Below are positions 1 through 64,000 of a DNA stretch of 64,000 bases, piece after piece. The DNA lies in contig CM050657.1 in the NCBI GenBank assembly GCA_027574665.1, forward strand, positions 26,576,700 through 26,640,699. Direction: 5' to 3'. The first letter of the stretch is position 1; the number at the start of each line of letters is the position of its first letter. This DNA is from Rhynochetos jubatus (taxonomy: Eukaryota > Chordata > Aves > Eurypygiformes > Rhynochetidae). Below the pieces are notes generated by a model. The model had not been told where the DNA came from. It saw only the letters and a program-made list of their open reading frames with translations, and ran no database searches. The position numbers and the translations under genes are program-made.

Positions 1-839
1 GTCTGAATCCACAAGAGCACTTGAAAGTTCATTTCAGCCTTCTGAGCCACAAGCGCTTAAAACCCACATCCAGGGCCCCACTGCCCAAAACACCACACTA
101 GTAAGATTACATCACTTTTCCTCCACCTTTATCCCCCAGTCACGCCTATAGTCTGAGCACAACAGAACCGATTCACTCAGCAAAGCTCTTCGTTCATTTA
201 AGTCTGCATTGTTCCATGTAAACAAAGAATTCCCCCCACAGTCCTTTCTCAGGATTTATCCCGCTCCCTACCTGCATGAGTTCCCAGACAAACCCTGAGC
301 AGCTTAGTCAAACAACCCTATAGTTCATGTTTTACATGGTAAAGCAGCCTGATCATATTTGCAAAAGTCACCTGTGAGCAACTCACTGTAATAAAAAGCA
401 TCAAAACCCTCTCCTTCCCCTTACCCAAGTATGGCACAACATACATATTACATCAAACTTTCTTTCTGCAGCCTCTTCCTTTACTCCCAACAGAATTATA
501 TTACTTACAGCAGCCCAGAAAATATCTCCTTGCTCTTTTCTAGTGTTTTAAAAAAAGAAATGTAGAATTATGCACAGGAAAAAATCCTTAAAAAGTAAGT
601 ATTTGTATGTATGCAAGAGTCTTGGAAATTTTCACTGATTAAAATCTCGGAGCTATTATAGGCAGGAACCACCATAACATCTTTTTTCACTTACACTGTG
701 GGGGGACACAGTGTCAAAAAATTCACATATTGTAAGCAAAACAGACGTGCTTTAGGGTTTTTGTTGAAGAATAGACATATAGATAATCATTTCCCAGTTA
801 GCTGGTTTTTTCTGTACACGTAGTCCTGAACGGCAGCAC
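1..839. other. Non-coding unique sequence, nothing recognised
   Basis: I see no open frame of interest, no repeat family and no RNA gene here. The sequence is moderately AT-rich with short A and T runs and few CpGs, as expected of intergenic DNA. Confidence 0.5.
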
Positions 840-1800
840 CGAATCACTGCGGTGTCACTGTGTTTGAAAAACACCGCTCCCAGAAACACTACACGGGTCA
901 CGCTGCAATCCTTTTTCTCACCTTGAGCAGGAAGAGCCCCGCTGAACTAACGGCAGCACTGGCGGAGCAGAAGGCCAGCCCGCGGGGGAGCCAGCACAGC
1001 CTGGCCTGGCCGTGCCCCGGCAGGAGCTGTGCAACAGCCACGTCGCGGGTGTGCACGGGCTAAACCTGTGCTTGCACCTCACCGTCCTTATGGGAATCAA
1101 CACCGACCGCCTACCACGCACGTTAGATCCCAGTCCCCCGCACGCCCGTTCTCCCTGCCCCGACGGCAGAGAGCGCAGGCGCACAACCACCCACCACCGC
1201 TGGCCACAGGAAGCTTGCTTCACGTCAGAAAGTTCACACCAACAAACCCGACCCCAGCCCGCCAGCCATCCCTGAACTATCATTAAAACAACATTCGCGC
1301 TAAACGCGGTTGGAGCCACTCGTGGAGAGAAAGCACCTTGTGTAGGAAACACCACCGGTAGGTGCTACGGCACGACCTAAGCCCGAGCACCTGCCAAACA
1401 TCTCGTTTGTCCCCCCGTATAGAATTTTCCAGAAAGGGATTTTAGCAGGATGGCCCTAACCAGAGGTGCATCCCTGCTCCCCCTCAGTCCACCTTCCCCA
1501 TAGCTTCACGCTGAAACACCCCGTTCCAAGGGAGGCGACGCTTCCAGCGCATTTTTTTGTTCCCCTCATTTACCGTTCGCTGAAACCAAAAAGGCTGCGA
1601 AGGTTTCTCCTGGCTGAAGGGCTGCCGGGGCCGGCGGCGGGGCGAGGCTGCCACCTAGCCCCGCGCCGGGGAGGCGCAGCCGCCGCCGCCCCTCGGCCGG
1701 CCTCCCGCGGGCTCGGGGGACGCGGGGGCGGCCGTGCCCGCACCTCCCTCTACGGCGGCAGGCTGCGGGCCTGGATAACTGCTTCAAGTGCTGTACGCTT
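840..1800. promoter_or_regulatory. CpG-rich block, probable CpG island
   Basis: CpG dinucleotides are frequent from about 840 and become very dense at 1618-1775, where the DNA is almost pure G+C (GGCGGC, GCGCCGGG, CCGCCGCC runs). This contrasts sharply with the AT-rich, CpG-poor DNA on both sides. In vertebrates such islands usually mark promoters or developmental regulatory regions kept free of methylation. No known first coding exon can be read on either strand: the frames crossing the island are alanine/arginine/proline-rich products of base composition. A non-coding RNA promoter or an orphan island in the PAX3 desert is the simplest inference. Boundaries are approximate. Confidence 0.55.
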
Positions 1801-4800
1801 TTCCCCTGACGGAGGGACCAACGGCTCAAAAGGCTCCACAGAACATCCTTCCCCTGCACCTATCCATTCAGAGACTGACTTTTCAAAATAACACGGGAAA
1901 ACAAACTGCCGAGATTTGACCTCCCTGCCACGCAGCAATCCCAAATATTTCAGCCCAGGCCAGCAAGCAACCTTCCCGCTGCGTGCCCCGCTGCGCCACA
2001 AACAGCCCCAAAATCTACATGAAGCAGCCCCTGCTTACACGTCCCCATTAATAATCGCTAATCTCTCAGCAGATTTGATTAGCATATATTGAATTTTATA
2101 GTACTTGGGTGAAGACAGATTTTTCTTTTCAGCTGAGAAAATCAGTAGTCGCCACACTGACTGCAGCATGAAGCAGCCTCACGGGAACGACACCTTATCC
2201 AGCGGGTAGGATAAGCGACCCTTCGGGATGCCTACCTGCGCGTTCTCCGGAGCAGCCCCTCTGCGATGGTATTATGACAGGGAGCTCATCTGCTGCGCTC
2301 CCCGAGTATGCAGCTTATGAAATCCAGTCCTAATCACCACCTCATACACTTGCACAGGATAAAGCTCTTGAGTAAATGATTACACAGATCTCTGATTTAC
2401 TTCTAAACCTAGCACAAACAACTCCCTGTCTTGACAAAGTTTGTTAAACCCACCTTTTGAGGGCTGCTAATCAATCTGTCCCTGCCACTCCCTGGCTGCA
2501 ATTAATTTCCTGCGACATGCACATTAATTTTCTGATGGCATTTCATTTCCCTCCCTGCCATCGGATGCGCCCGGGACCTGGCCTCCTGTGCTGCCTGCGA
2601 GTGACGTGGGTGACACTGGTGACAGGCTGCACAGCCGTAGCTGGACGGAGGGCAAGCACCCATGGCACCGACGGTAGCCCAGGCCAGAGGATGAGGAGAG
2701 CGGAAATGAAGCAAGACTATCCCTGCGCTCCCGGCATCCAAAAGGGACAAAACGAACCCTCACTAATATTCTGCAAGGAATGTCTCCTCTACTAGGAAGA
2801 AGGTTTCCTGACTATCGATTATATTTGTGATATTTTTTCCCTGGTATCTACCAAACTCCACTCTTGCCCTCATTTTTGGAAGGCTGTCAGTTATTTACAT
2901 AATCTTTAACAAGAACTAAGAGCAGGGCTTCCCACCACTCCCCTTTTTTTAAATAAAAAACAAAAGCATCTAATAGGCAGCACATCTTGACCGCAGCAGG
3001 AGGATCCCTCCCCCCATATGCAGTATGGGAAGTCAGCTTTTTCCCCCATTTCAAAGGATCCACAAAGTTACCAAGAAGGAAACCTCAAATTACCTTTGGG
3101 ATCAGTTTTATTATTTCAGGGACATTTTTCAGTCACAAAACACCACAGGTTGCTCACGTTTGATGTGCTGAGGTGAGAGGAAGAGCAACTCTACAGATAA
3201 AGAGATGTTTGCTCTGAAACAGCAGTGATCCAGGTTTCCAGAGCCATCTCATTATTAGCACAAGGAGCAAAGAGGATTTATTTAAAATTACCTGACAATT
3301 TATTCCGAAGTTTGATCTTTTGTACTTTGGTTAAATCCTACTTATTTTAGGCCCATTTAAAGCTGATTCCACACAGACTAAGAAGAGGCTTCCCTTCATT
3401 TTACACATTTTTTGATTACGCTGTTCTTTTGTTTCTGTGTCTGGTGAGCTGGGTCTCATCTGAATAACTTAAACCTGACAATAAGAGAAAATCTGCCCTT
3501 AAATCATTCTAAAGACACTTTTTAAAGAGTTGGTCCTCATAGCAGAAATTCCTTTTACAAAGGATACTGGGAGACATCAATGTCTCTAGATGCAAGAGAG
3601 GTATCAGTGTTTTCACTCTGCGGTATTAAAGGCAATAGACCCTGCAGGCAAAATAGCTAAACTCTTTCAAAATCCTTCTTTCAAACTCACAACTGCATTT
3701 GAGCAAACCTGTAGCACTTCAGCACTAACTTCAGGAGCCTTCTTGTTTTGTCCCCATTCCTATGAGCAAAGAAAGGGAATGGCATGGACACAGCTCTCGG
3801 GCCAGCGAGCCTCTGTCCTGGGCTGATCTGCAGTGGAGCACATCCCTTCTGCTCAGCAGGCATGGGGGGCTGCAGGGCTGCAGCACAGCCCTCCCTCTGC
3901 CTCGGAGCAGCAGGGCTGTTACAGGGGCACAGCACCCTTGTGCGCCCTGTGCATGGGCACCCTCTCTGCCCAGGAGCACAACAGCGTGAAGAGACAGAAC
4001 ACTTCCCATGCAAAAAGCTGTATGGGGGGGCCAGGATGATGTATGATTTTAATCAAAACAGCTGTGAAAAGGTTCCACTCCAGTAAAAGCTTTGGTACGT
4101 CAGCAACACCAGAAGGAATGAAGAGCCAGGTGAAGAGCATCACTGTTGCAGGACACCTAATTAAAAATAAAAAACTTGAAAAACAGACTCTTATAACTGG
4201 TCTTCCTACCGTAGGAGATGGGTCTTTCCAGCAGAATTGCCTAGGCAGACGAGGTTCTGTCTGTTTCCCATACAAAAGACATTCAGCACAAGATAGTACT
4301 ATGAAAAGACCCTCAGAGACCTTCGCTTCAGTATTTGTATGCTATTCATGGAGTGTTTTACCACCGTTGCCATCTGTGCCAGCCTTCTAAAGCCATTACC
4401 AGGCAACACATTCAGTTCTGCAAAAGACCAGCTCAGTCTTCATCATAAAACATTTCATCAGCTGAATATCTCAAGGTTTTCATTACCATCATAAGGAAGC
4501 ATTAATGGTGATAAAATAATCAGTCAGCAAAATTTCTATTACTTCTCCCTTACTGAATGTGATCTTTACATCCTCACTCAAAAGTTTCTCATTTCCTGAG
4601 GGATCAGAACAACTATTAGCTAAAAAGCACAGAGAAGGTACAACTGACACCCATTAAATGCATAATCCCATTGCCATAGAGAAACCCCACTGCAACTGCA
4701 CCCTGAATATCTGTTTCAGGTAGGTGGTTCAAAGTGTTCTTGCTTTTATTCAGATTAAGAACAAAAAAGGTAGCAGAGAAAGATGTAGCTGTATAACACA

Positions 4801-6176
4801 ACCCTTCTCTTCTGCTGTCTCTTGTATTTTGTCTTTCTGTGCATTGAAAATTTATTCTTTCAACTGGATTAGTTAGTTAAAATGCACAGTATTCTTTTTA
4901 AATGGCTCTCCATATTTCTCTCTCTGGATTACTTTGAAGCACAGCATGTCTATTCTTTTAAACAGGTTCACTGTCTTCACAGGTGTTCATTAAAGTGCGC
5001 TCAACTCTAATCCCCTTAGCACCGAAGTATGCAGCTTTTAAAAAGGGCCTGTGCTAAACCAGCATTGCCGAACCGTTCAATGCTGTAAAATTCAGACTTG
5101 CAAAAAGAAGAATTTCTTCAGTGTCTTAAAGACCACACATGCTCATCCTGGAACAAATACTGACCTACTTAGTTAACCTGGTTTTTAAAATGGCATTTTC
5201 TCTTTGAGGTTCACCGAGGAGAAACAGCCACGCCAGACTACAGTCAGTTTGTATCTCTCCAGTTGTTGGTGAGAGCACACATTGGAAAACCCACCACCCT
5301 ATAAATAATAGAGGTGATTCTGTCAGCAGCTTGTTTACTGAAAAATCTGACTTCATGGAGGAGAAAGGTTGAATAAACAACCAGCTTTTTAGACGCTTTC
5401 CTCACTACCCGTTGCAAAACATTTATGGACCACGTAGAAGAACGTGGTTTCTCATTCACCACCCTTCCCAAACTATCCTAGGTTTGGTCCAGACCTTAGG
5501 CTCGGTCTGCTTCAGCAAGTACTCTGGCACAACAGCAATGGACCAGTAGGTGAAAGGGACTGGTGCTCAACATCCTGAAACCTCCACTATATGTATTTCA
5601 GATTTACTTCCCATTAGATTTAGTCTGGCCCCTGGATTAAACACCCTCGGCGCTCCTGTGGTTTAATGCTTTCACCTCTTGGGTTTCTTTTTCCTGAGAA
5701 GCAACGCACAAATTACATTCCTGAAGTTTTCCTCATGGCTATGCTGTCAACAGTCAGCCAGAGATTTTGGGCTGAAGAGATGAGCTCAAACTGATGGGAT
5801 TGCTGCCCTTCAGGTGCAGCATTACCAATAAGGGCTTAAGAACTTTCAGATGGAGGCAAAATCCCAGGCCTCCGCTGTGAGATCAGCCAGTGAACGTACC
5901 TTCCCAAGACAGCTGTTGTCAAACGCTCCCAAAGCTAGAAAGCAAGAATCACCTCTTCCCCAGTTTTCCTTGGATATTACAAGGGTTTTTTGCATATAGG
6001 CATCTTTATTGACAGAAATTGGTGAAAAGTCAGGCAACCCTTTTGAAAGTTTGCCTTCTTTCACGACAGCTCAAACACCACCCGCGTGTGCCAGTTTGCT
6101 CCGGCCGACAGTCTGAAACACAACAGGAGGCACCAGCTATATGTGCCAGTGCAGTTTGGCACTGCAAATTCATTTT
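1801..6176. other. Intergenic, mostly featureless
   Basis: No supported gene. The stretch at 2041-2115 is AT-rich and carries several homeodomain-type TAAT motifs (listed separately). Short frames around 2457-2795 and 3687-4390 have no recognisable domains, overlap in several frames and look like chance. No transposon was recognised before the CR1 tail at 6177. Confidence 0.45.
2041..2115. promoter_or_regulatory. Candidate homeodomain-binding regulatory element
   Basis: Within 30 bases there are three TAATC cores: TAATC at 2052-2056, TAATC at 2059-2063 and the inverse GATTA at 2077-2081. Flanking ATTAAT and AGCATATATT add to the AT-rich homeodomain character. TAATC is the known core of K50 homeodomain factors of the OTX/PITX/GSC type. 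The cluster lies close to the CpG island. Function and conservation are inference; such motifs also occur by chance in AT-rich DNA. Confidence 0.2.
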
Positions 6177-7709
6177 ATAGAATCATGGATTCATGGAACT
6201 GTGTGGGTTGGAAGGGACCTTAAAGCCCATCCAGTTCCAAACCCCTGTCATGGGCAGGGACACCCTCCACTAGACCAGGTTGCTCCAAGCCTCATCCAGC
6301 CTGGCCTTGGATACTCCCAGGGATGGGGCACCCACAGCTTCTCTGGGCAACCTGTCCCAGTGCCTCCCCACCCTCTCCAGGAAGAATTTCTTCCTGATAT
6401 ACAAACCAAATTCACCCACTTTCAATTTAAACCCATTACCCCTTGTCCTGCCACTACAGGCCCTTGTGAAAGTCCCCCCAGCTTCCTTGTAGGCCCTTCA
6501 GACAGTGGAAGGTGTAATAAGGTCTCTTTGGAGCCTTCTCTTCTCCCAGCCTGTCCCCATAGCAGAGGTGCTCCAGACCTCAGAGCATCTCCGTGGCCTC
6601 CTCTGGACTCATTCCAACCAGTTGATATCCTCCTTACACTGAGGGCCCCAGAGCTGGATGAAGAACTGCAGGTGGGGTCTCACAAGAGCAGAGTAGAGGG
6701 GGAGAATCCCCTCCCTCGACCTGCTGGCCACACTTCTCCTGATACAGACCAGGATATGGTTGGCTTTCTGGGCTGCCAACACACACGGTCAGCTCATGTT
6801 CAGCTTTTCACCCACCAGTACCCCCAAATCCTTCTCCTCAGAGCTGCTCTTGACCCATTTTCCACCCAGCCTGTCCTTGTGCTTAGGATTGCCCTGATCC
6901 AGGTGCAGGACCTTGCACTCGGCCTTGTTGAGCTCCATGCAGCTGGCACAGGCCCACCTTTCCAGCCTGTCCAGGTCCCTCTGGATGGCATCCCTTCCCT
7001 CCAGCGTGTTACCACACCACACAGCTTGGTGTCATCAGCAAACTTGCTGAGGGTGCACTCGATCCCACTGTCCATGTCGCCAACAAAGATTTTAAACAGT
7101 ACTGGTCCCAGCACCGACCCCTGAGGAACGCCGCTCGTCACTGGTCTCCGCTCAGACATCGAGCCATTGACCACAACCCTCTGAGTGTGACCATCAAGCC
7201 AGTTCTTCATCCACCGAGCGGTCCATCTGCCAAACTTATACCTCTCCAACTTGGAGACAAGGGTGTAGTGCAGGACGGTGTCGAACGCTTTGCACAAGTC
7301 CAGGTAGATGACATTGGTTGCCCGTCCTCTATCCACCAAGGTTGTGACACTATCGTAGAAGACCACTGTATTCGTCAGGCACGATCTGCCCTTGGTGAAG
7401 CCATGGTGGCTGTCACCAATCACCTCCTCACTCTCCATGTGCCTTAGCATGGTTTCCAGGAGGATCTGCTCTATGATCTTGCCAGGCACAGCGGTGAGAC
7501 TGACTGTCCTGTAGTTCCCTGGGTCCTCCTTTTTTCCCTTTGTAAAGATGGGGGTTATGTTTCCCCTTTTCCAGTCAGCGGGAATTTCACCAGACTGCCA
7601 CGACTTCTCAGATATGATGGATAGAGGCTTTGCAACCTCATCTGCCAGTTCTTTCAGGACCCGCTGATGTATTTTATCAGGTCCCGTGGGCTTGTGCACC
7701 TTCAGGTTC
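6177..7709 (-). mobile_element. CR1 LINE, 5'-truncated, with reverse-transcriptase remnant
   Basis: Read on the minus strand, this is the 3' half of a chicken-repeat-1 type non-LTR retrotransposon. A frame from about 7699 encodes the reverse transcriptase: [11 protein letters not shown] near residue 100, motif [12 protein letters not shown] near 132, motif [12 protein letters not shown] near 189 and the catalytic FADD near 220. The frame is lost near 7010 and the coding sequence continues in another frame ([27 protein letters not shown]) down to a stop near 6789. The 3' end at about 6177-6240 is the typical CR1 tail (TTGGAAGGGACCTTAAAG on the plus strand) followed by ATTC-type tail repeats. 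The element starts inside the ORF2 coding region, as is usual for CR1. Long plus-strand frames here are only antisense shadows. Confidence 0.93.
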
Positions 7710-10700
7710 CTTTATCTCACTTATAATTCAATAAACATTCATAGATGTTAATGAAGTGCATTCCCTGCAGGCAGCAGCAGAAGGCATCCACCACCAGCTT
7801 TCAAAATAACTCTTTGTAGCACACGGGCAATGTTGGATCCCTTTAAAACTCAATTTGTCTCATTTCAAGTTCCTCTTGCACCCTTCTTGGAAGATTTCAA
7901 AGCACTTAGCCAACATTAAATGAATTTCTCTTAATTGGGGGAAATATTAAAATCCACTTTACCAATAGAGAGATGAAAGCAGAGATGCTGCTAAATGCAG
8001 CAAGTTGGGGGGCGGGGGTGGAAGAAAGGCTAAGTATCCCCATTCATATCCCCTAACCTTATCAGACTATGCTGTCCTAACACATGGGATTCGGGCATAG
8101 GGAAAAACAGTAGTAACCCTAAAAGAGAGCCCTGCGGTGGACCAGGGGTAGGAACACAACTGTCTGCTCAAAGAATGCTTCTGTATTTTACATGAAACCA
8201 CGCCTAACTAATGTGACCGGACAATCCTTGGACCTGCCCTGCCTAGGTAGGAACCTGACTACTTTTGACTTGCTCTTTCTGACTCAGTGACAACCACAAA
8301 GAAACAGACTGAAAAGAGCAACGTCAGTACTAGGAGTAGCATTGCCACAACTCCTGGGCTACCTAGCGGTAGAGATGCTGAAGGCTTGATCCTTCAAACA
8401 CGACTTTTACCTGGTATGGTCACCGGTACAAGTAAGATAAAATGATAAAAGTGATGCTGATGCAAAGGTGCTTGGGGCAACATAAAGGAAATTCAGACAC
8501 AGGAATGACTCCTCTTGGAAGAACTCTGCTGATGACACCTGGCTCTTCACTGTGCAACTCCTACAAAGTTTTACTTTGCAGCTACAGATCTGGAATCTTG
8601 GTTTATTGTGTACTGCGCTGCAGTCTTATATAGGTGTAAAATATATATGGACATTCGTATAATGTTACAAAATCCACACATGAATTGGAATTCCCAGTTC
8701 TATGAAAATGATAAAGATTTTGCTATCTTGTTGCATTTCCAAAATAGACCAAAAGGTCAATTTTCTCTAAGTATTGCATAATACGATGGGCCAAGAAAAG
8801 GTGAATACCTTGTTTTTGAAGCAGAGTGTTGTGCTCTGATATTTCATGAAAAACAAGCAATTGACATTTCTTAAGTCCATGTATTTCATTGACATTTTGA
8901 GGAACTGACTTAACCTTATACTGAATCATGCCTCCTGAACTTTAAGTCTCATAAAGCAACAGAGCATTTTCTTCCCAACCAGTTAGCTTCCCAAAGCAAA
9001 CTTCCTCTTGCCCAGTGCACCCCACCATACTCCTCTCAATAAACTCAGAGAAATCAGTGCATTTCTTGCCTTCAGCCTCCATTTTCTTTCAGGCACTGAA
9101 AAACTACAGTTTCCATAAGACAACGTCTACAAGGGGAAAGCATAATTGTGGATACAGTCAACAAAACCTTTTGAATTAGATCAGGTTAACTTAGAAATAA
9201 GAGAAAACTACCACAGCACTTATGAAAACAACCCAAGACAAATACTTCTTTTTACTCTTGACAGAAATATTTCCAGATCACATATAGAGAAAATACTCGT
9301 GTTTGCAAAGGCAGCTTTGCAGCATGAAGTGCACAACTGTACTCGCTAGGCACAACTTATATACAAGAATGCAGCAGGGGCTTTTGTCGTAGCACGAATT
9401 GTCCTAACGAGGTCATGCTTTCCTGCTGTACACCTCAATAGTGTTTCTGCTTTTGTCTGTTTAATCTGATTACTGGAGTAAAAGTGTGAAACCATCACTC
9501 CAATCGGGAAAGAAGTATAAAATTAAAATGTCTGTTCCACAACACTGCTAGTTCACATGGCTCACTCTGATAAACTTCCTTCCCAATTTTGCAGACTGTA
9601 GAAGTGCAGAAACATTAGAATTCTTGATGCTAAGCCAAAATCCCTGATCCAGCAAAAAAAAATATTTGAGCAGCTCTGCGCTGCACCGAGGCTCACATCT
9701 TTTCTAAGTTATAAATGTGCATGTTGGTTTTGCTTCTCAGAAGTGATACTAATTCTAATACCATTTAAAGCGATTCAGTTTTTAATTGGAAAAGTAGAAA
9801 GGAAGAAGATCTCTCCATAGTGATACAGGCGAAACAAAGAATATCACCAGTATATAAGAAAAATACCCAAATCATAGACATAGGTAGGCCTTTAATTACT
9901 AATAGACACTGAGCCATAATCTGGCCTAAAATAAGCATGGATCTAACTGTGCCAGTAACACATTCTCCAGATAAATGGGTTTCAAATTACAAGAAATATT
10001 TGAGTCACTGGAGGATTTATTTATTTTTTGCACCAATTACTCCTAAAACTAAAAGGCATCTACATTTTGTTTCTCATCTCATTAACACAGGGTTATTAAT
10101 CATTGCAATGTGTGCTGGTATTTAACATATGCAAGATGATTGAAATGTGCAAGCTTAAGCAAGACAAAATACCAAGACTGTGTCCTTTTCACCTGGAATT
10201 TTGTTGCTGTAAGTACTTCTTGGAATTAGATCACTTTTTAATGCCTTACTCAACAGCAAATTAAACCATATCTCCACTGTCTACATAAATTAAATCGACC
10301 TTTATGCTCTGTTACAACAGAAAATATCAACTTGAAAATACTTAAGAAAGCCAAAGCTGTGAATTCTGATGGCCTGTGTAATCATAAGCATTATTTTTAG
10401 AACCACAGGCAACAGAAAGAAAACTGACGTTACATGTATTTTGTCAGTAGTTAAACACTACATATGAATTGTTGACCTATTGTTTCATGTTTAGTAAAGG
10501 GGGTGGAAAACACCCAGTCTTTAGTAGGACCAGACAAAAATATTATGTATGCTTTTTCCACAGACTGAGCACAAGTCTTGTGCAGTGCTCAAATTCCGTA
10601 CGCACCTTCCAGTGAAGAGCTAGACTAGACTTCAGTGGGGTTTTGATGCTGTAAGACCCTTCCATCAGAACATAAATCTTACTGATGATACTAAGGTATG

Positions 10701-13700
10701 AGACCTCAAGTCTGTTCAAAGACAACACCTGCAGAGGGTTTTGATTAGATCTCAGCACAAACCAAGGTTTTACCCCACGGGTTAACTTATGAACATAATT
10801 TGCTTAAACAGAGGGAAACCATGTCTTTTGTGTGATCAGATAACTCAGTCAACTGGGAGCAATCTCTTCCCCAAATCTCTACATATGGAGTAAAACAAGG
10901 GTAACACTTCCACCATTGTGACGATGGGCAAAATATCCCCTTACTAGGGACTTCTTGATTCCTTTTATGGTTCACCACAGTCAGGTGTGTCACCAGAGTC
11001 TGTGGTTCTTAGGAAACCTTCTGTGCACTGCAGAGAGTGGATTTAAGAGAACGCATGGAACGAAACTGCTGCTTTGCGCAGGACGCTGGTGTGGTGCTGC
11101 ACAATAATCTCTGCTCCCCAGCAAAGAGCCAAACTCTGACACCTGACTAAGCTGGCCTAGGACATTCTTCCAAAGGTTGTTTCCTGAATTCTTGTGGAGG
11201 AAATTTACCTTTTCACACTAGTGTAACAAAATCAGACCAGTCAGGGTTTGGCAGATGTGGTTATAGTTTGCCTAAGGAAAGAGAATTCCCTGTAGTCCAT
11301 ATTCACTCTACGCCATGCCCTTATCCTCCCCTTTTGCCCGTACGTTTCCCCATGGGCTGCAGAAGGTTACTAGGTTACACTGAACATAAGCCATGGTTTC
11401 TGCACTGCTTTTGCTTCTCCACACTTCAGACACATGGCAAATCAAGTGGGGTCCTTGGACTCTATTCCATGGACAGATAATGGTTTCAAGAAGCAGCAAA
11501 AGAGCCTGGAACTAATCTGAAGCCGGATACCTTCAGATTTTCTATGGATTGCTTTTCTAATTACAGCAGAAGTAAACATTTTCCTCCTGGCACTTTCCCA
11601 CCAAACACTCACTGAGACACAGTACTGCTAACTCTAATGTCACCATCCACGAATTCCACATACTCTCTCATCCTTGAAATGAGAAAGGAAATTATCACAT
11701 ATCCTGCTTAGAATAAGCCAGGCCTTTGCTCATGCTGATATGACAAACAGCTCTGCTCATCAGCTTCCCAGATTCTAAAGAATTATTGACATTGTTTATG
11801 AAAACCCATTTGCTCCCCACACCACCTCTGAAGCCAGCAAGGACAGCAGCTTTGCACCTACCACATGGGGTGCCGGTAGGGTCAGGGTGTCCTCCGTTTC
11901 TCTGGCTGAGCTGAACTGAGCTGCCTGAAGAGAATCAGATTCACCCTCCGCCTCCTGAAGGCAAGCGAACGGGAAACTTGTTTTCTACAAGAGAAGAAAG
12001 AATGAGAGTCAGCCCTGCTGATGAGCGGTGCCAGCTTCGGCCAGGCCACGCAGACTCAGATAAAAAGCTGACTGTGTGTGTGGGAAAGCAGGACAGAGGG
12101 AAACCATTAGTCAACTCATTTCAGCAGAACATTTGTGCTGTTTTGGTAAAGATACCTTATACTCCCTGCAGCTGCTCAGACGTGCTCTCCAGAGCTCTGG
12201 TTCTGCATGTTACTTCCCCGACAAGTCCAAACTCCTCAGGCTCCTTACAGTAAGAGGGCCAGCCTTAGCAACCTCTGCTGCTTTCTGCTTTTCCAGCTGT
12301 CAGTCAGCAGCAGGGATTCCCTCCCTACATAGCTCTGCGGACTGGGATTTTGCACCTGCCTGGCTCCCAGAAGCACCCATCTCCACTCTAAGTGGGGAGG
12401 AAAGCAGCAGGAATTCTCTCAAAGATGCAGACGTTGTTCAATTACATGTATCATTAGGCTATCAGACCCCGCAGGGCTAAAACCAAAATGATGAGAAAGC
12501 GATTCCTCCATTCCCTGCGTGGCTAGGAGCCAGGAATACACTAGCTCCACGCCAATCTTTTCCTTCACTTGAACCAACCTGCAGTTTGACCAGCTCTGTT
12601 CTTTTAAAAGGAGACATTTACTGGGTTTGATCTGTTCCAGCCAACAAAGGCCCTGAAAGCACACACATCCACTTCTAGATCAATTTGCAGGTCTCCTTGT
12701 CTTGTCCTAAAAAATTAACCACTTTTCTTTTCCCCCTCACCAGATAAGATCCTGCACATGTTTACAGTCCCACTTAAGACCTCTAATATCTCTAATTTAC
12801 TTGACCTCAAACTTCTAATACCTGACCTCACACACCTAACACCTCAGATAAAAAAGCATTATTCCTCCAGATAACATCTTTTCAAAAAGGACAACTTTTA
12901 ATATGTTAGAATTAGCACTAGGTGAGGAGTTTCAATAGCCCTTTTAGCTGCTTCTTTTACCATTTTGATACATGGTATTAAAAATTAAAACAAAAAAAGA
13001 TAAACAAATATGAAGAAAAACAGAAATAAAAATGAAAAAAGCAGCAACACTACCAGTTACAGAGGGTGTGTCCTTTCCATTAAAATCATACAGAATTTCA
13101 TGATAATGGAAGTTTTAAACACTACCCTAATTCCACAAGTAGAACTGCTAGTTAGATACGTAAACCTGGCTGCCTGACTTGATTGTTCATAATTGTTCAA
13201 CTGATTGTTTGGCTTAATGAAGCCCACTCACATGTGGAACGAGTCCTCAGACATACTGTGCTTTGTTGCTGCACAGACTGCTGGTAAAAGGGAGAGAATA
13301 AACTGATCTTTACATCTGCAGGAAGCAATAGGCTTATAGCACAGATGCGTTAAGTTAGCCATTAGGAAAAGCTTTACAGTCCTGAGGATAATTAACAGAT
13401 CACCAAGAGACTGTGATATCTCTGCCCTTGGAGGTTTTTCATTACAGCTGAGGCAATGTCAGACAGGGATGGCTTGCCACTGCCAATCCCACTTTCTACA
13501 ATTCTCTGTGTCCATACTTGGATTCAGAAGCCACAGCTACTACCTCTACTTATCTCGTAGGTATTATAGAGTATCAGCAAGTATGATATGAAGCATCACC
13601 AGTTTAATTAATACATGATAATTCAGTAGTACTGAGAAGTCACAGGAGAAGCAGACTGATGTGTTAGAATGAGGACAAACCACATGTACCCTTGTGCACA

Positions 13701-14929
13701 ACTTATCGCTCCACTAAACTCAGCTTAATTTCTGCTTGGGACTCTGGCCTGACAGCAGGGTAGGGAAACAGTGAATCTGAGACCTGTATGCAGGTTAGAA
13801 CTATCATTTAATAGACATTTCTCATTTTTATTCTTAATTTGTTTATTCATATCAATTTATAGCTGTCAACACAGCAGGGACAGTAAAACGCTTGGACAGA
13901 ACTAAATAACATCCTGCAGAGGGAATCACAAAGACCTAGGTGAAAACTTACACTAGGTGTAACTTTGGTCTTTGAATATGTAACTGCGGATTCCTCTGCA
14001 GCTCCGTCTCTCTGCTGTTCCCTGCCCTGATGAAGGCGATTGCTCTCCCACAGGACTTTTAATCCCTGTCAACATTTGCAGGAACGATGTGACATTTTGC
14101 TTTTCTTTTCGCTTACTCCTAATCTAAAAAAAAGAAAACCTCATCTTGGCATGGCCCACACCTGCCAGCCACATCCCAGCAACTGGTTGAGACTAGGAAG
14201 ATTTAACTTTTGCTAATCATTCAGAGGTGGATTGCCATAAAGTAGATGGCAAAAGTCAAGTAGAAGTAGCAAAACGTCTCAGGGTCTCAACACGTATACC
14301 CTCTGAAATGCCCTGCACCAAATTGCTACCGCCTTTGCAATCAAATCAGCCGAAGTCAAATTCGAGTGGTGACCGCCTGCTGCAATGTGCAGGATACAGG
14401 ACTCCAGCATTTCCCAGGATTACCCATCACTGAGCACTAGAGAGCAGCCTTTCTCCAGCGCATGAAGAATTGCACGGTGCTTTTCCCAGTGCTTTCTGAA
14501 GTCAGGCAAAAATGGATCCCTGCTCTGAGAATTCAGTGCACTGCACGGAGAAAAAAATCTGCAGATGTCTGACCACACACACCCCCCCACACACTGCTTA
14601 TGCACCTCTCTGACAAGGCCTTTCGTAAGACCGGGGAAGACGGGTCATATCGTACTTCCGCAGAGGTGGCAGAAAAGGATACCTATTAGTGCTGCTCAGA
14701 ACAGCAAGCCTGTGACACTTAAAACCTGTCTCCTGAGCAATGCAGCGTGGTCTTCAGCTCATGTGCTAGAGCCCTGAGTCAGCAGGGTGAAACGCCACCA
14801 GTTCTGCTGCTGAAAGTCTACTGGCAGCTTCACTGCATTTGCAATAACTTTAGCAAATATTCAGCCCAGGACACAGCTTTAAAAGGCACAGAAGGGAAAG
14901 ACCTGTCCCTTACTTGTCATAACACTGCG
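7710..14929. other. Intergenic unique sequence
   Basis: No supported gene or repeat family. The DNA is AT-rich with scattered short frames lacking recognisable domains. The part at about 9900-10140 is CpG-poor and rich in TAAT/ATTA motifs, and could be conserved regulatory DNA, but nothing in a single sequence proves it. Confidence 0.4.
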
Positions 14930-15160
14930 ATGTTCCGTTCCCAGCTGATGGCATCTCCTATACATCTGGTACGAGAGCCCGTTGAAATAAGACGTACGAA
15001 CGCGCGCTACAATTATACATACGTATATAAAGCAGCACTTTCTACAATGCTTCACACTTTAGCACTTAGACAGAGTCGCAGTGCTGATAAGAATACTTAC
15101 TGAGTTTTAAATCGCGATCGCTGTACACAATTCGTCACCGTGACCATCAGATAACCTACA
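14930..15160. promoter_or_regulatory. CpG cluster with TATA-like box
   Basis: In an otherwise CpG-poor region this stretch packs many CpGs (GACGTACGAACGCGCGC near 14991-15007, ACGTAT at 15021-15026 and GCGATCGC at 15114-15121). It includes a near-consensus TATATAAA at 15024-15031 on the plus strand. The arrangement could be a core promoter. No known gene begins downstream, and the frame running to 15103 has no recognisable domain. Treat it as a candidate only. Confidence 0.2.
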
Positions 15161-16689
15161 CTCAGGCAGCAGCCAAGATAGAGGCAAAGATTTTCAATAG
15201 CAAAACCACAGGTCTCTATCACTTCGGTTCAACGAGGGGTTATCAGATACAGACTTATTAGGGCTATGACTCTTCGGGGCCAGACAGCAAGAGTAATTCC
15301 TTGGACCTCTGCCCTCGCATCACACCATTATTTCTATTTGTACTCTTGTTCTGAATTGCAATGTTCAGTAAGGGCAGTGTATTTTTGCTGAGCGCCTATA
15401 TGTTGCTTAGCACAGGAGCCTCAGGGGGCCCCGAGCACAGCTGCAATACAAATCCTTAATTGTTTGTTTGATAGAAAGCTGATAGAAAGCTACTCCTACC
15501 CCACAAGCTTTTCATGACACGTTCCAGGTAAACTTATCTGTATTTAGGTAAGAGTTTTTACCTCAATGTTCATTAAAAAAAGAAGTAATTAACGTGAACA
15601 TCACAAGCAGCTGTCATACAGCAAGGCCAGATTTTGCCCACCTGCAAAGATATGTAACAAACCATGTAGGATTCGTTATAGACTGAGCCCCGTTGCCTTG
15701 TTTGCCAATAACAGCACCATTTAAACAAAGCTTAGAAGCTTATCTCTTGAAAATAGATACAGCAAGTCTCTACATTTTGTGATCCAGCTCCTTTCTTCTC
15801 CAGACGACAATTCCTGCTACACCCATCTCACTCCAGGGGAGCATCACATGGAAAGGGTGGAACCAGGACCAGCCCCAGCAAGGTCCCTACCCACAGCCAG
15901 CCAAAGGAGGAACCCCTCACTACGTTAAGCACAGCGCAACCGCAGATGAAGATGCTAAAAAAGCTGTGAGGCAAAAGGGGCATTGGAGGTTCATACCCGA
16001 AGATAGGAAACACAAACACCGCAAGGTTTACTGATGGATGAGAACTGTGGAAAGCCAAGACCAGAACCAAAGCACTCCAGACACTTGTTTATAACCCTGC
16101 TCACAGGACCTTTGATCCCTTCGATATTATTGAGCCAGTAATATCCACAGTATTAAACACCCATCCTTTTCTTGCCTAAAATAAGAAGATACGCTGCATG
16201 CCCTGATGAACACCATTCTTTACTTCAGAGTTTCTGATACCTTCCTCGTAGCAAAACTAATGAAACTCAACACATCCACATTTTTACTGTTCCACCATAC
16301 AAAGAAAGAGTAGAAGGGAGGAAATGTCTAATTTGCATAATTTCAGTTCTACAGTAATTACTATGTGTGAGGAAACATTTACTGGAGTGTAAATATGAAG
16401 AACTGTGGCTATTTGGTTTGAAATATGGAAACAGAAGATAAAAATGGGGTAGAAGGAGAAAAGAAATAAAATGAGGTTTAATAAAATAATTTTGTCTCGA
16501 TTATTCACTCGTTGAAACAGGGATGTTAAACATTCTCAGACTAGTCAGGTTTCAAATTCAAATGAAAACTTTGAATTAATTCTGCAACTGCAAAACACAA
16601 AGCACCCAACAAAGCTAATAAGGAATTATGGAGAGTCCTCTTGTGACAAATGAAGATAGCAGAAAATAGTTGTTTGGTTTTAAAGTGTT
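15161..16689. other. Intergenic; short tandem duplication at 15470
   Basis: No gene or transposon recognised. The 11-base unit GATAGAAAGCT occurs twice in tandem at 15470-15491. The rest is ordinary AT-rich sequence. Confidence 0.4.
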
Positions 16690-16725
16690 GGGGGGGGGGA
16701 GGTTTGGTTTGGGGGAAGGGGGAGG
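16690..16725 (+). repeat. G-rich tract, possible G-quadruplex
   Basis: A run of ten G (16690-16699) is followed after a short T-rich spacer by two runs of five G separated by AA (16711-16722). At least four G tracts of three or more fit within 36 bases, so a G-quadruplex on the plus strand is chemically possible, although one loop is long. No gene is nearby. It may be only a simple purine repeat. Confidence 0.5.
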
Positions 16726-19700
16726 TGTTTGGTTTAGGCTTTTTAATGTAAAAAAAGAACCCACAAAGTTACTTTTATCATTTTCTTTCTCTTCCTGCTC
16801 AGCACTTTTGGTGCTGGATAGCAGAAACTCTGAACCAGAACATCACTAACCCAATGGCTTTTAAAATATCCCAGCTAGTGCTGATCAAAAAAGACTGTAC
16901 GCAACGGTTTCCCCAATGAAAAATGCAGATTTAATTAAGTCAAAACACCCCGCACAAAATGTCTTTTCATACTTACAAGATTGAACCATGTCACTTTTTA
17001 CATTTATGTTGTAAGAAAATAACCATAGCAACCTTATCAAATATTCTGATAAGGCTGAAACAAAGACTATTTCTTTTGGCAAGCATCTAGTTTGCTTTCA
17101 TTCAGGATGAAACCAGAGGGCAGAAATGTGACTTCTAAACCAGCTTCTAGCAACAACCTTGCTAAATGCTTACAAGGAGTCTTTCAGTAGTTTAAACAAG
17201 CTCTAGACCAGGCCATGGAAACACAGAAGATGATATGAGTGCTAGGGTCTATGGCATAAGCAACCCCCAAATTTCCAGCAGCACGGAGGTAAGACAGGCA
17301 TTAGGAATTGTAAGTACCTTGGGTGTCACTTGTGCTGTGGCTGCTCAGCCTAACTGCAGTGTCAGTTATCTAGGCAACACCGAATATACCTGGTGTGACG
17401 CAGTGCTGGAAAGATCAGCTACAGTAATAAAAACGTCTTTAACACTGCACCATCCAGCCCTATAGAACGCTATCAGCTACAAGCGTGCCCTGTATCCTGT
17501 GTTGCTTTTTCTGCAGTAGATGATGTAAGATTACCAAAATCATCACAGAATGATGCATTGTATTCCAAACCCTTTGTTTACTTCAGTGCACACAAAGCTA
17601 AGGACGTGTAATAACCGTTACAGGGTCAAGGCCAAAAGTTTTCATCTGTAACATCCAGATTCATTTCAGCAGCCTTTAGGACCTTTGTCACTGTAGGTTC
17701 TTTCAGTAGACAGAAGAGAAAAATACAGACGTGCAGAAAATTATTCAGTCTTCTTACGCTTGAATGGAGATCTTGTCTTGCTCCACCAACTGGGAAAAGC
17801 CTGGAGAGACTTTCTTCATACTTCAGGTGCCTCCAAGTGTCTAAAGGTAGATGGGATCTCAACCTGATGCCATGATCTCAGCACAGTTAAATGCATCAGT
17901 CACTGTGTTCTGCAGATCACCTATTTTAATCCATCAGTATCTGAAATCGGTACACCGGGGCAACAACACAGGAGTGAAAAAGATGTCATCTTATCAGATG
18001 AAAAGGAACACAGGCCAACCAGATACCATTTATAGAGAGTAAGCATCAGAAGTGACAACTGAAGCCAAGACTCCTGGGGGAGGGAATGTTGGTTTGTCCT
18101 ATAATTAAATTCACCCTCCCTTTGCCAAGCTCCCTAATCCTGTTTTGAGTGGGAGTCATTTTCCGACAGGGAAAATAATATATATGGGATCAAACATGTT
18201 GCTTCAGGCAGAGCAGAGCAGGAGGGAAGGGTGGGAAGCACACTCTTCAAATAGTTTCCACCCGTTTTCTGCCTGCTGACCACAAGCTGTTGCAATGTGA
18301 ACTGCACAGCAGGCTGCAAGGACCTGCTCCACCGAACAGCCATCCTGCCATGGCCTCCTTTCTGCCCGGCTTCTTCCCCGTGAAGAACACTTCAAGGCAG
18401 CAGGAAACGATGCAGCCTAATAGTTTACATGCTCAATTGTTTGACCCAAAATAGCCTTATCCTTCACAAAAAGGACATGGATGCAGGTGTATAGCCAAGT
18501 CCCCCGATGCCTCTAAAGCTTTTCAGAAGCCATAGGATTAGGCTTCAAGACTGGACACCTATTCCCAGGCTTTACCTTGCCACGGCCTTCATTTGTGGTT
18601 ATGAGGAGTCTTGTATCCATTGCCCAGCTGTATCACAGCACTGATAGAATTTCCCTACCCCAGAGAGTTGATATACAACACAGGTACTCCAAATTCTGCA
18701 TGATTCTCTTGTCAGGGAAACACTTTACACCTAAAATATAGCATCTTTCCTTGCTAAGCCCAATTTAAAGCTTTAAAGTTTACTATAAAAGGATGCAGCC
18801 CAAAACTTGGGTTTCCAACTTTCTCCTCTACATCTGAGCACACGTGCAGGTCTGGTTTAGGCTGCTGTCTTCAGTAAAGCTTGTCTTTGCTGGCTAAGTA
18901 CAAAACATAAAGTAATGCGGTTGTTTGTTAAGGTGGGGTCAGACAGTTCCCCTGCTTCGCTCAAAGGGAAGCTTCAAATACAGATTCCTCTTCTGACACG
19001 GAAAAACACTGGCTGTTAGAACTTTCCCAGTAATTTTATGAAAGTGTAACAACTTATACTGAAATTCTACTGCGGGAGCACTTCACCTTGCTGAACAGAG
19101 GACTGTTTGGAGCTGTTCCTTGAGTCAAAATAGTTTGAGGGTCTTTTGGAGATGGCTAAAATACTTCTGTCTACTGCTGAACTGAAAAGTTACGCTTTTT
19201 CAAGCCCATCCGATGACTTGGATGACGAGGTAAAGGCAGACAGACCCAACTCTGAACTTCTTTCCATTATTAACCATCTACCAAGAAAACAAGCTGGGTC
19301 CTTGCTTCATGCATGAGTTGTTCCCACTGATGTTTATTGGGTAACATTTGGTTATTTAAGAGTTATTTGGCACTTTTCCAATACAGTTGACAGCTAAATA
19401 ATATATAATCTGGTTTTCAGCAAAGCAATTACTAAGTAAACCTGAATAGACTGAAGGAGTAAACGACAGGTTACAACACCTAGATCAAGATGCCACACCT
19501 GAAAAAGCTAATATTACCTGGATAACTATTATCTGTAATCACCAGAATATGCTGAAAGTATTGCTTTATTTAGGGGAAGATTAAGCCACCTGTTCTTAAA
19601 AATACATGCTAGGTACTTGTTTATTGCTCTTCCCCCATCACACACACGGAAGAGATTCCATAATTATTCCAGTAACACATTACTGGAAATGATGTGTGAA

Positions 19701-20244
19701 CCTCAGGTTTCAGGGCCAGATTGTTCATAGAGACAAAGTACTCTTAATTAAGCTACTCACCCCTCTTGAGAAGTAGAGAATCCGATCCCATGTCAGAGCT
19801 CATAATTAGAACTGTGCAAATACTATATTTTCAGAAAAATGAAAGACGACAATCTAAGCTGAAAAGTGTCCCATCTTTACACTGAAATGAACCCTCTGAT
19901 TCCTCACTCTCAGCAAAACATTTTTGAAGGTCAAGCAAAACATTACATTTGAGCCCAAACTCAAAACTTCATGTCCTGTTCAGCTAGATGAGGAGCGTAA
20001 AATTTAAATAAATTCATTAAAGTATTTCTATTTTCTCCCCCCACGTTTGAATGAAAAAAATCATTTAAACATTTCAGTGAATTTAATTCATATGTTCTGG
20101 AGGAAATTTATTTTTTAAGTATTTTCCCACCACTGAATCAGAAATTTGCTTCTTGCTATTACCATATGTTATTTCTTTACCATACTTACAATAAGTATGA
20201 TAAAGCCACCAAGGCTTTTCTTTAAGCTACCCTCTCCGCTTTGA
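16726..20244. other. Intergenic unique sequence
   Basis: No supported gene, RNA or transposon. Short frames on both strands lack domains and codon bias. Confidence 0.4.
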
Positions 20245-20360
20245 ATGTCACAGCAGCAGCATTGAAAACAAGCAATAATAATCACCATCAATGAATCTCC
20301 CTAATCAAAGGTGTTCATTTAGAAACAAATTGTGATTATAATAACCACAGCAACCAGCTG
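20245..20360. promoter_or_regulatory. Candidate enhancer with TCF/LEF-like and E-box motifs
   Basis: The stretch contains ATCAAAGG (20304-20311), a match to the TCF/LEF core used in Wnt responses. It also has CAGCTG (20355-20360), an E-box of the type bound by myogenic and neurogenic bHLH factors, and several AT-rich homeodomain-like words (AATAATAATC, GTGATTATAATAACC). It is CpG-poor. These combinations are typical of developmental enhancers, and PAX3 is known to be Wnt-responsive in neural crest. The motifs are visible; the function is inference. Confidence 0.2.
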
Positions 20361-23300
20361 CAGATGGAGAAGGCACAAATTACAACTTCCCTTCCATCCT
20401 CTGTGTCAGTCCAATGCTTGTGATAATGTTGTATCCATCATTAAGCTGTAGGAGAGCACAGCACATCAGAAGACCCCGATTATGGTAACAGAGCTCTTTG
20501 AACATATGTGCCTTATAAGAAGAGTCTAGTTTCATTATGGTATTGTTAAATGCTGTAGGAGTTTTCTGAAGTGTTGTGTCTTCTAGGGAAAGCACTACAC
20601 CGTAGTGGAAAATACATCTTAAAACGACAAAATGCATTTGTGAAGCCTTCAAAAACAAGATATTCCATCATCTCATCCACAAAATAAGTATCTGGGATAA
20701 ATGTTCTGTTTGAAAAGGAACTGAACCAAAACCAGGTCCCAAAATCTAACTAGTCTGGAGGGGTTTTGACCCAGTTTTGCACTTCCCAGCAAGCATCTTC
20801 CTCCCTAATAAGCCAGACTGAGGGTATGTGTAAATAGTTTTTGCAGACAGATATGAACAAGCTTTGCCTTCGCCGCAAGCAGCTTCCACACTATTCTGGC
20901 ATAAGCGGGACACAGTGCCAATGGCAACACCTTGCCCTTCAGCAGCTCTCACCTCCTCAGCGTGAGCACTGTAATAGCCGTGGCAGCGCAGCTCCTGATG
21001 CAGGAATTGTGCACACATGGCTGAACCGCTGAAGCGCCTGCTTACACATCGCCTGCGGACCTGCCGTAAAACTTCCCCGCCAAACACCCCTGCACCCGCA
21101 AGAAGTCCTGTCTTAAACCTGGACTCGACTCTGAGCTCACACCCATTTGTGAGCGACTCAAGTGCAGCACACACGCAGTTCACACAGGCGTACGCTGGCC
21201 CTAATCCTGCACTCAGTCCTACACACTACTCCCACTGGGGTTAGCTCTAATCCCTCATCCAAGAAAGGAGGTCAGGGCACATGAGCCTTTTCTTTCAAAG
21301 CTGTCAGTGCTGGGAACCTTAATTCCAGGTTGCTGTCGTTTCTTTGCATGTCTTCATCCTCTGCTTACAGCGAGCATGAGTAACAATGGAGTCCTCGCAA
21401 TCATTTTGTTCTATTTTCTTTTTTAAGTCTCTGCCCTTGCAGCCAATCTTTCTATTCCTCATGTGCCATTTAATAGCCCTTTTTCATCTGTGCACCCTCT
21501 GGGGTGCATGAGCTGCCATTACGGGGGGCTGAAGGAACCCCATCTCCCTCAGAACTCGGTTTTCTGTTTACTTGGATGTATTTACAATGGTTTCAAAGGC
21601 TGGATATTACCAAAATTATAGTCAATAAGCACCAGTGCAGGCCATTTGTTTCAGGGTATGTAAACTGCCCTGTGATGACTGTATCAAAGTTTTATTGTAT
21701 GTATTAATTATTGTTCACGTGGATGTATACCTTTATTGTATTTGGTAATGTTTTATTCTATGTACTAATGCATGTATTAATTTGGGCTAGTTTTAAAGAT
21801 AGTCTATATAAGCCCAAAACTATTTATCTATCTTTCCCATGATCAAATTTCTGAATGTCACCTACAAGCAGATATAAGCAAAACTTTTCAGGCTTTATCA
21901 AAGTAGGGTTTTACCAAAACTACCAAAGTGCAGAGATTAACATGTCCACATTTCTACTCAAGTCAGTAGGACTGCTAAGAGAGTTTACATAACCTGCTAG
22001 CAGAATATCAAACCCCACTTTATCGGACTATTCCTTTCAGAGCAAACCTCCCATCTTACTGCTGTCTTCACTGTCCAAACGGCAGCAGTAGATGGTGCTG
22101 TTTGATGTTGTCTTCTCCCCTCACCCTTCGTAATCCCTGGAATCAACATGTTATTAACGCATTTTCACATGTGTTGCGGACATTTAACATTGGGACTCTA
22201 CTGTTACATCACCACGTTTACTAATTATGAAATATTTGTTCTATAATGATGTTTCTTTAATGCTTTCCAGACTTCATTTCAAGGCGCATTTCTTAAAAAA
22301 CCTTATCTCCTCAGAAAGTGCGGGGTGTCCGTTTACCAGTCAGAACATCATTATCAAATGTCTGACAGAACCAACCTCTGTCATGACTTTGTCACCAGGG
22401 GGACACATTCTCCCTAAACTAATTTGCAGGGGGGAGGAAGAACACACAACAGACATCAGGAGAGTCACAGAAAAGGCCAGAAAAAAAGAAAATTAACGAA
22501 CTCTTCAAGATTTTCAAAACTGCTGTCAATTTGCAGAACTGTTAGTCCATGAGCCCTATAGAAAGGGAAATTAGTTATAAATTTATCCGACTAATTGTTT
22601 AACCAAGCAAAACCAGAACAGATATAACTGTGTAAGAGATTCCCCATTTTAATGTCGTTGGTTTCAACAAGCTGGCACTTCATTTAAAATCGAGTGTCAC
22701 AGGTTTATTCTTCCTGTTGTTAAAACTGCAGCTCCAATCTCTTGCCTGCTGGACACCGTCCGCCGTTCCTGTCGCTCTCCCTTGACTGACTTGCTCAACA
22801 TCACGTTCGTGCTTCTTGTCCTCGCTTTGAAGTCCTTCACAGAAATAACCTTCTGCTGCCACTTCTATTTATAACTACCTCCCTGACCCTCAATGATTCA
22901 CCAGTTGTGGTGGCTTAATGGATGTGTCTGTTTATGCTCCCATCTACTCTACACTTTCCTCTGTGCTGCCTACAGGGGCCAACACATCTGTAAAGCAACA
23001 CTTCGGTCTCTTACACACTTTCACCTGTCTCTCCCTGAATTATAAGTCCTAGCTAACAAAGAAACAGACAGCGCAGCTGAAATATGTCTTTTAAAACTGG
23101 GAACATTTGTATTTCTATAGTATCTACATAAAACCACTACGAGGTCGAGAGACCCGTACGCATGATTACATGCAAGACATTCTAACACCTCGGTAGGACC
23201 ATCCACTTCCTTGAAAACAGCAAGCACAATTCTGTACAGGGCTGGTTGCACGGCTCGAACATCTTCTCCACACTGCACGCGACTTGTGCTTCTAAAGCTC

Positions 23301-26300
23301 AACAGCAGCTCAAATTGTCAAAAGCAGCTGAAGTTTTAGATGCAAAATTTCTTTGCATGTGAACGCAGGAAATAAAAATCCCCAACAGAACGTCTGTATG
23401 GTCAAACAAACAAATCAACAATGTTGCACAAGGCAACAAGCAAACGGGAACCACGTCTTGCAGGCAACTCGTTCCAAAACACAGACAGGTTTTGTTTGCA
23501 AAATACGTATTTTTTCCACAAACAAAAATTTCATGTTTTATTTTCCTACCCAGGAAAATGGACGTTTGTCAGCCTCCCCACCACTGTTTTCCCTCTCTCT
23601 GTCGCTACTCAGAACTTTCCAGCAGCAGAGACATTTGGAAGCATTAGCGTCAGACCAAGGAAAACCACCCTGTTGCTTTCTTCCAGTCCAGGGAAAGGAG
23701 ACATTCGGGAGAATAAGAAACACCCTACCGAGACTACCACCACCACCTACCCACGCCAAAGCTTCTAGCTGCATTCAGAGACTGGCAAATCTTTAAAACC
23801 TGGGAGCAGCTTCTGCAGAAGTCCTGCAGCCTGGGACAAGCAGGAGCAGCATTGCTGCTGGAGGCAGCGACCTTCCTCCGGCCCTCGCTCTCTAGGGAGA
23901 AGGAACAGTGGCCTGCCAGCAAAGGGGAAGGACTGTCTTATTTGTCTCTGTGATGTGAATCAAGGTATTTTAATTGCTGCATTCACCTGAAACATCTGAT
24001 ATGAACTTAGCCTGGTTGCAGGTAATTTTTTTTATAAGTCTTAAAAGTGATTTGATTGCCTAAACATAAACAGGGGGAAGGGCAGGAGGAACTGCAGTGT
24101 TCGGAGAGGAGTGATGGAAGAAGGTTGGACAAGGGGATCCTTGGGACTTGCTATCTGAAGGACCAGGGTGGCCACCCTCTAAGTGTGGTGTAACCCCTGA
24201 GCCACATCCCTGCCAGCCCCTCAGAGCCTCAGCAGGGTGACTCCTGAGCCTCCTGCACCACCAGCCAGAAAACCGCACGCGCAGCATTTAATAGCCATAG
24301 TCTTCTTTAGAACAACGGTTTTCCCCTGGAGTTTTTTCACGTCTCATAAGTAAGAAGGGATATTCACCCTCTGAGATAGGGATACATAATTCATCTCACA
24401 GCAGCAGCAGTAAAGAAGGGTAGGGAAAAGGCTCTTCTTCCCAAGGTGGCTCCACCAAAGGAAGACAGCTTCAAAGGTAAGCCAGAGCTCCAATCTCTTC
24501 TCAGGATATACACTGAAATAACAAGCAAGGCCTGACACCACCTTCATTTGTACCAGATCTAGCACGGCAAGCAGCTGTATCAAGGTTTTTTTCTACAGCT
24601 ACCTGGACTGCAACCACTTCAAACCAACTAAATGGCAGGTGACACCAACTAAAGAAATATTGGCTGCTTCTCCAGTACAAACATCCCGTTTTCATTGTCA
24701 GCTTGGGCATACTCATGTTTGCAACCATGCAAATTCCTCGTGTACCCACTGCTATACAAAATTTCAACCCTGAGCATAGTGCACGTACATAAGTTAATCA
24801 GCAGCACCGACACAATTATGCACACAAAGTAGGATTCTCCTGTGGTCGTATGGGGATCACCACCTCTCCTTATGTACGCCATGCTCCTTCCATAGGTTGT
24901 GGATTGGACATGTCATGAATGCGGGCTGAATTCCTCCTCCTGTGCATTGCGAGACACTCTCAGTCTTAACAGGAACTCTTGAAAGCTGACATACCAGAGC
25001 TGGCTGCAACTATCTCATACTCTTCAGCCCCTGCAATTCCTGGGCAGAGATGGCATCTGGTATTCTGTCACATGAATGGGCCCTTGTGGTATTGCTGGTT
25101 TGAGACACTGGGCCTAGCCGTAAAAACCTCCAACACCACTGCAAAACATTAAGCCAATCGTTTCAGAGAGTTTCATCCTCGCCTGCGTTTTGCTTTCCAA
25201 TTCCCTTCTGCAGAAAGCTGGAGCAGACAGACACACAGCCTGACCAAAAGTTTCTAACATTGGTTTTCTGTCTGATGGAAAGCACAAGGGGTTTAAAAAA
25301 AAATATTCAAACTGACAGCCTCAGTTTCCTCACTGTGGATTTAATTGGAGTTCTGTCAGGCATTTAGCATCCCCTTTCCTGGCACACACCTTCCCTCCCC
25401 ACAACAGGGACAACAGTCTCCTCTCCTTTCATCAAAGCCTGCTCCAGCAAGAACAATCCCATCTCCTTCCCTAAGCACGTGCCCCTCCTTTTTCTTCTCC
25501 TGAACTTCCTTGTATTTCAAACCCTTACTCAAACACCTCTGCCAACTGCCTATCCCATTTGCTGCTCTACTCCCCACTCTTCAGAGCAGGCTTTAGCACC
25601 CTTCCTTTGTTCTTTGCCATCTTCACACACCCTTTAATAAGCCAGGCAGATTTCTTAAAATTTTAGCGTGTCACATTAGTCTGCCTACTCGCTACCAAGC
25701 ACAAACACAACTCCCACGTCGGGAAATACAAGCTTGGAAAGCTGGACCCGCAACTCTGCCACGTTTTGGACCAGATCACTTCCCCAGTCCTGCTGGCAGT
25801 ACATCTGCCTAAAGGCCAAGGGAGGGAGAGCCGGGGGTGGCAACAGGAGCGCACAGGCAGGAGGGAATGGCAGCTCCGTCCCTGGGGCAGCAGTATCTAT
25901 TGGTGCTGGCTGAAACCGCTCAGTTAAAACCCTTTAAACCCAAAGAAAGGACAAGTGCAGCAACCCAAAGGTACGCTCAAGCATAGCGAAATTCTTCTGG
26001 TGTAGTGCTGCTGCGGATCCCGGGTGCTCTCCTACCTTTCTCACAGGCAATTCCTGCCTGCCTCAGACTTTTTGCTTGCAGATGGAAGGAAGTAGTTCCT
26101 GCCTTGGACAAACTGGCCAATATGAACAAAAAAAGCTCCACAATTTTTTTTTTAATCCAGTTACTGAGAAGCAACTTCTTGTACACCTGATTCTTATTAA
26201 GTGCCTTTGAGTTCCCTCCAGAAAACCACTGAAACTAAGTGGCTGTGACATTTGATCTTTAGAGGGAAGATGTAGGGTTAAATTTGCATGTTTTGCTGGC

Positions 26301-29300
26301 CTTTCATCTTCTGATGATTGCATACCTTCTTTAGATAGCAAAATGAAGGCCTTGAGTTCTCATCAGCCCCCGGTACTCTATCGCATTCAGGAACAACACT
26401 GCTACACAGACCATTTGGTGGTGTTCCCCTCCCTGAACAAACCAGGTGTCACTCCTGGGTTTTCCTGTAAGCCCACTGCCGGCTGGAGGAGCGCAGAGTA
26501 ACTCCAAGGTGAACTGTGCAGCGCTTGGCTTTGCTCAGCACAGTTCTGGGACTGCTAGTGGTGTGCAGCACTTTGGACTGCGTGTGGCACTCCAGCACCT
26601 GCAATGTGAGACGCTACCGTGAAAACGTGCTGATGGGATCTGGCAGCTGCCAGGATGGAGGCCAGAAAAAGAGAGTGACAAACTTCTCCTTAGGTAAATC
26701 TTTAATCTGCTTCTAGGAAGATTTTTGAAGTGTCCAAGACTGAGGATATTAAGCAATTCTATAGTATACTTTCTCTACAAATTAAGTCCTTCAGCAGGGT
26801 TAACCGTGAACTGTGTAGTCAGTAAAGAATTTGTAACTTCCGTAACTGTTCCTACCAGAGTGCTAGAGAGGTGAGAATGCAGGAAGAATTTCTGCTTCCA
26901 TAAGGCCTGTGGGTATGTATAATGGATCCCCTGCCTATATTGTTCTCGGCAAACCCATTCAGGCACTGTTGGTTTATTAAATTCCGCTCAACCAACAAGT
27001 GGTACAAGGAAACAGCTTGTCTCCCTTCCCTTCAGTCAGAATATGAATAGTTTGCTGTGTTTATATGGAGTGTTGCATATGGTTTCCCTTTGTCATTTTT
27101 TATTTGCGCACTATTCCTCGAGAACGTGTGACCGAGCACGAGCAGCGCTGGGCGGCAGAGGGGAAGCTAACCCTCCACTGACTCCCTCTCTGCAGGACAG
27201 ATCATACATACTGTCACCTGCCTTCCTCCCGAGAGCTTTACAAAGACTAATCTGCTGCTACCACGGCAGAGTAACCACCCTAAGAAGGATTCACACAGGC
27301 TGGCACCTGGCCCACGCGCCATCTTCGTTTAGTTTCTTGGAGGTCACCAACGCAGCTGCGCACGGACCTACGGGCTGCTGCAACGCTGCTCTCCAGTAGC
27401 ACCGCTGCTTTCTCACACGGCAGTGACCAAGCACTGCGTCCGAGTCCCAGATGTTAGCTCCTGGCCAGCTAGGATGAAGCGCCTTTCAAATTCTGTCATT
27501 CTGTCATCACTGTCCACTGCCACCCTCTCCTAACATACTCCAAGAACGAAGGGTCAGACTGTACTTCAGAAAGTCTGTCACAAAATCTCTTTGGAAGAAG
27601 TCAGCAATGATTTTACCTTCTTAAGAGAGAGTCTTGAGCGTTCTGTTCTAGTCAGAGCTGAATTTTAAGCTGCAATTTTAAGTTCTAAAGTATTCATTGA
27701 TAATGGGATGCCTTCTACTGCACCGTGATCATTATAATCGTTGGTGTTTTTATAGCTATGAAGCAGGACCTCGTCAGCATCCAGTCAAAGCGGGTTAGGA
27801 AGCACTCACCTGTGGCAAACACAGTTTCGCATTCAGAAAGCATGCGCAAAAATAGTGACTCGGAGAAGGCTATTTAGTTTACAAATCGTGCCCATAAAAG
27901 CCAGGGAAAGTGGAAAATGTGAAATTTAAGCTGAATTCTAGTGAATTCAGCCTCTCTGAGGAAGGAGGAGAAAGTCACATGTGAATCCGTATTTGAAGGC
28001 TGGTTTTTTGTGTAAAGGCACATGGGAAAGTTAAGGTAACAGCAAATGCTGTTCTAGATACGCCAGCCACTCACCACCAGCAGCAGCTTTTGAATATGAA
28101 GGTTTTATCCACGACTAGTTACAATTATCAACAACAGGGAACATACACCCACATTATTGCAGAAACAAAACTGGGCTGACCTCCCTACGTTGCCAAACCT
28201 AAGATTTAATTTAATAAACCTGGCTAAGATCTCCTTTGCTTTTTTCTGTTCCCAGCTCCTCCCAAAGGATCTCATGAGCACATCCAAGGAAGTATAGGCA
28301 GCTTTCAGATGTGGGAAGTGCTTGGAGATTGTCTCTCCATAGCCACATTAACAATATTCCAATACTGTTAGGCAGTGCCTGCTGCTGATGCCGCTTTTGG
28401 GTAACTGTATCTGTCAGCTTGTTTTTATACAGGCAAGAAGCCGAAAGAAAAACAAACAACCCACCTACCACTACAAACCAATCCAGGAAAGGAAGGAAAA
28501 ACAATCGGCAGCGCTACGTAGATAAAGGACTATTTTCCTCCTGCCAAATTTCAGTCCTGCTAAACAACCCAACATACAACAGATTAAAAGTAACATAAAA
28601 GGAAGATACAAGAACGGAAATCTTGGGTGGTTTTTACTGCCTCCTTGTATCACAGAGCTTTCCAGGCAAAAATCTCTGAGGTGCTCTCCATCTTGATTCT
28701 GCTATACCTGCTGCCACCGTAGCTAGGTGAGGTGTAAAGATGATGCAGGACAGGTAAGGCTAATAGCAGAGAACCCTTATAGTAGAGTTACACGCCCACT
28801 GTAAAAGCATTCAGGGCAAGCTGAAGTTCAGCATTAATAAAGATCCACGAGTCGCCTCCCAACTCCCAGAGACCTCCAGTTAGTTAAATGGGGATTTATA
28901 CAAGATTGAAGGATAAGCTATGACTTATTTTAATTAAATACAAGCATCGACCCATACAACATCACTGAATAGAAAAAAACTGTCGGCTGAAAAATGAGTT
29001 TATGTGTGTCAGGTGCCTTTAGTGGCCACGAGGAGTCAGGACAGCCATTGAAACAGCTAATGAGACTGCCCACAGCTATCGCAGAGAAAGCACCTCATGT
29101 GGTACAGCTCCACAGCAAAGAGAAGGTACATACTGCACCCCAGCCTGAGATTAAACGCATCCCATGATTCTCCCAACAGGCAGAACAACTGAGACCTCCT
29201 ACCCTTTGTCAGCTCTAACGAGGGTTTACCGGGAAGCTGCACAGAAGTTTTTTCGTGGGAAGCATTTGTGACTACACAGTTGCATAGTATCTGTAGACTT

Positions 29301-29578
29301 CCACCCAAAACCCAACAGGGTCCCTCTCTGTGTGGAAGGTTTCAGCTTCCACAGACACTGTTCATGCCCTGACCCTGACTGCTCTACCCCTTTCCTTAGG
29401 AGACAAGGACAAATCACCATACTTGTATGTTCAAATGAGAGGACTGGGAACAGGACAAGGAGGTATTGAATATTTCTCTTTAGCCGAGGGAATCCATATG
29501 CTGGCCCATTTATTCCATGGGTGCACACATGCAGTTTCTCTAGCAGCCTGACTAGGTAACACCATTCACCTAAGAAAA
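20361..29578. other. Intergenic; AT-rich imperfect repeat near 21.7 kb
   Basis: No supported gene. At about 21690-21785 two imperfect copies of a TTTTATTNTATGTANTAAT word lie roughly 60 bases apart in AT-rich DNA. A frame at 26513-26716 begins like a signal peptide but has no ATG start and is preceded directly by a stop (see findings). Simple A and T runs occur, for example near 26142. No CR1 or other transposon was recognised until 29579. Confidence 0.4.
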
Positions 29579-29622
29579 TTCTTTAAGGTCCCTTCCAACC
29601 TAAACCATTCTATGTTTCTGTA
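29579..29622 (+). mobile_element. Short CR1 3'-end fragment
   Basis: CTTTAAGGTCCCTTCCAACC followed by TAAACCATTCTATG is the diagnostic 3' terminus of CR1 in plus orientation, ending in the ATTCTATG-type tail. Only about 45 bases remain, so this is a severely 5'-truncated copy. Confidence 0.85.
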
Positions 29623-31230
29623 AGATATTCATATTACTACCGTGAAGCTGTACTGATCAGCCAACCAGCCGGGAAAAGTTCCAGTGAGCAGCTCTGCAGT
29701 AGAAGGCACAGAACAACTGTAAGCTACAAACTACAACGAGACGAATAAAACCTGCATTTATCTCTTGTTTTGGTAAATCTGCTAGGATTTATTACCCTGG
29801 GCATATCTCATGTCATGTGAGAATCTCTTTGCCTGGGAAGAACGTGGCTACATGGCACGCCACGTAAGTGCAGTGGCTGATGGACTGATTAGTGAGAACA
29901 CAGCTTTTTTTTTTGTTTTGTTCCCCCTGCAGTCTTTTCTCCCCTTTTCCCAGACACTTAGCACTGTTACCCGTGTCCACACTAGCTTATCTGAGCTCAT
30001 AATCACATGTTGCAATCCCATCGAATCCATGGTCTATAAAGTTAAGATGCCTTAGCATACCTTTTACAGAGCTACTCAGATATAAATCATTCAGCCTATA
30101 TCCATGTCTCTGAATGCTTTTTTCTCTGTCCTCAGTGGAGGTAATTTTCCATGGGCCATGGAAATACACACAGAAGTTTTATGTGTAACTATCCATGACA
30201 CAGGAGAGTGAGCTAATCAAAACATTCTGATATTTTTTATGCTACATATTTTTGAACACTTAAAAATCTACCAAAGATTTGGGTTTGGCAAAAATTGAGT
30301 CACGTTGTCCACATGGGTATTTATCTGTGAAATACATTTTTCCATCATCTGTACTGAAAAACCCAATGGGTTCATATATTTCACCTGCCCTTCCATGTGA
30401 TCTTCCAGTACCCACCCCACCTTTCTGAGGTCCAACTGCTTAAAATTTCCAGCAAGTAGCAAACTGATCATTTTTTACCAGAATTTCTAAAACATTTCCA
30501 GTGGGATCTGGTATATTGATTTAAATTAAATCTCTGTTTAAAGCTATTTAAACCTATAACACCTACAACTACATCATAGCAGCTTGAGGGGCTTAATTCA
30601 ATTGGATGAGAGCGGCCACCCTAACCTAAATACAACTCAGTGCTGATGCCATCACAAGTTGTCTCTTGCCAGCGAAGCCAGTGCCTAAATTCCAGTCACA
30701 AAACAAAATTAACCTGTTCTACCTCATCTCATAATTAAAGAAACAGAGAACATAATGGACAGTTATGAGTGGGGGTTTTTGGTGGTGGTAATTTGCTTAG
30801 TGACTACTACTACAGCAGGTTTGGTTCCAGGTCCAAGACTCCAAGAAAAAACAAAACCACCTAGGCGTACAAGTGAAATGGCCTTTACCACAACTTCATT
30901 GCATCCTAGGGCTGTTTTGGAAAAGGATTTAGTCTCTAAAACAGGAATGCTCTGAATTACTTATTACAAATACAAGGGTTTCTGATTTTTTTCCCCTTCT
31001 GGTAATAGTGCAAACCCAACACATCTCCGAGGCACTGAGACAAAATTCACCCGGTTTCCTGTCTTATCATCAGAACTGGCACAAAAAAAACCCTCTCTTC
31101 AGAGCTGCACAAGTACAGCCAGGGTTTGGAACAAGCTCTTCCAAGCTGTGGTAAAGCTAACAGGATGCCAGAAGGAGCAGTTACTCTTCTGCCTCCCAAG
31201 GCAGAGCCTCAGTGTAGGTAGAACCACAGT
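29623..31230. other. Intergenic unique sequence
   Basis: Nothing recognised. The DNA is AT-rich with no long frame and no repeat family between the two short CR1 tails. Confidence 0.4.
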
Positions 31231-31307
31231 ATCATAGAATCACAGAATGGTTAGGGTTGGAAGGGACCTTAAAGATCATCTAGTTCCAACCCCCCTGCCA
31301 TGGGGGG
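31231..31307 (-). mobile_element. Short CR1 3'-end fragment
   Basis: ATCATAGAATCACAGAATGG followed by TTGGAAGGGACCTTAAAG is the reverse complement of the CR1 3' end with its ATTCTATG/ATTCTGTG tail. The copy is truncated at about 31307 after the CCCCTGCCATGG segment. Confidence 0.9.
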
Positions 31308-34300
31308 TATGATACTTGCAAGCTCATTTTTCAGCCTTGAAGAGCAATGCTTCCCATCTCCATAAACTTAATTTGTCATCATACAGAGTATCTGTCTGAA
31401 AATCCTACTAAATGCCTTTGGAGAAAAGAGCATAAAACAGTATCAAAATCTCTTCCAGACACATACTAGAACTTGGGGTTTGGGTTGGTTTTATTTTGTT
31501 GTAAAAGAGTGCAGACAGCCAGTTCAGCTATTTGAGCACAAGTCAGCCATCCAGCCCAACAAGCAGAATTAATTGCATCCCTTCACATCTCAGAGTATTG
31601 GTAAATATCATCATCTTGGTTCTGTTATCCACATGCTTTGCTCTTGAAACTTCACATTAAATAGCAGTGCCAAGTCTTCCAGATTTTACCAGGAGTGAGG
31701 ATGCAGTGAAAAATTAACTAACAACTGGATTTGACCCCTTTCTATCATTCAAAATCACTATAATTTTCTGGGTTTACCACACTAAAGGAGAATGTGATAC
31801 TAAGCAAATGTAAACATTATTGTAGTGAGATTTTTGTACAGAAAGCTTTTTACAGGAACCACCCCAATCCAAATTTGTAGTGAAAACAACAGAAAAGCTC
31901 CCATTGACTTCCCTCCACTTTGGATCTGATCCTACCCCTGCAGTTTTCTTGTGCACTGTGAAGAGACAGACTCAGGATAAGGCTCTCTGCAGCTCTATTT
32001 ATTCAGCTTGTGTCATGACAGCTTGAGAAAAAATTCCCAGTTACTCCTCCAGTGAGGAAATAGGCTGAAAATAAACAGCTCACCAGAGCACCAAAGAGGA
32101 AAGAAAGATGAGATTAAATGCCAGCATTTTACACCTCTGTTTTGTCTTCCTAAAACCACAAAGACACTAGGATTTTCTAGCTCGGCAGAAATGCTTCCCA
32201 TAAAAATCAATAAAAGAATCATCACCAACCTTCAGGGGAACAGAGTTGGGCCTATACAGGGTTCTTTAAAGATCCCATCTTAAACTCCAAAAGAAGCGTT
32301 GACAGCGTGGGTCACTAAAAGCTTGACAGCCGTTCGTGGAAAAGAAAGCCAGCCTCGGTATCTAAATGCAACAACAGCTGGTCTTGTCGAAAGAGGAAAT
32401 GTAATTCCCAATTACTCCGCTCTTTCCTCTGGTCTTTCTGAAAACAGAAGTGTGCATCCCACATTCACATGGTTAGTCAAGGTCTGGGAAGCTCAGGACT
32501 CAAGGTGACCACAGATTTCTCTAGCCAAAATGCTTGTGATTCTTCTGCCTCCCATGGAGTTTCAAAGCCAGACTAATATCAGGGATATTGTTACTCTCAT
32601 TGTACTTTCATTCTATAATTTATTCAGTGCTAACACTTTCTTCTGCTCCTTGTACCAAAGGAGTTTATGATCAGTCAAGCACCAGAGACAAATTTGACCT
32701 GCGTGCTGCAATAAATCGGGTGCCAGCAGCAGTTGAAGAAGGGTTAGGAAGCACACTAAAGTCATTCTTGAGTTACACCTATGGTATATGGTCTACTCAG
32801 AAGATTCTTGACCTCATAGCACAGGCATTTGTTTTCAAAGCCTGCAACAACAGCAACAACAAACGGGTCAGAGCGGGGGGGAGAATGTGAGCCGTTGTAA
32901 GTCCCGCTTAAAAAGAACTCATGGACTACAGGCTTCCACTGTGAGAGTCAGTGAAGCTGCATTGTTTTTTGCCAATGTCTAAACATAACTATAAATCTGA
33001 TTCTTATTTTCTGTATATTGTTTCTCTTGCATTATGGAAAAATGCTGCTAGGTCTAAATTCAACCTTTTGTTACAAATTCCACTGGAATTATATCAAAAG
33101 CTATAAGTGAGCTGTAGAGATGGTGGGATTGGTGTGATTGCTTGAACTTAACATTTCCGTTGTGGGATAAATTTATACAAAGTATTTGGTCTCCAGACCA
33201 CATTCCTTTTCCGGCATTCATTTCCATTGGTCGTATCATCTCTGTACTTGACCTTGAACATTGTTGTAGTTTTGGAATACAACGTTTCTGTGGCTTTTTC
33301 ATAGGCCATGACTTGAGAACACACTTTCTGTGGTCTCTAGATCAGTATGCGGCAGAACAGGCAAGACTCCATACTCCCATGAGCAAGGCAAACCAAATAC
33401 TGAACCCAGAAGCTCATGCAGAGGTTCCACTGAAGTCAACAGAAGCCACATGTGGCCATTCACCTATGAATTTGGAAGTGTTTATCTTAGTCATTATCGT
33501 GGTTAAAATGACATAACTGCCTTGTATTTATCATATAGCTGCATCTAGCAACAGAAAGTGTAAAGCAAGCGTATGGCAACAACATCTGCTTGGAGAACGT
33601 CTCTCCAGACGTCGCTGACCAATCCCTCCGCTGCCGTTGCACTCAATTACTGCTCTTCCACTGTTAACACAGCCTCTCATGATCCAGGTTTCCCTTCACA
33701 GCATCTTATATTTTCCACTTAGGACATTTACAGATCCACAGAGATTTCAACAAAGAGGTTTACTTGACTTTTGGCCTGAATACTACTTTTGTTTCATTTA
33801 AGTTTTTGAGGAGAGTACATTAGAATAGGTTTTTTTAAGCAAAAGAACAAAGGAAGATAATTCTTTTTGACATCTGTTCTTTTAACTTCGCGCTAATTAG
33901 AAAAGCTGTATTGCTGTTATTTGTTTGCTGTTGTTTTTCTTAAATACTTTCCATCCTTTCCCATAAAATTCTAAGCTACAATATCACTTAAAGCATGAGA
34001 GAATCTGACGGTTGCTAAGAACATGGTATTTTCTCCCAGCAGGAAAAGAGGTTGCTCTGCTGTTGGTATGTGTGTATATGCGTGACAATTAAAAATGACA
34101 AAATTTAATGAGATAATGTTGAAAAGGAAATAGCATATTTATAGTAGAAAAATATGTTTTATTGCCTTACTGTCTTGAAGAGGGCCTGTTTTCTGAAGCC
34201 AGCAAGAGGGTAAGTCCATGTTTCCAATAGTAGAGTTGATGTCACATAATTAAATGATTCAGTAGTCAGCAATACCTTCGTGCTGCCGTAGGATGGGCCC

Positions 34301-37300
34301 TTACTGGTATTAAGGGCTCTAAGTTACACCATGCCAACATTGGAAGGGAACTGAAAATAAGTGAAAATGAGCTTCCTAAACAGATTTATCTAAAACAGGC
34401 AATTTAACAGCAGGTTTGATTAAAAAAAAGAAAAAAAGAAAACTCAAACATGAATTCTCCTTCTGTTCCATCAAAACAGAAACACAGTATTTTATGGATG
34501 CACTGGCACATTTTTTCATCATTGCCGATCTGCAATTTCCTGTATCTGCTGTGTTTACCACTAAGGAGGCTGGTCATTCCACATTTGCCAACAACTTGGT
34601 TTTGTGCTTTAAGAGGTGAGTTGAAAACTCAGGAGACCAGGCACATCTTGTTTAAATGGATATAAATTAGCAGCAACAACTACGGTACAGGCTTAGAGTT
34701 TCTTAAAGTTATTGCTTTGGACAGAACATTCTATACTCAGATTTTCTGCCAGAGCTCGCCAAAAAGTTTGCACGTATCAACTGTAAAGTCAGTGGCGATG
34801 ATACGGAATAACCATGCACAGGACTTGACCTGCAGGACCACTGTATGATAAGGTGTGCATGTGACACGTCACATTCAAAAAAGTCATTCGGTAGTGAGAA
34901 CAGCTTGCTCAGCTTACTCTGTCCTTGATACCAGACGGTTTTTTCAGCACCTGGAGCACCCTTTTGCCAGGATGAGTGATATTCCTGCTGACGGTGACAT
35001 GGCTAACATTTGCAATGAATTTGAAATAAGATGTTCTCAAAATACCTCTTTAAAGTACCCATTCCTTTCCACATTAAAGATACGTGACAGATAGACATTG
35101 AGTCTTGTGGTTGTTCCTCTTATCTCTGTTTCCTCCTGACTTACATCCTAGCTAAGCCACTTAGATGATTTTCTTACAAATGTGAAACACAGTGAGGGCC
35201 TAGAATCTAAAACCTACTTTTTTTTCTCTCCTTTATTGTTGAGTTTGAGAGATAAAAGGCAGCAAATTCAGTGGAGCCATGAAGGAGAGAGAGACGTCAG
35301 TTACACAGATTACATCACTGGCTGATTTCATCTGCCCAAAACCAGAATAGGTTCTATTGAGTTTGATGTGCCAGGACCAGAAATTGGGAAACATATCAAG
35401 ACAAATATTTTAAAAAGCAAGTACACACTGTTGCTCTGAGATAGGATTGTTTAAAATATAAACAGTTATGCAAATAGGAAACATTTGGCCTGAAATACAT
35501 GACATGCAATGCACAGTAACCAGCAAAAGTACAATTGGGCAGATCCTTACTTGGATCTTCTTAGCCTAGCTATTTTGGCATCATGCAGCTATGCCCTTTT
35601 TAAACGAACTAAAGGTTTGGCCCAGATGTGAGTACAGATAAGGCCTGACTATACTTAGGCAGCACTGGAAACCTACGATGCCCAGTAAAACTGCTGGCCT
35701 ACATCTGCAGTTTCTTTCTTGCCTTGTTTTTTTTCTATAATTATGCTTTCTTCTCTCTCTCTTCCCGACAAAATTCCCTCAACGCCAACCGAAACACAGA
35801 CTGATCCACAGTTCATCCATACAGACAGTCAGAACAACAGGACTGACTATATGAAACATTATCCCTGATTTAAGGCAAATTACGTTCATGAGACAGTTGC
35901 TCCAGGAGACACTAAGGTTCTGCAGAACTGCAGGCAAGTTATAGCTACACAACTCCTCTCTCTACGTTTCCTTGGGATTTGGCGCTCACTGGTTTATTGT
36001 GTCAGTGAAAATCTCCTGCAGGAAACAGTTCTTGTAGGCTCTGTAAATTAAGGAAGGTGTCAGGCATCATGGAAGGAACAGCTGGAAACTAGGAGATACT
36101 GCTGGTCTGTCCCCAGCTGCAGCTTCCCCGGAGCTATGGCTGATGGGCTGAGCACAAGAGATAAGTGCCTCAAACACAAATACGGGTGTTCAAACCTGAG
36201 CTGACTGGATCGGCACCGAGAGCCTGAGACAGTGGCTGCTAACGGAGTCCTCGCTCTTGCCTTGCGTGCTGCCCACCACTGTAGCTCCTCTCCCTCCCAG
36301 GGAGGAAAGGGGATTCACATGAGAGTGGCCAACTGTGCGGTGAAGATTTATATCCACAGATATCAGAATTATCTCAAGAAATGAACACAGCTTCTCTGTG
36401 TGAACACCGTGCTATACGGGCACTACAGGAAGGTGACAAATTTATGTCACTGAGCTCTTTTAATTAAGTTGGTGCTATAAAGAAGGCAACACAAAGAAAA
36501 GTTAAAGATGAGGCGGTAGCACACAGATCAGACAAAATTTATCCGCCCCTCAGGTAGCTGAGATGAGCAACAAATGAACACAGGCAGCAACAAAAGTAAA
36601 CAACGATGGTCAGTTCAAAGGAGATTTGGATCCTTGTTTGTGGAAGAAACCAGAAGCCGCAGCCACCAACTGAACTTGTTAGTTCACAGCAGTGATGGAT
36701 TGGGTGATTAGGGTTTTTTCAGGGTTAATAAGGGCAGGCCTCAGTGGGTCAACAAGCTCCTCTCATCTTGTATACCTTCTCCCGGTATGTAAACGAACAA
36801 CATTAGACAGTCAAAGCAACAAAGAAAAAACCCAAAGAGGTGTGATAAGGCTCATTGGTTCCTCAATAGCTGTTTTCCCTTGTCATGAGGTTGACTGAGG
36901 AGCTGTGGATTCTGCAGCAAAGCCTGAATGTAAAACACTGGAGGGCAAAGCATTTAGTTTTGACCTAAGCACATTTGGGTGGTATAATGATGAAAGACAA
37001 GAAGCAAGAGTTAAAATGAAAAGTAAGGAGACAACTGAGAAATATAAAAGTCTAAGGTCTTCACCTTTCTCCCTTCTTTTCCGCATAATGAAAAAACTAG
37101 TCACAAAGAACATGACACCAGTCAAAAGAAACATGTCCCTCGGCGCATCAGGGGAATCAATTTATTTTACTGCAGTCTTGCCTGACTGTAAATGGACAGA
37201 GTGTGAAATCAAAGCAGAGCTGCAGCAGAAGATTCTTGAGACAGCAAAAAGACAAAACATGCAGAGATCGTTCATCCAGGAGTGATCAAACACCCCAAAA

Positions 37301-40300
37301 TTCAGACCTTGAGAAAGATGTAGATCCTTGCATCCTCCTGAGAAGCAGGTCAGAGGTAACTGTGAAAAGGAGGGGGCCAAAGCAAGCAGCCTTCAGGTAG
37401 GTGTAAACTTGCAAAGATGTGCATCCTCCAGCACTGAGGGTGAAAGGAAAACAGGTAGGGACAGTGAAGGGATGAGGTTTCTTTATTGTACAGAGGAAGT
37501 AGCAGGTGTAAGAAACTAGGCAGATGCCCAAATGATTGAAAACTAAACTCTAGGGTGATTTTCAGGGTAAGGGGCACTGTATGTTGGTCTTCAGTGGCAG
37601 AATTCACCCTAAATTGGAGACTGAAGCCCAGTCAGTGCAAACAAAACTTTTGTAACTGAAACCAAGCACAAGCCTGCATAACACAAGTGGACTAAAGACA
37701 TTACATGGCTCACAGTGTGAAACTGGAAGGATTTTCAGAGGTCCACCCCCAACTCTGGTCTACCCAGAGCCAGCACTTGTCTAACCTGTTCCTACACAAC
37801 TCCAGAGAAAACGTTTTTAAAATCTTCTGGTTAGCTGAATTATCCCCCTTCTTGGGAAGTTTTTCAGAATATGTAAATCTTTCTATTAAAATCAAAGTGC
37901 AATAAAACTTTACATTCAAAGAAGCCTGAAATCTTATGACTATAATTCAGTTGCCCAATCAGCTGTATTTAAAATGCTTTGCATTGTAACAGGAAGCTCT
38001 TTCTTAAGTGTTTAAAATAATGCTCTGTTAAAAGTAACTAGATTCACTAACCACTCTGATACAGTTGATTCCAATTTTCTGTAACAAGGAAAGTGTCCCT
38101 GGAAATATGATTCTTATTGTTACTTGATGTTGATGAGTTACTCAACCAAAACTAATTAGTACTAGAATGGAAAAGTTGTATATGTGTGTTAGGCACGGTC
38201 TCTGGAAAAAGCACTGTTGTAGATCAGCCCTCCGTTATGGGACAAATGCAGGAAAGGCAGATACTCTTGGTTTTGGAGTCTACAAAATCCGTCTGAGTGC
38301 TACTGTGTCTTCACCTTTGCACTCTCAAGGAGAGCACTGTAACTGCAATTATTTGTAGAAGACCAAGCAGCAGGAACAAAAAAATTGCTTCCCAATTTCA
38401 GAACAGTCTTTGAAATGTTTATGAAATGTAGGTCATTCCAACTTGTCTTCACTTGGCCTCAGCACCACAGGGCTGATCTGGTCAAGTGATCTATGACAGC
38501 AGGTAACAGCCACCAGTTCAGACTGTCTTCTGCTTTGGCCTTGATCACACCATGGTCTCAGTCCTATTTGAACAAAACCAGTACTAAATTCAAAATATTC
38601 TGCAGATTTCCAAATAACCGTGCAATGAAGAGGCATGAAACTAGGCAACAACTACTAGGTATTTAGCTAGCTATCCTCCTCTGTTAAAGATACATTGTCA
38701 TGAACTAAACACACTGAAACCAGAATTCCAGATCTCAGAAAAGAAAAACTGATTTCCCAAGTAGTGGCTACGCTGATTCAATTTAGTATATAAAGGACTA
38801 GATTATGACTATGAAGCCATCTTAGAAGAACAGATCATTTTGCCTGCGTTACATACAACTGCTTACTTTTTCATATATAGAATTCTTTTTTATCAGATTG
38901 ATAAAATGAAGAGATGTTAACCTAACTGACTAGACAGAGAGAGCCCAGCGGCTGATACACCAATCTTAAAATGAATGTTTAAACAAGTTGAAATGCTCTC
39001 GGGAACACCCTTATTTCACTTCATTAACCACAGAGGGTGTCCAACCTGTGTAGCTTTGGTTAGACTGCTAAGTGCAGAGCAGATGAAGCCCCATCCTAAT
39101 TGACTGAAGAGGGGGGGAAAAAATTATCAACACCACAAGTGACCAAAAAACCCACACTGACTTAGTGGCAAAATTTCTTGGAAAGCCCAGAAGCTGTCGC
39201 TAAGTCATCAAGACGACGATCAGGTTATTTCCTCTGTAGTCCCAGCCATGCAGTGATGCTTCGTCTCACAACACTTTCTGCTAGATCGCATGTAAAAACA
39301 ATCATGGGAACCGCAAGGAGACAATTTATAAACGGCAAAGCTTGCTACAGGCGAAGTCACCAATCTGCAGCCTAACCCCATACAGGGACATCTAAACCCC
39401 AGAGGGAGATGTGATTCAAGAAGTTGAGTCACCAAACTATTGTCATGGCTATTCTTTCTGGCCCCAAATTTTCCATTTGTGGGTTTTCCATTTTTCAGCA
39501 GGTTTGAAAGGTATTGTTCTCATGGCAACTTTTGGGAGGGAAGGGAAAGAACCACTCTTTTACCAGCTCTCACTAGAAAGAAGGAAAAAGAAGAAAGAAG
39601 AACAAATTTTCAAAAGATCTGGGCAACTTCGACTAAGTTTAAGCACGGTTGAGTTATATTACACCACTGAATCGCTGAGAATTGTTAATCACAGTTTCCC
39701 CAAAGCAACCATGAGACAGTCCTGAAGCCACAGTTTCATTTTGTTAAACACCAGTTCCAACATGAAGCACCAAAACTATCTGAAGTAGGGGTGAACACAA
39801 ATCTGGCGTTTCATCCAGCAATAACATGTGATGTAGGAACGTTAGATCTGAAACGCGCAAACAAGGATAACGTCCAAGTGGAGGAAACTGGTGATGAACA
39901 GAGGTTACAGAAGCAAATCCTTCTGCATCAGAGGCTAACGGGACACAGGCAGGGAAGGAGGTCCGCGTATCCAACCCGCATTAAACCTGGAGGAATTTGG
40001 AGACTTTCAGAAAATGCTGAGTGTCCAAAGCCGAGCACAAAACTAACTGAAGAAATTTAATTCAAGAGGTTCAAACAAAGCACAGACTCTCACATTTTTA
40101 ATTTGTGCAAATGCAGAAAAACACCGTGAAATTAATCTGTTCTGCACTGGGTGGTACCCAAGTCCCCAGAGCTTTAAGCACTTTATGACCAGTCTTTCTG
40201 TAAATTACAGAAATTCAGCTCACAGTTGGCTGACAGGTGTCCTGTTTACTGACTCAAAAAGGATTTTCAGAGGCAAGTTAAAAAAAAAAAAAAAGGAAGG

Positions 40301-42384
40301 GGGAAATAAGGATAGAGGTTTGGGGTTTTTTTCATAAAAACCAGCAACAATAGTCTTCTAGCAATGGTGGGAAATTATTCAGATTGAGAATGATCACATT
40401 TGCTTTTGCAGGAATTTGTGGAAAAATCAAAGTAAATCACAAAATCATTATCTGACATTTTTGTTTTCTTTCCTCAAATGCCACATGCAGTTTAGAGTCC
40501 TCAGCCATATACAAAATAAATAAATTCAATGGAAGTGAAGGAAATTTCTTACAAGTGCATATAAGGCACACCGGACAGACCCTTAGCTGGTGTAAATCAA
40601 GGAAGCCATGTCAGCTGCAGGAAAATGAGACTGATTTGCACTAGATGTGGGTCTTAAATAATAATGAACATATATCCTCTAACAAATTTATTTCAGACTA
40701 ATTCCAAAGTCAGTATTTATAAGGGATGGCATTTTGCATCTACATGAATGCAAATCTAATGGTCAGCAACAGATCTGGTAGACACAAAACTCATGGGTCA
40801 AATTCCTTCCTCAGTCACACCCCATTAGCTGAAGTGACAAATGTTCCGGATTTGAAACCCTCATGCTGTCTGGCACACGTAATCCTACCTCTCACCCCTT
40901 TGAAAAGTACCAAGTATTTCAGAAAAAATAAGGATCAAAAAATGCAAAGTTCTCTTACGTTGCAATTAATCGAAATCAGAGCGAGAGGACCTTTCCTGAG
41001 GTCACACTGTCCATCCCAGTAGGAATGTTGAAAGTTTAAATAAGAAGTGGAAAACATTTTAAAGAATCTGAAAGCAGTTTATCAGACAAAAGAAGTGAAG
41101 GAAACAAAACTGGCACAGACACCTCTCGATTCTCACACGGCTCCGTTGGCTGCAGCAAAGGCTGGAAAGCATTCGGGTGATGATAAGCAACCAGGATAAC
41201 CAAGTCCAGTTGGTTAGCTGGTTAGTCAGCTGCAGTAGTGCTCTCCTGCCTGTGAGCTGCTCCACGCACCAGTGGTGTGCAGGACGGATGTTACTGCGCG
41301 CTCTACAACCTAAATGAATAGACACTGCCCTTGCACATGCAGGTCACTCATACACATGACAGTGAAATATTCACAGAGCGTTACGTTCCCAAGCCAGTCA
41401 CACATTACGAGCAGTCTCGTGAGCTTCGCTTTTTGAGATGTGCCATCACCAACCCAGGTCCAATGGATAAAGGTGGGAAAAAATAAATCAGAAGAAACCC
41501 TTACAACCGTAAAACGTGAGCGGCAATAGCCAGCCTGGAGAGAGGGGGCAGGATCGATGGAATAAGTTTTCATCCCAGCTTGTGCATCGCTGATGGAGAG
41601 AGAAGCCGGTAGAGGAAGCCCACGTCAGGAAGAGACCTTGACTGCGGACTTCCGCAGGTTCCTGACGAAGGCACGGGGAAGCCGTAACAGCTCTGCAGTC
41701 AGCCCCCACAGAAGTAACTGTTGTTTAATAAGATCTCTGTATTCCAGACACGGGAGAGGACTTGAAGCAACTCAGATTGGAGGAAAGGTAACTAACCAGC
41801 AGCACTGTAGAAACGCAGAACCGTGAAACCCCATGGTCTGTCACACACACAAGGCAAAGGTCCCATCCAGTCAAAACAACCCTTCCTTATAGTGTGCATA
41901 TTTACACTGTTTTAATCATGTGTCATGCCAGGACATAAACATACAAGTGAAAGAGATCCATTGTTTAAATACCTTCCAAATGTGGCTGAGAACGTGATCA
42001 GTGGTGTTGGGATTTTTATGCTTTCTCCCAGTGCGATTGTGCCATCAGACGCAAGTCACGGGTAACACCTGGGCGATGACTCCCATTCACCCTATCCAGC
42101 TAATTCTCTGCAGCGAAAGAAATTGCTTCCTGCAAGGCCCAGTGGTGTAATTCAGAGCTGGCACAACATGCGCCCAATAATTTTCACTCGTAAGCTTAGA
42201 ACACGGAGCGCGCTCCAAGTAACACAACGGTGCTTCAGATGGAATGGTCTGCTGAAACGAGGAACATTGCATCAAAAGAATCGCAGAGAATACAAGTTTT
42301 CTAGCCTCTCTTTCTTAAAACTGACTGCAGTCAGCTGCACAGAATGCAGAGTTGCTTGTCTGCCTTTTTTATTAAACCCGTTCA
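31308..42384. other. Intergenic unique sequence
   Basis: No supported gene, RNA gene or transposon. A 126-codon frame at 36905-37285 (GTG start, no domain) and a 124-codon frame at 33142-33516 are the longest and look like chance. A-rich runs occur near 34420 and 40271. The composition is AT-rich and CpG-poor, as in a gene desert. Confidence 0.4.
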
Positions 42385-43480
42385 TTTATATCTGTATATG
42401 TAAATATAGAATAACTATGTATAACAAAGCAGCTGAAAGCATCTCCCGTGAGGCAGGATACAGGTCACTTTTAAAGTGTCATTTTAAAATGCAAATCATG
42501 AAAGCAATCCAAATGCTGATATATAGGTTTAATGAACAAAATCTTTATCCCCACCTAGAGATGTAAATGAGAAGGCTTTGTGTGCTTATCCTGCAGTGCC
42601 ACTGGGAGAGAAGGGCTTCCCCAGCAAGCGAGAGCTGCAGCCTGCCCCGGCCCCCAGAAAGCCTTGCCTCTCGCCAACCCTCTGCTCTGGGCCTGGAGCT
42701 GGTTGCTCTAAGCAGCCTCCCTGCGCTGTTTAAACGACTTGCCTCCTCCTCAGAGGAGCTGTGCATCGAAGCCGGTGTCAATATAAGGCTAGAGAAAAAA
42801 CTTGGTTTATATCCTCCCCATCCTGATCTTGTAGCAATGAAACCAAAGCTCTGTACACACACAGGGACGCAGGATCAAAGCATACGGATGAAAGTTAGAA
42901 AAACACTTTTTTTTCCCCCTCCTTCCTTTAAAAAAAAAAACAAAACACCATGCCACACACAAAACACTGAGAGGGCAATTAGGGGCAAACCAGATTCTGT
43001 TCTGCTCACCATTCCGAGACTGGAGCCAAACGTCACAATTCAGCAGAGCAGTTTTCTTTAAATGGCCACCAAATGAGAATTGTCATTTTCCAGAGAGGCC
43101 TGTGAAAGCCAGGAACCCTGCCAGGCTAATAGCGCTCGCTGCTGAGGCCAGATTACACTCCCTCTCCCCCCAGCCCAGCAGGATTAGCAGTGATAAGCAA
43201 ACATGAGGGACCCCAGGAGAGGCTCTGACAGTACCACTCCACTGCAATTACCTCAGTCCCTCCAAAGAGCAGTTCAGATGAATCAGCAAATGCCAGGGAG
43301 ATGGAGGAGAGACAGAAAATGTTTCACCAAAACTTCTGACTATAAACCTGAAATAAAGCCACGTGACACAGCATAGCCGAGTCATTTATGCGATTATCTA
43401 ATGATTCAGGGCATCAAAAATTTTCACAGCCTTCTTCAATAAAAATGCTCTGCTGGAAATAAAACTAATACATCTTTCCT
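42385..43480. promoter_or_regulatory. Enhancer-like non-coding block
   Basis: This block contains a perfect POU octamer ATGCAAAT (42489-42496), a self-complementary CACTTTTAAAGTG nearby, GATTA (43392-43396) and TAATGATT shortly after, embedded in complex CpG-poor sequence without open frames of note. The texture resembles conserved non-coding elements around developmental transcription-factor genes. It lies about 19 kb beyond the PAX3 stop codon. A run of A and an AAAACA tract near 42929-42945 divide it in two. Conservation cannot be measured from one sequence, so the call is inference. Confidence 0.3.
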
Positions 43481-45943
43481 TAAAGACAGTTTATTAAGCA
43501 GAAAAAAAACCCCAAAAAACTAGAATCTTAGCATTATGTGAAACATATCTTCTTCCTTCCACTTCTCTCCCCCTACAAAATGACAGTATGGAATTCATTG
43601 GTCTGTCAAGGTCACCGTGGCCCACAACACTTGCAGGCTTTGCTGAAGCGGGGACCATGATCAGCACATTAGGAGACCGGGTTCTGTTTCAGTAGTCCGT
43701 TACCCCTATCATCATGCCCTTTCCAAATCACAGACATGTATCTGCCTATAAAATCCCCTGTGCCTGATCTTCTCCTAATGACCCTGGGTAGTCACACCAT
43801 GTATTTAATACAGGTTTAGAAGTGCTACCATGCTGGGACATGTCAGTGACTCAAGGCAAAGGACAAAGCGATCACTGTAAGTTTTTGACAGTTGTGCCAG
43901 CAAAACTGCAGCCTATCTTGGTCCTCTTCAGGACACAGGGGTAGAAATGGCATCAGCAGCATGGAACTCTTGCTACTAGCCAAGGAGTGGTTGGCTAGGA
44001 CAGAAAGCAAGGACACCTACCCCAAACACAGCATCCTGGCCTGACCGCAGACATCCAAATGAGCCAGAAAAATTACAATTTTCTTTTGGATTATCGAACA
44101 TACATGGAGTATTTCCTTATACAGATGAGGATACCTGGCTACGTAACCTCAGCTGTCAGAATCTTCTATCTTTGCGTTAATTTTAGGACCCCTTTTCTTC
44201 TCCTTCTGCTCGTGGGATGAAAGCAAGTCTATGGAGGGGATGGGTCACTGCCAAAGGTCATCTATATTTAATGCAGTTTCATGTGCTGGGTCACATAGCG
44301 TTCCCAGGCTGAAAAGAAGGCTCTGTTGCTGGGATTGAAAAAACAAGTTGAAGGTAGCATACAGTCACACTACAAGCAGTTCTCAAGCAGTTCCTACTGT
44401 GCCTTCCAGTTTATTCAGCATAACTAGGAAAGTTGGAAGGTTTCTTCTAAGTGCACCATTCTGTTACAGTGGAAAAGAGGCGTTGGAGGGTTCACATTCA
44501 TTTCATTAGAAACAAGCCCACAGGATTCACCTATTCCCACTAGTACGAGTTAATTCACTAAGTTCACTTACATGGCGAAGGATTTGCTATTACACACCAT
44601 AAAAAAACCCCAAACCCAGCCTGTTTCAGCTGCTCAAGTGGGCCCTACATATTGCTGCGCTTGCTGAGGTCCCAAGTTAGGGCAGCACGCTTGCTCGAGA
44701 CAACATGGCAGCACATGTTTAATTTTAAGCATGTGCTTTCCCAGTCGCCCTGCACTCATCCACATGACTGACGCCAGGCTTCAGCGTAGCCTGGTGTGCT
44801 CCTCTGAATCCAGGCCAGAGGATACTTGAACAATTCCATAAAGTCATTTTAGCTGTTCCTCTGATGAGAAAAAGATTTTCTTTCAAAATATCAGGCTCTG
44901 CCCATGCATGCAAGTATGCCACAGATGAAGTGACGAAAGTTCGCGGCAGCTGACATGCAAATTAGAGAGAAAAGAAGGTAGAGACATGTATAGCATCAGG
45001 CTTGCTTTAATTCAGGCACACTTCATTTTTCTGGAATGCAACAGCGGTCACTGCCATGAAGTTTTCCACGCATTAAAAACTACATCAGAATAACGCTCTT
45101 AATGCCTACAGCTGCCCACAGGCTCCAGGAAAATTTGGTCATATGCAATCCGTATTTTAGACTCCCCATGGAAGCAGAAAGTTTAATTTGTAGAGATCAG
45201 AGCTGCACGTAATCAAAATGGACCTACAATGCAGGATGCAGTTCTAGATGTAACTCGCATGCCATAACACGCCAGAACTTGAACAGCCGAATCAGCTTAA
45301 TCCAGAGTTACAGTAGCATGAGGGCAGTCCAAAATACCTGCCATTCTAGCTGGTCCTGCTTATCTGTCACGCGTTCGACGTTCAGAGAACGACAGACCCC
45401 GAATCACGTGCACACGAGTGTATACACGTATGTCTATAAAACTAGAGCACAGCCTAACACTTACCAGCAGGAGTTTAACCAGAACAGACCTTCTGCAGAC
45501 CGGTTTGAGAAAGCTACGGTATTAATCCACAAAGGGTAAGTGGAAACTGCGACACGGCTGTAATTCAGTGACGCCTTTAATAGAGTATCACTAAATTCAA
45601 AGTGAACGCCTCCCCAAAACCAAAAAACAACCCCCACACACCAGCTGCAGTGCATGGGAGGGCCACCATAACTAGCGAAAGGTAGGGGAACTACAGCGGG
45701 ATCCGTGATGTACTTTGGTTTGGCATGTTTCCTACTAGCAAGGAAGAGGAAACAAGAAGCTTCTTAGTGAGATCACCAGATGAATAATATTAGTTCAGAA
45801 CACCACTACGTAAAAAGAGGAAAAGAAAATTACAAAACAAAGACCATTAATGAATCCCGCTCTTCTTGTGATGATAAATCTTGTAAAATTAAAGGCACTT
45901 AGTAGCCTGTAGAACCAAGTCTTGCAGATACAAACACCCTCTC

Positions 45944-45974
45944 CCTCGCCACTTCCTCGCCACTTCCTCGCCAC
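45944..45974. repeat. Minisatellite, 11-base unit
   Basis: The unit CCTCGCCACTT is present in two exact tandem copies followed by a nine-base partial copy. No function is suggested. Confidence 0.9.
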
Positions 45975-46778
45975 AGCCCCTTGCCTGGGCTAAGTGCGTG
46001 CCACAGTACTTTGTACAGCCCTCCCGCTTTCTCTAGCCTTTAGTCTGGAGCAGACTGGCATCTCAGAGGTGTAAACCATACTTCACAGCCCAGGGCTCAC
46101 CACGAATGGGGTTATTTTGGCTCTCCTATTCCCGTTTCACACCCCACATGCAGAAAGCCAGAAGTGGCTATAAAGGGGACTGACAAAGTTACAGATCACA
46201 GGCGTCTGTGAGCTCTGAAAGCACCATACAAATACTAGTTTCACACACAGAAGAAATGAGGTGGACAATTCTCATATTATAAGCAACACGCCAATGTATG
46301 TATGCTGTTTAGCCCTACCCCCTTCTGTGGGCAATGCAGGCAGCCAACACATCACACTATGGAGAGACCAAAACTCATGGTGCTTTGCCACGTTTCCTTC
46401 TGCCAAGAGAAAATGTGCCTCTTTTCCCCTCATTCTCTCTACACACCAATGTGTCAGACAGAGGTCTTGCTTACCCCTCCATAGCTGGCATTCCATTCCC
46501 ATGGCTGCACACAGGGCTTGTGCCACACCTCCAAACCTAAAACTTGTCTAGCTCTACCTAGTTCACCATTTCGGGTGTCAGGAGGGCTGCGCTATCCAAG
46601 TGTCCCCTCTCGTTTGTTACTAATAAGTACGATCTCCTGGGCAGAGACAAACGGGCTTGGACACACACAGAAGAAGAAAGGCTAATAATGTCACCAGCGT
46701 GCCCCGTGGCTAACAAAGAGACATTTTTAGCGCTGCATGGAGATAGGCTAGGAAAAAGCCTCGTCTTGTTGGCAAACA

Positions 46779-46807
46779 CACACGCACGCACACACAGGCG
46801 CACACTG
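46779..46807. repeat. CA/CG-type dinucleotide repeat
   Basis: An interrupted CACACA/CGCACG repeat forms a short, impure microsatellite. A shorter pure CA run lies near 49817-49828. Confidence 0.8.
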
Positions 46808-48422
46808 TGCAAAATTGTTTGAAGGGCTTGTGGTCTTGTTGTTAAATGAGTTGTGAATGTTTCCAAAAAGCCTGAACACTAGACAATGGCAGCACATTGC
46901 TGAAGAATGTTTAAGGGATTTAGGCTGATCTGATAATTGCCTGGTAAGACAAAAGCAGGAACAGCTTACAGAAATAAAGGACGTGGGTTTGAATGAAGCT
47001 TCAAAAAAATTGATCTTTATTCTTTGCAGTGTATACTATGTCATCTGAAAAATTAAAAGACCCACTGACTACAAGATAAAAATAGAAAGGATCTTCTGTC
47101 AGGAGAGCAAATCCATGCTTACACGCCCTTTCAGAGGACAGACACCCAGAACTCCATGTTCAAAACAGCAGGTCTCCCCACTTGCTCCGAGCCGTTACAA
47201 GACACCCAACCAATACCGATTTTCTTTTCATACACTCCAAAGTCAGCAGCATGATGCAAACACAGATGACTTGAACTTTCCTTTTTTCACCCCAACCTTT
47301 CTAGATGAAGCAGCCAGGACACGTATAACATAGACGAAACAGTGATTTGTGTAAAGAACACTAACTCTGGTCTTGTTTCTATAGTCAAAACCATTTAAAT
47401 TGGAGTTGGATGAATCCGGCAAAAATACATCTGTGAACATTTTCTGGCCTGTTAAAACACTCATGTTCATATGGTTCCACATCAACATTCTGCACATAGC
47501 CCACCCCCGCAGCTAGGCAAAAGGAGCGGCCTCTGGCTCAGATGGTCCCTGACCAACACATCCTTGGAGGCTGGGCAATACAACTGAGAAAACATCACCT
47601 TATCCTTATTATCTTCCTTTGGCAGAGCTATCAGAGACAGAGCGCTGTGATCTGAGCCAACACAGCTATTTCTACAAACATTCATGCTGGTAAGTGGGAA
47701 GCAAATTTTAGTTTTACGAGAAGAGCGTTATGCATAGCATCAACCTCCCTGCGTGCACACACACCAGAAACACTTCACACATCCCGTCAGGAAACAGGAA
47801 CAACAACATCTGATTGCTCAGCCCAGGCTGAATACATATAGAAACTCATTCTAAATATTGAAAGAATTAAAAATCTATACATCCCTAAAATCATCAACAT
47901 GTAATCGTGAACACTACACACTTAAGAAAAATCAAAGTTCTTAACATTATAACTACACTAGCAGAAAAAGAAAAGTTAATACAGTAGTGAAAACTTATTT
48001 GCTCTACTTTGTTTTCATATGCATGTTAAGGAAAAACCAGAGCCTACCTTCCACCTGAAAACGACTGCTGTGCTCAGATAGCCCTCAGCAGCAGCTGGAG
48101 CTGTAATGCAGATGCCTGATCTAGCTAAGGGGTTCTATAACAAGTAAAGACCGTCAATCGAGAGACCCTAGGTAAGGCAGCAAACAAGTGACAGTCTCAG
48201 AAGACTATACACGTGTGCCATCGCGAAGCGGTGTGTCGTATCGCACGCACGATGCCACAAAGCGATAAGCACTGTTCTTTTATATTAAGCACGGCAATAC
48301 GGTCTATGGCAGAACTCTACTATTTTCTTTAACACTTATTAAGCAGGAGAAAGAGTAATAAATCAGATGGCAGTGTATACAGTACAACTCTGAACGAAGC
48401 TTGTGCAAGGTTTTAGCGAGTA

Positions 48423-48428
48423 TTTATT
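48423..48428 (-). other. Candidate poly(A) signal of the KCNE-like gene
   Basis: TTTATT on the plus strand reads AATAAA on the minus strand, about 755 bases past the KCNE-like stop codon. It is the first canonical hexamer I see downstream; an ATTAAA variant lies nearer at 48601-48606. Use of either is inference without transcript data. Confidence 0.25.
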
Positions 48429-49182
48429 GCAGCTACAGAGTAGCCGTTCCTCGGTTAGGTTTGTGATCAGCCATAGTGACCATCCCTAGGTCTGAAACAT
48501 TCCAATGAGAAACAGGAAAAGAATAAATACACACAAGAGACTGAAAAGGCAAGGACTACAAATTCACTGAATACACAACCTGTTTTTCCACTAGATGCAG
48601 TTTAATTACATTGTGCAGATGGTTTTTTGAATCTTTTGCCATAGCATGTGAAATTAATTTTTGAAGGAAGGGAATGCAAGAGGAGCTTTTCTATATTTAC
48701 ATGTTAAAGAGCAGTTGCTGGTCTAGGCACGGTAAAATGCGTTCTGCTGTTCGAGGGAGGCACTTTCCAGGCACTCTACACAACTGGTTTCCAGGTCTGA
48801 ACAGCTCGGAAGTGACAGCATTCCCCTGGAGTGGGTATGTGCATATATAAACTAGTCTTCTGTCTTAAATAAATTCAGAGTCTCGGCGTAGGATGGGTTC
48901 CCATTCTGGTTCCACCAAACTGGAAGCAAAAGCTAAAAAATGGCACTTTTCACTGCTATTTTAAAGTCCACAAGATTTCTCCAGCATTTAGAAAAGCTAC
49001 ATTCCAGCAGCAAATGGATTACAAGAAAGAGAGGAACTTCTTTTTCCATTACCTATTTTAAGCAATGCTTTGATTTACTGGGAGTGGGACAGCCAAACAA
49101 GATAAATGTGTAGATCTTCACTTGAGATGTAGGCAGCAGAGACAGTCCGGTGCATTTTGCAGAGCATTTTGGTTTAAGGAGT

Positions 49183-49509
49183 TCAAAGAATACTTTCTTC
49201 TTCAAAGTCAAATTTCACCACCACCGGCCGGGTCATGTTCCACTTCTTATTTCGATTCCTATCCTCGATGAACTCCTGGTAAGGATCTTTCTTTGAAATG
49301 GCTTTCTTCGAGCGTACATAACCAAAAAAGACAGTTAACGCCAGGAAAGAGTAAAACAACATGACAAAGAGGATGAAGAAATAGGCGTTGTCATATGGTT
49401 TGTATTGTGGCTCTTTTTGTTCTGTAGCGTTTTTCCTTGTGTCCAGGTTCCTTTCCAGAAGTTGCAGAACACATTGTGAGATGAGAGAAGCTAAAGCTGT
49501 TTGGTTCAT
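49183..49509 (-). CDS. KCNE-family potassium-channel beta subunit, intronless, extra paralogue
   Basis: This is a complete 108-residue frame with ATG at 49509-49507 in a good start context (CACCATGA) and stop TGA at 49183-49185. The N-terminus has two N-glycosylation sequons (NQT at residue 2, NAT at 27), fitting an extracellular side. One hydrophobic segment spans about residues 43-65 (AYFFILFVMLFYSFLALTVF). The KCNE hallmark follows: GYVRSKK at 63-69, then KDPYQEFIEDR at 74-84. KCNE proteins are single-pass subunits that alter gating of voltage-gated K+ channels such as KCNQ1. Where KCNE1 has FTL and KCNE3 has TVG, this protein has LAL (56-58). Length and membrane-proximal sequence are nearest KCNE3 and KCNE5; the tail (WNMTRPVVVKFDFEEESIL) is unlike any I recall. 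It is not KCNE4, whose gene lies on the other side of PAX3 in human. A single coding exon is typical of the family. The 5' UTR exons were not identified. Family membership is nearly certain; the subtype is open. Confidence 0.9.
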   Translation of the reverse strand: MNQTALASLISQCVLQLLERNLDTRKNATEQKEPQYKPYDNAYFFILFVMLFYSFLALTVFFGYVRSKKAISKKDPYQEFIEDRNRNKKWNMTRPVVVKFDFEEESIL

Positions 49510-52500
49510 GGTGAGGGATTAAAAAGTATGTCAGAAAACACGGAGGAGACCGAGCATCCAGGGGCCCCAAGCGACACCGCGTTGAAGTGGGAGTCTATCC
49601 ACTAGCTTTAACAGGAGCTGGATGTGGCCTGTAATCATCTCCTCTTTAGGTAAGGAATGCTGTTAAGCACTTATTGGGTCTCAGTCATTTGATAATGAGG
49701 CATTTGGCTGATAAGCCCGCCTTGCCTGTGAAAAAGTCTATTAATAATAACAATAATGGGACAGTAACAAATCCCCAAGACGTACATCTGCCAGGCAGTT
49801 TTCAATGTGTGATTTACACACACACACACCCTTTCCACCTATATCTGGGGAACAAATCTGCTCAGGTAACTAAGTGAAAGGATTTTAAAAGCACCAGTGA
49901 GATGTGATAGGGGTACAGGAGCAGGAGAAGGGGCGAAAAAAGAAGGAAAAATCACACGAGGAAGGTGCTTAAGTCCATCTCTGAGTTGAAGTATGTGAAC
50001 AATCTCACGGAATTTCCAACAAGCAGCCCTAATTGCCATTCTCAGGTGCTTTCTCTCCACACCGCAGCTGGCAGGCTGTGCAAGAGCATGGCCCAGAGCC
50101 TGGTGCCTGTCTGCACAGTCCCTGGGGAAAGGCCAGCTAAATACAGTGCCCACGGAGCGCACCAGCGCTCGGGATAAGTAAGGGCTGTTGAATACTGATA
50201 CGGCATGTCAGTCAGTTGCTATCTAATGTGAAAACTTAAATTTCCACTCAAATATGACAGCCTCAGAGCTTAAGTGGGAGGTTGAATGTTTTACCGTGCC
50301 TGTGCGTTGGGACTGGTAGTCTGTAGCTGTGTACTGCCACAAACACGTATCCCACTGGAAATGGGCGCGAGAGTAACATCCAAACTGAAAAGGACGGCCT
50401 ATAAAGTCGTTCTGGAAAACGAAACCCTCGACTGCCACTGACAAGTGGACTGGGCTGAATATTTTCAGACAAAGAGTAAGGGGGTTAAGTCTTCTCCAGC
50501 GTGGTTTGTCACAGGTCATGTCTACTTGCACGATAACAGCAGAGCAGCCTCTGTGGATTCCTGCTTCCTATTGTGTTTTACAGGCTAGGTCACTCTAAAG
50601 TAAATTGTTGTTTTACAAAGTAGTGAAACCTTATCTCACTACAAAAAAAAAAAAAAGAAAAAGAAAGAGAGAGTCCTTACTGCCACAAACGACAATGCCA
50701 GCTGTTTCTTTCTGTGATCTGAATTCTGGGGAGTAAGCACCATGACTTTGAAGTGGAGAGCACATCACCCGACCAGCAGTTTGCCAACTCCGCACTGTTT
50801 CTTTAGGCCTGACCCCCTGAACTGATTGTATGATGACTAATTCACATGCTAAGATTGCAGTATATCGGTATCACTAAACAGCCTGCGTTTGTCATTAAGG
50901 GTTTCTTGTAAAAAGAAAGATGAAAGTGAAGGCTGTAATTTTATATGAGCAGCAGACTATGGTATAAGTACATTTAGAATATGCAACTTCTAGAAGAAAT
51001 GTTCAGCTCCACATTTTAACTTTGTTTTAAAATCAGCCTTTAAAAAATAAAAAGGATGAAATATTCCCACAAAGAGCAATGCCAAATCCTGGTCTTGGTT
51101 AGGGTTATGGGAGGGATCTCATTCACCTATTCTTGTGGGTAAAGGAGAACACATTCAGTGGACCTAATCTTGTTTTCAAGAGAGAGAAGAAAAGCTTTAT
51201 CATCAGTTTAACTACAAAAAAAAAAACATTCATTACACTGGTATAAAATCTTCAGGGAAACTATGCCCAATTTATATTCATATAACTGGAAAAGGATTTT
51301 CATTTAGGTTATGCAACTTTTCCAGACCTCTGTAAACTCTTACTGTTTGTTTGTTTTTTTTAAAGAATTTGCCTCAGTAAAAGGAGCATGCGATTCTACA
51401 TGAAGTTAACTGGACACATGCTAATCCCTGCAAATTTCTTGCCTGCTTGAGAAACACATGCCCTCTGTTGGCCAAGTTTTGAGGGCTTTTGGTATTGGCA
51501 AAATAAATTAAAAAAAAAAAAAAGTGGGTGAGGGGACACACTACACACGACTAGGACACCAGAACTGAGTTGAAAAGCAAGTGACAAAAATCCCTCCAGT
51601 GAATTCACAGTGACGGTTCTGGGTACGCCATGAATGAGTGGTGCTGCACCTACACTTCATGCTTCTTAACACCGAGCTGCAGCACCCTGCTGCTTGCGGT
51701 GCACAGGCGTTGTTTATTAAAGTGGGTTTTGACTCACATCATGCTATGCAGTCAACTGACCGCCTCACGTACCTATGCAGTTTTTCAATACTTCTTAATG
51801 AAAGGCCCACAGAGACCTGTACTTTCTTTCCCACCTTCCAGACAGTCAGCCTAAGCCTGGAAGCTGAATTACTCTTGTTAACACTGGGTGAGGCTTATCA
51901 ATACGTGAGCTTCGTCCCACGGGTAGCTCACAAACTCAGAACCCAGGCACAACAAACCTCCCCTACACCTTCCTTTCCAGACATGCCGTAAGGTATCCAG
52001 GTCTCCCCACAGTAGGAGCTACTCTAGGTCAGAGCAAACCACCCTTAACACAACTGATATGACATTTCACCAGTTTCCACGTGACTACTCGTGGAGTAAA
52101 CTCCACAGCACTTAAGGAAGGATGCTGTGCAAAGGAAGACTTGCAGTCTGAACGCTGCCACTACAGGAAAGATTTAAAGGCCTCGCATACACATGTACCA
52201 GAAAACTATAAACGAGGAAACACACATACCATAGCAGACAAAGTCTTCTGCCTCCAAGCTCTACTGGTTAGACTGGGCCTCCAGGCAGGCTTCTGGGTAA
52301 GCGGTGGGACCTCAGCTGCACTCCCATCAGCCTTGGGAAGCATTATGCCTTCCAGCCACAGCATAGCTCATTCCCTCCTGCCTTGGAGGAGCTGCTCACT
52401 GCTGGCCCACAGTCCTCACCTACGCTGCCCTGCTTTGCCCTTCCCGACCTGCTCTTGCCCAAACACACCTGCATCAGGAGTTAGATGATAGGACCCAACC

Positions 52501-53639
52501 CCAATTAAAGGGAGATGCTCATTAACCCTTCTGCTCCTCTAGTGTAATCTGGTCTTACCGTAACTTAGGGTGTTGCATCTAGTTGAACAGATCAATGTTC
52601 TGTCAGGCTACACAGACAAACACTGCCTTAAAGTTGCTTTTTCTCCCCCTTCTTTTTCACCCTCCCCCAAACAGCTAAAAGTACATAATGGCGCTTTGAA
52701 CAAGATCCTAAAAAGCTATTTCCATAAAGTGGTCCAATTCTTTTTAGAGATGTAAGTACATGAAACTCTTCAAATGCGGGGGGACAATGAGTGAAGATTA
52801 AAAAGAACGTAAAAGATTAAAAGGAAAAGACCATAAGAAAAACTCAAAGGGAGGGGGGAAAGATCAAAAAGAGGATTAACCATGTTACTTGTTGTTTTTC
52901 AGAAATTAAAGAAGTATGGAGGATAAGGAATTTGTTTCCTTTTGGCCCTAGAAAAATGCCAATTATGGTAGCTAAATTGCCAGGATCACATATCAGTATG
53001 CTTTGGAAATGTGAGAAATGGATGGGAAATATAAACACAGGGCAATAGCTTACAGTTATGTTATGAATTAAGCCACAAAAATATCAAGATTTAGTCACTG
53101 AATAAGCTGCCAAAGTTAATCTTTCCTGATGAACTTGAGCAGAATCAGAATAGAAGCAACAGAACTGGAGTTTCACAGATCAAAATTGCCCTCTTCACTC
53201 ATCTTTGCTATCTCCGGGTCCTCACGCACCTAAAATTTCCACTAAAAATCAAAGGAAAGCGAATGGGTAGACACAGGCACAAGATCAAGTTCCTGATCTA
53301 CTGTGTGTATTCATTTTAGGAGTATTTTTAAAGATTTAAGGATAAAAAAATTAACTACTCTGAGTCCCTTTTTGGCAAGAGAGCTTGTGATACTAGCCTC
53401 ACTAGCCCAACTTTTGTTTTCCTTTAGACTTTTAGGACACAATAGCAAAATAATCTTTTCAGGGGTGGAGAAACAGCATCCGTCCAGGTCTCTTAAATAA
53501 ATGGCATTTATGTAGCCCTTTACAGATAAGGATGACAAAAGGAGGTAGGCAGGGATTTCTGCCAGCAGCTTGATGAGCGTCTGAACCCCAGATATGATTT
53601 ACCAGATCTGCAGGGTAATTTTGCCAAACCAGCTATATT
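49510..53639. other. 5' flank of the KCNE-like gene and intergenic DNA
   Basis: On the minus strand the first 170 bases upstream of the KCNE start include possible 3' splice sites but no compelling one, so the promoter or upstream UTR exon cannot be placed. Further out there are A-rich simple repeats at about 50641-50673 and 51508-51523. No other gene or transposon was recognised. Confidence 0.4.
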
Positions 53640-54770
53640 TACCGAGGCTCAGCAGACGTGTTTGCCGTGCTGGGTGCACACCGAGGTGAGGTGGGTCAGC
53701 CCTGCACGCTGCCACGGCTGCTGGGACAGCCGCCTGGACTGGGAGGATGCCTGGAAGGACACCTGGGAGGGCCGGGTCACCTGTGGGACTGGCAGAGACC
53801 TCACGCCTGAGACTCCGTCGCAGTCTCAGCGCTGTCACACACAGCCTGAATCGAGACTGGATCCCACAAAGCACTCTAAAGCCAAAGTCATCCTAAAGTG
53901 AAGGCTCGCAAGAGCAGTCTGGTTTAGATCCCAAGTGCTGCTATCAGGCAAATCCCCAGAAGCCGCCCACCAGTGACCCTGATCCCACCATGCTGCTGCT
54001 CACACGTAGCTCACCTGGGACCGCCGCAGCACTAACGTGGCTCCTCCATGTCCAGCATTAGCACCTGCAGAGGGAGCAGGATTTAATTTTACACGGTGCT
54101 CCATACACCAGAAGCTGAGTCCAGAACTGGCACATGCTGTTCCCAGCCCTTCCCAAAGGACAGACGGAGCTCTGCCCAAAGGCAGCCGTCTCTACCACAG
54201 GTGGGAGCGCCTCTGCCATGGCTATTCCCTTCAGCCACCCCTTGCTGACCCACGTGCTTGAGGAAAACGTGTTTTTAGCAGTACCGTGTGGCCACAGCAC
54301 TGTCTCCCCTCCCCACCCACCATGCACCTTCCCTGGGACAGCAGCACCCATGTGGAAAACTGTAGTTGGGCTTCACCTTCAGGAGAAAGCACCCCTCAGG
54401 TTTCCCAGAGGATTCTCAGCACGGTTCGTGCTGCCTCCCCTACCCACCCCTGTGCTGTTTCCATCCCACGTGGCAGATGGACACCTCACCACTGGAGAGA
54501 CAAGATGGATGACCCCTCAGCCCTCACACGCCACAGAGCCCAGTCCCACCACCCCTCCTGTCCGAGCATTGTCCCCTTCCCCACTCACACCCCCAGAAAC
54601 TCGCCCAGCAGTGGCTGTTTGCTCTGCTCAGGGCTGCCTGCCTCCACAGCTGGTGGGTGCCGCATTTTGGCTGCTTCCCACAGGCCAGGTGCTCCCCAGT
54701 GGGCCCCATTACACCACTGCCATCTCTGCCCCAGGCCCACCACTGCTACACTATCCCTCTGAGCTCCAGT
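53640..54770. other. GC-rich non-coding stretch next to CR1
   Basis: The base composition rises noticeably compared with the flanks. An open plus-strand frame from ATG at 54134 runs 249 codons and ends in the adjacent CR1 at 54883. Its product is rich in Pro, Ser, Thr and Ala with no domain, and several other frames are also open, so it is best explained by GC-rich composition. An unrecognised old repeat is possible. Confidence 0.35.
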
Positions 54771-56168
54771 CTTCGAAAAAGGCAAGAAGGAGGACCTGGG
54801 TAACTATGGGCCATCAGCCTCACCTCCATCCCTGTAAAGGTGATGGAACAACTTGTTCTTGGTGCCATCTCAAAGCACGTTGAGAAAACAAAGCTTATCA
54901 CGAGTAGTCAGCATGGATTCAACAAGGGAAAGTCATGCTTGGCCAATCTGATAGCTTTTTATGATGGCAACACTAGATGGATGGATGAGGGGAAGGCAGT
55001 CGATGTGGTCTACCTTGACTTCAGCAAAGCATTTGACACGGTCTCCCATGGCATCCTCATCGCCAAGCTTAGGAAGTATGGACTGGGCCATTGGTGGTGA
55101 AGTGGGTTGGGAACTGGCTGGAGGAAAGAGCTCAGAGAGTTGTGGTCAATGGGGCAGAGTCTAGTCGGAGGCCTGTGGCTAGTGACATCCCCCAGGGGTC
55201 TGTTCTGGATCCAACAACACTATTCAATATATTCATCAATGACCTGGACGAAGGGCTAGAATGTCCTCTCAGCAAGTTGCTGATGATACCAAACTGGGAG
55301 GAGTGGCTGCCATGCCAGAAGGTCGTGCTGCCATCCAGCGTGACCTGGACAGGCTGGAGAGCTGGGCGGGGAGAAACCGAATGCAATTCAATAAGGGCAA
55401 GTGTAAAGTGCTGCATCGGGGGAGGAACAATCCCATGTTCCAGTACAGGTTGGGGGCTGTTCTCTTGGAGGGCAGCTCTGGGGAAAAGGACCTTGGAGTC
55501 CTGGTGGACAACAGGATGACCATGAGCCAACAGTGTGCCCTCGCTGACAAGAAGGCCAGTGGCACCCTGGGGGGCATTAAGAAGAGCGTGGCCAGCAGGT
55601 CGAGGGAAGTTCTCATCCCCCTCTGTTCTGCGCTGGTGAGGCCTCCCCTGGAGTGCTGTGTCCAGTTCTGGGCTCCTCAGCTCCAGAGGGACAAGGAGCT
55701 ACTGGAGAGGGCCCAGCGCAGGGACACTGAGATGGGGAAGGGCCTGGAGCCCCTTCCATGTGAGGAAAGGCTGAGAGAGCTGGGGCTGTTCAGCTGGGAG
55801 AAGAGGAGACTGAGGGGGATCTTATCAATGCTTATCAATATCTAGAGGGTGGGTGTCAGGGGGATGGGGCCAGGCTCTGCTCAGTGGTGTCCAGTGACAG
55901 GACGAGGGGCAGTGGCCATAAACTGGCAAACAGAAGGTTCAACCTGAACATGAGGAAACCCTTCTGCCCTGTGAGGGCGACAGAGCACTGGGACAGGCTG
56001 CCCAGAGAGGAGGGGAGTCTCCTTCCCTGGAGACTTTCCAAAGCCGCCTGGACTTGTTCCTGTGTGATCTGCTCTAGGGGATCCTGCTCTGGCAGGGGGG
56101 TTGGACTGGATGATCTCTAGAGGCCCCTTCCAACCCCAAACACCCTGTGAATCTGTGTGAATCTGTGA
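54771..56168 (+). mobile_element. CR1 LINE, 5'-truncated, with broken reverse transcriptase
   Basis: The plus-strand sequence begins inside the reverse-transcriptase region (GKKEDLGNYG) and proceeds through QHGFNKGKSCLANLIAFYDG, motif A VYLDFSKAFDTVSHGIL, motif B PQGSVLDP and the post-catalytic [10 protein letters not shown] and CVQFWAPQL segments. The frame breaks several times: near 54835, near 55100, and at about 55272, where one T of the FADD codons appears missing. It ends with the CR1 3' UTR (GGGGGGTTGGACTGGATGA) and a TGTGAATC-type tail at about 56145-56168. The 3' region (AACATGAGGAAACCCTTCTG) differs from the copies at 6177 and 63791, so it belongs to another CR1 subfamily, one resembling the classical chicken CR1. 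Confidence 0.93.
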
Positions 56169-59100
56169 AAAAAGGTCTCGCTGGCAGGCACCTGTGGAGC
56201 AGAAGGGCTTGAGGTCGATGGAGGGCTGCAGGGGAAAGGGATGCAAGGTGGAGCAGCCATGACACCAAGGGAAATGGGGTGTCTGCCTCCACGTGAAGAC
56301 TCCAGATGGAGATGATGGAGAAAGAGTTCAGTCAAACACTGGGTCATGTGCTTGACAGAGGTGCAAGACCCCAACAAGGCTCTCTGCCTGGTATTGTGCA
56401 GGAACTGGATGATCCCTGCCAGGCCCCAGCCCCGAGGGACCCTTTGCCAGGATAGATGCAGCAGGGATAAAACAGCATTTCACAAGCCTCTGGAGATTTG
56501 TACGCTTTGTACATTACCCAGGACTGACTGCGGGGACGCTCACACAAGCGTGGACTCCAAATAAGTTTTGCCCATCTCTGAACCACTGAATTTTAAACTA
56601 TTAAATGTGCAGAGTACCTGTAACAAACATCCTTAAAAAGCTGTATTTTTACAGGTATATGCCCTTGAGATCATTATGAATAAGCATGTATTTGTGGGGA
56701 GAAAACTATTTATGTGAATGAAACGGAGCCTGTGAGAAGAAACCATGGGTAATTATACAGAGGCGTAAGGAAAACTAGGAATTGTGCACAGCACAAGGAA
56801 AACTGCCCGCGTGAGCGCCGAAAGGAGCAGAGCGCGGGAAGAAACAAGTAGCTTAACATTTGGTTATGGCCTAAGGGACAAACTTTGCTGAAGATGGAGA
56901 CACGGAATAGTTAATAAAGCTTCTGAACTGTTTCCAATTCTCAGACAAGGAAGCAATAGTTCTGTTCTTATCAGCAACTGCTCTTTCATATTTGTGTATC
57001 GAGCTAGCTTTATTAAATTATTCAGCAAAGGTCAAATGTGATTTGTCTTCCCGGTTTTATTATGATTTTTCATGACATCGCCTGAGTAGCTGAATAACAA
57101 ACAGTGCGTGTCAAAACGCTGCAGTGCCCGAGCTATCCACAGGCACGCTGGGTTATGAGCCTATTCAGTCATCGGTTCTGAGGCAACACCAATGCATCGA
57201 GCGAAGATTTAAACTATGTGCGAGCACTGCAAAGCGTTGCTCGTGGAAGCACAGCGGCGAAACAGAACCAAGCGCCGGCACCCCGTGTACGTACTGTGAG
57301 CTTTTGAACCTGACTAACCGTCGGGCTGAAGCACTTTGCTCCCTGTGACCGATGAGGAGTTCCCAGCCCGTGCTGAGCTGGCCAGAAGTGGTGGGAGAGA
57401 ATAGGAAGTGAAAATCTGACAGGTCAAACGGCCTGTTACCTACAATGACTGCAGAAGTAGGCTGCAATTTTGGTTATTTTACAGTAGACAGATATCTTGA
57501 ACAGGTTCAGAACAACATGTGATTCTTTAAGATAACCCTATGGCTCCGTATAAATATATGCACTGATTTACGATAACACTAGCTACAGAATAAACTGAAA
57601 GACACACGAGACTTTTTTAGGCAGTGGCACATTATCACTGCAATGTCATGCATACAATTTAAACAAACTACCTATCTTATTCTAATTGAACAGAAATTTA
57701 GCACTTCCTTTTAGTGTGGTTGTTCCTACCGCTCCGGATTATTTTTGTCTAGCTCTAGGCAATAGCTACATATCATTGGAAAAGCCGAAAGAAATTCAAA
57801 ATGGGATCTTCTAATCAGGATGCAGGTTTTCTTGCAATTATTAAGCAAGCAACAGAACACTGAAGTGAACACTACAAAGAGGTTTATGAATTCAAGCTGT
57901 TCCAGGTTTCTGACGGCCTCACTGATATTGCTTTAAATTAATTTCTTGTTATTTTATACAGAGATACCTTTTAGTAAACCACTTGATAGACTTTAAGGCC
58001 AGAAGACTTTATGGCTAGAAAACATTAAGAACATTCATGGTTACTAACGTAGCAAACCCATGTGCTTTACACATTAGCAGCAACAACGGCACGCTGACAA
58101 GAGGGAATACATTTCTTACGTGTATGAGAATACCTCACAGAACCCAGACATAACAATGTGCAGCCTATAGTCTGTCATACATCTGAGAAAATACAAATAC
58201 ACCCTTGCTACATAAATTATTAGTAGCAGTTGATAATCTGGGGTGGGTTTTGGATTTCTGAAATGAAGTAATAACTTTTTGCATTTTTTCATGAAGTTTG
58301 GAGGTCTAGGTTACAGACCTCTAGCCAGATATTTTCTAAATTATACAAACATTAAACTAGGGATTAAAAACCTGGCTCTGATATCACATACACGCAGAAA
58401 CTGACTTCTGAGGACATAGATCCTGCTTAACAATCAGCTATTTTCAGTGGAGATTTGTAGGTTCAGATAAGCATTGTGTGCCTTTCAAAATAGCTATAGA
58501 AAGATGCAGCTCAACAGCATTTGTCACATGGACACGAGATGCTTTTTGGCAATATGGAGTAGAAAACCCTGTGTGATTATCGGAGAAAAATGTTGATTTA
58601 TGGGTTTTGTTTAAAAGGGATACACTGAATTATCCAAGGAAAACAGAAGGAAAATAGGCACCATTGAAATAATTATTTCCCTGGCTCATTCATTAAATAC
58701 TACGCATGCTGAAATAAAGTAATAGTAACATATACCAATATAAATATATGCCAAAAGGCATATATTGCATATTTTGATGAGAGCAGAGGTTATATGTCGA
58801 TAAAGGAAGCTTTAAAAGCCAGGAATACATTAAAAATCATGATTGTGCCACAAGGAATAAGTATTTTTTTCATCAAAGCCTGTCCCTCAAGAGCTGCAAT
58901 TCTTCAATCAGATGACAGACAGTAGGTTAAGCAGCTGTTGCTATTTATTTCCCTCTTGCAAAATATTCAAACCCCGCTCATCCCCCCCTCCCCCCCAAAA
59001 ATAAAGAGGATTGACCCTGAGATCCACCCTTTCTGCACTCATCAGCACGGGGGTTTTGGAGTCCGTTGCTACGAGCACATTCCTCCAAGCTATTCAATGG

Positions 59101-60589
59101 CATTTCTGTCAAACGCAATATCCGTGGCAGGCTCGTGCCCCTTTGACTTCCCGAGTGTTCAGGAGTTGTATTCCAGAAACACATGTGGCTCCCAAGAACC
59201 TCTTCAACCTTGACAGTGATAACAAGAAGGGATCAACAGTACCCCAAGTAATCCTTATCGCTCTGTCAAAGGTTCCTATGGCGCATCATAAATCAGGAAA
59301 CTGCTTAGTCCCTCCGCCCCGGGCTCCTCACTCCTCCGCCACGGTCTCGTCCCAGCTCCCCACTTGCACAGCTTGCCTGCGAGAGGATGAGAAGATGTTC
59401 TCCTTGTTTCCAGGCTCTCCTCCTCTGCATCAGCCTCTCACGCAAGGAAGAGCTTGGGACACAGTTAAGAAGAGGATGGAGCCACCAAAATGCCCACTAA
59501 CTGCAGCTCAGGAGAGCCCTGCCATAGCACGGTGGGGACGGGAGCAGAAACCACAGCTCTGTCCCACCCCCCGCAGCTGCGGAATAGAAAAGGTCAGAGC
59601 CAAGGTGGCATTTTGCAATCGTCCTGCAACAAAGGCAGGCTCTTCCTGGGAAGGAGCACTCGTACAGATATCCTCCAGCTCCAAACTGTGCAAGCAATCA
59701 GGATTTTATCCGGTATCTTACAAGGGCTAAAAGCAAGTGGGAAAAGAGAGGCGGCTCGCTTGGCTCTTGCAGTGAGCCTAGGGCATGGGACAAACGCCAA
59801 GGGCCATGTCCTCAGGGAAGGAATGTTGAAAAAGATCAGATAAATTAGCAGTTTAGAGCAGGGAACAGGTATTAATAAGATGTTTTTAAATTCTAATTGT
59901 CATTAAAAGCATATCAGAGAAACGTAAGCTGGAAGGAAAAAAGAAATCCCAGTTTTTCAGTGTTTTAGCGTCCTTTTTTCAAATGGTATATTCCTTCCTC
60001 TTCCAACAGAAAAGGGCTACAGGTAAAAGAACAGAATAAAAATAAAACAATCATAAAACACACACATAAATAGAAGCTGGATGAAATTCAAGGTGGTCAT
60101 GTCACCCACAAAACGGTGAGAAAATCAAATGCTCACCAAGCCCAGTGTGAAGTAACATTTCCGCACACACTGACGTGCCGCTAGGACTTACCCCATTTGT
60201 TCTGAAGGATCTTCCCCGTGTTTCAGTCAACTTGTGCGTAAGCCTACTGAAAAATTCTCGAGGCTTCTAAGGTAAAAAAAAAATTGAGGACAGACACCTC
60301 CCATAACTGATTACAAAGTTCCTGCACTACATGAAGCCATCCAGCTGCCTCATTTGTGCTGGGTTTAAGCCTATTTTCTTGTCTTTCCAACGCACAGCAA
60401 AGTCACGATCCTTTTCTCTGGCTGGGAAGACGTACTTCTGGTACCAACAGCACCGGGAAAACGCTTAGCTCATTAACAAACACAGAGCTCGGGGCGGCAC
60501 ACTGGCAGTAACTGGGCACAGAGGCCGCCGAGGCTCCGGCAGCGCTGGGATGTGTGCAGAACCCGCTTACGTAAGGAATACAGTTTGCC
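56169..60589. other. Intergenic DNA between CR1 and the PAX3 3' end
   Basis: No supported gene. A small CpG-rich patch lies at about 57080-57350 and a short hairpin at 58743-58766. A 239-codon plus-strand frame at 59011-59730 opens with TTG and has no recognisable domain; its first ATG is near 59278. A C-rich run lies near 58983-58998. The rest is AT-rich. Confidence 0.4.
58743..58766. repeat. Perfect short inverted repeat
   Basis: AATATATGCC and GGCATATATT are exact reverse complements of ten bases separated by AAAA. A hairpin or palindromic protein site is possible. The surrounding DNA is AT-rich, so chance is plausible. Confidence 0.8.
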
Positions 60590-62171
60590 TTGAAGATAAC
60601 ATGGTTTATTTCTTCATGATATTCAGATTAAAATGTATCAATGTATTTAGCACAATACTACATTTTAGGACAAAATCATCAGTGCTTTGCAAGTCTTCAT
60701 AATGTTTATTCATCATAAATAGTAAATATTTACTGAACTTTTTACATGAAAGACGTTTGTTTTTTGTTTTCTTTTTTTTTTTTGTTGGGTTTTTTTGTAT
60801 GTCGTTTTGTATTTTTTTTACAACACGTTGTTGTAGAGGCTGCAACACAAAGATAATATTTCATTTTTCCATCACCCTTACGACCAATGTGTGAACTAAC
60901 CTCTGTACTGAACCTAGTCTAACTCGCTACTTCATAGTCCCTACCGCTAAAAGGAATGTATTTGTGTTCTGCCTCCCTCTTCGTTCCAAGAATAGAGAGA
61001 AATAAATAACACCGCCTTCCATCTTCCTCTCAACATCACAAAACACAAATTTATTGACATTCTAAAATGTCACAACGCAAACTTCTTGTAAACCTTGGTT
61101 CCTATAATTATATTTTCTATATTGGGTATCGCTGTATAATTTAAACAAATGTGTTAAATACAGGTCCATCTCTGTCCGTGTCCTGTACATCACAAAAAAT
61201 GTAAACGTAATAATTTCTTCGTATTGTTTCCTGAAAATCACCTTTAAATCATGATTAGCAAGCTGGATTTTAGTTGTCCAGCGCACTGCGACATTTCTGT
61301 ATTTTATCATCAGGTATTATGCGCTGCAAAAATAAAAGTACCTGCAAAAATATAGTTCTGATTCTATCTATATGACTTTGGATGATCCCAAAGTTCGTGT
61401 GAGGTACACAGTATTGCACATTGCTAGGCAGTTGTGAAAAAATAGTTGTGGTGGTGTTGATTTTCTTTTTCTCCCGTGGTTTTTTCGAAAAGGTAACAAC
61501 GGACTAGGAAAACTCCACATACAAAATCTGTTTTTTCATGTTACACAAGATCTTGTCTCTTGGCAAAGCAAACCTTGTAAGCGGCATTTATTGACAACAC
61601 GATTACAAACGCTTGGTACGGTAACCAATGAGTTGCTCGGGAAGCCTTTCGCACGCACGCATCCTAGCTTCCTATGGACTGTGACATTCCCTCTGGATGA
61701 CAATTTCCAGTGTGTAAAATGAAAGAGGTTCTCCCGCCCTTGCTTCAGAAAATGAGCAGTTTGAAAGTCAGACTAAAGTCAGCACTGGGTGTCAGATGAG
61801 TCAGAGTACGCAGAGCTCAGCTGCTCCAAGTTTCAGAATGTTCCGTTTGTCCCAATCAACGCACATTAATTTCAACAACAAAAAATGGAATGTTTTGCCA
61901 GGCAGTGATATTAAATACTGCTCTGTTTTGTACACCCACTCATAATGAACCGTGTCGCATTTATTTATTTGTTATTGCTTTTGGCCTTTGTCTTCTGTAT
62001 AGCTTTGTCCAGCCTTCAGAAGTCTACTAAAAGCTATGATACAACAAGCCTGCTCCTCTCGTTGGGTCTGCCCCAGTTCAGGCTGCAGTGTGTCGAGAAG
62101 ATCCCTCGCATCCAAGCCTTCGAGTGAGACCGGAAAACAAGACCAGCTTTAACTTGAAGTGGACAGTTCAT
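60590..62171 (-). other. PAX3: PAX3 3' untranslated region (inferred extent)
   Basis: This AT-rich stretch directly follows the PAX3 stop codon on the minus strand and ends near the distal AATAAA at 60605-60610. It has at least three canonical poly(A) hexamers and a strongly A-rich segment (minus strand, about 60755-60805). I inferred the extent from composition and hexamers, not from transcripts. The small plus-strand and minus-strand frames inside it are not genes. Confidence 0.5.
60605..60610 (-). other. Candidate poly(A) signal of PAX3
   Basis: TTTATT here is AATAAA on the minus strand, about 1.56 kb past the PAX3 stop. Just beyond it the composition changes from AT-rich (60600-62200) to more GC/CpG-rich (60480-60570), which fits the end of a 3' UTR. 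An alternative proximal hexamer lies at 61050-61055, and two overlapping ones at 61960-61969. Which are used is unknown. Confidence 0.4.
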
Positions 62172-62206
62172 TTACGCAATATCTGGCTTCAGATAATGAA
62201 AGGCAC
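62172..62206 (-). CDS. PAX3: PAX3 last coding exon (exon 9), tail AFHYLKPDIA
   Basis: On the minus strand a strong acceptor (pyrimidine-rich tract then TTTTTTGCAG) precedes GTGCCTTTCATTATCTGAAG. With the first base of the split serine codon donated by exon 8, this reads S-A-F-H-Y-L-K-P-D-I-A followed by TAA at 62174-62172. This is the known C-terminal end of the long PAX3 isoform (PAX3d in human). The exon is phase-compatible with exon 8. It is too short to appear as an open frame by itself and was found by looking for the conserved tail. The C-terminal region is part of the Pro/Ser/Thr-rich transactivation domain. Identification is close to certain. Confidence 0.95.
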
Positions 62207-62950
<744 letters not shown>

Positions 62951-63790
62951 CTAAAATAAAAGGTCGAATAATAGAGTTAAAATGTGTGCAGAACTGTATT
63001 GCTTACAGAGCCACAGGAGTTCTCAAATCTATCGTCTGACTTTCTAAAATAGGTAGACTTGGTAGTCAAACTATGCCCTGAGTATCTAATCCAAAGAGGA
63101 AGTGGAATTCGGTTGCACTGTCCACCAAAATAAAAGCTGATGGCTAACAACACATAAGAAGTGATACCAAGGGCAAATAAGGAAAAACCATTTTAAAAAA
63201 TTATGATTTTAGGGTGCCTGATCCTCCCACGACCCAGCTGGGACCCGTGCAGATGTTTTCCCTGAGGACTCAATTACAAGAGAATAAGAAGCAAGTAGTG
63301 GCTCTTCAGCCACGTTGTCCTGCATGATCAACAAACAGAAAAGCTGGGAAAAATCTCACACCCTTTTTTTTTTTGACCAAAGACCAGCAGTCGTTAAAAT
63401 GACATTCATTTGGAGCGGATCACAGCAACGGCGCCAATGAAGTAACAAAGAATCCCAGCACCCAGAACAGCATTAACGCATGGGGAAGGGGCAGAGCAGC
63501 CGTAACTCCTGCTGCTGCATGTCTTGTGTGCTGCTCTGTGAAGAAATGAATGCGAAAGAGTAAAGTGCTGGTCACAACACCAGTTCCCAACTTCACCTGC
63601 TGAGACAGAGGACACAACAGTAACGGCCAGGCGTTCCAGACTGGCTTCAAGTTGACTGTCACTCCCTTTATAAGCTGCTGGTACACAAACAGCTATGAAA
63701 TCCCCAGTCAAGTTTAGTTGAAAAGATTTTACTGGAAAACATGTGCTTTCCCCTATAAAAGCCCAGGTCTCTAGGCCATAATTTCCTTAT
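62951..63790 (-). other. PAX3: PAX3 intron 7 (3' part)
   Basis: This is intronic sequence upstream of the exon 8 acceptor. No other exon was recognised. Frames near 63406-63711 lack domains. A T run lies near 63364-63374. The intron continues past the window edge, and exon 7 is not present. Confidence 0.8.
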
Positions 63791-64000
63791 TGCAGCCTTC
63801 CTGTACCTGAAGGGGGCCTACAAGGAAGCTGGGGGGGGCTTTTTACAAGGGCTTGTAGTGACAGGACAAGGGGTAACGGGTTTAAATTGAAAGTGGGGAG
63901 ATTTAGACTGGATATCAGAAAGAAATTCTTCCTAGAGAGGGTGTGGAGGCACTGGGACAGGTTGCCCAGAGAAGCTGTGGGTGCCCCATCCCTGGCAGTG
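63791..64000 (+). mobile_element. CR1 LINE 3' region, cut by window edge
   Basis: The sequence starts with TGCAGCCTTC and GGGGGCCTACAAGGAAGCTGG, then passes through GACAGGACAAGGGGTAACGG, AAGAAATTCTTCCT and GGCACTGGGACAGGTTGCCC to CCATCCCTGGCAGTG at the edge. All are CR1 ORF2-end and 3' UTR landmarks in plus orientation, opposite to PAX3. It is closely similar to the same part of the minus-strand copy at 6177-7709, so both belong to one subfamily. The true 3' end lies outside the window. Confidence 0.92.

Follow-up and report, generated by a model that had tools for sequence, protein, structure and literature searches.

An intact KCNE-family frame between PAX3 and EPHA4 in the bird Rhynochetos jubatus, a probable orthologue of KCNE6

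The genome of Rhynochetos jubatus contains, on the EPHA4 side of PAX3, an intact member of the KCNE family that is separate from KCNE1-5. We consider it likely that this frame is a functional, single-copy sixth bird KCNE gene, and its most likely identity is that of a KCNE6 orthologue, KCNE6 being known here by description alone. The frame lies in a window of 64,000 nucleotides, by which we mean the whole stretch of DNA that was analysed, and the coordinates of the features discussed below are collected in Table 1.

Results

The initial annotation had placed a 108-codon intronless KCNE frame at window positions 49183-49509. These coordinates are exact and the frame is intact; it is encoded on the minus strand, which that annotation leaves out. 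The frame scored 38.3 bits against the Pfam family ISK_Channel (PF02060; E 1.3e-9, cut-off 22.1) and 37.9 bits when the whole genome was searched with the same family, and the sole other Pfam row obtained for it, SLC52_ribofla_tr, reached 15.1 bits, which is below its cut-off of 27.9. When the frame was compared with solved chains, those of KCNE1, KCNE2 and KCNE3 being taken by us as human, KCNE3 was the best match (E 1.7e-7), followed by KCNE2 (1.3e-4) and KCNE1 (2.3e-4), a ranking that covers KCNE1-3 only, as the 11 sequences listed include neither a KCNE4 nor a KCNE5 chain.

Frame length alone is little evidence for a gene, since ATG frames of 108 codons or more number 18 in the window and 2 to 12 in each of 20 first-order shuffles. 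A chance frame is nevertheless ruled out by the ISK_Channel homology. An Rfam search of the window at gathering thresholds returned 0 matches. Elsewhere in the window, a 299-aa open frame on the minus strand (6800-7699) holds a reverse-transcriptase domain (RVT_1, 95.9 bits) and is probably a fragment of a CR1-type LINE; for two frames that resemble it, at 55091-55845 on the plus strand, Pfam returned nothing at E 0.01.

The translated frame has every feature that had been read from the letters at the outset: the sequons, the single membrane span with its LAL triplet, and the stretch GYVRSKK...KDPYQEFI. Only one hydrophobic stretch was found, and its best 19-residue window, residues 44-62, has a mean Kyte-Doolittle value of 2.56. 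Two sequons, N2 and N27, are located on the N-terminal side of this span, and a third, N91, would be cytosolic because it lies on the C-terminal side. The span is followed by a basic flank (residues 66-89, net charge +5) that is predicted to be cytosolic, and the C-terminal tail of the frame is acidic (WNMTRPVVVKFDFEEESIL). In its predicted topology, the protein would thus have the layout of a KCNE subunit, with a single span, N-terminal sequons and a basic flank.

Table 1. Positions of the KCNE frame, its protein features, its neighbours and the other KCNE frames of the genome
Feature	Position	Strand	Basis or remark
KCNE frame (probable KCNE6)	window 49183..49509	minus	108 codons, single exon; ATG at 49509, TGA at 49185-49183
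Same KCNE frame, genome position	contig 12, 26625882-26626208	minus	stop codon added to match
Predicted membrane span, residues 44-62 (FFILFVMLFYSFLALTVFF)	window 49324..49380	minus	hydropathy; aligns with KCNE3 span
LAL triplet, residues 56-58	window 49336..49344	minus	aligned position of KCNE3 T71-V72-G73
KCNE signature (juxtamembrane to cytosolic), residues 65-82 (VRSKKAISKKDPYQEFIE)	window 49264..49317	minus	sequence, KCNE3 alignment
PAX3 coding end (AFHYLKPDIA and stop)	window 62172..62204	minus	taken as the PAX3 C-terminal motif
Open frame with C-terminal PAX3 coding exon, taken as penultimate	window 62651..62947	minus	PAX3 C-terminus; PAX-domain exons up-contig
EPHA4 ligand-binding exon	contig 12, 26454201-26454665	minus	EPHA4 E 1.5e-99 vs EPHA3 1.9e-79
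PAX-domain exons	contig 12, 26714234-26715959	minus	PAX domain
AMP-binding exon, taken as ACSL3	contig 12, 26911439	plus	15/82 candidates scored
KCNE4 frame (L012)	contig 12, 26951178	plus	Pfam ISK_Channel search of genome; putative name, from the human protein and nearby AMP-binding exons
KCNE1 frame (L009)			solved KCNE1 chain, E 3e-35
KCNE2 frame (L010)			solved KCNE2 chain, E 2.5e-54
KCNE3 frame (L014)			solved KCNE3 chain, E 2.3e-37
KCNE5 frame (L011)	contig 14		putative name, from the human protein; ~18 kb from AMP-binding exons

On contig 12, the order of the features is EPHA4 exon, KCNE frame, PAX3 end, PAX-domain exons, AMP-binding exon and KCNE4. The PAX3 stop lies 12.7 kb upstream of the ATG of the KCNE frame on the same strand, with the KCNE frame on the EPHA4 side, and KCNE4 is located ~325 kb from the window frame on the 5′ side of PAX3. 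We take AFHYLKPDIA followed by a stop to be the C-terminal end of PAX3, and the open frame taken as the penultimate coding exon, for which Pfam returned no match, was presumed from the PAX3 C-terminus as well. The placement between PAX3 and EPHA4 proposed in the initial annotation was borne out by the PAX-domain exons, the PAX3 end and the EPHA4 exon that flank the frame, and KCNE4 was found, as expected there, across PAX3 from the frame, close to the AMP-binding exon taken as ACSL3. The PAX3-EPHA4 interval also offers a fixed landmark by which this gene can be found or excluded in other genomes.

We searched the genome (1.33 Gb in 148 contigs) with ISK_Channel and obtained ten listed matches, seven of which were above the cut-off; the three below it (L016-L018) were left out. 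Because all seven KCNE-type frames read from start to stop as one open frame, the intronless state of the window frame is no sign of retroposition. The frames L012 and L011 are taken to be KCNE4 and KCNE5 on the basis of the human proteins and of neighbours presumed to be ACSL3 and ACSL4. Because KCNE1-5 are represented by five separate frames in the same genome, the window frame is none of them.

A bird copy of any of KCNE1-5 is thus rejected, with the names of KCNE4 and KCNE5 being putative. For KCNE3, the orthologue has its own frame elsewhere, and the window frame has LAL, not TVG, and a tail other than that of KCNE3 (VDKRSDPYHVYIKNRVSMI); for a KCNE5 orthologue beside ACSL4, both names being presumed, there is a separate KCNE5 frame on contig 14. 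A search with the protein of the frame itself listed 8 matches, and of these the window frame alone was full-length; four others were the KCNE3, KCNE5, KCNE4 and KCNE2 frames, and L006-L008 (E 0.6 to 3.9) were not KCNE.

AMP-binding exons, taken as ACSL3 and ACSL4, were located within ~40 kb of KCNE4 (C12:26911439-26951390) and KCNE5 (C14:21819926-21841357), which suggests that a single ancestral KCNE-ACSL pair was doubled along with the vertebrate genome. In a zebra finch survey, chicken KCNE1L adjoins an ACSL-like gene, and the KCNE1L interval corresponds to bird chromosome 4A (Lovell et al. 2013, PMC3711925); KCNE5 lies here on a contig of 26 Mb, which is the size one would expect of 4A. 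A globin exon on contig 19 likewise agrees with a bird genome: among the best 60 of 91 matches, it scored 134.8 to 139.2 bits against single alpha-A globin chains such as 3wr1, 1a4f and 3wtg, which we take as avian, and 103.4 bits against the common human alpha chain. Tandem engineered chains ranked first merely through the summing of two stretches of 100.8 bits each.

The seventh of these frames, also KCNE-like and intact, encodes 137 aa and is flanked by KCNE2 and KCNE1 (L015:1315-1728, minus strand; G000:C2:37841658-37842071). It scored 31.8 bits against ISK_Channel, which is above the cut-off, matched KCNE1 best among the solved chains (E 0.0029) and is without the DPYxxYI motif. The relevant portion of a human gene list reads KCNE2, SMIM11A, FAM243A, SMIM34A, KCNE1, with SMIM34A at the place of L015. 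Judged by gene order, L015 may be the bird SMIM34, in which case SMIM34 would be a KCNE relative.

To place the frame within the family, we aligned ten rows with MAFFT, namely the seven frames of this genome (including L015) and three human chains. Identity to the rows of the same genome was 27/84 for KCNE5, the highest share among the nine rows compared with the frame, and about equal for KCNE3 (24/82), followed by KCNE1 (23/99), L015 (19/102), KCNE2 (19/103) and KCNE4 (17/88). The ten-row tree showed the frame as sister to the pair of bird and human KCNE3 (support 47/38). When L015 was left out, the nine-row tree joined the frame to bird KCNE3 alone (50/44), the arrangement with an undivided KCNE3 pair scoring almost as well, and the frame plus the KCNE3 pair had a support of 84/93. 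When KCNE4 was omitted too, the eight-row tree had the frame outside the KCNE3 pair, and the three sequences formed a group at 65/79. These trees are built on few columns and long branches, the end branch of the frame being very long, amounting to 3.1 to 5.5 changes per column, and in the AU test all tested groupings were compatible (p 0.14 to 0.51; KCNE4 grouping, p 0.40). Overall, the trees lean towards a position of the frame near KCNE3/KCNE5 and give no date for the split. Viral and prokaryote contigs yielded 7 and 65 pattern matches, respectively, none of which was a relative by tblastn.

Because the AU test rejected none of the groupings tested, the frame could be a diverged relative of KCNE3 or KCNE5, that is, a fast-evolving duplicate from the sauropsid or bird line that was moved beside PAX3 and is functional without being the KCNE6 orthologue. 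The AU test was compatible with a sister position to bird KCNE3 in the ten-row (p 0.19) and eight-row (p 0.29) sets and to KCNE5 in the ten-row (p 0.20), nine-row (p 0.29) and eight-row (p 0.14) sets, and the nine-row placement with bird KCNE3, near tie though it is, points the same way. We nevertheless regard such a duplicate as unlikely, because bird and human KCNE3 share 69/98 aligned residues, compared with the 24/82 shared by the frame and bird KCNE3, and a recent origin would need extreme acceleration with the frame left intact. When the frame, extended by 4 kb at either end, was compared by blastn with the KCNE3 and KCNE5 loci, the former gave one match of 33 bp, inside the frame, and the latter one of 28 bp (E 0.029), and the published KCNE6, as described in a review passage (PMC13054283), already explains a KCNE3-like sixth member. 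A processed retrocopy was rejected as well: the 3 kb downstream of the frame contain no A-run of at least 8, and its flanks lack homology to the KCNE3 locus.

Whether an unconstrained copy would have stayed open was examined in a decay simulation with 20000 copies per step, rates of our own choice and indels set to 8% of substitutions. With substitutions alone, 20.6% of the copies kept start and frame at 0.1/site, 5.8% at 0.2 and 0.9% at 0.4, and with indels these values were 1.5%, 0.035% and 0/20000. An unconstrained copy would be expected to lose its frame. Provided that the lineage has the age suggested by its low identity, selection has kept the frame open, an argument that becomes weaker if the lineage is young. 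Less likely still than a duplicate is a degenerating or unexpressed relic whose frame is open by chance or after a recent loss of function: its GC3 of 0.49, the lowest among the seven KCNE-type frames, would agree with decay, but 108 codons without a stop or frameshift, the A at -3 of the start codon, the family signatures and the decay simulation argue for a working gene, which is presumably expressed. Simple scans recorded polyadenylation-type hexamers 576 and 754 bases past the stop and acceptor-like sites upstream, which carry no weight because the scans were without a control.

Discussion

Because KCNE1-5 are excluded, the sequence is KCNE3/5-like and the host is a non-mammal, the frame is best read as KCNE6. 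The abstract by Kasuya et al. reportedly describes the KCNE6 nucleotide sequence as present throughout vertebrates and translatable up to marsupials; if this is right, bird copies of KCNE6 are already covered. Two citing reviews (PMC13054283, PMC13031570) credit Kasuya et al. 2024 (Commun Biol 7:1662) with KCNE6, and a sixth KCNE member as such is already known. The sixth KCNE lineage proposed in the initial annotation thus stands as an extra, single-copy, intact paralogue outside KCNE1-5 and falls as a novelty, KCNE6 having been in print since 2024.

In the passage of one review that deals with it, zebrafish KCNE6 is recently identified, homologous to KCNE3 and produces a slow IK-like current with KCNQ1 (PMC13054283), and a passage of the other assigns KCNE6 to 'lower vertebrates' (PMC13031570). 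The name 'KCNE6' also appears in an excerpt of another paper, where it is set beside Kv6.2 and apparently denotes a different gene. For the zebra finch, a potassium-channel table built from human genes has KCNE1, KCNE1P (a pseudogene), KCNE3 and KCNE4 as its KCNE rows, KCNE1L is given as missing, and the excerpted text of that survey makes no mention of a KCNE beside PAX3 (Lovell et al. 2013, PMC3711925).

Least probable of all is a further KCNE lineage beyond KCNE1-6, kept in birds between PAX3 and EPHA4, in which LAL and the acidic tail would make KCNQ1, or some other Kv channel, behave as it does with none of KCNE1-6. The LAL triplet, the WNMTRPVVVKFDFEEESIL tail and the very long end branch would suit this reading, but KCNE6 is homologous to KCNE3 in the review passage (PMC13054283), which matches the best solved relative of the frame, and it is less parsimonious to assume yet another unknown lineage. 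If the frame is KCNE6, as we favour, Rhynochetos jubatus has at least six KCNE genes, and bird KCNQ1 currents could be tuned by a subunit that is absent from human KCNE1-5.

As KCNE6, the frame would encode a type I single-span protein with N-terminal glycosylation sequons, a KCNE3/KCNE5-like helix and a cytosolic part made up of the RSKK...DPYxxFI stretch and the acidic tail, and this protein may sit, as KCNE3 does, as an auxiliary subunit in the groove between the voltage sensors of KCNQ1 (Kv7.1). In KCNE1 the triplet is FTL and goes with slow activation, in KCNE3 it is TVG and goes with a constitutively open channel, and the tight packing of KCNE3 on S1 of KCNQ1 depends on the residues at this triplet. 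Because LAL replaces TVG, which puts a bulky L at position 73, and F stands at 76, the sequence suggests a looser hold on the up state of the sensor, and the predicted result would be a slowly activating, KCNE1-like KCNQ1 current and not a constitutively open channel. The slow IK-like current that the review passage gives for zebrafish KCNE6, despite its homology to KCNE3, fits this prediction (PMC13054283).

Like KCNE6, the frame is a KCNE gene of a non-mammal that is additional to KCNE1-5, and among the solved chains of KCNE1-3 it is nearest to KCNE3; the hosts differ, zebrafish versus bird, and the likeness to KCNE6 is drawn from review descriptions. With KCNE3, the frame shares a gap-free alignment over the span, the DNxY entry, the GYxRSxK exit and the DPY motif. 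Compared with human KCNE3, 18/45 core residues are identical, and D55, Y58, I61, L62, M65, G78, Y79, R81, D90, P91, Y92 and I96 are kept, whereas T71-V72-G73 is replaced by L-A-L, D54 by Y, S57 by A, F68 by Y, A69 by S, S74 by T, I76 by F, R83 by K and Y95 by F. The C-terminal tail of the frame is longer than that of KCNE3 and has an acidic end, and the bird has its own KCNE3. Bird KCNE5 differs from the frame in GC3 (0.99 vs 0.49), in its tail and in its separate locus on contig 14, and KCNE4 differs in its long C-terminus and in an identity to the frame of only 17/88.
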